A DNA stretch of 49,568 nucleotides from Tissierellia bacterium (GTDB taxonomy: Bacteria > Bacillota > Clostridia > Tissierellales > Peptoniphilaceae), in NCBI GenBank assembly GCA_030537875.1, contig JAUNVC010000010.1, positions 1 through 49,568 of the forward strand, written 5' to 3'. Shown in pieces: positions 1 to 49,568 of this stretch; within the stretch, counting starts at the first letter, position 1, and each line of letters starts with the position of its first letter. The translations under genes and the position numbers were made by a program. The notes under the pieces are model-generated. The model ran no database searches. It was not told the DNA's origin and was given only the letters and a program-made list of their open reading frames with translations.

Positions 1-195
1 ATTGTCTTTTTTTTTGGAATCCTCTTTTTCTTCCTTCTGCTTTTTCGGTTCTTTTTTGTCCGTTTCTTTTTTTGAGTCTGTGTCTTCAGATTGTGTTTCT
101 TCTTGGGATGTGTCGGTGGGGACTTTGGGTTTCGAGCAGCCTAGGGAGAATAGCAAGAGCAGGACCAAAGCCATGGATAGAATGTATTTTTTCAT
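1..195 (-). CDS. Putative lipoprotein, N-terminal part (cut by window edge)
   Basis: The minus strand gives 65 codons from an ATG with AAAGGAG seven bases upstream. The protein starts MKKYILSMALVLLLLFSLGC, a lipoprotein signal peptide with a LFSLGC lipobox, so the Cys at residue 20 would be lipidated and the protein held on the outer face of the membrane. The visible mature part is a very hydrophilic linker rich in Lys, Glu, Asp, Ser and Thr, as commonly found between the lipid anchor and a folded domain. The functional domain lies beyond the window, so substrate-binding, enzymatic or structural roles cannot be separated. The plus-strand reading frame over the same bases is an artefact of this Lys/Glu-rich stretch. 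Confidence 0.85.
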   Translation of the reverse strand, partial: MKKYILSMALVLLLLFSLGCSKPKVPTDTSQEETQSEDTDSKKETDKKEPKKQKEEKEDSKKKDN

Positions 196-351
196 AACCG
201 ATCTCCTTTCGTCCAAATAGATCTTATGTATATATACCCATCGGAGGGCGAATGGAAATGCCAATGGAAAAGAGAGTGTTGGAAAATTCCGTTACATATG
301 GCTCGTGAATGGGTAATGTATACATATTCAATATATAGGAAGTAGGTAGAG

Positions 352-1800
352 ATGAAAACCTTATCTTTTATAGCTTTAATTGCATATTTTGCCATTTTAA
401 TTGTCGCCGTCTTACGAGAAAAGAAAAACCATACGGTGGAGGATTTCTTCTTTGCGGGAAGGAGTCTACCTTTTTGGGCACTTTCCATCACCTTCATCGC
501 CTCTTGGTGGGGTGCAGGTTCAGCCCTATCCACGGCAGATCTTGCCTATGAGGACGGCATGGGGGCCTTTTGGTATTATGGAATGCCGGTTCTTGTGGCC
601 ACCTTCTTCATGTTCCTATTATCGCCATCCATTCGAAAGCTTCCTTTTTATACCCAAGGAGAGATGATGGAAGCCAGATATTCCAAGCTGGTGTCCAAGT
701 TTGTGGCCTTTTTTATTTTTTTATTTATGACCTTTTCTGCGGCCTCTCAAATGGTGGGTGTGGGAAATTTCTTTGGCCAATACTTGGATCTATCCTATGA
801 AGTGGCGGTCTTGGTTGGAACGGGCATCGTCATCCTCTATTCCATGTTCGGAGGATTTCGCGGTGTGGTTTTCACCGATGTGATTCAATTTATGCTCCTT
901 TTATTCTCTGCTCTCACCGTTTTTATCGTGGCATGGAAAATGGGAGGAGGCTGGGAAGGCATCCAAGAAGCATCTCTTATTATGAACAAAGAGAACTATG
1001 GGAACTTTTTTGTGGGTTGGAAGAAATACATTTCCTATGTGCTGACCTTTGCCATGGCTTGGACCATTCAGGCCAATGTATGGCAGAGGATTTCCGCCAC
1101 GCGAAATGTGAAGGATGCAAGGAAGATGACGGGGATGAGTTTTCTTTTGTATATTCCCCTCTATGCTATCGTGGTCTTGACCGGGATGGTGGCCCTTGCC
1201 ATGTATAGGGAGATGCCAAAGGGTGGTGTGATTCTCGCCATCGTAAAAGATCATCTCAGTCCCGCTTTGGCGGCGGTGGTCTTCGTGGGAATTTCGGCGG
1301 CCATCATGTCCACCATGGATTCGCTCATCAACACCGGGGCCATGACTCTCACCATGGATTTATTGGAACGAAAAGAAAGGGCGGCCCTTCGCATGTCTCG
1401 CATCTCCACCGCCGTGGTGAGCGCCATCGCACTGGTGGTGGCCATGCGGGTTCGGTCTATTTTGGATGTGACGTGGATTGCTTCTGATGTCATCACCACA
1501 GGAGTTTTTGTACCGCTTCTCATGGGATTTTTCTGGCGCAGAGGAAATACCACAGGCGCTCTTAGTTCCATGGTGACGGGATTTCTATTTACCGCCGTTC
1601 ATCTAGCGGTGAGCTTGGGCCTTCCCTTGGACCTGCCATGGGAACTTCACTCCACCACACAGATTTTGATGGGCATGGGACTATCGCTCTTAGCCTATGG
1701 TGTGGGGAGTCTATGCACCGCACCGGAATATGAAAAGGCCGATGCTTTTATGAAATTGGCCAAGGGAGAAGGAGGCACGAGATGGACAGACAAAAAATAA
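352..1800 (+). CDS. Sodium:solute symporter (SSS family)
   Basis: A 482-residue, very hydrophobic protein with about 12-13 membrane segments. The start resembles the SSS family (PutP/PanF-like): a first helix, a short basic loop, then a DFFFAGRSLPFW stretch matching the family's FxxGRSL-type motif, followed by a small-residue-rich helix (ASWWGAGSALS) where sodium ligands lie in this family. The second half has the Ala/Ser-rich AAIMSTMDSLINTGAMTLTMD region seen around the second sodium-site helix. Members import proline, pantothenate, sugars, carboxylates or other solutes with Na+; the substrate is not readable here. The last 19 bases overlap the next gene, so the two are probably co-transcribed and translationally coupled. 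The ribosome binding site before ATG 352 is weak (AGGTAG). Confidence 0.9.
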   Translation: MKTLSFIALIAYFAILIVAVLREKKNHTVEDFFFAGRSLPFWALSITFIASWWGAGSALSTADLAYEDGMGAFWYYGMPVLVATFFMFLLSPSIRKLPFYTQGEMMEARYSKLVSKFVAFFIFLFMTFSAASQMVGVGNFFGQYLDLSYEVAVLVGTGIVILYSMFGGFRGVVFTDVIQFMLLLFSALTVFIVAWKMGGGWEGIQEASLIMNKENYGNFFVGWKKYISYVLTFAMAWTIQANVWQRISATRNVKDARKMTGMSFLLYIPLYAIVVLTGMVALAMYREMPKGGVILAIVKDHLSPALAAVVFVGISAAIMSTMDSLINTGAMTLTMDLLERKERAALRMSRISTAVVSAIALVVAMRVRSILDVTWIASDVITTGVFVPLLMGFFWRRGNTTGALSSMVTGFLFTAVHLAVSLGLPLDLPWELHSTTQILMGMGLSLLAYGVGSLCTAPEYEKADAFMKLAKGEGGTRWTDKK

Positions 1801-2537
1801 AAGCCATAGAAATGAGGGAATTTTTACGGGATAGTATTCGCATGGAGACCAATTTTGAAGAGACGGACCAAAACAAGGGCATACCCCGTCCCACCATCCA
1901 AAAGCCCTTACGCGAAGGACAGGAAAAACTGACACTGCCAGAACCTTCGACGGATATTCTTTTGCAGACCGAACTCAAAGAAGTGCTTCTTGCTAGAAAA
2001 AGTGTCCGTTCCTATGGGAAAAAAACTCTCTCGATGAAAGAGCTTTCCTGGCTCCTCTTTGCCACCCAAGGGGTGAGAAGAAGGACGGAGCATCAAGTGT
2101 TTCGAACGGTGCCCTCAGCAGGGAATCGTCATCCCTTTGAGACCTATTTGGCCGTATTTCGGGTGGATGGATTGAAAGAAGCCATCTATCGGTATCTTCC
2201 CATGGACCATGCATTGGTACTTGAAAAAGAGGGGAAGGACCTGCAAGAAAAAATAACTCTGGCCGCCATGGGTCAGAGGATGGCCGGGAATGCGGCGGTC
2301 ACATTTTTGTGGTCTGTGATTCCCTATCGGACCGAATGGAGATATTCTCAAGTGTCGGCCAAGGTCATCGCCATGGACATTGGCCATGTTTGCCAGAATC
2401 TATACTTGGCCTGTGGCACCATTGGATGTGGCACCTGTGAGATAGGGGCCTACAACCAAAGAGTGGCAGATCAGCTCTTGGGACTGGATGGAGAAAATGA
2501 ATTTGTCATTGCCATGTCCCCCGTGGGTAAGATTTGA
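1782..2537 (+). CDS. SagB/ThcOx-type nitroreductase-family oxidoreductase
   Basis: A 251-residue protein of the nitroreductase fold, closest by eye to SagB/ThcOx dehydrogenases, which use FMN. Visible signatures are the family entry motif LLARKSVRSYGKK (about residues 68-80), the helix LSMKELSWLLFATQGV, and the SagB-like active-region motif TVPSAGNRHPFETY near residue 110. The C-terminal GxGTCEIGAYN segment also suits this family. Known relatives oxidise azolines in peptide natural products or act as general flavin reductases; no YcaO or precursor-peptide gene is nearby, so a bacteriocin pathway is not supported. AGGAGG sits just upstream of ATG 1782, inside the end of the symporter gene. A terminator follows immediately. 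The first 45 residues are a polar extension before the catalytic fold. Confidence 0.85.
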   Translation: MDRQKIKAIEMREFLRDSIRMETNFEETDQNKGIPRPTIQKPLREGQEKLTLPEPSTDILLQTELKEVLLARKSVRSYGKKTLSMKELSWLLFATQGVRRRTEHQVFRTVPSAGNRHPFETYLAVFRVDGLKEAIYRYLPMDHALVLEKEGKDLQEKITLAAMGQRMAGNAAVTFLWSVIPYRTEWRYSQVSAKVIAMDIGHVCQNLYLACGTIGCGTCEIGAYNQRVADQLLGLDGENEFVIAMSPVGKI

Positions 2538-2540
2538 TGA

Positions 2541-2564
2541 GACAGAGGATGCTCTGTCTTTTTT
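2541..2564 (+). terminator. Intrinsic terminator after the nitroreductase gene
   Basis: A 7-bp stem GACAGAG/CTCTGTC with a GATG loop (2541-2558) is followed by a run of T. It starts just after the TGA stop at 2535-2537 and closes the symporter-nitroreductase unit. Confidence 0.9.
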
Positions 2565-2643
2565 ATGGGGCAGGAACTTGATGATGGGATGGTTTTCCTT
2601 TTAAAGTTGGGTATTATGTAGATAAGATGAGATGGAGGGAAGC

Positions 2644-3864
2644 ATGAGAAAAATCGTTCTAGTATCTCTTACCGATAGATGGGATGATCGAGAGATTGAC
2701 GGCGCCTTTCGCCAAGATTTGGAAATCATAATGGATGGCTCAAATTCTATCTATTTTGTGGAATATGGAAGGAAAGATGGTCGCACCTCGACCCTCCGTG
2801 AAGAGAATCTGTCACTGGAGGAGAGGGTGATGACCGATATTTTTGATGCATGCGAGAAACTGGGAAATCCCACCATTGATCCAGGAGAGACGCATTGGGA
2901 GATCGCGTACCGTTGCCCCGGAGAGAAGGAAAGAGTCTGGGCCGGGAAGAATGGCAAAGGAAAAGAAATCAAGGCTTTTTTTCAGCTGCTTAGAAAATGC
3001 ATCCCCATTCCCCGCCTCTTTTTCATTGATGGTGATGAGATTCAAGACGCTCCATTGGAGGAAAGCTCTTTTCATGGTTTGGAGAGATCCAGAGTATATG
3101 AACAGCTCCTACAAGAAAAGGAAAGGCTACGAATAGAAGTTTCCATGCTCCTCATGGAAAGAGATGAACTGCGACATGTGGAATGCAAAGAATTGGAAAT
3201 GATCTATATGCTTTCTCTGGGAGATTTGGAATTTGCCATATATGATGCCTACTGTCAATATGAACGATTGAAGAGGAAATGTGGCCTCATTCAAATGGCG
3301 ATCAATCGAAAGAAGCAACCGGACTTGAAAGAGATTGAAAGAATATTGAAGGAAGAATTTCAAGCATACCAGAGGAAATTAGAAGACATTATCAACAAAA
3401 TCAACGAGGCCCATACATGGCACAAAAGTCCCAAGATGACGGATGCAGAGTACAAGGAACTGAAATCTCTCTACAGAAAAATCATGAAGACGCTCCATCC
3501 AGATGTCAATCCCGATGCCACGGAAGAAGATTTTGCCATTATGGAAAAGGCGAAAGCCGCCTACGAAGAGGGCGATCTTTATACGATGCGGCTATTGATG
3601 CTCATTGCCGATAAGAAGGAACCGGTGGAACAGCTGAATTCTATGGAAGCATTGACCCAAGAAATCGACCGATTGAAAAGCTATTTGGAGCGACTCCATA
3701 AAGAAATCCAGTATATCAAAAGCAAAGAACCCTACACCTACAAAGAATGGATTTTTGATGATGAGAAGGTGGAAGAAAAAAGAGAGAGTTTGAGAGCGGT
3801 GCTGGAGAAGTACGAAGAAGCTATTCAGGCCTATGAAATAAAAATAGAGGATTTACTCAAGTAA
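2644..3864 (+). CDS. J-domain coiled-coil protein
   Basis: A 406-residue soluble protein. I prefer ATG 2644 over an in-frame ATG at 2632 because GGAGGG lies a few bases before 2644 and nothing similar precedes 2632. The first 120 residues are a domain I do not recognise. Residues about 150-265 are highly charged and probably coiled coil. A J-like segment follows, with KSLYRKIMKTLHPDVNP carrying the HPD tripeptide (H285-P286-D287), the DnaK-stimulating motif, and then FAIMEKAKAAYEEGD as the third helix. The C-terminal 75 residues are again coiled coil. It is therefore a DnaJ-domain protein in the broad sense, not canonical DnaJ: no Gly/Phe region or zinc fingers. A HIRAN gene follows 15 bases later in the same unit. 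A role as co-chaperone or in DNA-repair complexes is inference. Confidence 0.75.
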   Translation: MRKIVLVSLTDRWDDREIDGAFRQDLEIIMDGSNSIYFVEYGRKDGRTSTLREENLSLEERVMTDIFDACEKLGNPTIDPGETHWEIAYRCPGEKERVWAGKNGKGKEIKAFFQLLRKCIPIPRLFFIDGDEIQDAPLEESSFHGLERSRVYEQLLQEKERLRIEVSMLLMERDELRHVECKELEMIYMLSLGDLEFAIYDAYCQYERLKRKCGLIQMAINRKKQPDLKEIERILKEEFQAYQRKLEDIINKINEAHTWHKSPKMTDAEYKELKSLYRKIMKTLHPDVNPDATEEDFAIMEKAKAAYEEGDLYTMRLLMLIADKKEPVEQLNSMEALTQEIDRLKSYLERLHKEIQYIKSKEPYTYKEWIFDDEKVEEKRESLRAVLEKYEEAIQAYEIKIEDLLK

Positions 3865-3879
3865 GAATCGAGGGTTCCT

Positions 3880-4278
3880 ATGTCAGATATTACAAAAAAA
3901 GAAGAACAAAGCTTTCTCAATCTATGGAAAGATCAAAACCATGAGATAGATCTTCCGAAGCCTTTTGAAAGGGAAATCTTTTTATTTGAAACCCATGTGG
4001 CCGGGACCACCCATATACCAGGAATAGAGGAACTTGAGCCCCATATCCATGAGGGAGATGCCTTTCGATTTTACCGAGAACCGGATAATCCCTATGACCC
4101 CATGGCCATCAAAATTGAAAATGAAGATGGGGTGAAGGTAGGCTATGTGCCAATGGTGGATAATGTGGTCTTTGCTCGATTGATGGACGCAGGAAAACTC
4201 CTGTTTGGGAAGGTCGTGGGGAAAGAAATCATCGACGGTTGGGTGAAGATTTATATTTCCGTATATTTAAAAGAATAG
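3880..4278 (+). CDS. Stand-alone HIRAN-domain protein
   Basis: A 132-residue protein whose residues about 35-130 look like a HIRAN domain: a FETHVAGTTH strand, the REPDNPYDPMAIKIE core with the conserved Asp-Asn-Pro-Asp-Pro-Ala/Met-Ile spacing, and a VGYVPMVDN turn. In HLTF/Rad5 the HIRAN domain binds exposed 3' DNA ends at stalled forks; in bacteria it also occurs alone or in defence and repair proteins. Here there is no fused helicase or nuclease, only a 35-residue polar N-terminal tail. It lies 15 bases downstream of the J-domain gene, with which it likely shares a transcript ending at the hairpin at 4287-4310. Confidence 0.85.
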   Translation: MSDITKKEEQSFLNLWKDQNHEIDLPKPFEREIFLFETHVAGTTHIPGIEELEPHIHEGDAFRFYREPDNPYDPMAIKIENEDGVKVGYVPMVDNVVFARLMDAGKLLFGKVVGKEIIDGWVKIYISVYLKE

Positions 4279-4286
4279 ACAAAAGA

Positions 4287-4310
4287 AAAAAGACACAATT
4301 GTGTCTTTTT
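4287..4310. terminator. Bidirectional intrinsic terminator
   Basis: A perfect 10-bp stem (AAAAAGACAC, AATT loop, GTGTCTTTTT) lies between two convergent genes. The T-run on one strand and the A-run on the other let it serve both the HIRAN gene and the methyltransferase gene. Confidence 0.92.
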
Positions 4311-4327
4311 GAGAGTTTGAAATGATT

Positions 4328-5140
4328 TTATTCGCCTATTTTATAAAGACAGACATGGGAACTCATGCGACGGATTTTGGGAATTTTTCCCATGAGATGC
4401 ATCCATTTTTTCTTTAGACCCATGCGATCGGCCAGGTTGATATCTCGGACCAAATGATAGCGGGGATCCAATCCTTCCACATCATGTCCATCTTCCACAC
4501 CCCAATGGAAGGGGGAAGCGTTGTTGGTGAGTTTGGCCATGAGTTTGGGATTGTTTAAAATTTGGGAAGACAATAGATCTGTGAGAACATAGGCTCCTGG
4601 GAAATTCTCCGCCAATAGGGCGAGGACTTTTTTCACCTCATCTTCTGTAAAAAATTGAAGAACACCTTCAAAGAGAATACAAACGGTTTTCCCATCCTTC
4701 TGAACCTTTTTGATCCAATCTTCACAGAATAGATCATCATAGAGAGAGGTGACTCTCTCGTGGGTGGGAATCAATTGATCCCGCAAGGTCATCACTGCTG
4801 GGCGGTCTAAATCGTACCATTCTATGGTTCCGTTATCCAATCGGAAAAAACGGGTATCCAACCCACATCCCAAATTGATACATATGGCCTCGGGATGCTC
4901 TTCAATAAAGGGGATGAGACACTCGTCAAAGGCTTTGGCACGGATGATGGTACCCATGACCGAACGGGGATTGGCCTCTTCTTTTATGAAGGGAGCGGCC
5001 TCATCATAGATCTTTTCTGCCATCCAATCCCGAAACAAAGGCTTTTTCCCCCGAGACTCCTTTGCTCGAGAGGCCAAGGTGATGAGCATGGTCTTTTCTA
5101 CTCCCTGTAGTGCACTGAGTGTATTCTGTAAAGCTTCCAT
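4328..5140 (-). CDS. Class I SAM methyltransferase, LCMT/TcmP-like
   Basis: A 270-residue protein resembling the leucine carboxyl methyltransferase / TcmP-type O-methyltransferase family. Visible elements are the arginine-rich entry (MGTIIRAKAFDECL), the SAM-binding strand-loop AICINLGCGLDTRFFRL (motif I, with the family's GCGLDTR), the acidic ribose-binding strand IEWYDLDRP, and VCILFEGVLQFFTEDEV for the later core strands. Such enzymes methylate carboxyl or hydroxyl groups on small molecules; the substrate is unknown. It is monocistronic, with its own promoter at 5173-5201 and AAGGAGG six bases before the ATG. Confidence 0.85.
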   Translation of the reverse strand: MEALQNTLSALQGVEKTMLITLASRAKESRGKKPLFRDWMAEKIYDEAAPFIKEEANPRSVMGTIIRAKAFDECLIPFIEEHPEAICINLGCGLDTRFFRLDNGTIEWYDLDRPAVMTLRDQLIPTHERVTSLYDDLFCEDWIKKVQKDGKTVCILFEGVLQFFTEDEVKKVLALLAENFPGAYVLTDLLSSQILNNPKLMAKLTNNASPFHWGVEDGHDVEGLDPRYHLVRDINLADRMGLKKKWMHLMGKIPKIRRMSSHVCLYKIGE

Positions 5141-5172
5141 AATTCCCTCCTTAATAAAAACTACCTATTTTT

Positions 5173-5201
5173 ATTAAACATCAAGAAAAAGAAGATGTCA
5201 A
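5173..5201 (-). promoter_or_regulatory. SigA-type promoter of the methyltransferase gene
   Basis: Read on the minus strand: TTGACA, 17 bases, TTTAAT, about 30 bases upstream of the ATG at 5140. Confidence 0.75.
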
Positions 5202-5278
5202 GGAATGTAGTCACAAAAGATAATCCAAGCTTTACTTGTATCCTTATGAAAAAGGGGTTGGTAAAGAAGACTTAAAAA

Positions 5279-5307
5279 TTGTCAGTGCACAAAAATTGGA
5301 TTATAAT
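5279..5307 (+). promoter_or_regulatory. SigA-type promoter of the small membrane protein gene
   Basis: TTGTCA (5279-5284), exactly 17 bases, TATAAT (5302-5307), then an AAGGAGG ribosome binding site. Confidence 0.8.
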
Positions 5308-5324
5308 AGAAAAAGGAGGTATCT

Positions 5325-5699
5325 ATGAACCATGAAATTGTAAAAGGAATGGAATTTTTGTATTTTCTCTTTCCCATTCTAAATCTTCTATACACAGTAG
5401 TTCTCATCGCTTCCTTTAGAAAAGGAAGGTTCCCCTTGACTTCTTGGGGAGAAGGGCGATTTCAGATGAATCGGCAAGATGTGAAAGACATGGACCAAGA
5501 GAGGAGAAAAAAGCTCCACGCATATCTATGGCTCGGAGGTCTCATGGGCGTCGTCGCTTCCTTTTTTGTGGGCTATGGCATGGTGGTCACCCTTCCCAAC
5601 ACCTATCTCTATTTGGCGGGATGTCTTCTATTGCAAGTGGGATTGATTCTTTATTTCTGGCACCGCCGCAGAGAAGATATGGGGAAATTAAATATATAG
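5325..5699 (+). CDS. Small membrane protein of unknown function
   Basis: A 124-residue protein with three predicted membrane segments: residues about 10-29, 68-88 and 92-111. A basic loop of about 35 residues separates the first two, and the C-terminus is positively charged (HRRREDMGK), which suggests a cytoplasmic tail. I recognise no family. It has a well-formed promoter at 5279-5307, an AAAGGAGG site before the ATG, and a strong terminator just after its stop, so it is a single-gene unit. It lies immediately left of the SLH-protease region. Confidence 0.75.
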   Translation: MNHEIVKGMEFLYFLFPILNLLYTVVLIASFRKGRFPLTSWGEGRFQMNRQDVKDMDQERRKKLHAYLWLGGLMGVVASFFVGYGMVVTLPNTYLYLAGCLLLQVGLILYFWHRRREDMGKLNI

Positions 5700-5703
5700 A
5701 TAG

Positions 5704-5742
5704 AGAAAGGACTGGGAACAGTCCTTTTTTTGGTGGAGACAG
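5704..5742 (+). repeat. 39-bp direct repeat, left copy (contains a terminator)
   Basis: This stretch is identical over 39 bases to 19831-19869. It contains a terminator (stem AAAGGACT/AGTCCTTT at 5706-5727, then seven T in all) and continues past it with GGTGGAGACAG, so identity extends beyond the hairpin. A shorter near-copy with one base change in the loop is at 11322-11349. The two full copies bracket both SLH-protease/regulator modules. Confidence 0.9.
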
Positions 5743-5778
5743 TGTCGACTTTCAGGAAACAAAACTGTCCGATACAGA

Positions 5779-5807
5779 TTGACATTATTCTTTCGATATA
5801 GTACTAT
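5779..5807 (+). promoter_or_regulatory. SigA-type promoter of SLH protease 1
   Basis: TTGACA (5779-5784), 17 bases, TACTAT (5802-5807), about 30 bases before the start codon at 5838. Confidence 0.85.
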
Positions 5808-5837
5808 AGGCTTAAGGAAATATATAAGGAGGATTCT

Positions 5838-8800
5838 ATGAAAAAATTTGTGGCATTTCTATTGAGTATTTTGATGGTGGCTGGTCAATTTGGTTGGTTT
5901 ACCGCGAAAGCAGAATCAAATGTAGACGACATTGTAAAAGAAATATCGGTGTATATTGACGTACAATATTTAACGAAGGAAGATCCAAAACCTTTTTTTC
6001 AAAGAAGAGACTATAAAAAGGTGCTGGATATTGGGAATAGAGGACTGGACGAAGCCGTTCATAGAATTGAATCTCTGCTGGGCAAAGTGAAGATTATAGA
6101 TCGAGAAGCTTTTTTGGATCCAGTACTGGTTTTGGAGCTTTCACTTGATCAACAAGAAGCATTACAAAATGAACCTTATGTAAGGGAGATGGATGAACGA
6201 ATTCACTTCTCTGCTCTTCGTTATCACAAGAGGATGGAGCGGATGAATTTTAGTGGAAAAATCATAGGATTGGATCGTCTGCCCGAGGGGATTGATGGAA
6301 GGGGACAGGTGGTTGCCGTTTTAGACAATTATTTCAATCCGGACCATGAAGTTTTTTATTTGTCTTCTGGAGTGAAGGGGAAGTTGGATCAAGAGGCCAT
6401 TGCAACTTTTTTGGAGAATAAATCTGTATACATCGAAGATAACGAACACCCCTATGGAAGACCAGCAAAAGCGGAAGAACTATATTACAATGAAAAAATA
6501 CCCTTTGCCGCGAGCACTTTAGAGAGAACTCTTAACTTAAATACGCAAGAAGATCCTAATCCTCATGGACAACATGTTGCTGGAACAGCGGCTGGAAATG
6601 TGGCCAATGTCAGGGGAGAACGCTGGCAGGGTGTGGCACCCAACGCCCAGCTAGTCTTGGCAGGTATTTTCCGTGGGGATGCAACCAATGATACGACGGT
6701 GCAAAAAGTGGTGGGTTGGGCCATCCAACTAGGTGCTGCATCTGTCAACTTAAGTATTGGCGAGTTGAAGGAAAGCACCTCTAGATACGATAAGTGGAAA
6801 AAGAAACTAGTGGAACAAATCAACATGGCGTTTCAGTCGGGGACCAATGTTTGTGTTGCAGCAGGAAACTTTGGAGAATACCAAGGTGATCTTTCTGTGG
6901 AACATCCAGACTATGGGACCATTTCTCACCCGGGAATTATTGAGAATGCCATCACAGTGGCTTCATTGGAAAATAATAGTTATACTGCAAACTATTTTAT
7001 AGTTTCTAGTGGAAGTGAAGAACAAAAATTTATTTATCTCAATGGGAATGAGTATGAATTTACTGAAGCAGTATATGACATTGTAGATTGTGGGCTTGGT
7101 CGAGAAGATGAGATGGAAAATCTTGATTTAGGTGGAAAGGTAGCTTTATTTAAACGGGGAGATTTATCGTTTAAAGAGAAGTTTGATAGAGCCCAAGAAA
7201 AAGGCGCCATCGGTATTCTTCTATATAACAATGCACCTGGAGAGCTTGTGATTGCGCCTGTGGATGGAATTACCATTCCCGTCGGCTGCATGCTGCAAGA
7301 AGATGGAGAGAGATTAAAAAAGCAGATGCCTATCCAAGGACAATTCAAGGCAGAGCCTGAAGTATTTCTCAACCCATTGTGGGGGCAAATGAGTCCATTT
7401 TCTGACTGGGGTCTGACTGCAGATGGGGTTATGAAACCAGATATTACAGCTCCAGGTGGACATATTTATTCTGCCGCCAATGGAAGAGATATGTATGGAG
7501 ATATGTCGGGAACGTCCATGGCAACGCCTCATGTTTCAGGAGCGGTGGCCGTGGTTCGGCAAGTAATCGATGATCCCACTGGAATCTTCAGAGATGTTTT
7601 ATTGGAAGAAAAAGCAGCACTTGTGAAAGCTCTTCTGATGAATGCTGCCATTCCTCACTTGGACCCCGCTGACAAGACCTTTACTTCTCCCAGAAAACAA
7701 GGTGCTGGTATACTGGATGTGGCTAAAGCAGCAGATTTAGATTATACGATTGTCCACAATAAGACAGGTCGCCCATCTGCATTTATTGGTGACATAGAAG
7801 AAGAAATAAATTTCACTGTTCGAATCACCAACTATGCAGACCATACGCAAAGATTACAACCATCCTTCAATGCAAATATTGAGAAGAAGGAAGGTGATTT
7901 TCTCACGCGAAAGACACAACCCCTCTTTTCCAAGAATTTGGATGTCATCGAGGTTGGGCCAAAAGAATCGGTTGAGTATGAAGTGAGAATTCCTTTAGAA
8001 AATCATGAGATATTGGAAGAGTATAGAAACGGAGCTTTTGTAGAAGGGTATTTGAGCTTTATAAATCAAGATGGAAAACAAGCCTCCTTCCCCTATGTGG
8101 CTTTTAAAGGGGAGTTTGGAGAACTACCCATTATGGAAAAACCCATTTATGAATTTGATTTTTCCAAGGAAAGACCCATGTATTGGACGCTGGGTGCTTA
8201 TAACAATGCTTGGCATAATTTTAGTACCCATATTGAGACGGAAGTTGACGGGGTCAAGAAAGTTCTCGGAATGATAAATTTTGATGAGATTGATGAAGCC
8301 AGGAAAAATGGAATAGATCCCGTTGAGCTTATTCCAAGATTTGCCCCAAAACTTGTTATTAGTCCCAACAGCGATGGAAAAGCCGATAGTGCTCAATTTT
8401 TCGGAGTCTACACTAGAAGTTCCAACACTCGCTTTTATTTGGAACTTCCAGATGGTACAAGGCAAGAGCAAATTGCCTATAAGGGTTTTCGATTTAAGAA
8501 CATCTCTCACAATCCGGATATGAATCCAAATGTAGGTATTAGCAAGCCATACGAAGTGTTGGGATACTATGATTATGGATACACACCATTTTTGAATCGT
8601 CCTGAAGGTCTATACAAGTTTATCATTGAGGGAACAGCTGTAAGTGCTGGATCAAAAGAAAAAACAGTGGAAATTCCATTCTATCTTGATCTTACACCTC
8701 CGACTTTGGAAGTCTTGGGATATTTGGAGCCTGGGAAAGTACTGGTAAAAGCAGAGGATAATGTACTTTTAAGAGATGCGTATGTGGTTAAAGATGGAGA

Positions 8801-10151
8801 AGAGGCAAAACTAAGTCCATGGAACGATAACGTTTACATCTACGAAGAAGGAAAGGATGGACTAGAGGAAGTCATATTTAAAGCAGAAGATGAAGGATAT
8901 CTAACGACAGAACAAAACGCTTTGGAAGCTATGGAAGATGCGAACAAGGGTGTATTGGTTGTGAAATCAACAGGACTTGATATAGAAGAAGTGCACTATC
9001 ATATTGAAGATGACCAGAATCAAATCATCACGCCAGAAGGTGGTTGTTTACCATATGGAACCTATCGATTCGTTATTGATGACCTTCCAGCAGATTTCGA
9101 AACACCAAAGATGACCTTTGACTTTGAACTGAATCGCCAACATGCTGGAAAAGAAATTATATTACAAATTTATAAAAAAGGACAGGGAATGTTGCATGTT
9201 CAAATGGGAGAACCCACGGAAGTTCCTTTTGAATTACAAGTGGGCGATCTTCGATGGACGGAGAATGATTTTTCTAATGGAGAGTTGAAGACATACCTTC
9301 CTTTTGGAATGTACACCATTCTAGTTCATGTGGGAAGTGGATATGAAGGAATCTCGGTTCCACAAAAAATTGGATTGAGCGAAGAACATAGAGATGAAAA
9401 TGTGTTCATCTATATAAAAAAGAAAACCCCTGTTCTACCTGAAACGCCTACGCAACCTGTAAAGCCGAAAGACCCCTATATTCCTTATTTGCCAAAACCA
9501 ACGGCGAAAGAAGAGAGTAACAAGGAAGGAACCAATCAAAATAGTATCCAGAATGAGGAGATAGAGAAACAACCTAAGTTCCAAATCTCAGAACCGGTAG
9601 GGAATGTTTCTTTTGAAGATATTAGCGATGATAAGAATAAAGAAGCTATTCTAGAGTTGGCCAATAGAGGAATTTTAAAAGGAACAGGAGAAAAGAAGTT
9701 TGAACCTAACACCTATATTAGCAGGGCCATGGTGGTAGAGATTTTGAGAAGAATCTCTAGGGATAAGGATATTCTCTTTTTACAATCTCCCTTTAAGGAT
9801 GTCCAAGAGGGAGAGTGGTATTATGATGCAGTGTATTGGGCTTCTTCCAGAGCGTTCGTTCTTGGGGATGGAGAAGGTTGGTTCAAACCCAATGATCTCG
9901 TATCTCGCCAAGAATTCGCTGTGATTTTGCAACGCTATGTAAGGTTCCAAAACATTGCATTGAATAAAACCCAGGAATTTTCATATAAGGATGAAAATAC
10001 AATTGCGGAGTGGGGGCTGGATGCTGTAAAAGAAATGGATCAATGGGGGCTGGTCAGGGGTGAAAAAGATGACCTCTACGGTCCAGAGTCAAAGATAACT
10101 CGTTCAGAGTTGGCGGCAATCATTTACCGACTGATTCATTCGGAACTATAA
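5838..10151 (+). CDS. Cell-surface subtilisin-family (S8) protease with three SLH motifs (protease 1)
   Basis: A 1437-residue secreted protein. Residues 1-25 form a signal peptide ending TAKA. A 100-residue prodomain-like region follows. The S8 catalytic domain has Asp163 (VVAVLDNYF), His243 (NPHGQHVAG) and Ser560 (MSGTSMATPHVSG), plus the oxyanion Asn segment VAAGNFG. A protease-associated (PA) domain with GKVALFKRGDLSFKEK is inserted between His and Ser, as in lactocepin and C5a peptidase. An Fn3-like region and further beta-rich modules follow, then a Pro/Lys/Glu linker. Three SLH motifs (about residues 1259-1303, 1317-1365, 1378-1437) should bind the secondary cell-wall polymer. The Asp site reads Asp-Asn-Tyr where subtilases usually have Asp-Thr/Ser-Gly. 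Start: AAGGAGG lies six bases before the ATG. An ArsR-like regulator follows. Confidence 0.93.
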   Translation: MKKFVAFLLSILMVAGQFGWFTAKAESNVDDIVKEISVYIDVQYLTKEDPKPFFQRRDYKKVLDIGNRGLDEAVHRIESLLGKVKIIDREAFLDPVLVLELSLDQQEALQNEPYVREMDERIHFSALRYHKRMERMNFSGKIIGLDRLPEGIDGRGQVVAVLDNYFNPDHEVFYLSSGVKGKLDQEAIATFLENKSVYIEDNEHPYGRPAKAEELYYNEKIPFAASTLERTLNLNTQEDPNPHGQHVAGTAAGNVANVRGERWQGVAPNAQLVLAGIFRGDATNDTTVQKVVGWAIQLGAASVNLSIGELKESTSRYDKWKKKLVEQINMAFQSGTNVCVAAGNFGEYQGDLSVEHPDYGTISHPGIIENAITVASLENNSYTANYFIVSSGSEEQKFIYLNGNEYEFTEAVYDIVDCGLGREDEMENLDLGGKVALFKRGDLSFKEKFDRAQEKGAIGILLYNNAPGELVIAPVDGITIPVGCMLQEDGERLKKQMPIQGQFKAEPEVFLNPLWGQMSPFSDWGLTADGVMKPDITAPGGHIYSAANGRDMYGDMSGTSMATPHVSGAVAVVRQVIDDPTGIFRDVLLEEKAALVKALLMNAAIPHLDPADKTFTSPRKQGAGILDVAKAADLDYTIVHNKTGRPSAFIGDIEEEINFTVRITNYADHTQRLQPSFNANIEKKEGDFLTRKTQPLFSKNLDVIEVGPKESVEYEVRIPLENHEILEEYRNGAFVEGYLSFINQDGKQASFPYVAFKGEFGELPIMEKPIYEFDFSKERPMYWTLGAYNNAWHNFSTHIETEVDGVKKVLGMINFDEIDEARKNGIDPVELIPRFAPKLVISPNSDGKADSAQFFGVYTRSSNTRFYLELPDGTRQEQIAYKGFRFKNISHNPDMNPNVGISKPYEVLGYYDYGYTPFLNRPEGLYKFIIEGTAVSAGSKEKTVEIPFYLDLTPPTLEVLGYLEPGKVLVKAEDNVLLRDAYVVKDGEEAKLSPWNDNVYIYEEGKDGLEEVIFKAEDEGYLTTEQNALEAMEDANKGVLVVKSTGLDIEEVHYHIEDDQNQIITPEGGCLPYGTYRFVIDDLPADFETPKMTFDFELNRQHAGKEIILQIYKKGQGMLHVQMGEPTEVPFELQVGDLRWTENDFSNGELKTYLPFGMYTILVHVGSGYEGISVPQKIGLSEEHRDENVFIYIKKKTPVLPETPTQPVKPKDPYIPYLPKPTAKEESNKEGTNQNSIQNEEIEKQPKFQISEPVGNVSFEDISDDKNKEAILELANRGILKGTGEKKFEPNTYISRAMVVEILRRISRDKDILFLQSPFKDVQEGEWYYDAVYWASSRAFVLGDGEGWFKPNDLVSRQEFAVILQRYVRFQNIALNKTQEFSYKDENTIAEWGLDAVKEMDQWGLVRGEKDDLYGPESKITRSELAAIIYRLIHSEL

Positions 10152-10186
10152 GAGTTAAAGTATGTAGAATTTCAAGGAAGGATTCA

Positions 10187-10215
10187 TTGACACCGGTGGA
10201 GTCCTGTGGCATACT
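10187..10215 (+). promoter_or_regulatory. Promoter of regulator 1
   Basis: TTGACA (10187-10192), 17 bases, CATACT (10210-10215), 18 bases before the ATG at 10234. The paralogous regulator at 18743 has the same combination, including the unusual CATACT. Confidence 0.75.
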
Positions 10216-10233
10216 TGAAAGAGGAGGCGAAAT

Positions 10234-11322
10234 ATGAAACATAGAGCTAAACCCAATCTTCTTATGGAAGCTATTGCATATTTGGGAAACCGTGCCAATG
10301 TGTACAAGATTGCAGACATGGAATCTAGGCTGAAAGATAGAAATGTTTCTGATTTAACAGAATTCCACGAACAATTCAAAGTGCTAAAGGGCCTCATTCA
10401 TGCCATGGATCGAGATATTCGCTTGCCACAGAAGACATTGGAGCGCTATTTCAAGGATCTTCCGGGGTTTCCGTTTAACAGCATTGGAGGATACTCTCTA
10501 GGGTTTCTCTTATTGTATCCAGTGGAAGAACCCTTTTATGAGAATTTGGAAAAGTTCTTAGAGTACAAAGCTAATTTGAGCCAAGAAGAGGTTTGTAAAA
10601 ACCTCCTCTTGGCTTTAGATTTCAAAGATGAAATACAAGAGGGGATGAAAGAGTATCAAACGGTATTTTTGTCAAAGGTGCTGTCGATGGAAATAGCTTC
10701 TGACACAAAATTACAAATACTAGATTTGCAAGCGAGGTATAAAGACCATTTGATGGAAGTAAGCAATGTATTGCGTCCGGTACTAGGATTTTTGATGGAA
10801 CATAGGGCCAAACTTGAATCTATGGCTGAGACGTTTCTTTCGAGATTGGATGACGAGGAGAATGTGGAATATGTACAGGAAATCATGGGTTTATCAGATG
10901 GAGATAAGGATCATATCAAAATAATCCCCTTTGTCTTAGGTGCAGATACCAATCTCTTGGTAGATCACGTAAATTCAAAAATCAATGCATATGTATATGC
11001 TGGAGTTCTCAGAGATTTACTAAAAAAGCTTATGTACTCTCGAATTTTGACGACGGACAATGTTTATGATTGTGTAAAACTCCTTGGAGATCGAACGAGG
11101 TTTGACATTCTATTGTTTTTGAAGCAAAAAGATGCCTACTCATCAGATTTGGTGGAGGAATTAAAACTGGCTAGGACAACGATTCATCATCACATGACCA
11201 AACTCATAGATGCAGATTTAGTTGCGCCGATTGTAGATGGAAACAAAGTTATGTACCGCTTAAATAGAGAGAAAATGTCGGAACTTCTGAATAAGCAGAG
11301 AGAGTTTCTTTTAGGAGATTAG
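10234..11322 (+). CDS. ArsR-type winged-helix transcription regulator with long N-terminal domain (regulator 1)
   Basis: A 362-residue soluble protein without signal peptide or membrane segment. The C-terminal ~90 residues are an ArsR-type winged helix: VKLLGDRTRFDILLFL (helices 1-2), AYSSDLVEELKLARTTIHHHMTKLIDADLV (recognition region) and a GNKVMYRLN wing. The N-terminal ~260 residues are a domain I do not recognise, including the conserved segments YLGNRANVYK and FPGFPFNSIGGYS. The C-terminal domain shows no metal-site Cys cluster, so metal sensing is not supported. It is clearly paralogous to the gene at 18743 over its whole length. AGGAGG precedes the ATG. It sits downstream of protease 1 with its own promoter and a terminator after it, so control of the adjacent protease is a reasonable inference. 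Confidence 0.82.
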   Translation: MKHRAKPNLLMEAIAYLGNRANVYKIADMESRLKDRNVSDLTEFHEQFKVLKGLIHAMDRDIRLPQKTLERYFKDLPGFPFNSIGGYSLGFLLLYPVEEPFYENLEKFLEYKANLSQEEVCKNLLLALDFKDEIQEGMKEYQTVFLSKVLSMEIASDTKLQILDLQARYKDHLMEVSNVLRPVLGFLMEHRAKLESMAETFLSRLDDEENVEYVQEIMGLSDGDKDHIKIIPFVLGADTNLLVDHVNSKINAYVYAGVLRDLLKKLMYSRILTTDNVYDCVKLLGDRTRFDILLFLKQKDAYSSDLVEELKLARTTIHHHMTKLIDADLVAPIVDGNKVMYRLNREKMSELLNKQREFLLGD

Positions 11323-11349
11323 AGAAAGGACTGGAAACAGTCCTTTTTT
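11322..11349 (+). terminator. Intrinsic terminator after regulator 1 (third copy of the repeated terminator)
   Basis: Stem AAAGGACT/AGTCCTTT (11325-11332 and 11339-11346) with loop GGAAAC and T-run. It matches the terminator at 5706 except for one base in the loop; identity stops at the T-run. Confidence 0.9.
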
Positions 11350-11413
11350 CATGGGATGAAAAGATTTGACAAAAATCTATCCATAGACAAAGAACAAAAC
11401 CTATCAATGAGTA

Positions 11414-11442
11414 TTGACAAATAATTTCTGATATTGTATGAT
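11414..11442 (+). promoter_or_regulatory. SigA-type promoter of SLH protease 2
   Basis: TTGACA (11414-11419), 17 bases, TATGAT (11437-11442). This leaves an untranslated leader of about 110 bases before the ATG at 11559. Another TTGACA at 11364-11369 has no matching -10. Confidence 0.85.
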
Positions 11443-11558
11443 TACTTTAGATCCCTAGACTCTTAAAACTAGAGAAGGAGCAGGGTTAGATAGAATGAAT
11501 CAATAGAGAAGCATCGTTGAGTCGCTCTATCGATGAGTATAGAACAAGGAGGATGTGT

Positions 11559-14500
11559 ATGAAAAAGAGAATTGGTTTGTTGCTGGTAGTCTGTTTAATC
11601 TTAGGGATATATCCAGTACAATTATCAAAAGCAAAAAATGTGAGGCCAACAGATGCCTTGCAACGCTTCATAGAAAAAACAGACAACCGGTTTGAAGAGG
11701 AGGAACGAATTCCCATTATTGTAGAGTTGGAGGATAGTGAAGATTTATCCTCTTATACAACCTTGGAGCAATTCCGTCGGGATATGAAAGCTTCTATGGA
11801 TCGCAGAAATAGGGCACAGATGGATATGATGTCCACCATGGCCAATAGAAACATTCATATGGACAAGCAAGAGTCACTCACCATTCTCTTCAACGGAATT
11901 GGGGGTGAGGTGACCTATGCAGACGCAAAGTCCATTGCTGAAATTCCTGGTGTTAAAAATATATATATTGCCCAAAGGTTCGATCGTCCTGAGGTTACTC
12001 TCATGGACTCGAGTTCGGATATAATGCATACAACTTCCGCCTGGAACGTTGGGTTCGAGGGTGAGGGAATGGTGGTTGCCGTCATTGATAGTGGATTTGA
12101 TGTTACACATCCGGATTTCAGTGAAGTGGATTCTGCTACCATTAAGTTGACCAAAGCCAAGGTGGAAGAACTGATAAAAACCTATCATATGCAAGGTGCA
12201 TATTACACAGATAAGTTTCCCTTTGGATACAACTATGTTTCTAATAACGGTCGTATTAAAGAGAATAATCCCGAGTCCCATGGACAACACGTAGCCGGTA
12301 CAGTTGCAGCCAATGGTAAAATCAAAGGTGTTGCTCCGAAGGCACAACTTTTAGCCATGCGCGTGTTTGGGGAGAAGACAGGAACCAATGAAATTTATTA
12401 TTTGCGTGCAATGGAAGATGCTTTAAAACTAGGTGCCGATGCCATCAACATGAGTTTGGGTAAGGCTCTCGGAAGCAAAACCGATGAGGTTCCTGCCGTG
12501 GTTCAGATGGTGGAGAGACTTAGGAAATTGGGTATAATCGTGAATGTTGCTGCTGGAAATGATGGAACTTTTGGATTTCCTGTCACAAAGCCATTGGCTG
12601 TCAACCCCGACTATGGAATGGTCGCATCTCCTGGAACATTAGATGGAGTGCTGACCGTTGCTTCAGTGGAAAATATTTACAAAAGAAACGATGCCTTGTT
12701 GACTCCCAAAGGAAAGATAGGGGTATGGTTCCATTTTGATAAATCGGACTATGTGGGGCTTAGCTATGATATAGTACCCTGTGGTCTTGGAAAGCCAGAG
12801 GAAATTCCTGATTCTGTACAGGGGAAAGCTGCTCTCATTGAACGAGGAGAGTTAAGTTTCGTAGATAAGATTCATAATGCGGAAGCGAAGGGAGCATCCA
12901 TTGTACTCATTTACAATAAAGAGGGGGAAGGGGATGATCTCTTTGGAATGAATATCGAGGGAACAAATATACCTTCCATTGCTCTTAAGAGAAAGGATGG
13001 ATTGGCTCTAAACTCTGGAGATCAGATTATAATTCTAGAAGAAGAGATAAAAGAGGTTTCCAAGTATGAAGGGACCATGAGTAAATTTTCATCCTTTGGA
13101 CCCTCACCAGATTTATTGATGAAACCAGAAATAACGGCACCTGGTGGTAATATTTATTCCACCCAAAATGATGGGAAATATGCAACCATGAGTGGAACTT
13201 CCATGGCGACCCCCCATGTTGCTGGTGCCGCTGTGCTTATGAAGGAAAGATTAAAGAAAGACTTCCAAATTCCTGATGATGAGATAGTGGCTCTGACGAA
13301 GGCTATCTTTATGTCTTCTGCTAAACCTCATGTGGACCAAGAAACGGGAGCCTATTCTTCTCCTAGGAAACAGGGTGCAGGAATCTTAGATTTGTATCGT
13401 GCGATGCATACCAACGTAGTTATTATGGGAAATGTGCGAGATGAGAGTAAAATCTTTTTAGGTGAAGTGGGAAATCATATTGCATTTCCTTTGAAATTAA
13501 AAAACTTTGGAAAGGAAGAGTTTACGTATAAAGCTCGATTGGAACTTGTTACAGATAAGGTGGAGCATGGAAAATATACCTTACAACCGAAAAAGTTGAT
13601 GTCCAAGGAACTGGGTGAAATCACGGTTCCAGCAAATGGTATAGTTTCTATGGAAGTATCCTTTGATTTGACGCAAGAAATTTTAGAGCAGACGAAAGAT
13701 CAACCCTATGGATTTTTTGCAGAAGGTTTTGTTGTTCTTGAAGATGTGAAAGATAGGGCTCCTGAAATTTCTGTTCCTTTTGTTGGATTCCACGGGAATT
13801 GGAAAGACCTTCCGATCTTAGAAGATCTTATCTATGATGAAGGCGCTATTGCACCGGTCTATTGGCCCAATACTCCCACAGAAAACCATGATTATAGTCA
13901 TTTTTATGCGATGGTGGATGATGTGATTACGGGAAAAGCCAATAGACAGACCTTGGGTGTATATGCGGATTTCTATGATGATTATCGCCGTGTGGACAAA
14001 GATCGAATTGCTTTTTCACCCAATGGCGATAGGAATGCGGATGAGCTTCATTTTGCTGGTGTGTTCCTACGAAATTTTGATGATTTTGTTTTCCGCGTGA
14101 AGGATATGGATGATCAGGTTCTCTATGAGTCCAGCGGGACAGCAGGATGGAAAAACTTTTTCGGAGAAAGATATCCAAAGGCCACATTTGATGAGGGTTG
14201 GAGCTGGAACGGAACGGGAGCAAAGGAAGACGGCGCATATAAAGTTGAGTTGGAAGGCAGATTTGAAGTTGCAGGTAGCCCGTTACAGAAAAAATCATAT
14301 GTCATTCATGTGGATAGAAAGGCTCCGCAACTTTCGGGTGCAATATTTGATGATACCACGGGTATAGTGACTATTGAAGCGAGTGACGAATTGGGCATTC
14401 GAAGAATCATGATTTTGGATGAAACGGATCCACAACATAAAGTGTTGGTGGCTGAGAGTGCTGAACAAAATATACCACTACCCAAGAATATAGACAAAAG

Positions 14501-17500
14501 TCACTTGCGCGTAGTAGTGGAAGACTGGGCATTTAACCGTAGTTCAGATCGCCTAGAAGATCTTTTGAGCTCGGAAGAGAGAAATATTCTAGCCATTGAG
14601 TCAAAAGTGGAGTCAAATACACAACCTTCTAAAATTGAATATGTTGTAAAGAATGTGGATACGGGAGAAGTGGTAGAAAATTTAACTCGAATAAAACCAG
14701 GAACCTACGAAGTAAGTGCCACTGTTTCGGATGGGTATATCATTACTCCAGATAGACAAAGGGTAGTCTTTTCAGGTACGGGAGAGACAAAAACGATAAC
14801 CTTTGTCATTGGTCAAGATCCCAATGCTCTCGTCAATGTAACCATTGGAGGAATCCCTCCGGCGCATTATAATAAACCTCTGACTGTCTTGTTGATCTCA
14901 CAAAAAGATGGTAAAGAGTACTTGGCGACAGAGGATGAAATGCTAGCAGGATTTTATAAAGTACAGGTTCCCATGGGTTCTTATCAGGTTCTGGTGAAGA
15001 ATGTACAGCCAGGATGGGATGTGTTGCCCTATCCAGAAGTGGTTCGGGCAGAGAGTTTAGAAGAGATTTCCGTCATCCTAAATTATTTAAGACAAAATGA
15101 AATTGGATCCATTCAAGTCATTAGCAAAGCTGTCGACAGTTCTGTTGAGCCATTACCAGAGATTGCGTACATCATTAAAGGAGAAAATGAAAACTGGGCG
15201 GAGGTAAATGGTACACACTTACAAATGGGTAGATTTACCGTGGCACCAAGAGAGGTACCGCAAGGATATTTTGTCATTCCCGATGTACAAGAAATTATTT
15301 TGACACCAGAGGATCCCAATCAGAGGGTAGAATTTACAGTCTACAAAAAAACAAGTGCTAAAGGGAAAATTAAAATTTTGACTGAGTTCCAAGGCGCGGA
15401 TACGTTCCCGATGGGAGAGGTTACCTACGCAGTAGAAGACTACTATGGCAATGTTTACAGAGACCTAGAATCGTTAGATTTTGGTGTATATTACATCCAT
15501 CCTATGCAATATCCCAAGGGCTTTGATTTGGTGGACAAGAGAGTAAAAATAGTTATTACTCCAGATCAACCTGAGGCCACAGGAACTGCCCTATGGTATC
15601 GTCTGAACACAAGTGGAAAGAGAGGACTCATCTCCTTGTGGATTGATTTCCCATCGGAGTATCCGAAAGCCATTACATTAGAAATTGAGGATTCCACAGG
15701 ACAAATTTTGAAAAAAGTGGAAAATAGTGACTTTAGTGGTTCCTTCCGAATGGATCTTCCTTGGGACAGTTACACGATTCGTCCCGTAGAAGTGGATGCT
15801 GGATATCATGTAAAGCCTAAGGAATTGGAATTCCGCCTCAATGAGGAATATATGGACCTTGGATCCATTCGTTATATCAAAGGTCAAGAGGGCGATGGAG
15901 AAGGAAAAGTGACAGCAGTTCTCTATGCGGGAGACTATACTGGACAGCTCCCGAGTGCAACTCTCTTTGGCCCCAATGGATATGAAAAGTCTATGACGCT
16001 TACACCATATCCTCTAGAGCAGGGGGCGTATGTAGGAGAATGTGATGCTCTTCATTATGGAGATTACACCCTTCAATGGGGTCCGTTGGAAGGAAATTTT
16101 ATCTTGGTTCCTCAAGAATACAAGTTGGATGTACAAAATTATAAAAAAGAACAGACCATCACGAGCTTTATCCAACCCACCTTCCAATTGCAAGTTCTTT
16201 CACTAGGTCTTCCACTGGGAGAACTGGTTGAGTATGTAGCCGAGTGGGAATATACGGATGGAAGCAAGAGAATCTCATCCTATGAGGACATGAGCCGACT
16301 CCCACAAAATACTAGCTTGAAAATTCGGCCGAAGAAAGTTCCAGATGGATATCGTGTGGAGCCACAAATTTTTTCCATAAAAGTGACGGACGGTACAGTT
16401 TTGAGGGATACTTCCTTTACTTATATTAAGGAAGGAGGCATCCCCACGGGAACAGCAAAAATTGTAGCGACGACAGGATCAAGTGATAAGGCCAATGTAG
16501 AAATCACTGCGACAAAAGATGGAGAAACCTATTATTTCCAATTGGAAGAAGGCAAGTTTGTTTTAAATAATTTACCTGCTGGAGAGTATGAGGTGTATCC
16601 AAAATATAAAACGGGAATCAAAGTTGGATATCCAAATAAAATCGTGATCCAACTTGCCGATGGAGAAGAGAAAGATTTAGGTTGGTTGACATTTAAACCA
16701 AGTAAAAAACAGGTAATTCAACTTAATAAGGAACCTGGTATGCCAGAAGTAGAGATTGTGGGGGTAGTAAGGCATTATGCGTTTGGAGAGCTAGTCTATA
16801 CTTCAGAGAATCTTCCGGAAGACGTGGAGATTGTACTCAAGGCGAAAGAACTTCCTGCAGGATATAAACTTGTCCCCGCTGAAAAGAAAATCATCCCCTA
16901 TGACGAAGATACGGATGAAGAATGGGATTATTCCAAACCTGTGGTGTTTACGCTGGTAAAAGATACGGGAACGACGGCCGTAGATCATGAATATATTGTA
17001 CGGGCATACGGTACTTTGGATTCCACTGCCTTTACTGCAGAAAGCTGGATGGATTTTGCCAGAGCAGTAGAGATGCAGAATAAAATAGAACTGCAAGAAA
17101 CTTTCTTGAACTTAACCTCGAGAGGAAACGGAAAGATTACAGAGATTCTTGTGGATGAGGATTATAATGGATATCCCAGATATACACTAGGAGAAAAAGC
17201 ACAACTACCAGGAGATTCCTATTCATTAATTTTTATCAATCCTACAACGGGAGAAAAGTTCCCTACGGAGGAAAAACTCTATCTTAATGAGAGTGCAAGA
17301 AACATCTATGCACCGGCGGGATGTACCCATGCAGATGTGGAAATCCTCCTACGCAGAGGACCAAGTCATGGCTATGACAGCAAGGACATTATAAAAAATG
17401 TACCTTTGAGAAAGGTATCATCATTGGAAGACGGAGATAAAACCGCTTTGAAAGAAGCAATTCAACGGGGAGAAGAAAGTAAGAAAGAAGATAAATATAT

Positions 17501-18629
17501 CAATGCATCTCCTGCCATGAAAGCGGCTCTTGATCAAGCCATTGAAGATGGAAAAGCTGTGGTAGATAGGGTACCGGCCACGGCAGAAGAAATTGAAAAG
17601 GCAACAAAAGCCATAGCAAAAGCCATCGAAGCCTTAGATGGAGCAACCTATACTGCACTGGAAAAACTAGTTGAACAAGATCCCAGTCTCAAGGAAAGCT
17701 ACAAATATAAAGAAGCGGATAAAGACAAGAAAGAAGCTTATGACGCGCTAATTGCAGAAGCAAAAGAGGTATTGACTCTCAAGAATAAGACACAGGCAGA
17801 GGTGGATATGTTGGTCCAATCCATCAACTTGGCCATTGCCGACTTGAACGGAACACAGCCAGTAGATCCCGTACCACCCGTAGAACCGGATCAACCGAAG
17901 CCACCCTTTGTACCAGATTGGACACAACCCTATGATCCAACTCCCCACTATCCTAATACACCGTCCACCCCTACATCGAAACCTACAACTGCAGATACAA
18001 CAGATACACCCACACCAGCTGAACCCAAACCAGACTATGGAATGGATATTCGAGTGGTTGGACCGAGTGTGACATTTGATGATATAGAAGGTATTCAGAA
18101 CGCAGATGAAATTTTGGAATTGGCAAGTCGAGGAATCCTAAAGGGTGTGGAAGATGGCAAAAGTTTTGCACCAATGCAACCTATAACCAGAGCCATGGTT
18201 GTTGAAACGTTACGAAGACTTTCAAAAGATAGGGATGAAATAAATACAAGCCTTTTCTTCCCGGACGTTATTGATGGTCAATGGTATTATACAGCGGTAA
18301 ATTGGGCAGCTGGAAAGGGAATCATTGTTGGAAATGATCAGGGACTCTTCCATCCAAATCAATTCGTGACACGTCAGGAGTTTGCTCTTATCATGAAACG
18401 CTTCCTCACACTTCGTAAAATTCCCATGGACAAAGTAAAAGCCTTTGCATATGAAGATCAAGCTGATATACCTGACTGGAGTCTCAATGCAGTAGAAGAG
18501 ATGGATGGATATGGGCTTGTAGTTGGGCAAACGAAGGAGAACTATCGTCCTTCTTCTACCTATACTAGAGCGGAATTGGCTCACACCTTATATCTGCTCG
18601 TAGATAAAGTGCTAGAACGAATGAAGTAA
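11559..18629 (+). CDS. Giant cell-surface subtilisin-family (S8) protease with FIVAR-like and SLH repeats (protease 2)
   Basis: A 2356-residue secreted protein. The frame is open from 11517, but ATG 11559 is chosen because AAGGAGG lies six bases upstream and a signal peptide (MKKRIGLLLVVCLILGI, ending LSKAK) starts there. The S8 domain has Asp177 (VAVIDSGFD), His241 (ESHGQHVAG) and Ser548 (MSGTSMATPHVAG), all canonical, with a PA-type insertion (GKAALIERGELSF). An Fn3-like region follows, then about 900 residues of repeated beta-sandwich-like units with recurring phrases such as YxVxPxxVPxGY. Next are two FIVAR-like three-helix repeats (about 1953-2098), a Pro/Thr-rich wall-spanning linker and three SLH motifs (about 2173-2350). 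Likely an S-layer-associated protease or adhesin. Its regulator-type gene follows at 18743. Confidence 0.93.
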   Translation: MKKRIGLLLVVCLILGIYPVQLSKAKNVRPTDALQRFIEKTDNRFEEEERIPIIVELEDSEDLSSYTTLEQFRRDMKASMDRRNRAQMDMMSTMANRNIHMDKQESLTILFNGIGGEVTYADAKSIAEIPGVKNIYIAQRFDRPEVTLMDSSSDIMHTTSAWNVGFEGEGMVVAVIDSGFDVTHPDFSEVDSATIKLTKAKVEELIKTYHMQGAYYTDKFPFGYNYVSNNGRIKENNPESHGQHVAGTVAANGKIKGVAPKAQLLAMRVFGEKTGTNEIYYLRAMEDALKLGADAINMSLGKALGSKTDEVPAVVQMVERLRKLGIIVNVAAGNDGTFGFPVTKPLAVNPDYGMVASPGTLDGVLTVASVENIYKRNDALLTPKGKIGVWFHFDKSDYVGLSYDIVPCGLGKPEEIPDSVQGKAALIERGELSFVDKIHNAEAKGASIVLIYNKEGEGDDLFGMNIEGTNIPSIALKRKDGLALNSGDQIIILEEEIKEVSKYEGTMSKFSSFGPSPDLLMKPEITAPGGNIYSTQNDGKYATMSGTSMATPHVAGAAVLMKERLKKDFQIPDDEIVALTKAIFMSSAKPHVDQETGAYSSPRKQGAGILDLYRAMHTNVVIMGNVRDESKIFLGEVGNHIAFPLKLKNFGKEEFTYKARLELVTDKVEHGKYTLQPKKLMSKELGEITVPANGIVSMEVSFDLTQEILEQTKDQPYGFFAEGFVVLEDVKDRAPEISVPFVGFHGNWKDLPILEDLIYDEGAIAPVYWPNTPTENHDYSHFYAMVDDVITGKANRQTLGVYADFYDDYRRVDKDRIAFSPNGDRNADELHFAGVFLRNFDDFVFRVKDMDDQVLYESSGTAGWKNFFGERYPKATFDEGWSWNGTGAKEDGAYKVELEGRFEVAGSPLQKKSYVIHVDRKAPQLSGAIFDDTTGIVTIEASDELGIRRIMILDETDPQHKVLVAESAEQNIPLPKNIDKSHLRVVVEDWAFNRSSDRLEDLLSSEERNILAIESKVESNTQPSKIEYVVKNVDTGEVVENLTRIKPGTYEVSATVSDGYIITPDRQRVVFSGTGETKTITFVIGQDPNALVNVTIGGIPPAHYNKPLTVLLISQKDGKEYLATEDEMLAGFYKVQVPMGSYQVLVKNVQPGWDVLPYPEVVRAESLEEISVILNYLRQNEIGSIQVISKAVDSSVEPLPEIAYIIKGENENWAEVNGTHLQMGRFTVAPREVPQGYFVIPDVQEIILTPEDPNQRVEFTVYKKTSAKGKIKILTEFQGADTFPMGEVTYAVEDYYGNVYRDLESLDFGVYYIHPMQYPKGFDLVDKRVKIVITPDQPEATGTALWYRLNTSGKRGLISLWIDFPSEYPKAITLEIEDSTGQILKKVENSDFSGSFRMDLPWDSYTIRPVEVDAGYHVKPKELEFRLNEEYMDLGSIRYIKGQEGDGEGKVTAVLYAGDYTGQLPSATLFGPNGYEKSMTLTPYPLEQGAYVGECDALHYGDYTLQWGPLEGNFILVPQEYKLDVQNYKKEQTITSFIQPTFQLQVLSLGLPLGELVEYVAEWEYTDGSKRISSYEDMSRLPQNTSLKIRPKKVPDGYRVEPQIFSIKVTDGTVLRDTSFTYIKEGGIPTGTAKIVATTGSSDKANVEITATKDGETYYFQLEEGKFVLNNLPAGEYEVYPKYKTGIKVGYPNKIVIQLADGEEKDLGWLTFKPSKKQVIQLNKEPGMPEVEIVGVVRHYAFGELVYTSENLPEDVEIVLKAKELPAGYKLVPAEKKIIPYDEDTDEEWDYSKPVVFTLVKDTGTTAVDHEYIVRAYGTLDSTAFTAESWMDFARAVEMQNKIELQETFLNLTSRGNGKITEILVDEDYNGYPRYTLGEKAQLPGDSYSLIFINPTTGEKFPTEEKLYLNESARNIYAPAGCTHADVEILLRRGPSHGYDSKDIIKNVPLRKVSSLEDGDKTALKEAIQRGEESKKEDKYINASPAMKAALDQAIEDGKAVVDRVPATAEEIEKATKAIAKAIEALDGATYTALEKLVEQDPSLKESYKYKEADKDKKEAYDALIAEAKEVLTLKNKTQAEVDMLVQSINLAIADLNGTQPVDPVPPVEPDQPKPPFVPDWTQPYDPTPHYPNTPSTPTSKPTTADTTDTPTPAEPKPDYGMDIRVVGPSVTFDDIEGIQNADEILELASRGILKGVEDGKSFAPMQPITRAMVVETLRRLSKDRDEINTSLFFPDVIDGQWYYTAVNWAAGKGIIVGNDQGLFHPNQFVTRQEFALIMKRFLTLRKIPMDKVKAFAYEDQADIPDWSLNAVEEMDGYGLVVGQTKENYRPSSTYTRAELAHTLYLLVDKVLERMK

Positions 18630-18635
18630 ATAGGG

Positions 18636-18665
18636 AGAGGAAAGGGCCGTGAGGCTCTTTCCTCT
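18636..18665 (+). terminator. Strong hairpin after protease 2 (no T-run)
   Basis: A 13-bp stem with one G-T pair (AGAGGAAAGGGCC, GTGA loop, GGCTCTTTCCTCT). The usual T-run is absent, so it may stabilise the 3' end or be a weak terminator. Confidence 0.6.
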
Positions 18666-18693
18666 GCTTATAGGATAGAAGAAGATGATAGAA

Positions 18694-18722
18694 TTGACAG
18701 TGCGTAATCAATATGTCATACT
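18694..18722 (+). promoter_or_regulatory. Promoter of regulator 2
   Basis: TTGACA (18694-18699), 17 bases, CATACT (18717-18722), 20 bases before the ATG. It has the same -35, spacing and -10 as the promoter of regulator 1. Confidence 0.75.
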
Positions 18723-18742
18723 ACAATTAAGGGGGAAGTGAC

Positions 18743-19828
18743 ATGGAATATACTCGAGAGATAAATCTATTGCTTGAGGCCGCAGTTTATCTTGGAAATC
18801 GGGCCAATACCTACAAAACCATCAATATGGAGGAAAGGCTCAAGGCTAGAAATATATCAGATTTGGAGGAGTTTCAGGAACAGTATCAACCCTTAAAAAA
18901 GTTAATTCAAACCATGGATCGTGAAATCAAGATCCCCAAAAAATCTATGGAAAAAATTTTCAAGGAGTTTCCTGGCTTCCCGTTCAATAGCATTGGGGGA
19001 TACTCGCCGGGATTTATATTACTCTATCCTGGAGAAGAACCCTTTGATAAGGATTTGGATGAATTTCTTCACAAAAAAAGAACAATGAACAGAGAGGAGA
19101 TTTACAGAAATCTTCTTATGGCCATAGACTTTAAGGATGAAGTGAAAGAAACGGATGGAGGGTTTGCGGATCTGTTTTTGAAGAAAGTCACAGAGATGGA
19201 CTTGCAGCCTGAGGTAAAATTGGGAATTCTCCAACTTCAACCTAGGTATGAAGAATATTTAGAGGAAATGGGTAAGTTACTCCGTCCTGTACTCAATTTT
19301 CTCCAAGACCATATCGACGAACTAAATACCATTGCAGAACCATTTTTTCAGCGTTTAACCAATCCAGAAAGCGAAGCCTATGTCAAAGAAACGGCAGGAC
19401 TCACCGATGATGGAAAGAGTGAAGTGGAAATTATTCCGTTGGTCTTGGGACCGGACACCAATGTCCTTGTAGAACCTATGGGTCAAGATAAGGGATATGT
19501 ATATGCTGGCGTACTGAGAGATCTTCTGAAGAAACTCATGTATTCCAAAATTATGACAGCAGATAATGCTTTTGACAGAGTGAAACTACTGGGAGACCGA
19601 ACAAGATTTGATATTTTACTCTTGTTGCGAGAAAATGATGCCTATGCCTCAGAATTGGCTGATCAAATGCAGCTCGCCAGAAATACGATTCATCATCATA
19701 TGACCAGACTCATTGATGCCGACTTAGTTACTCCGATTCTTGATGGAAATAAAGTCATCTATAGCTTAAACAAGGATCGAATGGGAGATTTATTAGATAA
19801 ATTGCATACCTTTTTAATTGGGAAATAG
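18743..19828 (+). CDS. ArsR-type winged-helix transcription regulator, paralogue of regulator 1 (regulator 2)
   Basis: A 361-residue soluble protein aligning end to end with the product of 10234-11322; by eye more than half the residues agree, with blocks such as FPGFPFNSIGGYS, VYAGVLRDLLKKLMYS and VKLLGDRTRFDILL. The C-terminus is an ArsR-type winged helix (recognition region LARNTIHHHMTRLIDADLV). The N-terminal ~260 residues form the same unrecognised domain. It follows SLH protease 2 just as regulator 1 follows protease 1 and ends at the right copy of the repeated terminator. AAGGGGG lies upstream of the ATG. A ligand- or stress-responsive repressor of the protease genes is plausible but not shown. 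Confidence 0.82.
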   Translation: MEYTREINLLLEAAVYLGNRANTYKTINMEERLKARNISDLEEFQEQYQPLKKLIQTMDREIKIPKKSMEKIFKEFPGFPFNSIGGYSPGFILLYPGEEPFDKDLDEFLHKKRTMNREEIYRNLLMAIDFKDEVKETDGGFADLFLKKVTEMDLQPEVKLGILQLQPRYEEYLEEMGKLLRPVLNFLQDHIDELNTIAEPFFQRLTNPESEAYVKETAGLTDDGKSEVEIIPLVLGPDTNVLVEPMGQDKGYVYAGVLRDLLKKLMYSKIMTADNAFDRVKLLGDRTRFDILLLLRENDAYASELADQMQLARNTIHHHMTRLIDADLVTPILDGNKVIYSLNKDRMGDLLDKLHTFLIGK

Positions 19829-19830
19829 AA

Positions 19831-19869
19831 AGAAAGGACTGGGAACAGTCCTTTTTTTGGTGGAGACAG
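19831..19869 (+). repeat. 39-bp direct repeat, right copy (contains a terminator)
   Basis: Identical to 5704-5742. It includes a terminator (stem AAAGGACT/AGTCCTTT, 19833-19854, then T-run) serving regulator 2, and nine to eleven further identical bases past the T-run. Confidence 0.9.
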
Positions 19870-19889
19870 CATGGGGAATATGGTATAAT
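19861..19889 (+). promoter_or_regulatory. Candidate promoter of the DUF2075-type gene
   Basis: TATAAT at 19884-19889 with TGGAGA at a 17-base distance. The -35 is weak and lies within the right copy of the 39-bp repeat. Confidence 0.45.
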
Positions 19890-19922
19890 TTGGTATAGTA
19901 GAGCGGAAGTGGGGAGTGAAAG

Positions 19923-21917
19923 ATGAATAGGGCGTATTATTATGACAATATAAAGAAATTTTTGAATCAAGAACAAGACATCATTTTAGCTGAAATGGTA
20001 TCGAACAATCAATTTGATTTAACTGATCTTCAAAGGAATTCATGGATTGAGGAGATAAAAATATTAAAAGAACAATTAAAGTATTTTGATGAAGGATATG
20101 TTGCTTTGGAATATACGATTCCTCGGATTGGAAAGAGAATTGATGCAGTGTTTTTATATAAGGGAGTTGTATTTTTATTAGAATTTAAGGTAGGGAATTC
20201 AGCCCACACAAATAAAGACAAAGAGCAGGTGATAGATTATGCTTTAGATCTGAATAGTTTTCACAAGGAGAGTTATAATAAATTACTAGTACCAATTCTG
20301 ATTTGCACGGAGTCTAAGTATGGAGAATTTGATGAAGAGATATTGTATAAAAGTTCAGAAGAGAGGTTCAATGTACAAAGAGGCAGAATTTTAGAGGTGC
20401 AACTATGTAATAAGGAGAATTTGGCTGAATGCATACGAAAAGTAGCGGTCAATCATCCTAATGAGATGAATGTTTCTCCCCTTGATTGGATAAATTCTAT
20501 TTATATGCCTAGTCCTACTATTGTTGAGGCAGCACAAGCTTTGTACCATGGACATAGAGTTGAGGATATATCACGTAATGATGCTAATGCTACCAATTTA
20601 ACGAAAACAACTGAGGCAATTGCCAAGATTATTGATTACAGTAAAAATGAGAGAAAAAAGTCTATTTGTTTTGTAACAGGAGTTCCGGGGGCAGGAAAAA
20701 CTCTTGCTGGTTTAAACATTGCTGTGGATCGTCAAAGGATTGATGAAAATGAGCATGCTGTTTTTTTATCTGGTAATGGACCGCTTGTAGAAGTCTTACA
20801 AGAATCTTTAGCTAGGGACGATGTAAAAAGAAATGGAATTAGAAAGAATGAAGCAAAGAGAAAGGCAAAGGAATTTATCCAGAATATACATCACTTCAGA
20901 GATGATGCTCTAGCTTTGTCCGATCCACCCATAGAAAAAGTAGCTATTTTTGATGAAGCACAAAGAGCATGGGACGATACCAACTTAAGCAACTTTATGA
21001 AGCGAAAAAAAGGGAAAATTGATTTTAACTATTCAGAACCGGAGTTTTTAATTGATGTAATGAATCGTCATGAAGATTGGAGCGTTATTATATGTCTAAT
21101 TGGTGGAGGACAAGAGATAAATACGGGAGAAGCAGGTTTACCAGAATGGTTTAATTCATTAAATAAAAAATTCAGAAATTGGGAAATATACGTTTCGGAT
21201 AGAATTGTAGATTATGAATATACATCGGGTAAATCTCTAGTAGAAATGTTTCAAGACTTACACTGTACTATTGAAAGAGATCTCCATTTGTCAGTTTCTC
21301 TTAGATCATTTAGAAGTGAGAAAGTGTCGGACTTCGTTAAGGCTGTTCTTGATGTAAATAGGGAAGCGGCTCGTGATTTATATTTGCAATTCAAAGATGT
21401 GTATCCCATATGTATTACTAGAGACTTGATCAAAGCAAAAAAATGGATAAGAAACAAAGCAAAAGGCTCACAGAGGTATGGAATGATTGCAAGTTCAGGA
21501 GCCAAAAGGTTACGCTCACATGGTATTTGGGTGCAAAATAAAATAGATGCACCCAATTGGTTCCTAAATGACAAAAATGATGTTCGTTCTTCTTTCTTTA
21601 TGGAAGAAACCGCTACAGAATTCGATATTCAGGGTTTAGAACTAGATTGGACTTTGTTGTGTTGGGATGCAGATCTTAGATTTATAGGTGGGGAATTTAA
21701 ATATTTTAACTTTGCAGGAACAAAGTGGCAGGTAGTTGGTCAGGAAAGACGAATTCAATATTTAAAAAATACTTATCGAGTATTGATGACTCGCGCGAGA
21801 CAGGGATTTGTAATTTTTGTCCCCTGTGGAGATAATAACGATACCACTAGAAAGACATCCTATTATAATGGAATCTACAATTATTTTATTTCACTAGGGC
21901 TAGAATCTTTGGATTAA
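19923..21917 (+). CDS. DUF2075-type protein: nuclease-like domain plus superfamily 1 helicase-like ATPase
   Basis: A 664-residue protein. The N-terminal 100 residues resemble a PD-(D/E)xK nuclease: E63, D74 (RIDAVF) and E87-F-K89 (LLEFKVG) are spaced as that fold's active site. From residue 245 there is an SF1 helicase-like ATPase: Walker A GVPGAGKT (253-260), Walker B IFDEAQ with DEAQ at 344-347, a GGGQEI motif, and late motifs EFDIQGLELD and RVLMTRARQG. This order fits the DUF2075 (COG3410) family. Such proteins often occur in defence islands, so nucleic-acid processing against foreign DNA is a reasonable guess but unproven. The gene is visibly more AT-rich than its neighbours. GGGGAG precedes the ATG. 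It starts 53 bases after the right copy of the 39-bp repeat. Confidence 0.85.
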   Translation: MNRAYYYDNIKKFLNQEQDIILAEMVSNNQFDLTDLQRNSWIEEIKILKEQLKYFDEGYVALEYTIPRIGKRIDAVFLYKGVVFLLEFKVGNSAHTNKDKEQVIDYALDLNSFHKESYNKLLVPILICTESKYGEFDEEILYKSSEERFNVQRGRILEVQLCNKENLAECIRKVAVNHPNEMNVSPLDWINSIYMPSPTIVEAAQALYHGHRVEDISRNDANATNLTKTTEAIAKIIDYSKNERKKSICFVTGVPGAGKTLAGLNIAVDRQRIDENEHAVFLSGNGPLVEVLQESLARDDVKRNGIRKNEAKRKAKEFIQNIHHFRDDALALSDPPIEKVAIFDEAQRAWDDTNLSNFMKRKKGKIDFNYSEPEFLIDVMNRHEDWSVIICLIGGGQEINTGEAGLPEWFNSLNKKFRNWEIYVSDRIVDYEYTSGKSLVEMFQDLHCTIERDLHLSVSLRSFRSEKVSDFVKAVLDVNREAARDLYLQFKDVYPICITRDLIKAKKWIRNKAKGSQRYGMIASSGAKRLRSHGIWVQNKIDAPNWFLNDKNDVRSSFFMEETATEFDIQGLELDWTLLCWDADLRFIGGEFKYFNFAGTKWQVVGQERRIQYLKNTYRVLMTRARQGFVIFVPCGDNNDTTRKTSYYNGIYNYFISLGLESLD

Positions 21918-21963
21918 ATTGTGTAAAGTAGAGAATACATGTAAAACAAAGGATACGTAACAA

Positions 21964-22698
21964 ATGAAGATACTAATCATTCACGGGTGGATGAATTCTC
22001 AGGAGAGATATAGGGATCTTGGGAGCCGATTGCAAGATGTGGCCCAGGTGGAGTACTATGAGTTTCCTGGGTTTGGGTCCAGGGCCTATGGTTCTTTTCG
22101 TTTCAACATATTGGAGAAATACAGGGAGGATTTGTCTTCTTTTTTAAGGGGGCGTTCCTATGATTTGATTGTGACCCATTCCATGGGAGGGAACATTTTG
22201 CTCCGTGTATTGGAGAGGGAAGATGTGGATGCAAGGGCCATTCTTTTTTCCAATACGGCATATTTTGGTGTGGATTCGCTAAAGCCCCTTGCATGGTGTA
22301 CTCCTATCCCTGTGGCTGGGTTGGTTCTTTTTCGCATGTTGCCCCAGAGGTTTGCTTGGAGGGTGGCAAAAAAAATTGCCCATGGCATGTTCCATCGGTA
22401 CAAATCCTATGATGAGATTACGTTTCACGATGTGCGTCGTGCCAATCCCATGGCCGCAGGACTTTGTCTTACGGGGCTTACCTATGATAGATTCCGGTAT
22501 TCGGGTAGAAAGAGAAAGGCCAAATTTTATGTTAGTTACAGTGAGGAAGATTGGGAGGTATCTCGCAAAAAGACCGATCTTTTGATTCGGGATTTGAATC
22601 CTCTAGGAGTATGTTCTTTCCCCGGTGGACATATGGTGGCCTTGGAGGCCAAGGAGGCGTATGAGAAGTTCCTTCGAAGGTTGCTTCGTACTATTTAA
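21964..22698 (+). CDS. Alpha/beta hydrolase
   Basis: A 244-residue alpha/beta-hydrolase-fold protein. The start, MKILIIHGWMNSQERY, gives strand 3 and an HGW oxyanion loop. The nucleophile elbow is THSMGGN (Ser at about residue 67), and the likely catalytic His is in PGGHMVALEA near the end. The size and the Asp/Glu-rich YSEEDWEV segment before the His suit small serine hydrolases of the YdeN/RBBP9 or BioH type. The substrate is unknown. AAAGGA precedes the ATG, and a terminator follows the stop. It may be transcribed with the DUF2075 gene 46 bases upstream. Confidence 0.82.
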   Translation: MKILIIHGWMNSQERYRDLGSRLQDVAQVEYYEFPGFGSRAYGSFRFNILEKYREDLSSFLRGRSYDLIVTHSMGGNILLRVLEREDVDARAILFSNTAYFGVDSLKPLAWCTPIPVAGLVLFRMLPQRFAWRVAKKIAHGMFHRYKSYDEITFHDVRRANPMAAGLCLTGLTYDRFRYSGRKRKAKFYVSYSEEDWEVSRKKTDLLIRDLNPLGVCSFPGGHMVALEAKEAYEKFLRRLLRTI

Positions 22699-22703
22699 AA
22701 ATT

Positions 22704-22738
22704 ACCCCTCAGGAGAAATCTGTTGGGGGTGTTTTTTT
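22704..22738 (+). terminator. Intrinsic terminator after the hydrolase gene
   Basis: ACCCC/GGGGT stem (22704-22708 with 22726-22730), an inner CAG/CTG pairing and a seven-T run. Confidence 0.8.
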
Positions 22739-22829
22739 GTTGAAAGGAAAAGAGAAACATTCCATGAAAGATGGCATCGTGCATTGCTTATGGCGGACAG
22801 GGGGGACAAAAAACACTAAAAACTTTTTA

Positions 22830-22858
22830 TTGACAACATTGCTTCTCTGTGATAAAAT
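22830..22858 (+). promoter_or_regulatory. SigA-type promoter of the symporter gene
   Basis: TTGACA (22830-22835), 17 bases, TAAAAT (22853-22858), with the start codon 30 bases on. Confidence 0.85.
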
Positions 22859-22887
22859 AGAAAAAATTTACCTAAGGGAGGAGTCAT

Positions 22888-24105
22888 ATGCAAAAGAAAA
22901 AGCTGAATCTGTCCGTTCAGATTCTCATTGGATTGGTCCTAGGAATCGTTGCGGGTCTCTTGCTTCAAAAGAACCCTGAAATTGCGACGAAGTACATTCG
23001 ACCCCTAGGAACCGTATTTCTCAACGCCATTAAGATGATTATTGTTCCCCTTGTTTTTTCATCTTTGGTGGTGGGAGTATGTAATTTAAACGATATCAAC
23101 AAGCTGGGGTCCCTCGGAGGGAAGACGTTTTTATACTATATGTTTACTACCCTACTTGCTGTAAGTCTGGGATTGGTCTTTGCCAACATTTTAAATCCCG
23201 GATTGGGTTTTGCATTGCCGACGGAGGAGCTCATCGTCGAGGCCAAGGAAGCACCGAGCTTCATTGAAACCCTTGTCAATATTATCCCCTCCAATCCTCT
23301 ACAGAGTTTGGTGGGGGGCAATATGCTTCAAATTATCGTATTTGCCCTGGTCCTTGGAGCAGGAATTTTGGTCATCGGCGAGAGGGGGCGGGCACTCTAT
23401 CAAGTATTTGATGGACTTGCTGAAACCATGTATAAAATCACCGGTTGGATCATGCGATTGGCTCCCATTGGGGTCTTTGGATTGATGACTCCCGTGGTGG
23501 CAAGCCAAGGAATGGATGTGTTACAACCCCTTCTTAAGGTAATCATTGCGGTCTATCTGGCTTCCATTGCCCATATGCTCATTACCTACTCCTTGACGGT
23601 TCGATTCTTGGGTAGAAGAAGCCCCTTGGAATTTTTCAAGGGAGCATTCCCCGCTTGGGTCACTGCCTTTACCACGGCTTCGTCTTCCGGGACCTTGCCC
23701 GTATCCATTGCCTGTGCAGAGGAAAATTTAAAGGTACCCAAGCCCGTGGCATCCTTTGTATTGCCCCTCGGCGCCACCATTAACATGGATGGTACAGCCA
23801 TCTATCAAGGGGTATGTGTCCTCTTTATCGCCCAAGTCTATGGATTGGATTTGAGTTTTGCACAGCAAATCACCGTTGTACTTACAGCAACCTTGGCATC
23901 CATCGGTACTGCCGGTGTGCCGGGCGCTGGACTCATCATGCTTTCCATGGTTCTCCATTCGGTGGGGCTGCCCTTAGAGGGAATCGCCCTTGTGGCGGGA
24001 ATCGATAGAATCCTTGATATGATGAGAACATCGGTAAACGTACTGGGAGATATTTCCGCATCGGTCATTGTTTCCCGTGGTGTCGATGTCCAACAACAAG
24101 AATAA
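22888..24105 (+). CDS. Dicarboxylate/amino acid:cation symporter (DAACS family)
   Basis: A 405-residue membrane protein of the glutamate/dicarboxylate symporter family (GltP/GltT/DctA type). Family hallmarks are the N-terminal IKMIIVPLVFSSLVVG segment, the serine-rich reentrant loop TTASSSGTLPVS, the ATINMDGTAIYQG helix with the NMDGT motif for sodium coordination, and the C-terminal IDRILDMMRTSVNVLGD helix with the substrate-binding Asp/Arg region. It imports acidic or neutral amino acids or dicarboxylates with Na+ or H+. The MRTSVNV stretch retains an Arg consistent with an acidic substrate, but this is inference. AAGGGAGGAG precedes the ATG. Single-gene unit between a promoter and a convergent terminator. 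Confidence 0.92.
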   Translation: MQKKKLNLSVQILIGLVLGIVAGLLLQKNPEIATKYIRPLGTVFLNAIKMIIVPLVFSSLVVGVCNLNDINKLGSLGGKTFLYYMFTTLLAVSLGLVFANILNPGLGFALPTEELIVEAKEAPSFIETLVNIIPSNPLQSLVGGNMLQIIVFALVLGAGILVIGERGRALYQVFDGLAETMYKITGWIMRLAPIGVFGLMTPVVASQGMDVLQPLLKVIIAVYLASIAHMLITYSLTVRFLGRRSPLEFFKGAFPAWVTAFTTASSSGTLPVSIACAEENLKVPKPVASFVLPLGATINMDGTAIYQGVCVLFIAQVYGLDLSFAQQITVVLTATLASIGTAGVPGAGLIMLSMVLHSVGLPLEGIALVAGIDRILDMMRTSVNVLGDISASVIVSRGVDVQQQE

Positions 24106-24118
24106 TGGTACAAAAAGA

Positions 24119-24136
24119 GGGAGTCTTCGGACTCCC
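24119..24136. terminator. Convergent terminator with UUCG tetraloop
   Basis: GGGAGTC-TTCG-GACTCCC. On the minus strand it is followed by CTTTTTG, making it a good terminator for dacF; on the plus strand it ends the symporter transcript with a poorer T-run. Confidence 0.8.
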
Positions 24137-25309
24137 TTAAACTATGCTTTTTATTTTTTTCCAGAGTCGTTTGAAAAAACCGCTTTTCTCCACCGTTTCC
24201 TTTGCCACGAGTTCCATCTGATAGACCACTTTTCCATCTTCCAAAAGAAGCATCTGTCCGAGGGTGTCCCCCTCTTGGATGGTTTCTTCCGGCATGGCAT
24301 AAAATTCCCGTTTTAATTTGTAATTTTTTCGCAAATCCAATACCAGGTCCATGGGGCTTCGAACGGCCGTTTGGATCGTAGGTTGTTCAAAGAGAATGGG
24401 ATCTAGTTCTCGTTCATAGATTTTATCTGTAGATAGCACCCTTTGCCAGCGGAAGGATTGAAGACCGAAATCTAAAAGTTCTTTGGTTTTTTTTAATCGT
24501 TCTCCATCGGTTTTTGCCCCCAACACAAAGGATACGATTCTCCGCTGTCCTTCTCTCCCTTCGGCCTCTTGGGTCAGGGTGGCAATGAGGCATTTTCCGG
24601 CTTTGGTGGTGGTTCCTGTTTTGAGTCCATCCAGGGTGGGATAGGTTTTTTCTCGTAAAAGGGGATTGGTGTTGGTGACGGTAACCACATAGCGTTCTAA
24701 GGTATATTGGGGCTTTTTGGTGTATTCTAGCACCTCCGGATAGTGTTGGAGCAAATGCTTGACAAGCAAAATAAGATCTTGGATGGTGGAGGTGTTTTGA
24801 TCGTCGGTGGATAGAATGGGAAGACCGTGGGAATTGATAAATCGTGTATGTTCCATCCCCAACTCTTTGGCCCGCTGGTTCATAGCTTTGACAAAGGCTT
24901 CTTCAGTGCCGCTATGGGCTTTGGCAAGAAGGAGTGCTGAGGAATTGGCTGAGCGTACGAGAAGTAAATTTAAAGCTTCTTCCACCGTAATTTTATGGCC
25001 CGGTTGCAAGGGAACATCGGAGCCGTAGAGGGATGTTTCCTCTTGAGTGTAGGTTAGCTCCATATCTTTTGTGAGTGTTCCCTGGTGGAGGGCATCAAAA
25101 ATCAAATCGGCCACCATGAGTTTGGATATACTGGCAATGGCTACGATTTCCTCGATGTTTTTTCCTTCCAATATGCGATCTTCCACTGCATCGTAAAGAG
25201 CATAGATGATTTCTTGATCTTTGGCATATTGGTGATGGGGTACAATGTAAAGGAATAAGAAAAAGACCGCTACCAACAGGAGGGTCTTGCGTTTTATGTT
25301 AAAAAACAT
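24137..25309 (-). CDS. dacF: D-alanyl-D-alanine carboxypeptidase (DacF/PBP5-like)
   Basis: A 390-residue low-molecular-weight penicillin-binding protein that would trim the terminal D-Ala from peptidoglycan pentapeptides. It has an N-terminal membrane/signal segment (LLLVAVFFLFLYIV), then the three active-site motifs: SxxK in IASISKLMVAD, SxN in LLVRSANSSALL, and KTG in DGLKTGTTTKAG. A C-terminal beta domain (about residues 290-375) carries EGDTLGQMLLLEDGKVVYQ. The end (FFKRLWKKIKS) is an amphipathic basic helix, typical for membrane attachment of this family. It follows the VanZ gene by 11 bases in the same unit. The symbol follows family resemblance; dacA-type alternatives cannot be excluded. 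Confidence 0.9.
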   Translation of the reverse strand: MFFNIKRKTLLLVAVFFLFLYIVPHHQYAKDQEIIYALYDAVEDRILEGKNIEEIVAIASISKLMVADLIFDALHQGTLTKDMELTYTQEETSLYGSDVPLQPGHKITVEEALNLLLVRSANSSALLLAKAHSGTEEAFVKAMNQRAKELGMEHTRFINSHGLPILSTDDQNTSTIQDLILLVKHLLQHYPEVLEYTKKPQYTLERYVVTVTNTNPLLREKTYPTLDGLKTGTTTKAGKCLIATLTQEAEGREGQRRIVSFVLGAKTDGERLKKTKELLDFGLQSFRWQRVLSTDKIYERELDPILFEQPTIQTAVRSPMDLVLDLRKNYKLKREFYAMPEETIQEGDTLGQMLLLEDGKVVYQMELVAKETVEKSGFFKRLWKKIKSIV

Positions 25310-25320
25310 GGATACCTCTC

Positions 25321-25779
25321 TTATGAATTCATGTAGGCGTAACGAAGTGCTTTATATAACAAATATCCCAGCGTGGCACCGAAAAGATTCAAGAGCAGGT
25401 GATCGGTGCTTGTGATGCCGGATTTGGTCAGATATTGTAAAATTTCAATGGAAAAAGATATGGCTGCTGCCACACCCAATATGGGTAGATAGGTTTTGGT
25501 TCTTTTGTCCAAAAAGGGAAGAATAAATCCCAGTGGTAGGAAAAAGACAATATGCCCGGCCACAGGGGTGAGAGCATCGGCGTTAGTCCATGTGCTTGCT
25601 TTAAAAAGACTTCCCAGTGCGGAGGTGTTTTGAAAGGGTATGAGTTCCAATCCACGCATGGCATGGCCACTTAGGATTCTGGTAAAAATTGAGTGCTTTA
25701 AAAGTACATACATATAGTAGATAAAAACGAGGATGGCAATCATTCGCACGATGATTGCTCGTTCTGATTTCTGCGACAT
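25321..25779 (-). CDS. VanZ-family membrane protein
   Basis: A 152-residue protein with four membrane segments. The core FLPLGFILPFL and the following LSFSIEILQYL-type helix match the VanZ-like family, which includes a teicoplanin-resistance protein and many uncharacterised relatives. The frame is open to a GTG at 25785, but that codon overlaps the ribosome binding site; AGGAGG ends five bases before the ATG at 25779, so MSQKSER is taken as the start. It shares a promoter (25797-25825) with dacF, suggesting an envelope function. Glycopeptide resistance is not implied: no vanHAX genes are nearby. Confidence 0.85.
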   Translation of the reverse strand: MSQKSERAIIVRMIAILVFIYYMYVLLKHSIFTRILSGHAMRGLELIPFQNTSALGSLFKASTWTNADALTPVAGHIVFFLPLGFILPFLDKRTKTYLPILGVAAAISFSIEILQYLTKSGITSTDHLLLNLFGATLGYLLYKALRYAYMNS

Positions 25780-25796
25780 AGGCACCTCCTCTTTTT

Positions 25797-25825
25797 ATTA
25801 TAGGAAAGTTAGGATGAAATTGCAA
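25797..25825 (-). promoter_or_regulatory. SigA-type promoter of the VanZ-dacF pair
   Basis: On the minus strand: TTGCAA (25820-25825), 17 bases, TATAAT (25797-25802). Confidence 0.82.
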
Positions 25826-25938
25826 GAAAGAAGACGGGACCTTTCAAAAGATCTATCATGTATTTTAAATCAAATCCCTTAGAAGCTATATTATGGATAA
25901 AAAATATGTTACAATAGGAGCATGAAAAGGAGGAAGCT

Positions 25939-27141
25939 ATGATACAAGTATTTTCTGAAATTACTCCCTTGAAGAAAGTGATTTTACATCGGCCGGGTAG
26001 AGAGCTTTTGAATCTGGCACCGGATATGTTGCCGGAGCTTTTATTTGATGAAATTCCCTACTTGGATAAGGCCGTAGAAGAACACGATGCCTTTGCAGAT
26101 ATCTTCCGCAAAGAGGGAGTAGAAGTATATTACTTAGAAGATTTGGCGGCCAAGGCCATTGAAAAAGAACAAGTCAAGCGAGCTTTCATCGATGATTTTA
26201 TAAAGGAATCCCATATCACGTCGCCTAGAGAAGAAGCTTTTGTTCGTGAATTGCTGGAAGGATTGGAAGGCAAGGATCTCATTCTTCGAACCATGGAAGG
26301 GATTCGTAGAGAGACCATGGGAGAATATCCCTGCAAGAGCTTAACGGATTTTATTTCTAGAGAAAATTATTTTATCACCAACCCCATGCCCAATCTCTAC
26401 TTTACCCGAGATCCCTTCAGTCTTATGGGGACCAAAGTAAGTCTCAATCGGATGTGGAGTGATATTCGAAACAGAGAAACAATTTATGGAAAGTATATTT
26501 TTGAACATCATCCCGATTTTTCTGGCACCGAGTTTTATTATAAGAGGGAATCAGCCCATTCCATCGAAGGGGGAGACGAACTTATCGTAAGCCAAGATAC
26601 CATCGCCATTGGTATCTCACAGAGAACAGAGGCCAAAGCTGTGGAACAAATTGCAGAATCCATATTATTCGCGGGAGAATTTAAGCAAGTGCTGGCCTTC
26701 GTCATTCCCAAGAAGAGAGCCTTTATGCACCTTGATACGGTCTTTACCATGATTGATCACGATTGTTTTACGGTGCATCCCGAAATTGAAGGCCCCTTGG
26801 AGGTCTATTCATTGACCAAGCCGGGTAGTGATATTGTGGTGACCAAAGAAGAGGGGACACTGGAGCAAATCCTAGGAAAGACCCTGCAACTTGATCAAGT
26901 GCGATTGATTCGTTGTGCTGGAGGAAACCCACTGGATGCTTCGAGAGAACAATGGAGTGATGGTTCCAATACACTGGCCATTCGCCCAGGAGAAGTGATT
27001 GTCTATGATAGAAACACGGTGACAAACGAAGTCCTCGACAAGGCAGGTGTGAAACTTCATGTCATGGTTTCTGGCGAGCTCAGTCGTGGTAGAGGGGGCC
27101 CCCGTTGTATGTCTATGCCTCTCGTCCGTGAAAAAGAATAA
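25939..27141 (+). CDS. arcA: Arginine deiminase
   Basis: A 400-residue protein matching arginine deiminase, which hydrolyses L-arginine to citrulline and ammonia as the first step of the arginine dihydrolase pathway. Characteristic segments are NLYFTRDPF, SIEGGDELIV, MHLDTVFTMID (catalytic His and Asp), CAGGNPLDASREQWSDGSNTL, and the C-terminal GGPRCMSMPLVR with the catalytic Cys at about residue 390. The length is normal. AAGGAGG lies before the ATG. No ornithine carbamoyltransferase, carbamate kinase or arginine/ornithine antiporter gene is adjacent, so here arcA is a single-gene unit; partners, if present, are elsewhere. Two consecutive hairpins end the transcript. Confidence 0.96.
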   Translation: MIQVFSEITPLKKVILHRPGRELLNLAPDMLPELLFDEIPYLDKAVEEHDAFADIFRKEGVEVYYLEDLAAKAIEKEQVKRAFIDDFIKESHITSPREEAFVRELLEGLEGKDLILRTMEGIRRETMGEYPCKSLTDFISRENYFITNPMPNLYFTRDPFSLMGTKVSLNRMWSDIRNRETIYGKYIFEHHPDFSGTEFYYKRESAHSIEGGDELIVSQDTIAIGISQRTEAKAVEQIAESILFAGEFKQVLAFVIPKKRAFMHLDTVFTMIDHDCFTVHPEIEGPLEVYSLTKPGSDIVVTKEEGTLEQILGKTLQLDQVRLIRCAGGNPLDASREQWSDGSNTLAIRPGEVIVYDRNTVTNEVLDKAGVKLHVMVSGELSRGRGGPRCMSMPLVREKE

Positions 27142-27144
27142 AAA

Positions 27145-27188
27145 AAGCTGCAACTGCAGCTTAAGGGATCCTTCGGGATCCTTTTTTA
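27145..27188. terminator. Double-hairpin terminator after arcA
   Basis: First stem AAGCTGCA/TGCAGCTT (27145-27162), then GGATCC-TTCG-GGATCC (27166-27181) with a T-run. It also lies just beyond the stop of the convergent XRE gene. Confidence 0.9.
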
Positions 27189-27216
27189 ATAGATTTGTAT
27201 TGGGGTGCAGATAGGA

Positions 27217-27657
27217 TTATTCTGAATCTATTTCTGCGTCCATTTCCATTTTTTGTTGCTTGGCACGTTTCCCATTCATTTTTCTGGTTTTCTTTGTGGA
27301 GCCATAAAAAATATCCATCAAGTCAAAAAAGGCTTGTTTCTTTTGGGAATAGGTTATGTTTTTATCTGCAAAAAAGGTTCTTGCTTCTGCCAAGAGAAGT
27401 GAACTGTCCTTGGGACGACCGAGCATACGATCACGATTTACTTTCAGGGAGAGGGTTTTACTATCGGCTAAGAGATAGTTTAGGTCCACTCCATAGAAAT
27501 TGGCCATAGATAAATAGGTGTTGTGATCACGGGGGACCCTTTCTCCTAATTCGTAAGATTTATAACTCCGAATGCTCACTCCAATGGCTTCGGCTGCCAC
27601 GTCCTGTGTGATACCTTTTTGGGTACGTAATTCTCTTAATTTTTCTGAAAACTCCAT
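27217..27657 (-). CDS. XRE-family transcription regulator (second of the ImmA operon)
   Basis: A 146-residue protein with an N-terminal helix-turn-helix of the Cro/C1 (XRE) type: FSEKLRELRTQKGITQDVAAEAIGVSIRSYKSYELGERVPR (in two parts, residues 3-43), then a 100-residue C-terminal region with a short helix pair and a very basic, then acidic, tail. It resembles the product of 28249-28665 in its first 70 residues, including the closing DLNYLLAD, so the two are paralogues. It is the last gene of the XRE-ImmA-XRE unit, 40 bases after immA, with AAGGAAAGGAA before its ATG. It may be a repressor whose stability is set by the neighbouring protease. Confidence 0.85.
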   Translation of the reverse strand: MEFSEKLRELRTQKGITQDVAAEAIGVSIRSYKSYELGERVPRDHNTYLSMANFYGVDLNYLLADSKTLSLKVNRDRMLGRPKDSSLLLAEARTFFADKNITYSQKKQAFFDLMDIFYGSTKKTRKMNGKRAKQQKMEMDAEIDSE

Positions 27658-27697
27658 GTTGTTCCTTTCCTTGTATTAGGCATCTGAAAGATGGGTA

Positions 27698-28249
27698 CTA
27701 TAAAAAGTACGCATCACTCCAATTTTCCCGGCATCTTCCATCGATTTCGGTGAAAAAATCGGGAGTATCCTGTTGAAATATTTTGGAGGCATATCCTAAT
27801 CGAGTCAATTCATTGAGTTTTAACACCATGAGATTTACGTTTACCTGCATCGCCTGCGCCATCTGGGAATAGGTATATCCATCCTTTGCCAAGGAAAGAA
27901 CCTCTTCATTTGGCAAGAGTAGATGCGCAGCAAAAACGTTGGCTTCTGTTTCTTGCTCGGTGGTTATGTTCAGAAGCGTATGTTCCAAAAGACCGGCATG
28001 GTCTCTGTGATACATATCATGGCCCAATTCATGGGCAAGCACCATGCGCAAAAGTGCGGGATGTAGCCGATTGTTGTAAAAAACAAAGCGATTTCGGGCA
28101 ATCATCCTGTACATTCCGAGAAGCTTGGTAGAGGCTGGGAAGTCAATCAACTTCACATTTCTCTCCTTCAAAATCCTTTCGGGATCGCGGGTTCCGTGAT
28201 GACGAACCAGTGCTTCCACATCATGGTATATTTGTTTGTAAAAGGACAT
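27698..28249 (-). CDS. ImmA/IrrE-family metallo-endopeptidase
   Basis: A 183-residue protein with the zinc protease signature LAHELGHDMYHRDH (HExxH, about residues 72-76) and a downstream EQETEANVFAAHLLLP segment carrying the third ligand region, as in ImmA/IrrE proteases. Known members (ImmA of ICEBs1, IrrE of Deinococcus) cleave an XRE-family repressor after DNA damage. The C-terminal part holds another helix-turn-helix-like stretch (YTYSQMAQAMQVNVNLMVLKL). Its start codon shares one base with the stop of the upstream XRE gene, so translation is coupled. One or both flanking XRE proteins are its likely substrates. Confidence 0.92.
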   Translation of the reverse strand: MSFYKQIYHDVEALVRHHGTRDPERILKERNVKLIDFPASTKLLGMYRMIARNRFVFYNNRLHPALLRMVLAHELGHDMYHRDHAGLLEHTLLNITTEQETEANVFAAHLLLPNEEVLSLAKDGYTYSQMAQAMQVNVNLMVLKLNELTRLGYASKIFQQDTPDFFTEIDGRCRENWSDAYFL

Positions 28250-28665
28250 TAGGATTCCTCGTTTTTCCGATATTTCTTCGGCGTATATTTCTTGTTTTCT
28301 TGTTTTGCCATATAATAGGCCTCTTGGATGGCGTCTAGAATGGCTTTTTTATCTTCCAAACTCACTTCGCCTCCAGCAAAAAGACCGAGCATACCGTTGA
28401 CAATTTCTTGGGCGTCTCTGGCCCCTCGAGGACCATAGACTTCTCCTGTGGAGAGGACAAAATACTCCTCATCGGTGAGCAGATAATTGACATCCACCTT
28501 GAAAAGGTCAGAAAGGATGTGGTATGTCTTTCGATGGCGGGGTCGTTGATCGGCATTTTCATAAGAGGATACAGTACGTAGAGATACACCGATCTTTTCG
28601 GCTAGTTCTGCTTGTGTCCAGCCCTTTTCTTCACGTAGTCTTCTAATTTTGTTTCCAAAACCCAT
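28249..28665 (-). CDS. XRE-family transcription regulator (first of the ImmA operon)
   Basis: A 138-residue protein with an N-terminal XRE helix-turn-helix: IRRLREEKGWTQAELAEKIG (residues 7-26) followed by VSLRTVSSYENADQRPR as recognition helix, then YHILSDLFKVDVNYLLTD. The C-terminal half is polar with a likely dimerisation helix (DKKAILDAIQEAYYMAKQ). It overlaps immA by one base. The likely promoter (28808-28836) leaves a leader of about 140 bases that holds an inverted repeat near the transcription start, consistent with autoregulation. By analogy with ImmR/ImmA and DdrO/IrrE it may be the cleavable repressor, but cleavage sites cannot be read from sequence. Confidence 0.88.
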   Translation of the reverse strand: MGFGNKIRRLREEKGWTQAELAEKIGVSLRTVSSYENADQRPRHRKTYHILSDLFKVDVNYLLTDEEYFVLSTGEVYGPRGARDAQEIVNGMLGLFAGGEVSLEDKKAILDAIQEAYYMAKQENKKYTPKKYRKNEES

Positions 28666-28761
28666 ATTCCATTTCCTTTCTACTTATAGTATAACACAAT
28701 TTTATAAAATTTGCTCCTGTTTTAATAAAAAATATTTACCTATACTGCAAACACAAATCTT

Positions 28762-28821
28762 TATACGAACCATGAATTCGTGTGTGGTAAGATGAACTTC
28801 TAAATTCAGTATAATACGAAT
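28762..28821 (-). promoter_or_regulatory. Operator-like repeats at the XRE-ImmA promoter
   Basis: On the plus strand, an inverted repeat ACGAA-N7-TTCGT (28765-28781) lies just downstream of the expected transcription start, and another TACGAA copy (AATACGAAT, 28813-28821) touches the -10 element. Both resemble the TATACGCAA repeats at the polymerase promoter (30138-30172). Confidence 0.5.
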
Positions 28822-28836
28822 AACAAAAATTTTCAA
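28808..28836 (-). promoter_or_regulatory. SigA-type promoter of the XRE-ImmA-XRE operon
   Basis: On the minus strand: TTGAAA (28831-28836), 17 bases, TATACT (28808-28813). It begins one base beyond the stop of the polymerase gene. Confidence 0.72.
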
Positions 28837-28837
28837 A

Positions 28838-30082
28838 TTAACCCTGATGGATGTAGGCTGAAGGGAGGGTCACCATATGTTGACGCTTCCCCGGGAACTT
28901 GTTCAATTGGAGGAGACCGGCGAAGCTGATGCTTGTACTTCCAAATTTTTCTCGAATTTGATACATGACCTCATCAACCTTTTCTTTTTTATGGAGCGTT
29001 TCAAAATCAGAGAAACAATCGGATTGTCTTGGAAGAGAAGCAGAAACCAGATTGATGGCACGAATAGTCAGGCTGCGGATGGATTTTTTCCAAGGATAAT
29101 TTGTTTGAAAAAGTTCAAATCCAGTCTTGGTTAAAAGAGATGGACTTTGGGTGGGAAGAGGAAGAGGCCCTTGGTATTGGACGGTGATAAGATCGGAATC
29201 TCGTACGGAAATTTGTACGCCCTGAGCCGATAGTTTTGCCTTTCGAAGCCGCGAGGAGACGTCGAAGGCCAGTTCGGTGAATACTCGGCGAACTTCTATG
29301 TCATCGACGAGATCGGCCGTACAAGTGATTCCATGTCCAATGGATTTTATGGGGGGCTTTTGATCCGCATCCATGACAGGAGCTTCATCTCGTCCATTGG
29401 CATAATGCCAGAGATGAACTCCGGGGATACCCAACCAGGTTTTTAGTAAATGGGGATCGGTTTTTGCCAATTGGCCGATGGTATCAATGCCTCTTTTTTT
29501 TAACTTTTGTTTTGTGGCAGGACCCACTCCTAAGAGTTCCTTGGTGGGGAGAGGCCACACGGTTTGGTGAAGATCTTCTCGGCGGATGACGGTCACAGCA
29601 TCGGGTTTTTTCAAGTCGCTTCCCAACTTGGCAAAAATTTTATTATAGCTTACGCCCACACTGACGGTGATGCCCAACTCTTTTTTGATTCTTTGGCGGA
29701 TGAGCTGGGCGATTTCTTCTCCGGTTCCATGAAGATTTTTAGAACCGGTCACGTCTAGCCAACATTCATCGAGGCCAAAGGGTTCCACGCGATTGGTGTA
29801 GCTATAATAGATTTTGCGGGCCATCCGTGAATGTTCCAAATAAGCGTCATAATGGGGCGGGACGACCAAAAGGGATGGACATTTTTGCTTGGCTTGCCAG
29901 ATGGCTTCTCCAGTTTGTACCCCTCTTTCTTTGGCCTCTTGGGACTTGGCAAGAACGATTCCATGCCGTTCATCGACGGATCCACAGACGGCGAGGGGAA
30001 TGCCCTTCCACTGAGGATGCATTTTCACTTCTATGGAAGCATAGCAATTGTTCATATCTACATGTAAAATACTTCGTTCCAT
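28838..30082 (-). CDS. Y-family DNA polymerase (PolIV/UmuC-like)
   Basis: A 414-residue translesion DNA polymerase. The frame is open to 30121, but AAGGAG six bases before the ATG at 30082 gives the usual start, MERSILHVDMNNCYASIE, with the first catalytic Asp. Other motifs are the VLAKSQEAKERGV finger, YTNRVEPFGLDECWLDVTG (catalytic Asp-Glu), VSVGVSYNKIFAKLGSDLKKPD and the helix-hairpin-helix segment LLGVGPATKQKLKKRGI. The C-terminal 150 residues form the little-finger domain. It resembles Bacillus YqjW/UvrX-type polymerases as much as DinB. The neighbouring XRE-ImmA operon and the operator-like repeats at its promoter suggest damage-dependent control. Confidence 0.9.
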   Translation of the reverse strand: MERSILHVDMNNCYASIEVKMHPQWKGIPLAVCGSVDERHGIVLAKSQEAKERGVQTGEAIWQAKQKCPSLLVVPPHYDAYLEHSRMARKIYYSYTNRVEPFGLDECWLDVTGSKNLHGTGEEIAQLIRQRIKKELGITVSVGVSYNKIFAKLGSDLKKPDAVTVIRREDLHQTVWPLPTKELLGVGPATKQKLKKRGIDTIGQLAKTDPHLLKTWLGIPGVHLWHYANGRDEAPVMDADQKPPIKSIGHGITCTADLVDDIEVRRVFTELAFDVSSRLRKAKLSAQGVQISVRDSDLITVQYQGPLPLPTQSPSLLTKTGFELFQTNYPWKKSIRSLTIRAINLVSASLPRQSDCFSDFETLHKKEKVDEVMYQIREKFGSTSISFAGLLQLNKFPGKRQHMVTLPSAYIHQG

Positions 30083-30137
30083 TGGTTTCTCCTTATAGGT
30101 AAAGATCCTAGATAAAAACAAAGGGGATCATTCTTCA

Positions 30138-30172
30138 TATACGCAACTCAACTACATATACAGTATACGCAA
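30138..30172 (-). promoter_or_regulatory. Operator-like direct repeat at the polymerase promoter
   Basis: TATACGCAA occurs at 30138-30146 and 30164-30172, 26 bases apart; over 16 bases the copies agree at 13 positions. The second copy overlaps the -10 element, and the first lies in the early leader. This is the placement of a repressor site. A related TACGAA motif sits at the XRE-ImmA promoter. Confidence 0.55.
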
Positions 30173-30190
30173 TTTAATTTCATATGTCAA
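30162..30190 (-). promoter_or_regulatory. SigA-type promoter of the Y-family polymerase gene
   Basis: On the minus strand: TTGACA (30185-30190), 17 bases, TATACT (30162-30167). Near-consensus, so strong control by a repressor would be expected for a mutagenic polymerase. Confidence 0.85.
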
Positions 30191-30350
30191 GAAGAAAGTG
30201 GAGAAAAATTGAAGTTCAAATTCATTTATTTGGCCATAAATTATTTCAAGAATCCCCAATTCATGGGATATATCGCTGTTATATATATCTTGGAAAGGAA
30301 CCTTCAAACCATTGCAATTGCATAATTATAGCATGTGTTAGGAGGGCTAT

Positions 30351-30379
30351 TTGACAAGGTGGCAAAAGAGAGGTAGAAT
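30351..30379 (+). promoter_or_regulatory. SigA-type promoter of the G5/3D protein gene
   Basis: TTGACA (30351-30356), 17 bases, TAGAAT (30374-30379), 19 bases before the ATG. Confidence 0.85.
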
Positions 30380-30398
30380 AATTCTGTAAGGAGGAAGT

Positions 30399-31403
30399 AT
30401 GATTTTAAAACGTACCTTCCTGATTTTTATTCTGATCATCTTTTTGGGCGCCATTAGCGTTCACGCCGAAAAGGTGAAGGTGGAGTTTCGTATGGAAGAT
30501 CAATCCCACATGAAAACCATCGACACAGAAGAAAGTCTGGAACAATTCATTGAAAAAGAATTCCCTGGATATGGTATTTTCGATAGACAGATACCAGCCG
30601 AGGGAGTCGTATACAATTTGGAACCATTGCAGCCCCTTGAATTAAATGATGGAGGCACAAAGCGGACTGTAGAAGTACCGCTGCGTACCGTGAAAGAAAT
30701 TTTACAATATCTAAATGTGGAAGTAAGAGAAAAAGATGTGGTTTTGCCCGCTCTGGATAAGATTCCCGAAGACGGAAAGATTTTTATCTTTCGTATTGAG
30801 GAAAAACACCAAGAAACCCAAGAGGTAGCTCCTTTCGAAATTATTGAAAAGATCAATCCTCTCCTGCAGCCGGGCACAGAAAAAGTGATTCAAGAGGGTC
30901 GTGACGGACTAAAGAGAGTCATAAAAGAAGAACGCTATGTCAATGGTATATTACGCTCGGTGGCGGTCATTAAAGAAGAAATTCTACAAAGTGCCCTGCC
31001 GAAAATCGTAGAAAAAGGAAAACCCATGCCCGAGGTCATCACCCGGGGTGAGGTGCGGTCTATAATCATGGTCGCAACGGCCTATGAAGCTGGCCCTCGC
31101 TCCACTGGAAAGCGTCCAGGAGATCGGGGCTATGGTATCACAGCCTCCGGTACTTTGGCTCGCCGAGGTACGGTGGCAGTGGATCCCCGCGTGATTCCCC
31201 TAGGAACAAAGTTCTACATCAAGAGCTTGGATCCGGAGATTCCCGATTATGGCTATGCCATTGCGGAAGATACCGGAGGGGCAATTAAGGGACATAAGAT
31301 TGATTTATTTATGAATACGGTGGCGGAGTGCTTCCAATTTGGAAGACGGAAGGTCATGGTTTATATCTTACCAGCCGACACGCCCATTGATCTTTTCAAC
31401 TAA
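30399..31403 (+). CDS. Secreted G5/3D-domain cell-wall protein (YabE-like)
   Basis: A 334-residue exported protein. It has a signal peptide (about residues 1-23, ending VHA), one or two ubiquitin-like DUF348-type repeats (VPLRTVKEILQYLNVEV), a G5-type segment around residues 140-200, and a C-terminal 3D domain with ATAYEAGPRS, GYGITASGT, VAVDPRVIPLGTKFYI and AIAEDTGGAIKGHKIDLFM. The conserved Asp residues of the 3D fold (related to MltA double-psi barrels) are present, so lytic activity on peptidoglycan is likely. In Bacillus, yabE lies between tatD and rnmV; here the relative is directly upstream of metG. AAGGAGG precedes the ATG; a terminator follows. Confidence 0.9.
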   Translation: MILKRTFLIFILIIFLGAISVHAEKVKVEFRMEDQSHMKTIDTEESLEQFIEKEFPGYGIFDRQIPAEGVVYNLEPLQPLELNDGGTKRTVEVPLRTVKEILQYLNVEVREKDVVLPALDKIPEDGKIFIFRIEEKHQETQEVAPFEIIEKINPLLQPGTEKVIQEGRDGLKRVIKEERYVNGILRSVAVIKEEILQSALPKIVEKGKPMPEVITRGEVRSIIMVATAYEAGPRSTGKRPGDRGYGITASGTLARRGTVAVDPRVIPLGTKFYIKSLDPEIPDYGYAIAEDTGGAIKGHKIDLFMNTVAECFQFGRRKVMVYILPADTPIDLFN

Positions 31404-31422
31404 CCGCTATATGCGGTTTTTT
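31402..31422 (+). terminator. Intrinsic terminator after the G5/3D gene
   Basis: AACCGC/GCGGTT stem with a TATAT loop and a T-run, overlapping the stop codon by two bases. Confidence 0.88.
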
Positions 31423-31433
31423 GAATGCTTTGG

Positions 31434-31462
31434 TTGAAGAAAGTCTGGGACTGGTGTATAAT
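31434..31462 (+). promoter_or_regulatory. SigA-type promoter of the metG operon
   Basis: TTGAAG (31434-31439), 17 bases, TATAAT (31457-31462). The leader is only about 40 bases, which leaves no room for a T-box. Confidence 0.8.
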
Positions 31463-31506
31463 AAAAGAATAAATGTATATTGAATGAGAAAGAATCGGAG
31501 GACAAT

Positions 31507-33444
31507 ATGTCGTATTATTTGACCACACCAATTTATTATCCCAATGGAAATTTACACATTGGACACACCTACACAACCATTGTGGCGGATGTGATTAAGA
31601 AGTACAAGCAATTGCAAGGGGAAGAGGTCTTTTTTGTGACGGGAACAGACGAGCATGGACAAAAGATTGCCGAGTCTGCGGCCAAGGCACACAAGGGTCC
31701 AAAGGAATTTACCGACGAGATTGTGGCCACGGCAAAAAGCCTCTGGAAGATTCTTGGAATAGACTATGATTGTTTTCGAAGAACCACCGACGAAGAGCAT
31801 GGTCGAGTGGTGCAAGAGGTTTTCAAGAAACTCTATGACAAGGGAGATATCTATAAGGCCATTTATAAGGGACTGTATTGTGTTCCCTGTGAAGCCTATT
31901 TTACAGAGAGTCAGGCAGATGAGGGGTGTTGCCCCGACTGTGGAAGAACTTTGATTGACCATGAAGAGGAAAGCTATTTTTTCCGTCTCAGTAAATATGT
32001 GGAACCCCTTCGTCAATGGTACGAAGAAGCTGATATTGAACCGGCCTATGCCAAGGAAGAGATGATTAAGAATTTCTTGGACCAGGGACTGGAAGATTTG
32101 AGTGTGAGCCGTTCCACCTGTGATTGGGGAATTCCCGTTCCGTTTGATGAAGACCATGTCATCTATGTTTGGATTGATGCACTTTGCTCCTATCTAACGG
32201 GAGTAGGCTATGGCGTTGATGAGGAATTATTTCAAAAGTTTTGGCCCGCAGATTTACACCTGGTAGGAAAAGAAATACTTCGATTCCATATCATTATTTG
32301 GCCAGCTCTATTGATGGCCATGGAATTGCCCTTACCTAAAAAGGTCTTTGCCCATGGTTGGATTGTCTTTGATAATGATAAGATGAGCAAATCCAAAGGG
32401 AACGTCTTCTATCCAGAACCCATCGTTGAGACTTTGGGTTCGGATGTCTTGAGATATTTTATTCTACGGGAATTTTCTTTTGGATCCGATGGAAACTTTA
32501 CCATTGAAAAATTGGTCAGTCGATACAATTCTGATCTGGTCAATGACCTGGGAAATCTGGTGAGTCGAACCTGTGCCATGATAGAAAAATATTATGAGGG
32601 GGAGATTCCAGAACCTTCGGAATATCTTCCGGTGGATAAAGAATTACAAAATGCCATGGTAGAAGCAAAGACTTCATTTAAGGTCCATATGGAGGATCTA
32701 AAATTCCATGTGGCTTTGGAATCCGTCTTTGGTCTCATTCGAAGAGCCAATCGCTACATCGATGAAACGGAGCCTTGGATTTTGGCCAAGGAAGATAAGG
32801 AGCGTCTTGGAACGGTGTTGTATCTCTTGAGTGAAGCCATTGTGGAAAGTGCTCGCTTGTTGAGTCCTGTCACCCACCAAACCTCAAAGAAGATTTTTGA
32901 AAAAATGGGTTTGGGAAAAGATGAGATTAGAGAAGGCCAAATGAAACCGGGCCTCAAGGTCTACAAGGGTGAAAACCTTTTCCAAAGGGTGGAACCATCC
33001 ATAGCAGAAGAGATAGCGGAGAAAAATGGAAGGCTGTTTGCCTCTCGTATGGAAGCCTTGCATACATCTGTGGAAGGATCGGACACAAACACAGAAAAGA
33101 AAGAAGAAATACAAAATGAAGAGACCCCCATTACCATGGACGATTTTTCTAAAGTGGAGATGAGGGTAGGAAAGATAGAAGAAGTAGAGGATCATCCCAA
33201 GGCAGACCGCTTGTATGTCTTACAGGTAGACTTGGGCACAGAAAAAAGAACCATTGTTTCAGGGCTCAAAGACCATTACACCAAGGAGGAACTCCAAGGG
33301 AAGGTGGTTGTTGTGGTGACCAATTTGAAACCCGCCAAGTTACGGGGGATTTTGAGTGAAGGAATGGTCCTTGCATCGGGAGGAGAAAGTCTTCGCCTCA
33401 TTGTGCCTGAGGAAGGTGCTTTGCCGGGGAACCTCATCTCATAA
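31507..33444 (+). CDS. metG: Methionyl-tRNA synthetase
   Basis: A 645-residue class I aminoacyl-tRNA synthetase that charges tRNA-Met. The frame is open from a TTG at 31480, but GGAGG five bases before ATG 31507 fixes the start (MSYYLTTPIYYPNGN). Signatures are HIGH in GNLHIGHTYT, a four-Cys zinc knuckle (CVPC...CCPDC, about residues 127-150) and KMSKSKGN near residue 296. The C-terminal ~110 residues are a Trbp111-type tRNA-binding domain (FSKVEMRVGKIEEVEDHPKA, GLKDHYT, LKPAKLRGILSEGM). A Glu/Lys-rich linker joins the two parts. First gene of metG-tatD-rnmV-ksgA. Confidence 0.97.
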   Translation: MSYYLTTPIYYPNGNLHIGHTYTTIVADVIKKYKQLQGEEVFFVTGTDEHGQKIAESAAKAHKGPKEFTDEIVATAKSLWKILGIDYDCFRRTTDEEHGRVVQEVFKKLYDKGDIYKAIYKGLYCVPCEAYFTESQADEGCCPDCGRTLIDHEEESYFFRLSKYVEPLRQWYEEADIEPAYAKEEMIKNFLDQGLEDLSVSRSTCDWGIPVPFDEDHVIYVWIDALCSYLTGVGYGVDEELFQKFWPADLHLVGKEILRFHIIIWPALLMAMELPLPKKVFAHGWIVFDNDKMSKSKGNVFYPEPIVETLGSDVLRYFILREFSFGSDGNFTIEKLVSRYNSDLVNDLGNLVSRTCAMIEKYYEGEIPEPSEYLPVDKELQNAMVEAKTSFKVHMEDLKFHVALESVFGLIRRANRYIDETEPWILAKEDKERLGTVLYLLSEAIVESARLLSPVTHQTSKKIFEKMGLGKDEIREGQMKPGLKVYKGENLFQRVEPSIAEEIAEKNGRLFASRMEALHTSVEGSDTNTEKKEEIQNEETPITMDDFSKVEMRVGKIEEVEDHPKADRLYVLQVDLGTEKRTIVSGLKDHYTKEELQGKVVVVVTNLKPAKLRGILSEGMVLASGGESLRLIVPEEGALPGNLIS

Positions 33445-33454
33445 GGAGAGATAT

Positions 33455-34216
33455 ATGCGATTTATGGATGCCCATGTCCACCTAGATGACGAAAAGTTTG
33501 ACGGGGATAGGGAAGAAATTATAAAAAACTTTCATAGAGACGGAGTAGAATTGGTAGTCAATGCGTCCTGTGATTTGGAGACGTCGAAAAAGAGCGTCGC
33601 TCTCATAGCCTACGAAAATGTCTATTGTGTCATCGGAGTTCATCCTCACGAGGCAAAGACCTACTTGCCCGAACACATGGCTTGCTATGAAGAGATGCTC
33701 ACCAAAGATAAGGTATTGGGTGTGGGTGAATGCGGATTGGATTATCATTATGATTTTTCCGATCGTCCCACACAAAAGAAAGTCTTTGAAATCATGATAG
33801 ATTTGGCCAATCGAAAGGATGTTCCTTTGGTGATTCATTCCAGAGAAGCGGTCAAAGACACACAGGATATGCTCTTTTCCTTGCGGAAGGATGGACCCAC
33901 CCTCATCCATTGTTTTACCGGCGCCAAGGAAGTTGCCAGAGAGTATATAAATCAGGGCTATTATTTGAGTATTGGCGGTGCACTCACCTTTAAAAATGCC
34001 CGCCATGTGGTGGAGTCGGTGGACTATGCTCCCATGGAACATATTTTATTGGAAACCGATGCTCCTTATATGACACCGGTGCCATTTCGTGGCAAGAGAA
34101 ATGAGCCCAAGTATATTACCCATGTGGTGGATAAAATTGCAGAAATCAAGGGGTTACCTAGAGAAGAGGTCATTCGAATCTGCAATGAAAACACCAGAAA
34201 ATTTTACCGACTATGA
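33455..34216 (+). CDS. tatD: TatD-family metal-dependent DNase
   Basis: A 253-residue TIM-barrel amidohydrolase-type nuclease. The frame extends further upstream, but AAGGAG eight bases before ATG 33455 and the family start MRFMDAHVHLDDEKFD set the N-terminus. Metal ligands are visible: DAHVHLD (two His), GVGECGLDYHYD (Glu), PLVIHSREA (His), LIHCFTGA (His) and LLETDAPYMTPVP (Asp). TatD proteins act as 3'-5' exonucleases in DNA repair or RNA quality control. It ends in a four-base overlap (ATGA) with rnmV, the same order as in Bacillus apart from yabE. Confidence 0.95.
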   Translation: MRFMDAHVHLDDEKFDGDREEIIKNFHRDGVELVVNASCDLETSKKSVALIAYENVYCVIGVHPHEAKTYLPEHMACYEEMLTKDKVLGVGECGLDYHYDFSDRPTQKKVFEIMIDLANRKDVPLVIHSREAVKDTQDMLFSLRKDGPTLIHCFTGAKEVAREYINQGYYLSIGGALTFKNARHVVESVDYAPMEHILLETDAPYMTPVPFRGKRNEPKYITHVVDKIAEIKGLPREEVIRICNENTRKFYRL

Positions 34217-34761
34217 TACAAGAAGTCATCATCGTAGAAGGTAAGGACGATATTACTCGGGTGCGACAGGCATTGGATTGTGAGGTCATTGCCACGGGCG
34301 GTATTCATATTTCACCACAACGGATGAAAGAAATTGTGGAAATAACCTCCCGTAGAGGAGCCATCATTTTGACGGATCCCGATCATGCTGGTGGTAAAAT
34401 TCGTGCCATGTTGCGAAGAAATCTCACCTGTCCAGTGAAAGAGGCTTTTATTTTACGGGAGCTATGCACGGCAGAGGGAGATGTGGGAATTGAGAATGCT
34501 TCTCCCGAGGAGATTCGCCAAGCCATTGAAAGAGCAAAGCCCATTCGGACAGAAAAGACAACCCATTTTGATAGTGCGTTTATGTTTCGCCATGGTCTTA
34601 CCGGACGTGCCGACTCCAAGAGGAGAAGAGAATATGTGGCAAAAAAACTGCATATGGGTCGTCCCAATGGCAAGGAATTTCTACGCCGATTGAATGCCTT
34701 TGCCTATGAGGTGGATGAGGTGGAAAAAATACTTCAAGAATTGGACGGTCGTGATGAATAG
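34213..34761 (+). CDS. rnmV: Ribonuclease M5
   Basis: A 182-residue Toprim-domain protein that matures 5S rRNA. The N-terminal Toprim has the catalytic Glu in IIVEGKDD and the DxD in ILTDPDHAGG. The central PVKEAFILREL region and the C-terminal domain (HGLTGRADSKRRREYVAKKL) follow the family pattern. Its start overlaps the tatD stop and its end overlaps ksgA by eight bases, so all three are translationally coupled. Confidence 0.95.
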   Translation: MIQEVIIVEGKDDITRVRQALDCEVIATGGIHISPQRMKEIVEITSRRGAIILTDPDHAGGKIRAMLRRNLTCPVKEAFILRELCTAEGDVGIENASPEEIRQAIERAKPIRTEKTTHFDSAFMFRHGLTGRADSKRRREYVAKKLHMGRPNGKEFLRRLNAFAYEVDEVEKILQELDGRDE

Positions 34762-35626
34762 AATCTATCACCCCTCCCGGACCAGGGAAATTTTAGAACA
34801 ATGGAATCTCATGTTGAAGAAAAGTTTGGGTCAAAACTTTTTAATTGATGGCAATATATTGGAGAACATTGCCATGGAAGGAGAGGTTGGGCCGGGAGAT
34901 GTTATATTGGAAGTGGGACCGGGAATCGGCTCACTCACCGAAGAGCTTCTGTTGCGAGGAGCCTATGTGCGTTCAATTGAGCTCGACCAGAGATTGTATC
35001 CCGTGCTGGAAGAGAATCTCTCTTCTTTTGAAAGGTTCCAGTTGATCCGTGGCGATGCGACGGAGAAGGAAATTTTTGAAATGGGAGCACTGGGTGATGG
35101 GCATATGGCCCAAAAATTCATTGCCAATCTGCCCTATGTAGTCACAGCACCCCTTTTAGAGCGGATTTTTATGAGTGAAGCACCCTTTCAACGAGCTGTA
35201 ATTATGGTTCAAAGGGAAGTGGCAAAACGAATGATAGCAAAACCTGGAGATGCGGAATACTCTTCTCTATCCGTCTTTGTATCCTATTGTAGCAAGGCTA
35301 GGGAGGCCTTCACCGTAAAGGCGGGATCATTTTTTCCAAGGCCCAAGGTAGAATCCACGGTGGTGGTCTTAGATACTATACAAAAACCCACCCATGTTGG
35401 GGAATTTATGAAAGTGGTTCACGGTGCTTTTGGAATGCGTCGGAAGACCGTTTTAAATGCTCTTTCCATGGGATTGGATATGGCAAAAGACAATGTACAA
35501 TCCATATTGGAAGAAGCGGAAATTTCTCCTAGTGCACGAGCAGAAGAACTGGGTCTAGAAGATTTTCAAAGATTGTATGAAAAAATGACCAAAGAAGGGA
35601 GTTGTTATGACAGCGGAATATTTTGA
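34754..35626 (+). CDS. rsmA: 16S rRNA (adenine1518/1519-N6) dimethyltransferase
   Basis: A 290-residue enzyme (also named KsgA) that dimethylates two adjacent adenines near the 3' end of 16S rRNA using SAM. The ATG at 34754 overlaps the end of rnmV; the open frame to 34694 is only its continuation inside rnmV. Motifs are KKSLGQNFLIDGNIL, the SAM loop ILEVGPGIGSLTEELL, IELDQRLYPVLEENL, and the catalytic NLPYVVTAPLLERI (NxPY). The C-terminal helical domain with FGMRRKTVLNAL is complete. Its last 20 bases overlap the ArsR gene. Confidence 0.96.
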   Translation: MNRIYHPSRTREILEQWNLMLKKSLGQNFLIDGNILENIAMEGEVGPGDVILEVGPGIGSLTEELLLRGAYVRSIELDQRLYPVLEENLSSFERFQLIRGDATEKEIFEMGALGDGHMAQKFIANLPYVVTAPLLERIFMSEAPFQRAVIMVQREVAKRMIAKPGDAEYSSLSVFVSYCSKAREAFTVKAGSFFPRPKVESTVVVLDTIQKPTHVGEFMKVVHGAFGMRRKTVLNALSMGLDMAKDNVQSILEEAEISPSARAEELGLEDFQRLYEKMTKEGSCYDSGIF

Positions 35627-35933
35627 TTTATTGGGAACGGAAGGACTTAGAATTTTGGGAGATTTATTTAAATCCATGGGAGAGCCATCTCGACTGAAAA
35701 TTTTAGATCACCTGAGCTATGGAGAACATTGTGTAAATGAACTTGCGGAACTGACAGAACTGTCCCAGTCTCTCGTCAGTCACCACTTGCGGTTGCTGCG
35801 CAACATTGGAGTGGTCAAGGCCCATAGACAGGGGCGGCAGGTGTATTACTCCTTGGATGATGATCACATTTTAAATATATTCCTCCAAGGGAAGGATCAC
35901 ATCAAACATATGCACTTAAACGAAGATGAATAA
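35607..35933 (+). CDS. ArsR/SmtB-family metal-responsive repressor (CzrA-like alpha-5 site)
   Basis: A 108-residue winged-helix protein: FKSMGEPSRLKILDHL, VNELAELTELSQSLVSHHLRLLRNIGVV (recognition region) and AHRQGRQVYYSLD (wing). The last helix has Asp-x-His, ten residues, His-x-x-His (DDHILNIFLQGKDHIKH), which is the spacing of the alpha-5 zinc/cobalt site of CzrA/SmtB/NmtR. It is therefore probably a zinc- or cobalt-sensing repressor. No metal exporter gene is adjacent, so its target is either itself, the redox genes that follow, or a distant locus. It overlaps rsmA by 20 bases. Confidence 0.88.
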   Translation: MTAEYFDLLGTEGLRILGDLFKSMGEPSRLKILDHLSYGEHCVNELAELTELSQSLVSHHLRLLRNIGVVKAHRQGRQVYYSLDDDHILNIFLQGKDHIKHMHLNEDE

Positions 35934-35993
35934 ATTGTTTTAAATCTATAGATTGGGGTATATGTAAGAAGAAGTAAAGAAGGAGGTATGACT

Positions 35994-36224
35994 ATGAAAA
36001 ATGTGATTATTTATACTTCAGATAGTTGTCAATTTTGCCACATGGCAAAGGACTTTTTGAAGGAACACAACGTAGAATACACAGAAAAAAACATCAGTCA
36101 AGATAAGGAAGCCATGTTGGAATTAAGAGAAAAAGGATTCACCGGTGTACCCCTTATCATGGTGGATGATGAAACCATTTATGGGTTTGATCAAGACAAA
36201 TTGGAAAAGGCGTTGGATCTATAA
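35994..36224 (+). CDS. Glutaredoxin-like protein
   Basis: A 76-residue thioredoxin-fold protein starting MKNVIIYTSDSCQFCHMAK, with the CxxC redox site (C-Q-F-C at about residues 11-14) and the cis-Pro segment TGVPLIMVDD. It resembles NrdH/YruB-type glutaredoxins, which use thiol-disulphide exchange. Two ATGs are possible; 35988 touches the AAGGAGG site, whereas 35994 lies seven bases from it, so the latter is chosen. It shares one base with the following gene. Confidence 0.92.
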   Translation: MKNVIIYTSDSCQFCHMAKDFLKEHNVEYTEKNISQDKEAMLELREKGFTGVPLIMVDDETIYGFDQDKLEKALDL

Positions 36225-36409
36225 TGATAGACAAGGACATGTATATTTGCGAGCTAATCCAGCTTAAGCCCGAAGCGGCCTACTTATTGATGAGTTATGG
36301 AATGGCTTGTATTGGTTGTCCTGCTAGCCAAATGGAAACCATTGAAGAAGCTTGTATGGTCCATGGAATTAACATGGATCGATTATTGGAAGATTTGAAT
36401 CGTTTATAA
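36224..36409 (+). CDS. DUF1858-domain protein
   Basis: A 61-residue protein that is essentially one DUF1858 domain: a predicted helical fold with CIGCPASQMETIEEACMVHG, where the CxxC could bind a metal or take part in redox exchange. The family is common in anaerobes and often sits next to or is fused with redox or [Fe-S] proteins; its biochemical role is not established. It starts inside the glutaredoxin stop codon (TAATG), which argues for coupled expression. Confidence 0.9.
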   Translation: MIDKDMYICELIQLKPEAAYLLMSYGMACIGCPASQMETIEEACMVHGINMDRLLEDLNRL

Positions 36410-36428
36410 CTCCCTCCGGGGAGTTTTT
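36408..36428 (+). terminator. Intrinsic terminator after the DUF1858 gene
   Basis: AACTCCC/GGGAGTT stem (36408-36414 with 36419-36425) and T-run. It ends the metG-to-DUF1858 transcript. Confidence 0.88.
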
Positions 36429-36563
36429 CCATGGGAATTTTTAAATATACACAAAAAATATCAATACACCCCATAGGTCAAGCCTATAGAAAAACTCCGT
36501 TTAAAAAGGTGCTTAGCGTTGCAAGAACTGATTGTCACAGGGTTTAGCTTATTATTTTAAGCC

Positions 36564-36592
36564 TTGACAAATCATCACAAATGTGATATTAT
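36564..36592 (+). promoter_or_regulatory. Strong SigA-type promoter of veg
   Basis: TTGACA (36564-36569), 17 bases, TATTAT (36587-36592). The veg promoter is also very strong in Bacillus. Confidence 0.88.
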
Positions 36593-36633
36593 AGTAAAGA
36601 AGACAATTACAATGTGGGAAGGAGAGATTTCCT

Positions 36634-36867
36634 ATGCAACGAGTAGAAGATATTAAGAGAAGTTTGGCAGACTTGGTTGGCCAAGAGGTCAACATTGAGG
36701 CAGATCGTGGACGAAATAAGAGTATGGAAACAATAGGAAAAATCGCGAATACCTATCCTGGAGTATTTACGGTGGAGGTATCCTTTGGTTCCGAATCCAG
36801 TGGAATTGTCAGTTATTCATACACAGATGTATTATGTGAAAAAGTTAAAATAACACCACTTAGCTAA
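36634..36867 (+). CDS. veg: Veg protein
   Basis: A 77-residue protein matching Veg: VEDIKRSLADLVGQEVNIEADRGRNKSMETIGKI, cut here at VGQEV, followed by TYPGVFTVEV and YSYTDVLCEKV. The fold is a small SH3-like barrel; in Bacillus subtilis Veg stimulates biofilm gene expression. Position between rsmA and ispE is conserved with Bacillus, though yabG and sspF are not here. AAGGAG precedes the ATG and a strong terminator follows, so it is a single-gene unit. Confidence 0.93.
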   Translation: MQRVEDIKRSLADLVGQEVNIEADRGRNKSMETIGKIANTYPGVFTVEVSFGSESSGIVSYSYTDVLCEKVKITPLS

Positions 36868-36893
36868 AGAATCGAGGTTCGATTCTTTTTTTT
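36866..36893 (+). terminator. Intrinsic terminator after veg
   Basis: Stem AGAATCGA/TCGATTCT (36868-36875 with 36879-36886) extended by A-T pairs, GGT loop and a long T-run. It begins in the stop codon. Confidence 0.92.
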
Positions 36894-36920
36894 GTAAATT
36901 TCTTTTCTTTTTGGTATAAT
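36892..36920 (+). promoter_or_regulatory. SigA-type promoter of ispE
   Basis: TTGTAA (36892-36897), 17 bases, TATAAT (36915-36920) with an extended TGG just before the -10. It starts inside the T-run of the veg terminator. Confidence 0.8.
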
Positions 36921-36947
36921 GAAATCAATATCAAATTTGGAGTATCT

Positions 36948-37706
36948 ATGAAAGAAATTTGCAAGGCGAAACTCAATTTGGATCTTCGCGTTATTGCTAA
37001 GAGAGAAGACGGATATCATCAGTTGGTGACCACCATGAGTGAAATCAACATAGGAGATGTTTTAACTGTTCTCCCTGCGACGGAGGATCGATTTATCTGT
37101 GACCTTCCCTCCATTGCTGAGGATAATTTGGTGATGAAAGCACTTCTTTTGCTACGCCAGATTCGAAAGGTTCCACCTCTCCACATTATATTGGAGAAAA
37201 AAATTCCAATCGCCAGTGGCATGGGTGGGGGTTCGAGTAATGCAGCCACTTTTCTTTCCATGGTCAATCGAGAATTTTCCCTGGCATTGACCAAAGAGGA
37301 ACTGGAAACTTTGGCCGTCCAACTTGGTATGGATGTGACATTCTTTCTATACGGAGGATTGGTGCGAGCAGAAGGCCGAGGAGAGCTTCTATTCCCCTTG
37401 GAGGGCAAGATGGGTCACGCCTTGGTGGTGTATCGTGTGCCATCTTCTTCTAAAGAAGTTTACGAGGCTTTGACGGAGGAGGACATCCAAAGAGACTGTT
37501 CCAATACCCTATGGGATGTGGCATTACGAATCAATCCAAAATTGAGAGAGTTTTCTACAGAGCTACAAAGGCTCGATCCTCGCTTTACAATGAGCGGGGC
37601 CGGTGGATCCTTTTTCCTTTTGGATCATGATCTGGAAACATTGGAAAAGTACAAGACAAAAATCGATGCTCCTTTCCGAGAAATTGTGGAGTTGAAACTA
37701 CCGTAA
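36948..37706 (+). CDS. ispE: 4-diphosphocytidyl-2-C-methyl-D-erythritol kinase
   Basis: A 252-residue GHMP kinase that phosphorylates CDP-ME in the methylerythritol phosphate route to isoprenoids. Visible are AKLNLDLRVIAKREDGYHQL (motif 1), the ATP loop PIASGMGGGSSNAATFL (motif 2) and MSGAGGSFFLL (motif 3, usually MSGSGxTxF). At 252 residues it is shorter than the common 280-300, mainly in the C-terminal half. Only a weak GGAG precedes the ATG. A membrane protein gene follows 10 bases on. Confidence 0.92.
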   Translation: MKEICKAKLNLDLRVIAKREDGYHQLVTTMSEINIGDVLTVLPATEDRFICDLPSIAEDNLVMKALLLLRQIRKVPPLHIILEKKIPIASGMGGGSSNAATFLSMVNREFSLALTKEELETLAVQLGMDVTFFLYGGLVRAEGRGELLFPLEGKMGHALVVYRVPSSSKEVYEALTEEDIQRDCSNTLWDVALRINPKLREFSTELQRLDPRFTMSGAGGSFFLLDHDLETLEKYKTKIDAPFREIVELKLP

Positions 37707-37716
37707 GAGGTGAAGT

Positions 37717-38403
37717 ATGGTCGTTGTTTTCTTGTTCATCAAAGCTATTTTTGCCATTGTCTATTTAACGGGACTCATTATGATGGCCAATTATTTTTTC
37801 AAAAAGTCCTATGGTAATGGATTATACAATTTAAGTGGGATGTTGACCGTTGTGGGAATTGTTCTTACGGGGCAAGTTTTTATTTGCCGTGCCTATGCCC
37901 TCTTTACAAAAAGCGAACGATCCCTTCATGTCTTGGGATGGAGCCGCATGGGGTTTGTATTATTCTTTATTCTGTTGAACTTATTTAGTTATTATATGTA
38001 TATTCAGGCCTTTCAAAAAAAGAGATATCAGCAGCAGCAAAATATTATCTTGGCTTTGGGGCTGATCGCCGGTATTCTTACCGTGCTACCGCAAAACGAT
38101 TACTACAAGGTTTCTCCGGGAATGTTGATGCCCACATTGAGAGCCATTCCTTCCATATTGATGGGACTCTATGTCTCATTGATTTTATTGATGGATGGAT
38201 ATTATAAACGAAATGCCGATTTTCAAAAATATGCCGCATTGCTGGCAGCGGTACAAGTAGTTCATATGGTATATGCTTTTATTTTAAAGGCAGACGCTCG
38301 AAAAGAATTTGTCATCTTTGCCATGATATGTTTGCTCTTTATACTTATGGTGCGAATTTTTTATCGTAAACTCGCCATTCATAATGCCTTGGACCGTTTC
38401 TAA
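37717..38403 (+). CDS. Multi-pass membrane protein of unknown function
   Basis: A 228-residue protein with six or seven membrane segments spread from residue 2 to about 215. Polar loops contain a QKKRYQQQQ stretch (about residue 95) and a KADARKEF loop. I recognise no family motif. It follows ispE by 10 bases with AGAGGTGAAG before the ATG, so the two are probably one transcript, ending at the terminator at 38402. No functional link to isoprenoids can be read from it. Confidence 0.8.
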   Translation: MVVVFLFIKAIFAIVYLTGLIMMANYFFKKSYGNGLYNLSGMLTVVGIVLTGQVFICRAYALFTKSERSLHVLGWSRMGFVLFFILLNLFSYYMYIQAFQKKRYQQQQNIILALGLIAGILTVLPQNDYYKVSPGMLMPTLRAIPSILMGLYVSLILLMDGYYKRNADFQKYAALLAAVQVVHMVYAFILKADARKEFVIFAMICLLFILMVRIFYRKLAIHNALDRF

Positions 38404-38423
38404 GACCTGGATAGGTCTTTTTT
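38402..38423 (+). terminator. Intrinsic terminator after the ispE unit
   Basis: AAGACCT-GGAT-AGGTCTT followed by T-run. Confidence 0.9.
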
Positions 38424-38487
38424 ATTGGGACGGGTCCGCATTAGTCTATGGCGGGACAGTCCCGTAAAGGTTCATAAGGGAATGCTC

Positions 38488-38513
38488 GTTTAAAACGATT
38501 CTTTTTGGGGTAG
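38488..38513 (+). promoter_or_regulatory. Possible SigB-type (general stress) promoter
   Basis: GTTTAA (38488-38493), 14 bases, GGGTAG (38508-38513) matches the SigB consensus GTTTAA-N12-15-GGGTAT at all but the last base. It lies about 35 bases before a stress-type membrane protein gene. A short dyad CGGGAC-A-GTCCCG is at 38452-38464. No good SigA promoter is visible here. Confidence 0.45.
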
Positions 38514-38546
38514 GAATAAAATACCAATATAAAGGAGGTAAAGTAT

Positions 38547-38798
38547 ATGGGTATATTATACGCACTTATTATCGGAGGCTTGGCCGGATGGATCGCCTCT
38601 CTTATCATGAAAACAGACCATAAGATGGGTCTTCTTGCCAACATCATCGCAGGTATCGTCGGGGGAGCCCTCGGTGGCTGGATCCTCGGTTTACTCAAGA
38701 TAAAACCAGAAGGCGCTTGGTACTACGATCTACTCGTAGGTGTTTTTGGTGCCGTTGTCCTCATTGCAATTATCAATGCAATCATGAAGAGAAAATAA
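38547..38798 (+). CDS. GlsB/YeaQ/YmgE-family stress membrane protein
   Basis: An 83-residue protein with three membrane segments, rich in Gly, Ala and Ile: ALIIGGLAGWIASLIMK, the conserved ANIIAGIVGGALGGWILGLL and LLVGVFGAVVLIAIINAI. This is the transglycosylase-associated/GlsB family, small inner-membrane proteins induced by stress in several bacteria, with unknown mechanism. AAGGAGG precedes the ATG. The candidate SigB-like promoter fits its family. pta begins one base after its stop, so they are likely co-transcribed. Confidence 0.9.
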   Translation: MGILYALIIGGLAGWIASLIMKTDHKMGLLANIIAGIVGGALGGWILGLLKIKPEGAWYYDLLVGVFGAVVLIAIINAIMKRK

Positions 38799-38799
38799 A

Positions 38800-39750
38800 A
38801 TGCACTTAATCGAAGAGATCAAACAAAAACTAAAGGGGAAGAACATTTCCATTGTGCTTCCCGAAGGGGAAGATGAGCGAGTGGTGAAAGCCGCTCGCCT
38901 CCTTCATGATGAGGGCATTGTACGTCCCATCCTCTTAAAGAAGAAAGAAGATTCCATTTCTTTGGATTCTGATTTTGAGGTCATTGACATCGATGGATAT
39001 GACATAGAACCTCTTGTGGAAGCTTTTGTGGAGCGCCGAAAGGGGAAAATCGATGCAGATGGTGCAAGAAAGTTACTTAGGGAAGATTCCAATTATTTTG
39101 GTACCATGCTCGTGTTCACAGGCAAGGCCCATGGATTGGTCAGCGGTGCCAATCATTCCACCGCCGCTACCGTACGGCCGGCCCTTCAGATTATTAAGAT
39201 GAAGAGTCCCTTTAAGAAAACCAGTGGTGTTTTTGTAATGATGAAGGGAGAGGAGCGACTTCTTTTCTCCGATTGTGCCATTAACATAGCACCAACTTCT
39301 GAAGATTTGGCGGAGAATGCTCTTTTGTCTTATGAAACTGCCAAGACCTTTGGGATTGATGAACCTCGCGTGGCTTTATTATCTTTTTCTACCAAGGGAA
39401 GCGCTGAAAGTGAAGAAACCCTTCGGGTGGCTGAAGCGCTACAAATGGTGCGGGAGAGAGCACCAGAAATGTTGGTGGACGGAGAGATGCAGTTTGATGC
39501 GGCCTACGTTCCCTCTGTTGGCAAGAAAAAAGCCCCCGATTCACCCGTGGCAGGAAAGGCCAATGTGTTTGTATTTCCTTCCCTAGAGGCAGGAAACATT
39601 GGATATAAGATTGCCCAGAGAATGGGTGGCTATGAAGCCATTGGACCTATTTTGCAGGGGTTGAACTATCCCGTCAATGATCTTTCCAGAGGTTGCTCTG
39701 TGGAAGATATTGTAGGTCTTGTATATTTGACGGCAAGTCAGGCGCTATAA
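38800..39750 (+). CDS. pta: Phosphate acetyltransferase
   Basis: A 316-residue enzyme converting acetyl-CoA and phosphate to acetyl phosphate and CoA, used with acetate kinase to make ATP. Signatures are SIVLPEGEDERVVKAARLL, GMxxGANHSTAATVRPALQ in the form GLVSGANHSTAATVRP, VFVMMKGEERLLFSDCAINI, LSFSTKGSAESE, DGEMQFDAAYVP and ANVFVFPSLEAGNIGYKIAQR. Phosphate butyryltransferase is related but usually differs in the N-terminal and HSTA regions. No acetate kinase gene is adjacent. The ribosome binding site is weak (AGAG), so translation probably depends on the gene just upstream. Confidence 0.93.
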   Translation: MHLIEEIKQKLKGKNISIVLPEGEDERVVKAARLLHDEGIVRPILLKKKEDSISLDSDFEVIDIDGYDIEPLVEAFVERRKGKIDADGARKLLREDSNYFGTMLVFTGKAHGLVSGANHSTAATVRPALQIIKMKSPFKKTSGVFVMMKGEERLLFSDCAINIAPTSEDLAENALLSYETAKTFGIDEPRVALLSFSTKGSAESEETLRVAEALQMVRERAPEMLVDGEMQFDAAYVPSVGKKKAPDSPVAGKANVFVFPSLEAGNIGYKIAQRMGGYEAIGPILQGLNYPVNDLSRGCSVEDIVGLVYLTASQAL

Positions 39751-39764
39751 AAGTGTAATACTAT

Positions 39765-39790
39765 AAATCGCTCGTAAGAGCGGTTTTTTA
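39765..39790 (+). terminator. Intrinsic terminator after pta
   Basis: AAATCGCTC-GTAA-GAGCGGTTT with T-run; one G-T pair in the stem. Confidence 0.88.
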
Positions 39791-39816
39791 TTGGCTATCA
39801 ATAGGAGTGCTGAAAT

Positions 39817-39838
39817 AAAAAAGAGCTTTCGCTCTTTT
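39817..39838 (-). terminator. Intrinsic terminator of the ung operon
   Basis: AAAAGAGC-TTTC-GCTCTTTT, overlapping the stop codon of the YitT-family gene; on the minus strand it is followed by T residues. Confidence 0.82.
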
Positions 39839-40739
39839 AAGCAATATCTCCTCGACGGAATCCTCGGCCTCGTACTTCCACAATATCGCTGATTCCAATG
39901 AAAGCTTCTCCGTCGATGTTTGATATGATTTCTTTCACTTTTGAAATTTCCCTAGTGCGTAGGACCATGTAGAGCACTTCTGTTGGTGCACCACTCCATC
40001 CTCCTTTTCCCTCAATGACCGTCACACCACGACTCATACCCATGGTGATGGCCTTTGCTATGTCCGATGCACGGTGAGAGATGATGATGGCACTTTTGGT
40101 GTCACCTACTCCCATTTGGATGCGGTCCAATACTTTATAGCTGATGAACATGGCAATGATGGTATAGGCTCCTTTTGCCGGTCCAAACAGGATGGATGCG
40201 ATACAGATGACGATGCCATTCAAGCTAAGGAGTGCATTTCCAATTTGCATATTATATTTCTTTTTCATCACAGCTGCCACGATGTCAAACCCACCTTGAC
40301 AACATCCGTTTTTAAATAGGATTCCCATGCTGGATCCCACTATGACTGCACCTATGACCGCCGATAACATGGGATCTTCTAAAAATAGAAAGCGACGGAT
40401 ATCTCGAAAGACAATCATGGAAAGGGATTGTACAATGATGGATATGAAGGCATAGGTGAGAAATTTTTTATTGAGTTCTTTCAATCCAAAGATAAAGAGG
40501 GGGATGTTGAGAAGAAAGACCATGATACCGGCAGAAATTCCGGTGAGGTATTGAATCATGATAGATATTCCCCCAATTCCTCCAGAGAGAAAGCGGTGGC
40601 CAGTGTAAAAGATGTTGACCCCCAAAGAAAAGAGTAGATTTCCCAAGACAATGGCCAGTAACTTTCTTCGCATTTCATAGCGACTGCCAAAGTATTTTAG
40701 GAAGAGGGGATTGGATGTATAGTAAATTCTAGATTCCAT
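39837..40739 (-). CDS. YitT-family membrane protein (DUF161/DUF2179)
   Basis: A 300-residue protein with five or six membrane helices and a C-terminal soluble domain. The N-terminal half holds the SGGIGGISIMIQYLTGIS segment typical of YitT proteins, and CCQGGFDIVAAVMKKKYNM. The last 80 residues (SHRASDIAKAITMGMSRGVTVIEGKGGWSG) are a DUF2179 domain. The substrate of the family is not known. The start overlaps the upstream hydrolase by 11 bases and lacks a clear ribosome binding site, which suggests coupling; an internal ATG at about 40675 is a less likely alternative. Confidence 0.9.
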   Translation of the reverse strand: MESRIYYTSNPLFLKYFGSRYEMRRKLLAIVLGNLLFSLGVNIFYTGHRFLSGGIGGISIMIQYLTGISAGIMVFLLNIPLFIFGLKELNKKFLTYAFISIIVQSLSMIVFRDIRRFLFLEDPMLSAVIGAVIVGSSMGILFKNGCCQGGFDIVAAVMKKKYNMQIGNALLSLNGIVICIASILFGPAKGAYTIIAMFISYKVLDRIQMGVGDTKSAIIISHRASDIAKAITMGMSRGVTVIEGKGGWSGAPTEVLYMVLRTREISKVKEIISNIDGEAFIGISDIVEVRGRGFRRGDIA

Positions 40740-41499
40740 AGTTTTCTACATTTCTCCGTTCTAAGAACATGCCCGTGACTCGCAGTGCTGTGAGGGTTAA
40801 TGCGTGGCCGGCATGGTCAATGATGAGGTGTTGGAGTAGGGATTTATCTTTATAATAGGTGCGGAGGGCCTGTAGCACGTCCACATTGAATTGACAGGGG
40901 ACGATTCGATCATCCTCTCCATCGACCAAGAGGATGGGTCGATTTTCCAATCTCGAAATATGGTCGGCGGGACTATAGTATTGGATGCGTTGGTTTACCT
41001 CTGCTTGTTTGTTCTCATCCCAGTGATTGTTTTTACAAAAGTATGTGTTTAATGCCCTGAAATCCAAAGACCCATTGTAGCAAACCAGTTTTCCTATGGG
41101 GCTTTTGATGAAGACTCCGGCTGCTACCATGGCTCCCATGGAGTGACCGGAGAAGACGATCTTTTGGGGATGGATGCCCTTCTTTTCCACAAGATAGTTG
41201 ATGAGGTTGGGGCTTTCTGTGATAGAGGATATGACCACATCCCAAAATTTTTCATCCGGTGCATCAAAGTTGAGTTTTAATTCATGACTCCTATGGCCAT
41301 GTCCTTTTTGTTCATAGACGAGGACGAGATAGCCCATGGATGCCAGAAGTCGTCCATAAAATAAGGAGTCATTTCGACTGGAGGAATATCCGTGATAATA
41401 TACCACTGCCTCCGTGGGTGTATGAATCATGGGTGATAGTTCTGTTACAGTCACTCCAGCAATATCGATATCGATTTCGATCAATCCTTGAAAATTCAT
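40729..41499 (-). CDS. Alpha/beta hydrolase
   Basis: A 256-residue serine hydrolase of the alpha/beta fold. The catalytic elements are the oxyanion strand VVYYHGYSSSRND, the nucleophile elbow FSGHSMGAMV (Ser in GHSMG), the acid in LVDGEDDRIVP and the His in IDHAGHALTL near the end. The EQKGHGHRSHEL segment resembles monoacylglycerol-lipase-like lysophospholipases. AAGGAGG lies seven bases before the ATG. It is the middle gene of ung-hydrolase-YitT. The substrate is unknown. Confidence 0.87.
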   Translation of the reverse strand: MNFQGLIEIDIDIAGVTVTELSPMIHTPTEAVVYYHGYSSSRNDSLFYGRLLASMGYLVLVYEQKGHGHRSHELKLNFDAPDEKFWDVVISSITESPNLINYLVEKKGIHPQKIVFSGHSMGAMVAAGVFIKSPIGKLVCYNGSLDFRALNTYFCKNNHWDENKQAEVNQRIQYYSPADHISRLENRPILLVDGEDDRIVPCQFNVDVLQALRTYYKDKSLLQHLIIDHAGHALTLTALRVTGMFLERRNVENYGI

Positions 41500-41508
41500 A
41501 GCGCCTCC

Positions 41509-42168
41509 TTATAATTGAAATTGAATAGGGGATTGTCCCTGTGATTTTAGCCAATGGTTGATACGAGAAAAGATTTTACTTCCAAAGAATCCTCGATGAG
41601 CGGAAAAGGGAGATGGATGGGCGGAAGAAAAAATTGTGTGGGGAGGATGAATTAGCGGTTTTTTTCCACCGGCAAAAGCACCCCACAAAACAAAGAGGAC
41701 GGGCGTTTCTTTTTGATTGAGAGCTGAGATGATTTGATCGGTGAACTGTTCCCATTGAAGATGTTTGTGGCTCATGGCTTCCCCTTTTCGAACGGAAAGG
41801 CCAGCGTTTAAGAGTAGCATTCCCTGTCTTGCCCAAGGCGTTAGATCTGTTTTTGTGTTGAGGATCCCCAGGTCATCTTCCAGCTCTTTGAAGATGTTTC
41901 TAAGACTGGGGGGCATTTTTTGTCCATTGTTCACACTAAAGGAAAGGCCATTGGCCATCCCCGGTGTGTGATAGGGATCTTGTCCCAAAAGAACCACCCT
42001 TGTGTCGGCGTAGGAAGTGAGTTTCAACGCTCGAAAGACCTGCTCTCTGGGTGGAAAACAGGTAAAATCTGTGTACTCACGATGTAATTTTTCGATCAGT
42101 TCTTGGAAATAGTTTGATTCCAAGGTTTTTTCTAAAATTGTGTCCCAATCATTACCAATAAATGTCAT
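41509..42168 (-). CDS. ung: Uracil-DNA glycosylase
   Basis: A 219-residue family 1 uracil-DNA glycosylase, which removes uracil from DNA at the start of base excision repair. The water-activating motif is VLLGQDPYHTPGMANGLSFSV (catalytic Asp in GQDPYH), the uracil-binding strand is TPVLFVLWGAFAGGKK, and the minor-groove loop is HPSPFSAHRGFFGSK. Length and motifs are typical. It has its own promoter (42185-42213), GAGGTGACAC before the ATG, and heads the three-gene minus-strand unit. Confidence 0.96.
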   Translation of the reverse strand: MTFIGNDWDTILEKTLESNYFQELIEKLHREYTDFTCFPPREQVFRALKLTSYADTRVVLLGQDPYHTPGMANGLSFSVNNGQKMPPSLRNIFKELEDDLGILNTKTDLTPWARQGMLLLNAGLSVRKGEAMSHKHLQWEQFTDQIISALNQKETPVLFVLWGAFAGGKKPLIHPPHTIFSSAHPSPFSAHRGFFGSKIFSRINHWLKSQGQSPIQFQL

Positions 42169-42184
42169 GTGTCACCTCATCTGT

Positions 42185-42213
42185 ATCATAGCATAGGGAA
42201 AATTCAGTTGCAA
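42185..42213 (-). promoter_or_regulatory. SigA-type promoter of ung
   Basis: On the minus strand: TTGCAA (42208-42213), 17 bases, TATGAT (42185-42190). Just to the right, a plus-strand TATAAT with extended TGT (about 42247-42255) is the likely start of the following plus-strand unit. Confidence 0.78.
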
Positions 42214-42286
42214 GACGAAGTTCTTTTATGGTTATTTTTTCAGAAAACTGTTATAATGTTAGGGAAGAGTTAGAAGGGAGGCGAAA

Positions 42287-42778
42287 ATGCATTTTATTAC
42301 AGAAGCATTTTTAGAAGAAGATTTTATCTTATTTGCCACAGATGATGCTGGCAAGACCAACGGCATGACTTGTGGTTGGGGAGAAGAAGGTATTCTTTTT
42401 AACCGACATGTCATCTCACTCTATGTTCGAAAGTCCAGATATACTTACGAATTTATGAACCAGGCAAGTCATTATGTCATTGCAAGAGTTCGAGATAAAA
42501 AGAAGTTGGAGTATTTTGGAACTGTATCCGGTAGGGATGAGGACAAAATGGAAGTGTCTGGTTTCGTTATGGAAGATTTACCGGATGGAAGAAAAAGCGT
42601 TTCCGGTGCAGTGGAATGTATCAATTTGAGAAAGATTGCCGTGGTAGATTTGGAACACGCTGCCTACCTCGATGAGGAATTGGCAGAAAAATTTAAAGAA
42701 AAAGAAGATCCACATGTGCTTTTTATCGGTGAAGTGATTGAGCCTGTGAGTTTTGTAAAAGGAGCGACTTATGAATAA
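42287..42778 (+). CDS. Flavin-reductase-like (FMN-binding split-barrel) protein
   Basis: A 163-residue protein resembling the flavin reductase-like domain: a short N-terminal helix, GKTNGMTCGWGEEGILF (the strand with the family's Thr/Gly-rich turn) and ISLYVRKSRYTYEFMNQASHYVIA, with a GTVSGRDEDKME segment where the family has GxxSGRD. It would bind FMN and may reduce flavins or accept electrons; the partner is unknown. GGGAGG precedes the ATG. It is the first gene of a long plus-strand unit; the SLH gene starts inside its last codons. Confidence 0.85.
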   Translation: MHFITEAFLEEDFILFATDDAGKTNGMTCGWGEEGILFNRHVISLYVRKSRYTYEFMNQASHYVIARVRDKKKLEYFGTVSGRDEDKMEVSGFVMEDLPDGRKSVSGAVECINLRKIAVVDLEHAAYLDEELAEKFKEKEDPHVLFIGEVIEPVSFVKGATYE

Positions 42779-43712
42779 AAAACTAGCAAAAATTTTAGCA
42801 ATTATATTGGCTGCATTTTTTGTAGTCGGAACATTGGCATTGGCAATACGGTTTGCACCCACTATTAAAGCGGAGTGTTGCAATACCTGTGAAGACGAAC
42901 AAACTGAAGAAGAAAAGCTTGAAGAGGAGAGAAAAAAAGAGGAAGAAGAAAGACGGAGACGGGAAGCGATTATACAGAGTGATAAAGATGCAGAGGCCGA
43001 TAAGCTCATTCGGCAAATTCACTACTATATAGAAAAATTCGACAATGTACCTGGGTACTACAAAGCTATTGAAATGTTGAAAAATACGTTAGACTCATTG
43101 AATCCACGCACTGGATATGATCCGGCAGTTTTAAGAGATGCATTGGACAAATTTCACTATGACGAAAAAGAACTAGAAAAGAACCAAGTTTTCACTGGGG
43201 ATGACTTCAATATGTTCCGTCCAGATGCATTTTTAACAAGAGCTGAATTTGCCACAATTTTAATGAGAATGGATAAGAAGAGCATTGAAGGTGGCGAGAA
43301 CTGGTATGATACAGCCATGAATCATGCTGTGGAGATGGGCTATATGAAGGGTGATGATTTTGGAAATTTGATGCCCATGAAGGAAATCTCAGTTGCAGAA
43401 GTTGTTGCTGTGATGGTACGATATAAAGAATTTACCACATTGCCTGGAGACATCTTTGGAATTGGAGAAAACCATTGGGCCAAAGGATTTATCCAGCGTG
43501 CGTATACGGATGGCTGGTTCAAAGATATCCAAAATGCTGAGCAGGTAGATCGTCCTATCATGCGTAAAGAAGTAGCGGCCTTGCTTTTCCATGCACAGTC
43601 AATACAAATTGATCGAGCAGAAATCGATAAACATTTGGGTCGATATCACTTATATTCAGATGTGGAGAAATCGAACCCCTACTTCTATTATATCCTTGCA
43701 CTTTCCAATTAA
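42771..43712 (+). CDS. Membrane-anchored SLH-domain protein
   Basis: A 313-residue protein with an N-terminal signal or membrane anchor (about residues 6-27) followed by CCNTC, a 45-residue Glu/Lys/Arg-rich helix, and a region of 70 residues. Residues about 140-313 are three SLH-like repeats (MFRPDAFLTRAEFATILMRM; NWYDTAMNHAVEMGYMKGDD; HWAKGFIQRAYTDGWFKD). It would attach to the cell wall like the two proteases. It overlaps the previous gene by eight bases, and tmk follows with no gap, an unusual place for an S-layer-type gene. No cleavage site is obvious, so it may stay membrane-anchored. Confidence 0.85.
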   Translation: MNKKLAKILAIILAAFFVVGTLALAIRFAPTIKAECCNTCEDEQTEEEKLEEERKKEEEERRRREAIIQSDKDAEADKLIRQIHYYIEKFDNVPGYYKAIEMLKNTLDSLNPRTGYDPAVLRDALDKFHYDEKELEKNQVFTGDDFNMFRPDAFLTRAEFATILMRMDKKSIEGGENWYDTAMNHAVEMGYMKGDDFGNLMPMKEISVAEVVAVMVRYKEFTTLPGDIFGIGENHWAKGFIQRAYTDGWFKDIQNAEQVDRPIMRKEVAALLFHAQSIQIDRAEIDKHLGRYHLYSDVEKSNPYFYYILALSN

Positions 43713-44348
43713 ATGGGTTGCTTTATTGTGTTGGAAGGTCCCGATGGCACCGGGAAATCAACCCTTTTGAGGGGGATTCAAAGGGAATTGGAACAAACCA
43801 ACTTGAAAGTGAAATATTTCCGTGAACCAGGAGGATGCCGCTTGGGTGAGAAAATCCGAGCGCTCCTCTTAGATCCGGAACTTGAGATGGCACCAGCCAC
43901 AGAGGCTCTTCTTTTTGCTGCCAATCGCAGTGAAAACTATGCCCAACTAAAAAAGGATTTGAGGGACTATGATTTGGTCATTGCCGATCGATTTTTGTTG
44001 AGTAGTTTGGCCTATCAAGGAGAAGGGCTGGGCCTTGGTATGGACCGAGTGCTTCAGATCAATGATTTTGCATTGCAGGGGTATCGACCTGACATGCATC
44101 TACTGCTCCTTCTAGATGTGGAAGAGGGGCTCAAGCGCAAAAAAAAGCAAAAAGTATTGGATCGACTGGAACGCAGAAAAGAGGAATTCCATAGGAAAGT
44201 CACTGAAGGGTATTTAAAATTAGAGAAATCGGGTAAATATAATATAGAGATTATTGATGCAGGGAGGGCTCCCGAGGAAATTCTTGACCATTGTATGAAA
44301 GTTATTGGCCGTTTTATTCCTGCAAATCATGAGGAGGAAATATTATGA
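43713..44348 (+). CDS. tmk: Thymidylate kinase
   Basis: A 211-residue kinase that phosphorylates dTMP to dTDP. P-loop EGPDGTGKST (residues 8-17), the DR-motif IADRFLLSSLAYQGEG, and YFREPGGCRLGEKIR (usually FxREPGGTxxGExIR) fit Tmk; the Cys in GGCRLG replaces the usual Thr. The lid region RKKKQKVLDRLERR is present. The ATG follows the SLH gene stop directly; no good ribosome binding site, so coupling is likely. The order tmk-darA-holB-ricT is as in Bacillus. Confidence 0.95.
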   Translation: MGCFIVLEGPDGTGKSTLLRGIQRELEQTNLKVKYFREPGGCRLGEKIRALLLDPELEMAPATEALLFAANRSENYAQLKKDLRDYDLVIADRFLLSSLAYQGEGLGLGMDRVLQINDFALQGYRPDMHLLLLLDVEEGLKRKKKQKVLDRLERRKEEFHRKVTEGYLKLEKSGKYNIEIIDAGRAPEEILDHCMKVIGRFIPANHEEEIL

Positions 44349-44671
44349 AATTACTAGTTGCCATTGTTCAAGATGCCGATGTGAATGCATTGGTGGAAGA
44401 ATTGACTGAGCAAAAGTTTCGCCTGACAAAATTGTCCAGTAGCGGCGGTTTTTTGAAGGCGGGAAACACGACTTTATTGATCGGTGTGGAAGATGAGGAA
44501 ATGGATAAGGCTCTAAGCACTATCGAAAACAATTGCAAGACGAGAGAAATCACCACATCTCTTTTGACAGTCACTATGCCCGGGGATGCATTTATTCCCT
44601 ATCCTCTCGAGGTAAAAGTCGGTGGAGCAACCGTATTTATTCTTGATGTGGAGAAATTTGTAAGAATTTAA
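44345..44671 (+). CDS. darA: Cyclic-di-AMP receptor protein
   Basis: A 108-residue PII-like protein matching DarA/PstA (YaaQ): MKLLVAIVQDADVNALVEEL, the T-loop region FRLTKLSSSGGFLKAGNTTLLIGVED and the C-terminal VGGATVFILDVEKF. The family is trimeric and binds c-di-AMP at subunit interfaces. The downstream effect is not established in most species. Its ATG overlaps the tmk stop by four bases; AGGAGG precedes it. The yaaR gene that follows in Bacillus is missing. Confidence 0.93.
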   Translation: MKLLVAIVQDADVNALVEELTEQKFRLTKLSSSGGFLKAGNTTLLIGVEDEEMDKALSTIENNCKTREITTSLLTVTMPGDAFIPYPLEVKVGGATVFILDVEKFVRI

Positions 44672-45543
44672 TGAATATTGTAGGACATGATAAAGAAAGG
44701 GCGATGCTAGGTTCCATGGTGGATAAAGATAGCATCTCCCTTTGTTTTACAGGAAAAGAGGGGATTGGAAAGAAGAAGGTTGCTTTGGAGTACATTGCAA
44801 AAATTCTTGGACTATCCAATACTCAGCCCGGAGAGATTTTGGCTCATCCCGATGTACTTTTCATTGAACCGGAAAACAACCGTATTACCATTGATAAAAT
44901 ACGGCAGATTCTACAGTTTTCTTCCATGAAAAGTTATGATGGAGGCAAAAAGATTGTTCTCATAGATGATGCCCACCGGATGAATCGTGAGAGTCAAAAT
45001 GCCCTATTAAAAATATTGGAAGAACCATCCTATCAGCAACTGTTTATTTTGATTACATCAAATTTTCAAGAGTTGCTGTCCACTGTGCAGAGTCGTCTTT
45101 TGGTCATTGAATTTCAAGGACTTCATCGTGAAGAATTATGTGCCATTGCCGGTCGAGAACTTTCCGATGAGATGGTGGCTCTTGCAGAGGGGAGCGCCTC
45201 TTTGCTAGAGAGGTATAGTGCTTGCTCTATGGAGGAACTCCATGGTTTTGCATCTTCTTATATTGGACGACATAAAGATGTATCCTTTATTAAAGAAGAG
45301 TATGCCCTAGAAGATTTTTTATTCTATGGACGCTATACTTTAAAAGTATTGGAAGGGATGCTTCGTATCCATGCCGGTGGCAAGTCGGAGATTCGAGATA
45401 GTAGAAAGTTTTATGTAGAAAAAAACATTTCTCCCCAGGAGATGATAGGAAAAATCAGAGCGCTCGATCGGGCGATGAAAGAATACAGCGGATCTTTCAA
45501 TAAAAAATTACTGCTGGCAAAAATGATGATAGAAGGGAGGTAG
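44671..45543 (+). CDS. holB: DNA polymerase III subunit delta'
   Basis: A 290-residue clamp-loader subunit of the AAA+ fold. Visible are FTGKEGIGKKKVALEYIAK (Walker A-like), KIVLIDDAHRMNRESQNALLKILEEP (Walker B-like with the typical Asn-Ala-Leu-Leu-Lys helix) and LLSTVQSRLLVIEF (SRC motif as Ser-Arg-Leu). The four zinc Cys seen in many delta' and tau proteins are absent, as in several Firmicutes. It starts in the darA stop codon and precedes ricT by three bases. Confidence 0.92.
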   Translation: MNIVGHDKERAMLGSMVDKDSISLCFTGKEGIGKKKVALEYIAKILGLSNTQPGEILAHPDVLFIEPENNRITIDKIRQILQFSSMKSYDGGKKIVLIDDAHRMNRESQNALLKILEEPSYQQLFILITSNFQELLSTVQSRLLVIEFQGLHREELCAIAGRELSDEMVALAEGSASLLERYSACSMEELHGFASSYIGRHKDVSFIKEEYALEDFLFYGRYTLKVLEGMLRIHAGGKSEIRDSRKFYVEKNISPQEMIGKIRALDRAMKEYSGSFNKKLLLAKMMIEGR

Positions 45544-45546
45544 AGT

Positions 45547-46425
45547 ATGACTAGGATTGTTGGAGTACGATTTAAAAGTGGCGGAAAAGTCTATGATTTT
45601 GACGCCGGTGACTGGGATCTTGCCATGGGAGACTCTGTGGTTGTAGAGACAACCATGGGGCAGGAATTGGGATTTTGTACCGGTTCACCTGTGGATAAAG
45701 AACCCCACTCTACCCACAAAAAATTAAAACCGATTTTGCGAAAAGCAAAAGAGGAAGACTTGGAGCGATATCGAGAGAATATCATCAAAGCTGCCCATGC
45801 CATGACGGTATGTAAAGATATGGTGGACCAGCACGGTCTTGGGATGAATTTGGTAGAATCCAGTTACACCCTAGATGGTCAGAAGCTTCTTTTCTTTTTT
45901 ACGGCCGATGGAAGGGTGGATTTTCGAGAACTGGTTCGTGATTTGGCAGGGGTCTTTCGAACGAGGATTGAATTACGACAAGTGGGCATACGGGATGAAG
46001 CCAAACTCATTGGAGGGATTGGTCCTTGTGGGCAAGAGCTCTGCTGTTCCAGATTTTTGAAAGAATTTGATGGGGTCACCATTCGTATGGCAAAAGACCA
46101 AGGATTGTCCTTGAACCCCACCAATATTTCAGGGGTCTGCGGAAGGTTGATGTGTTGTCTAAGCTATGAACAGGAGTTCTATGAAGAAAAGCTAAAAGAA
46201 ATGCCTAAGGTGAAACAAATGGTACATACACCGGAGGGCGTGGGAAAAGTCATCGATGTTTTTCCTGTGAAAAACGAGGTTCGAGTACTTATTGAAACGG
46301 AAGATACGAAGAGCTTTTTTACCTTTTCTGTGGATGCATTGTCCCAAGGTGGGACATGTCCGTGTCCTATCAAGGGAAGACGACAAGAAGTCAAGGAAGA
46401 ATTGGCCCAACGAAGAAATTCGTAG
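45547..46425 (+). CDS. ricT: RicT/PSP1 family protein (YaaT)
   Basis: A 292-residue PSP1-domain protein. The N-terminal VGVRFKSGGKVYDFDAGD and VVVETTMGQELGF match YaaT. The Cys-rich part has CGQELCCSRF and CGRLMCCLSYE, the two CxxxxCC motifs that bind Fe-S clusters in the RicA-RicF-RicT complex. In Bacillus this complex helps RNase Y process mRNAs and affects sporulation and competence. GGGAGG precedes the ATG. ricA and ricF are not in the window. Confidence 0.94.
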   Translation: MTRIVGVRFKSGGKVYDFDAGDWDLAMGDSVVVETTMGQELGFCTGSPVDKEPHSTHKKLKPILRKAKEEDLERYRENIIKAAHAMTVCKDMVDQHGLGMNLVESSYTLDGQKLLFFFTADGRVDFRELVRDLAGVFRTRIELRQVGIRDEAKLIGGIGPCGQELCCSRFLKEFDGVTIRMAKDQGLSLNPTNISGVCGRLMCCLSYEQEFYEEKLKEMPKVKQMVHTPEGVGKVIDVFPVKNEVRVLIETEDTKSFFTFSVDALSQGGTCPCPIKGRRQEVKEELAQRRNS

Positions 46426-46443
46426 GGTAGATAAGGGGGAACG

Positions 46444-47103
46444 ATGAAAAAAGATAGTGAAAAAGCGCAAAACCATTTGGAAAGAGGAGAAAAAAAGAAA
46501 CAGTGGATACTCTATGGAGTCATTGCCTTGGTGGTTCTTTGTATCGGATTGGTACTATTTGCCATGATACGAAATAGGGCCCAAAAAAAAGAATACAATG
46601 AGGCTTTGATGGAGGACGTAAGAGACCTTGTGGATGTTGTGAGCTTGGATTATACCTATGCAAAGAATAGTACCGCAGGCGATAGCAAGGCCACTTTAGG
46701 GGTATCGCTAGAGGATGATGTGACCGTGGAAGGGAAGGTCCATGTGACCATACCTTCGGAAACTTCTGAAGTCATAAAAAGTAGGGATAAATTGGAAGAA
46801 TCTTTACGAAACCATGACTTTGTCATCCTCACAAAAAACAAAGAAGAAATTGAAGTATACCTATTGAACCCGCAAATTACAAACCACTCCTTCGAAATCA
46901 ATGGATTATCAGAAAGTGATCCTCTGGCAGCCAACAGTATACGTGGCAAAATTCAGCAGAAGATGGAAGGTTACGTATATGGAAATTCCGAAATTTTACC
47001 TAAGATGAAGGCCAAAATGGAAAAGGTGTTGCAGATATATATGAAGGCAAAAGGGTATAAAGAAGTAAAGGTTACATTTTATGAAGTAAAGGAGGAACAA
47101 TAA
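46444..47103 (+). CDS. Single-pass membrane protein of unknown function
   Basis: A 219-residue protein: a 20-residue basic/polar start, one membrane segment (WILYGVIALVVLCIGLVLF, residues 22-40), then an extracytoplasmic domain of about 170 residues with mixed alpha/beta character and no Cys. I recognise no family motif; the pattern TVPSET-like VHVTIPSETSEV and the closing MKAKGYKEVKVTFYE could help a profile search. It follows ricT by 18 bases and ends directly at the ferritin start codon, so it belongs to the same transcript. Confidence 0.8.
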   Translation: MKKDSEKAQNHLERGEKKKQWILYGVIALVVLCIGLVLFAMIRNRAQKKEYNEALMEDVRDLVDVVSLDYTYAKNSTAGDSKATLGVSLEDDVTVEGKVHVTIPSETSEVIKSRDKLEESLRNHDFVILTKNKEEIEVYLLNPQITNHSFEINGLSESDPLAANSIRGKIQQKMEGYVYGNSEILPKMKAKMEKVLQIYMKAKGYKEVKVTFYEVKEEQ

Positions 47104-47595
47104 TTGATTTCAAAAGATTTAGAGAAACTATTAAATGAACAGTACAATTTGGAACTTGCCAGTGGACATGCATATTTGGCTATGATGGCTTGGTTCCAAG
47201 ACAAAAGTTGGGACGGATTTGCACACTTTATGAAGTTGCAAGCAGAAGAAGAATATGAACACGCCTGTAAATTCTTTGATTTTATGGGAGATACGGGTCT
47301 TCGCACCATCGTGGATGCAATGCCCAAACCAGAAGCAGACTTTGCATCGGTACGAAAAGTATTTGAAGCAGCATTGAAGCACGAGCAAGACGTCACGGCT
47401 GCCATCCACCATCTCTATGACAAGGCTTTGGAAGAGAAGAGCTTTGAAACCATGGAATTTTTACACTGGTTTTTGAAGGAGCAAGTGGAAGAGGAAGATA
47501 CGATGCAAACGATTTTGGACAAGATAGACCAATTGGATGGAAGTGACTATGGCATTTATATCTTGGACAAGGAGTTGGGACAAAGAGAAGAGTAA
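47104..47595 (+). CDS. Ferritin
   Basis: A 163-residue non-haem ferritin, which stores iron as a mineral inside a 24-subunit shell. The start is a TTG, not ATG: GGAGG ends eight bases before it, and MISKDLEKLLNEQYNLEL is the family N-terminus. Ferroxidase-centre residues are visible in NEQYNLELASGHAY (Glu), LQAEEEYEHACKF (ExxH) and WFLKEQVEEEDT (Glu). Length is usual. It lies between a membrane protein and the cystine symporter-like gene, with no terminator on either side. Confidence 0.94.
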   Translation: MISKDLEKLLNEQYNLELASGHAYLAMMAWFQDKSWDGFAHFMKLQAEEEYEHACKFFDFMGDTGLRTIVDAMPKPEADFASVRKVFEAALKHEQDVTAAIHHLYDKALEEKSFETMEFLHWFLKEQVEEEDTMQTILDKIDQLDGSDYGIYILDKELGQREE

Positions 47596-47642
47596 AGATA
47601 AACGGGAAATAATCAATTTTTGTATAGAGGAGGTAGGAGCGT

Positions 47643-49016
47643 ATGCATGAACTTATGTGGATTGGTATTGTCCTTTTATTTGTAGCTTTGCTATTTGCAA
47701 TTCGCTACATGAAAAAACTCAATTTGAGTTTTAATGTTCGAGTGGTCTCAGCTCTTGCGGCTGGTATCATCTTTGGTGGACTGGTTCAATGGATTGTAAA
47801 AGATACGGATATTATTGCCAAAGCAATGAACTGGATTACATTGGTAGGGGCTGGCTATGTAAGGCTCCTACGGATGATTGTGTATCCACTCATCTTTGTA
47901 TCTATTACCAAAGCCATTGCGACCCAAGAGGATAACGTAGGAAAAACGGCAGCTAGAATTATGGTGGTTTTGATGATTACCGTATCTATTGCTGCTCTAG
48001 TTGGAGCACTTACCACATCAGTCTTTGGATTGACAGCGGAAGGACTTCAATCTGGAAGTGGAGAAGCGGCAAGAGGACAAATGCTTGCCGATAGGTTACA
48101 AGAATTTGAAACCCAGCCAATCCAGCAACAAATTTTACAAATCATTCCCACCAATCCCTTCATGGCTTTGACAGGGCAAGGACCTAACGCCACATTGGCT
48201 ACGGTGTTTTTTGCTGCCATGTTAGGTTTGGCAACTCTCTTCTTGAAAAGAAGTAAACCAGAGAGCGCCGACGTCTTTATTACCAATTTAAACTCCTTCT
48301 CGGATGTCATTATGCGACTCGTTCGTATGGTCTTAAGACTCACCCCTTACGGTGTATTGGCACTGATGACCAACATCACTGCTACCAGTAATTTTGCTGA
48401 GATTGCAAGACTGGTTGGATTTATCTTTGCAAGCTATATTGCAATTTTGATTATGTTTGTGGTCCATGGTATCTACTTGAGTATCTATGGGCTCAATCCT
48501 TTTACTTTCTTCAAAAAAAGTGCTTCCAACCTCATGTTTGCATTTACATCCAGATCCAGTGCTGGAAGCTTACCTCTTACCATCAACAATCAAGTGAACA
48601 ATTTAGGGGTACCGGAAGGGACGGCAAATCTCGCTGGAAGTCTTGGAACGAGTATTGGTCAAAATGGTTGTGCTGGAATTTATCCTGCCATGTTGGCGGT
48701 GATGATTGCTCCGACCATGGGAATCAATCCCTTGAGCATCGCTTTCTTAGTGAAGTTAATCATCATTACAGCACTGGGAAGCTTTGGAATCGTGGGTGTA
48801 GGTGGAGGAGCCACCTTTGCGGCCATCATCGTATTGTCGGGTATGGGTTTACCCGTTGAACTCGCAGGATTACTTGTGGCCATTGAGCCATTGATTGACA
48901 TGGGAAGAACGGCACTGAACGTAAGTGACTCTCTCTTGGCCGGAGTTATTTCAGCCAAACAAGGGGGAAATCTCAACACGGAAATTTACAATCGTTCGGA
49001 GATTATAACAGAATAA
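47643..49016 (+). CDS. Cation:amino-acid symporter, TcyP-like (probable L-cystine uptake)
   Basis: A 457-residue DAACS-family transporter. Compared with the 405-residue member at 22888, it has an extra N-terminal helix and an insertion after the third helix (ADRLQEFETQPIQQQILQIIP), as in Bacillus TcyP. The SRSSAGSLPLTINNQV reentrant loop and GTSIGQNGCAGIYPAM helix (where glutamate carriers have NMDGT) also match cystine carriers such as TcyP. It should import L-cystine; tartrate or other substrates cannot be excluded. GAGGAGG precedes the ATG. The selenoprotein-like gene begins nine bases after its stop. Confidence 0.85.
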   Translation: MHELMWIGIVLLFVALLFAIRYMKKLNLSFNVRVVSALAAGIIFGGLVQWIVKDTDIIAKAMNWITLVGAGYVRLLRMIVYPLIFVSITKAIATQEDNVGKTAARIMVVLMITVSIAALVGALTTSVFGLTAEGLQSGSGEAARGQMLADRLQEFETQPIQQQILQIIPTNPFMALTGQGPNATLATVFFAAMLGLATLFLKRSKPESADVFITNLNSFSDVIMRLVRMVLRLTPYGVLALMTNITATSNFAEIARLVGFIFASYIAILIMFVVHGIYLSIYGLNPFTFFKKSASNLMFAFTSRSSAGSLPLTINNQVNNLGVPEGTANLAGSLGTSIGQNGCAGIYPAMLAVMIAPTMGINPLSIAFLVKLIIITALGSFGIVGVGGGATFAAIIVLSGMGLPVELAGLLVAIEPLIDMGRTALNVSDSLLAGVISAKQGGNLNTEIYNRSEIITE

Positions 49017-49025
49017 GGAGGAAAT

Positions 49026-49313
49026 ATGAAAATTATCATAGAACCAAAAGCGATGGAATACATCAAAAATAAAAAGATCAATGCCATTACGGTGGACATC
49101 GAAGGATGTTCTTCCTGAGGTGTGGGGGAACCCCAACCAACGGTTTCGTTGGCAGCACCGAAAATGAACCAAGATGACTTTGACAAATACAATGTGGACG
49201 GTATCGACGTATATGTTGTATGCACAGCACAGGCAAAAAATGATACCCTGTCGATTGACTTCAAAAAAGTTCTCTTTGGAGGAAAACTCGTCGTAGAAGG
49301 ATTGGTATTTTAA
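49026..49313 (+). CDS. Probable selenoprotein with in-frame TGA (Cys-x-x-Sec motif)
   Basis: ATG 49026 lies four bases after AAGGAGG and nine after the symporter stop. The frame runs to TAA at 49311-49313 with one TGA at 49116-49118, codon 31. Read through as selenocysteine, it gives a 95-residue protein starting MKIIIEPKAMEYIKNKK, with GCSSUGVGEPQPTVSLAAP around the site: Cys28-Ser-Ser-Sec31, a CxxU redox-type motif. A stem of eight base pairs begins right after the TGA. The sequence resembles small HesB-like or CC/Se-motif (seleno)proteins of Firmicutes, from memory and not checked. Substrate or partner unknown; thiol redox or metal binding is likely. Standard gene finders would call only 49122-49313 from a GTG. 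A nonsense mutation is the alternative, but the reading frame, spacing and hairpins argue against it. Confidence 0.85.
49119..49152 (+). promoter_or_regulatory. Candidate SECIS element after the in-frame TGA
   Basis: Two hairpins follow the TGA. The first is GGT-(G bulge)-TGGGG, loop GAA, CCCCA-ACC (49119-49138; eight pairs). The second is CCAACG-GTTT-CGTTGG (49137-49152; six pairs), its loop about 25 bases from the TGA and starting with GU as in known bacterial SECIS loops. They share two C residues, so they may exclude each other. Which one SelB would bind cannot be decided here. Confidence 0.65.
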
Positions 49314-49316
49314 ATG

Positions 49317-49350
49317 AAAAGGTTTTGCAGATTTCTGCAAGACCTTTTTT
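49317..49350 (+). terminator. Intrinsic terminator after the selenoprotein-like gene
   Basis: AAAAGGT-T-TTGCAG, loop ATTT, CTGCAA-G-ACCTTTT with T-run: 13 pairs and one mismatch. It is the first terminator seen after 42287. Confidence 0.92.
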
Positions 49351-49539
49351 ATTGTGGGAGATTGAATACTAGGCCTCATTAAGTACGTAAAAAGTAAAAT
49401 GTTTTGCATAAAACACCTCCTTTTTGGTACAGTTCCATTTTGCCAACCGCAGATTAAGAACCTATCAAGATTGGGTTAGAACATAGTAAAGTATCCATTG
49501 AGAAAATGAAAAAATGTACATTTGTAAATGATGTGAGAC

Positions 49540-49560
49540 ATATTTTCTAATAGAAAATAT
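49540..49560. repeat. Perfect 21-base palindrome
   Basis: Ten-base arms ATATTTTCTA/TAGAAAATAT around a single A. It lies in a 255-base gene-free tail (49314-49568) near the window end and is suited to a dimeric repressor or a weak hairpin. A smaller palindrome AAATGTACATTT is at about 49513. No gene is seen in the tail on the plus strand. Confidence 0.6.
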
Positions 49561-49568
49561 CCTATGTG

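Follow-up and report, generated by a model that had tools for sequence, protein, structure and literature searches.

The window analysed here, a 49,568-nt stretch of DNA from a Tissierellia bacterium (contig JAUNVC010000010.1), carries on its forward strand a small gene at 49026..49313 that appears to encode a selenoprotein of the CC/Se-motif family. It starts with an ATG at 49026 and ends with a TAA at 49311-49313, and the only internal stop in its 95-codon frame is a TGA at codon 31 (49116..49118, forward strand). Cys28 precedes this codon by three residues, so that read-through would place selenocysteine (Sec31) in a CSSU motif of the CxxU type within a protein of 95 residues. A Shine-Dalgarno sequence, AAGGAGG (49015..49021, forward strand), overlaps the TAA of the gene upstream, while the hairpin of an intrinsic terminator (49316..49349, forward strand) lies behind the stop codon, with T-rich sequence after it; the hairpin folds with -20 kcal/mol (z -7.39) and is absent from the output of a simple terminator pattern scan. 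The strong ribosome binding site, the frame broken at codon 31 alone, the cysteine three residues before it and the terminator had all been pointed out in a first-pass annotation of this DNA, and each is present as described.

The directly preceding gene (47643..49016, forward strand) encodes a TcyP-type cystine symporter of 457 residues, as predicted from its similarity to known transporters. It is 46% identical to Escherichia coli TcyP, annotated as a cystine/sulfocysteine:cation symporter, and scores 352 bits against this protein, compared with 118 against GltP, 91 against DctA and 51 against SstT; it reaches no NCBIfam cut-off. Like the TcyP/YdjN cystine symporters, it carries a QNGCAG..YPAM motif, the cysteine of which is encoded by TGT at 48669-48671. 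Unlike the known symporters, it is paired with a selenoprotein gene, and three of its relatives elsewhere carry a TGA in place of the QNGC cysteine codon. Only 9 nt separate its stop codon from the ATG of the selenoprotein gene. At some distance from these two genes, the window contains two consecutive pairs (5838-11322 and 11517-19828), each of which, judged by eye, combines a very large subtilisin-like protein with a similar regulator-like protein and which apparently represent a duplicated two-gene unit.

Read through the TGA, the small protein matches the NCBIfam model NF041239, ‘CC/Se motif family (seleno)protein’, over its entire length (model positions 1-91 of 91) with 60.2 bits at a cut-off of 40. 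While the first-pass annotation considered the gene to have been missed by ordinary ORF calling and its exact role to be undescribed, the family is thus already modelled, and it is also in print: a 2026 review (PMC13188914) has NF041239 among its hypothetical proteins, with a CxxU motif and a predicted occurrence in Moorella thermoacetica. The gene is therefore a fresh member of an already known family. As for a role, the accessible parts of that review name no function for NF041239, and ‘Moorella’ does not occur in the main texts of the two older papers it cites for the family (PMC2398784, PMC5029168). The window protein shares with the family the full-length match, the CxxU motif and the existence of both TGA-type and no-stop (Cys) forms. 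It differs from the family at large in belonging to a TcyP-linked set, described below, with the pattern G-C-x-x-U-G-x(1,2)-E-[P/V]-x-P and an invariant Cys28.

A second family relationship had to be considered. The window protein yields a weak, whole-length match to the Pfam family Fe-S_biosyn (PF01521; E 0.022, 15.4 bits), and it resembles the HesB-like selenoproteins (PF01521; TIGR01911) in its small size. The selenoprotein could accordingly bind or deliver a metal, an Fe-S cluster or selenium in the manner of HesB/IscA rather than act as a disulfide reductase, and two family members with adjacent C-U or U-C pairs in place of CxxU would fit such a function. The match, however, stays below the gathering score of 26.3, for which reason we rejected membership in HesB/IscA, and among the 15 TcyP-linked members the window protein alone matches Fe-S_biosyn at E<=1. 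Moreover, profile comparisons with E. coli IscA, ErpA and SufA gave hhalign probabilities below 1% (for a shallow profile of three sequences), the C-terminal CxC of these proteins is missing, and the motif given for HesB-like selenoproteins in the consulted parts of PMC13188914 is UxGP, whereas the window protein has CxxU. We thus regard a HesB/IscA-like function as rather unlikely. An AlphaFold model built on a two-row alignment is too poor for use (mean pLDDT 44), and matches of the family profile to the phage Q-beta coat protein in the PDB (best E 1.8e-5) were taken as chance.

The genome from which the window derives (1.19 Mb, 71.6% complete) contains machinery for selenocysteine insertion. 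SelA (630 bits), SelD (376) and SelB (322) each exceed their cut-offs, selA and selD adjoin selB in one cluster, and a tRNA-Sec with the anticodon TCA is present, so that all four genes by which the first-pass annotation had proposed to check its claim, selA to selD, were found. The selD gene (L015:8513-9562, reverse strand) has an in-frame TGA of its own (SGUAAK), because of which the table-11 list of open reading frames starts it late. Between selB and selC there is an OmpR/PhoB-type response regulator gene (L015:4544-5233, reverse strand), whose scores stay under all curated cut-offs listed.

Among relatives, the TGA is a recurrent feature. Within the genus, five of six genomes contain the gene, each copy with a single in-frame TGA, which speaks against a sequencing error, and all six have selB; the remaining genome (G001) yielded neither a TcyP nor a CC/Se gene at the thresholds used. 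Across the taxonomic family, 64 of 130 genomes hold 87 copies, of which 29, in 20 genomes, are of the TGA type. The distribution of selB follows that of the TGA: of the 48 family genomes with selB, 20 have a TGA-type copy (all such genomes), 10 have no-stop copies only (out of 44) and 18 lack the gene, an association with a Fisher p-value of 1.5e-9, computed over genomes that are related and not independent. In an alignment of the copies for which loci had been fetched (32 out of 87; 19 of the TGA type, 13 without a stop), column 31 is Cys or Sec in every copy, and the homologues thus do not all end at codon 30. Sec and Cys are adjacent in L033 (U-C) and L025 (C-U) instead of forming CxxU; the register in the CC motif can shift by one, and Sec may sit at either of its positions. 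Further arrangements were noted in passing. In the genus g34, each of six genomes (G099-G104; L026-L029, L031, L034) has two tandem TGA-type CC/Se genes, and the only second copy that was read, that of L027, reads WSNUN and lacks the first Cys. In L051 (G086), another CC/Se copy is located near what by eye look like genes of a lysine pathway and a purine-type permease, and the lengths of the open reading frames around the copies in L052 (G072) and L053 (G085) are partly similar.

Read-through of UGA would be guided by a SECIS element, for which two hairpins come into question. The first-pass annotation described one with eight pairs that starts at the base after the UGA, and noted that bacterial SECIS elements lie directly 3' of the UGA. 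This hairpin exists, by eye, but with a one-base bulge only; the minimum-energy fold replaces it by a pairing of GGUGU with GCACC that encloses two hairpins, and it has no consensus pairs among relatives, although single-sequence folds place a small hairpin at the same site in L018, L025 and L035. We therefore rejected it as the SECIS. The second hairpin, also pointed out at the outset with its loop about 25 bases from the TGA, is the more likely candidate: it comprises six base pairs (49137-49142 with 49147-49152, forward strand) and an apical loop GUUU, with 24 nt between the UGA and the loop. The bSECIS model, as given in the consulted parts of PMC13188914, calls for a loop of 3-9 nt with a G in its first two positions, a stem of 4-16 bp, a distance of 16-37 nt from the UGA and a minimum free energy of at most -7.5 kcal/mol. 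With a loop of four (G first, then U), a stem of six, the 24-nt distance and -18.8 kcal/mol for the 55-nt stretch, the second hairpin lies within all of these bounds. Across the whole window, no Rfam family reaches its gathering score, and sub-threshold Rfam matches around the gene were taken as chance.

Several comparisons set this hairpin apart from chance. In 20,000 synonymous-codon shuffles, only 31 matched the stability of its 16-mer, and 299 that of the whole 45-nt region, so that the hairpin goes beyond what codon choice explains; of 7,357 in-frame positions in ten long open reading frames of the window, 7 have a 16-mer as stable as this one at the corresponding distance. In an alignment of 18 TGA-type rows (the 19 mentioned above minus L033, where the TGA sits differently in the motif), 79.6% of the pair cells are kept, compared with 61.2% in shuffles, and 20 cells have changed on both sides, compared with 5.9, a value that none of 500 shuffles reached. 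A second alignment of 24 rows (23 distinct) combined 14 of these 18 (without L027, L028, L029 and L031, which are near copies of L026) with 10 linked genes; here, 89.6% of the cells of the 5-bp core are kept, compared with 72.2%, and 21 cells have changed on both sides, compared with 7.9. Second copies of tandem pairs were part of none of the alignments. Because related sequences can outperform shuffles without any structure, two further observations matter: shifted versions of the hairpin each keep at most 52.8% of the pair cells in the 18 rows, and the apical G is found in every row of both alignments (18 of 18 and 24 of 24). Other measures are less distinctive. The count of pairs that have changed on both sides does not exceed that of shuffles, of which 149 and 211 out of 500 are at least as high; two of the six pairs fail to form in 6 and 8 of the 18 rows; and among the 14 of these rows that were folded, the hairpin is plain in six minimum-energy folds, the single-sequence folds being mostly unremarkable. 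Overall, the sequence comparisons make the hairpin at 49137..49152 the likely SECIS.

The simplest objection to all this is that UGA-31 is a true stop, be it in a decayed gene or in one for a 30-residue peptide. Translation table 11 does read a stop here, and relative to dinucleotide shuffles the fold is ordinary (z -1.20 and -1.46). Such a stop would, however, hardly be kept in frame in 5 of 5 copies in the genus and 29 of 87 in the family, all of them in genomes with selB, nor would one expect the frame beyond it to be conserved and the hairpin to covary; we consider this explanation highly improbable. Instead, translation very likely continues past codon 31, as the first-pass annotation had inferred: SelB and tRNA-Sec would decode the UGA with the help of the hairpin at 49137-49152, and the product would be a 95-residue NF041239 selenoprotein, a reading to which family match, machinery, homologues and SECIS all point.

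What sets this copy apart is its neighbour. In a search of 249 genomes of the order Tissierellales, a close TcyP (E<=1e-80) was found in 34 genomes, NF041239 in at least 123 and both in at least 26. Among the matches listed, a CC/Se gene lies immediately downstream of TcyP and on the same strand in 15 genomes (G000, G002, G003, G004, G051, G069, G072, G103, G199, G207, G209, G210, G211, G239 and G240), that is, in 15 of the 34 with a close TcyP and 15 of the 26 with both. All 15 linked copies are of the TGA type and match NF041239 at E<=0.001, and selB is present in all 15 genomes. In an alignment of just these genes, chosen for their linkage, the proteins have G-C-x-x-U-G in common, and neither Cys28 nor Sec31 varies. 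The two TAA codons in the transporter match of G103 sit at its C-terminal end, so that this gene is not a broken one. The two genes are present but not adjacent in ten genomes (G005, G147, G157, G158, G174, G212, G213, G222, G235 and G238), for instance about 52 kb apart in G005, which belongs to the window's genus; in G183, a contig edge makes adjacency unreadable. Eight genomes, among the matches listed, have TcyP without NF041239, although such absences are soft, given that the order-level search missed the NF041239 genes of G007, G105 and G114, which the family-level search had found. The 9-nt gap, the Shine-Dalgarno sequence overlapping the upstream stop and the recurrence of the pair suggest that the selenoprotein gene and the TcyP gene probably share a transcript and are coupled in translation.

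Not all CC/Se genes show this pairing. In the taxonomic family, 21 of the 29 TGA-type copies have no close TcyP next to them. A class-level search of 391 genomes with the alignment of the 15 linked genes matched 31 genomes, 22 of them outside the order, and none of 27 loci (L110-L136, one per genome; 21 outside the order, 6 within) contained the TcyP motif, as judged by an exact pattern within flanks of up to 1.5 kb rather than by inspection of single loci. Regarding earlier descriptions, a limited literature search, which did not extend to Haft and Gwadz (2023) and Haft and Tolstoy (2025), did not find the TcyP–CC/Se gene pair; term searches of the available texts of PMC5029168 and PMC12013277 found nothing, nor do the consulted parts of PMC13188914 link NF041239 to a transporter. 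As the two papers by Haft and colleagues are the likeliest places for it, we hold the newness of the pair with reserve.

While the selenoprotein gene, its SECIS, the machinery and the recurring link to TcyP are supported by sequence comparison, the function of the product is a matter of inference, including the label ‘redox protein’ that it had been given at first. Sec31 and Cys28 may form a redox pair with cystine or a related disulfide as its substrate, and it is quite possible, if short of probable, that the selenoprotein serves to reduce imported cystine or a related disulfide. TcyP would bring in cystine, or else a disulfide or selenium compound related to it; the selenolate of Sec31 would attack the imported compound, Cys28 would resolve the intermediate, and the Cys28-Sec31 bond would be reduced again by a system of the thioredoxin or glutaredoxin type. 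A comparable layout is found in YhaO-YhaM of E. coli, where, according to the consulted parts of PMC7373191, one operon combines an importer gene with a gene whose product works on the sulfur amino acid taken up; this is an analogy only, drawn from descriptions and not from sequence, and YhaM, a cysteine desulfidase, has another role. Because TcyP/YdjN has been implicated in selenocystine uptake (PMC10213525, citing earlier work), the recovery of selenium may be an alternative use. And because most TGA-type copies in the taxonomic family lack a close TcyP as a neighbour, the basic chemistry of the family need not concern cystine at all. The same distribution bears on a further possibility, namely that the selenoprotein protects or regulates the transporter, by reducing a disulfide in TcyP or by sensing the supply of cystine or selenium, instead of acting on the imported substrate. 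The recurring pair and the Cys, or TGA, at the QNGC motif of TcyP would agree with it, but other CC/Se genes do without a neighbouring TcyP, and we consider such a role unlikely compared with the reduction of an imported disulfide.

Among the 34 close TcyP genes, two with an inner TGA turned up unsought, in G072 (L058:3076-4428) and G198 (L097:1660-2510), both at the codon of the QNGC cysteine; in G072, the frame is broken only by this TGA, in QNGCAG. When 84,980 species were scanned with an exact pattern for a TGA at this codon, these two came up again together with a third, from an Oscillospiraceae MAG (WQUF01000259; L106:4116-5513), with an otherwise complete frame of 465 residues; 14 pattern matches in viral contigs led to no confirmed case. 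By a rough estimate, about 0.03 chance matches would be expected in random DNA, although decayed or misread TcyP genes would be the fairer null. All three genomes have selB, and in all three genes a Watson-Crick stem of six pairs with a UGC or UGU loop follows 19 nt after the UGA. Of 29 Cys forms, E. coli tcyP among those compared, one has a Watson-Crick stem at the same site (p 0.0008), and when G-U pairs are allowed, 4 of 29 have such a stem, among them the Cys form of the window (p 0.007); these comparisons concern three genes, all from MAGs, and a coding sequence (AMLA) that itself favours a hairpin. The underlying transporter alignment left out L074 (G051), in which the exact motif pattern is absent, and four close-TcyP genomes lacking a locus, except that G198 was included from L097. 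Because of a second frame break upstream, the G198 gene may be decayed or misassembled. Only in G072 does a selenoprotein gene adjoin the TGA-bearing TcyP. In BLASTP alignments, the QNGC cysteine falls on the Ser/Thr of a motif in GltP and DctA, DG[S/T], which in transporters of this kind lies at the site for substrate and sodium. A selenoprotein TcyP was not found in the literature seen, including the accessible transporter parts of PMC13188914. We regard the three genes as candidates for selenocysteine-containing transporters.

By itself, the gene is one more member of a catalogued selenoprotein family, and its value is in its neighbourhood: what deserves to be followed up is the pairing with TcyP, together with the candidate Sec-TcyP genes. 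We tentatively propose that TcyP and the CxxU selenoprotein of Tissierellales might constitute a selenium-dependent module for the import and reduction of cystine or selenocystine, and that in a few lineages the importer itself might be a selenoprotein, with Sec in place of the QNGC cysteine. The recurring pair gives the NF041239 family a role in the import and reduction of cystine that can be tested, and Sec at the QNGC position, if true, would put reactive selenium where a symporter of the sodium/dicarboxylate type likely holds its substrate.
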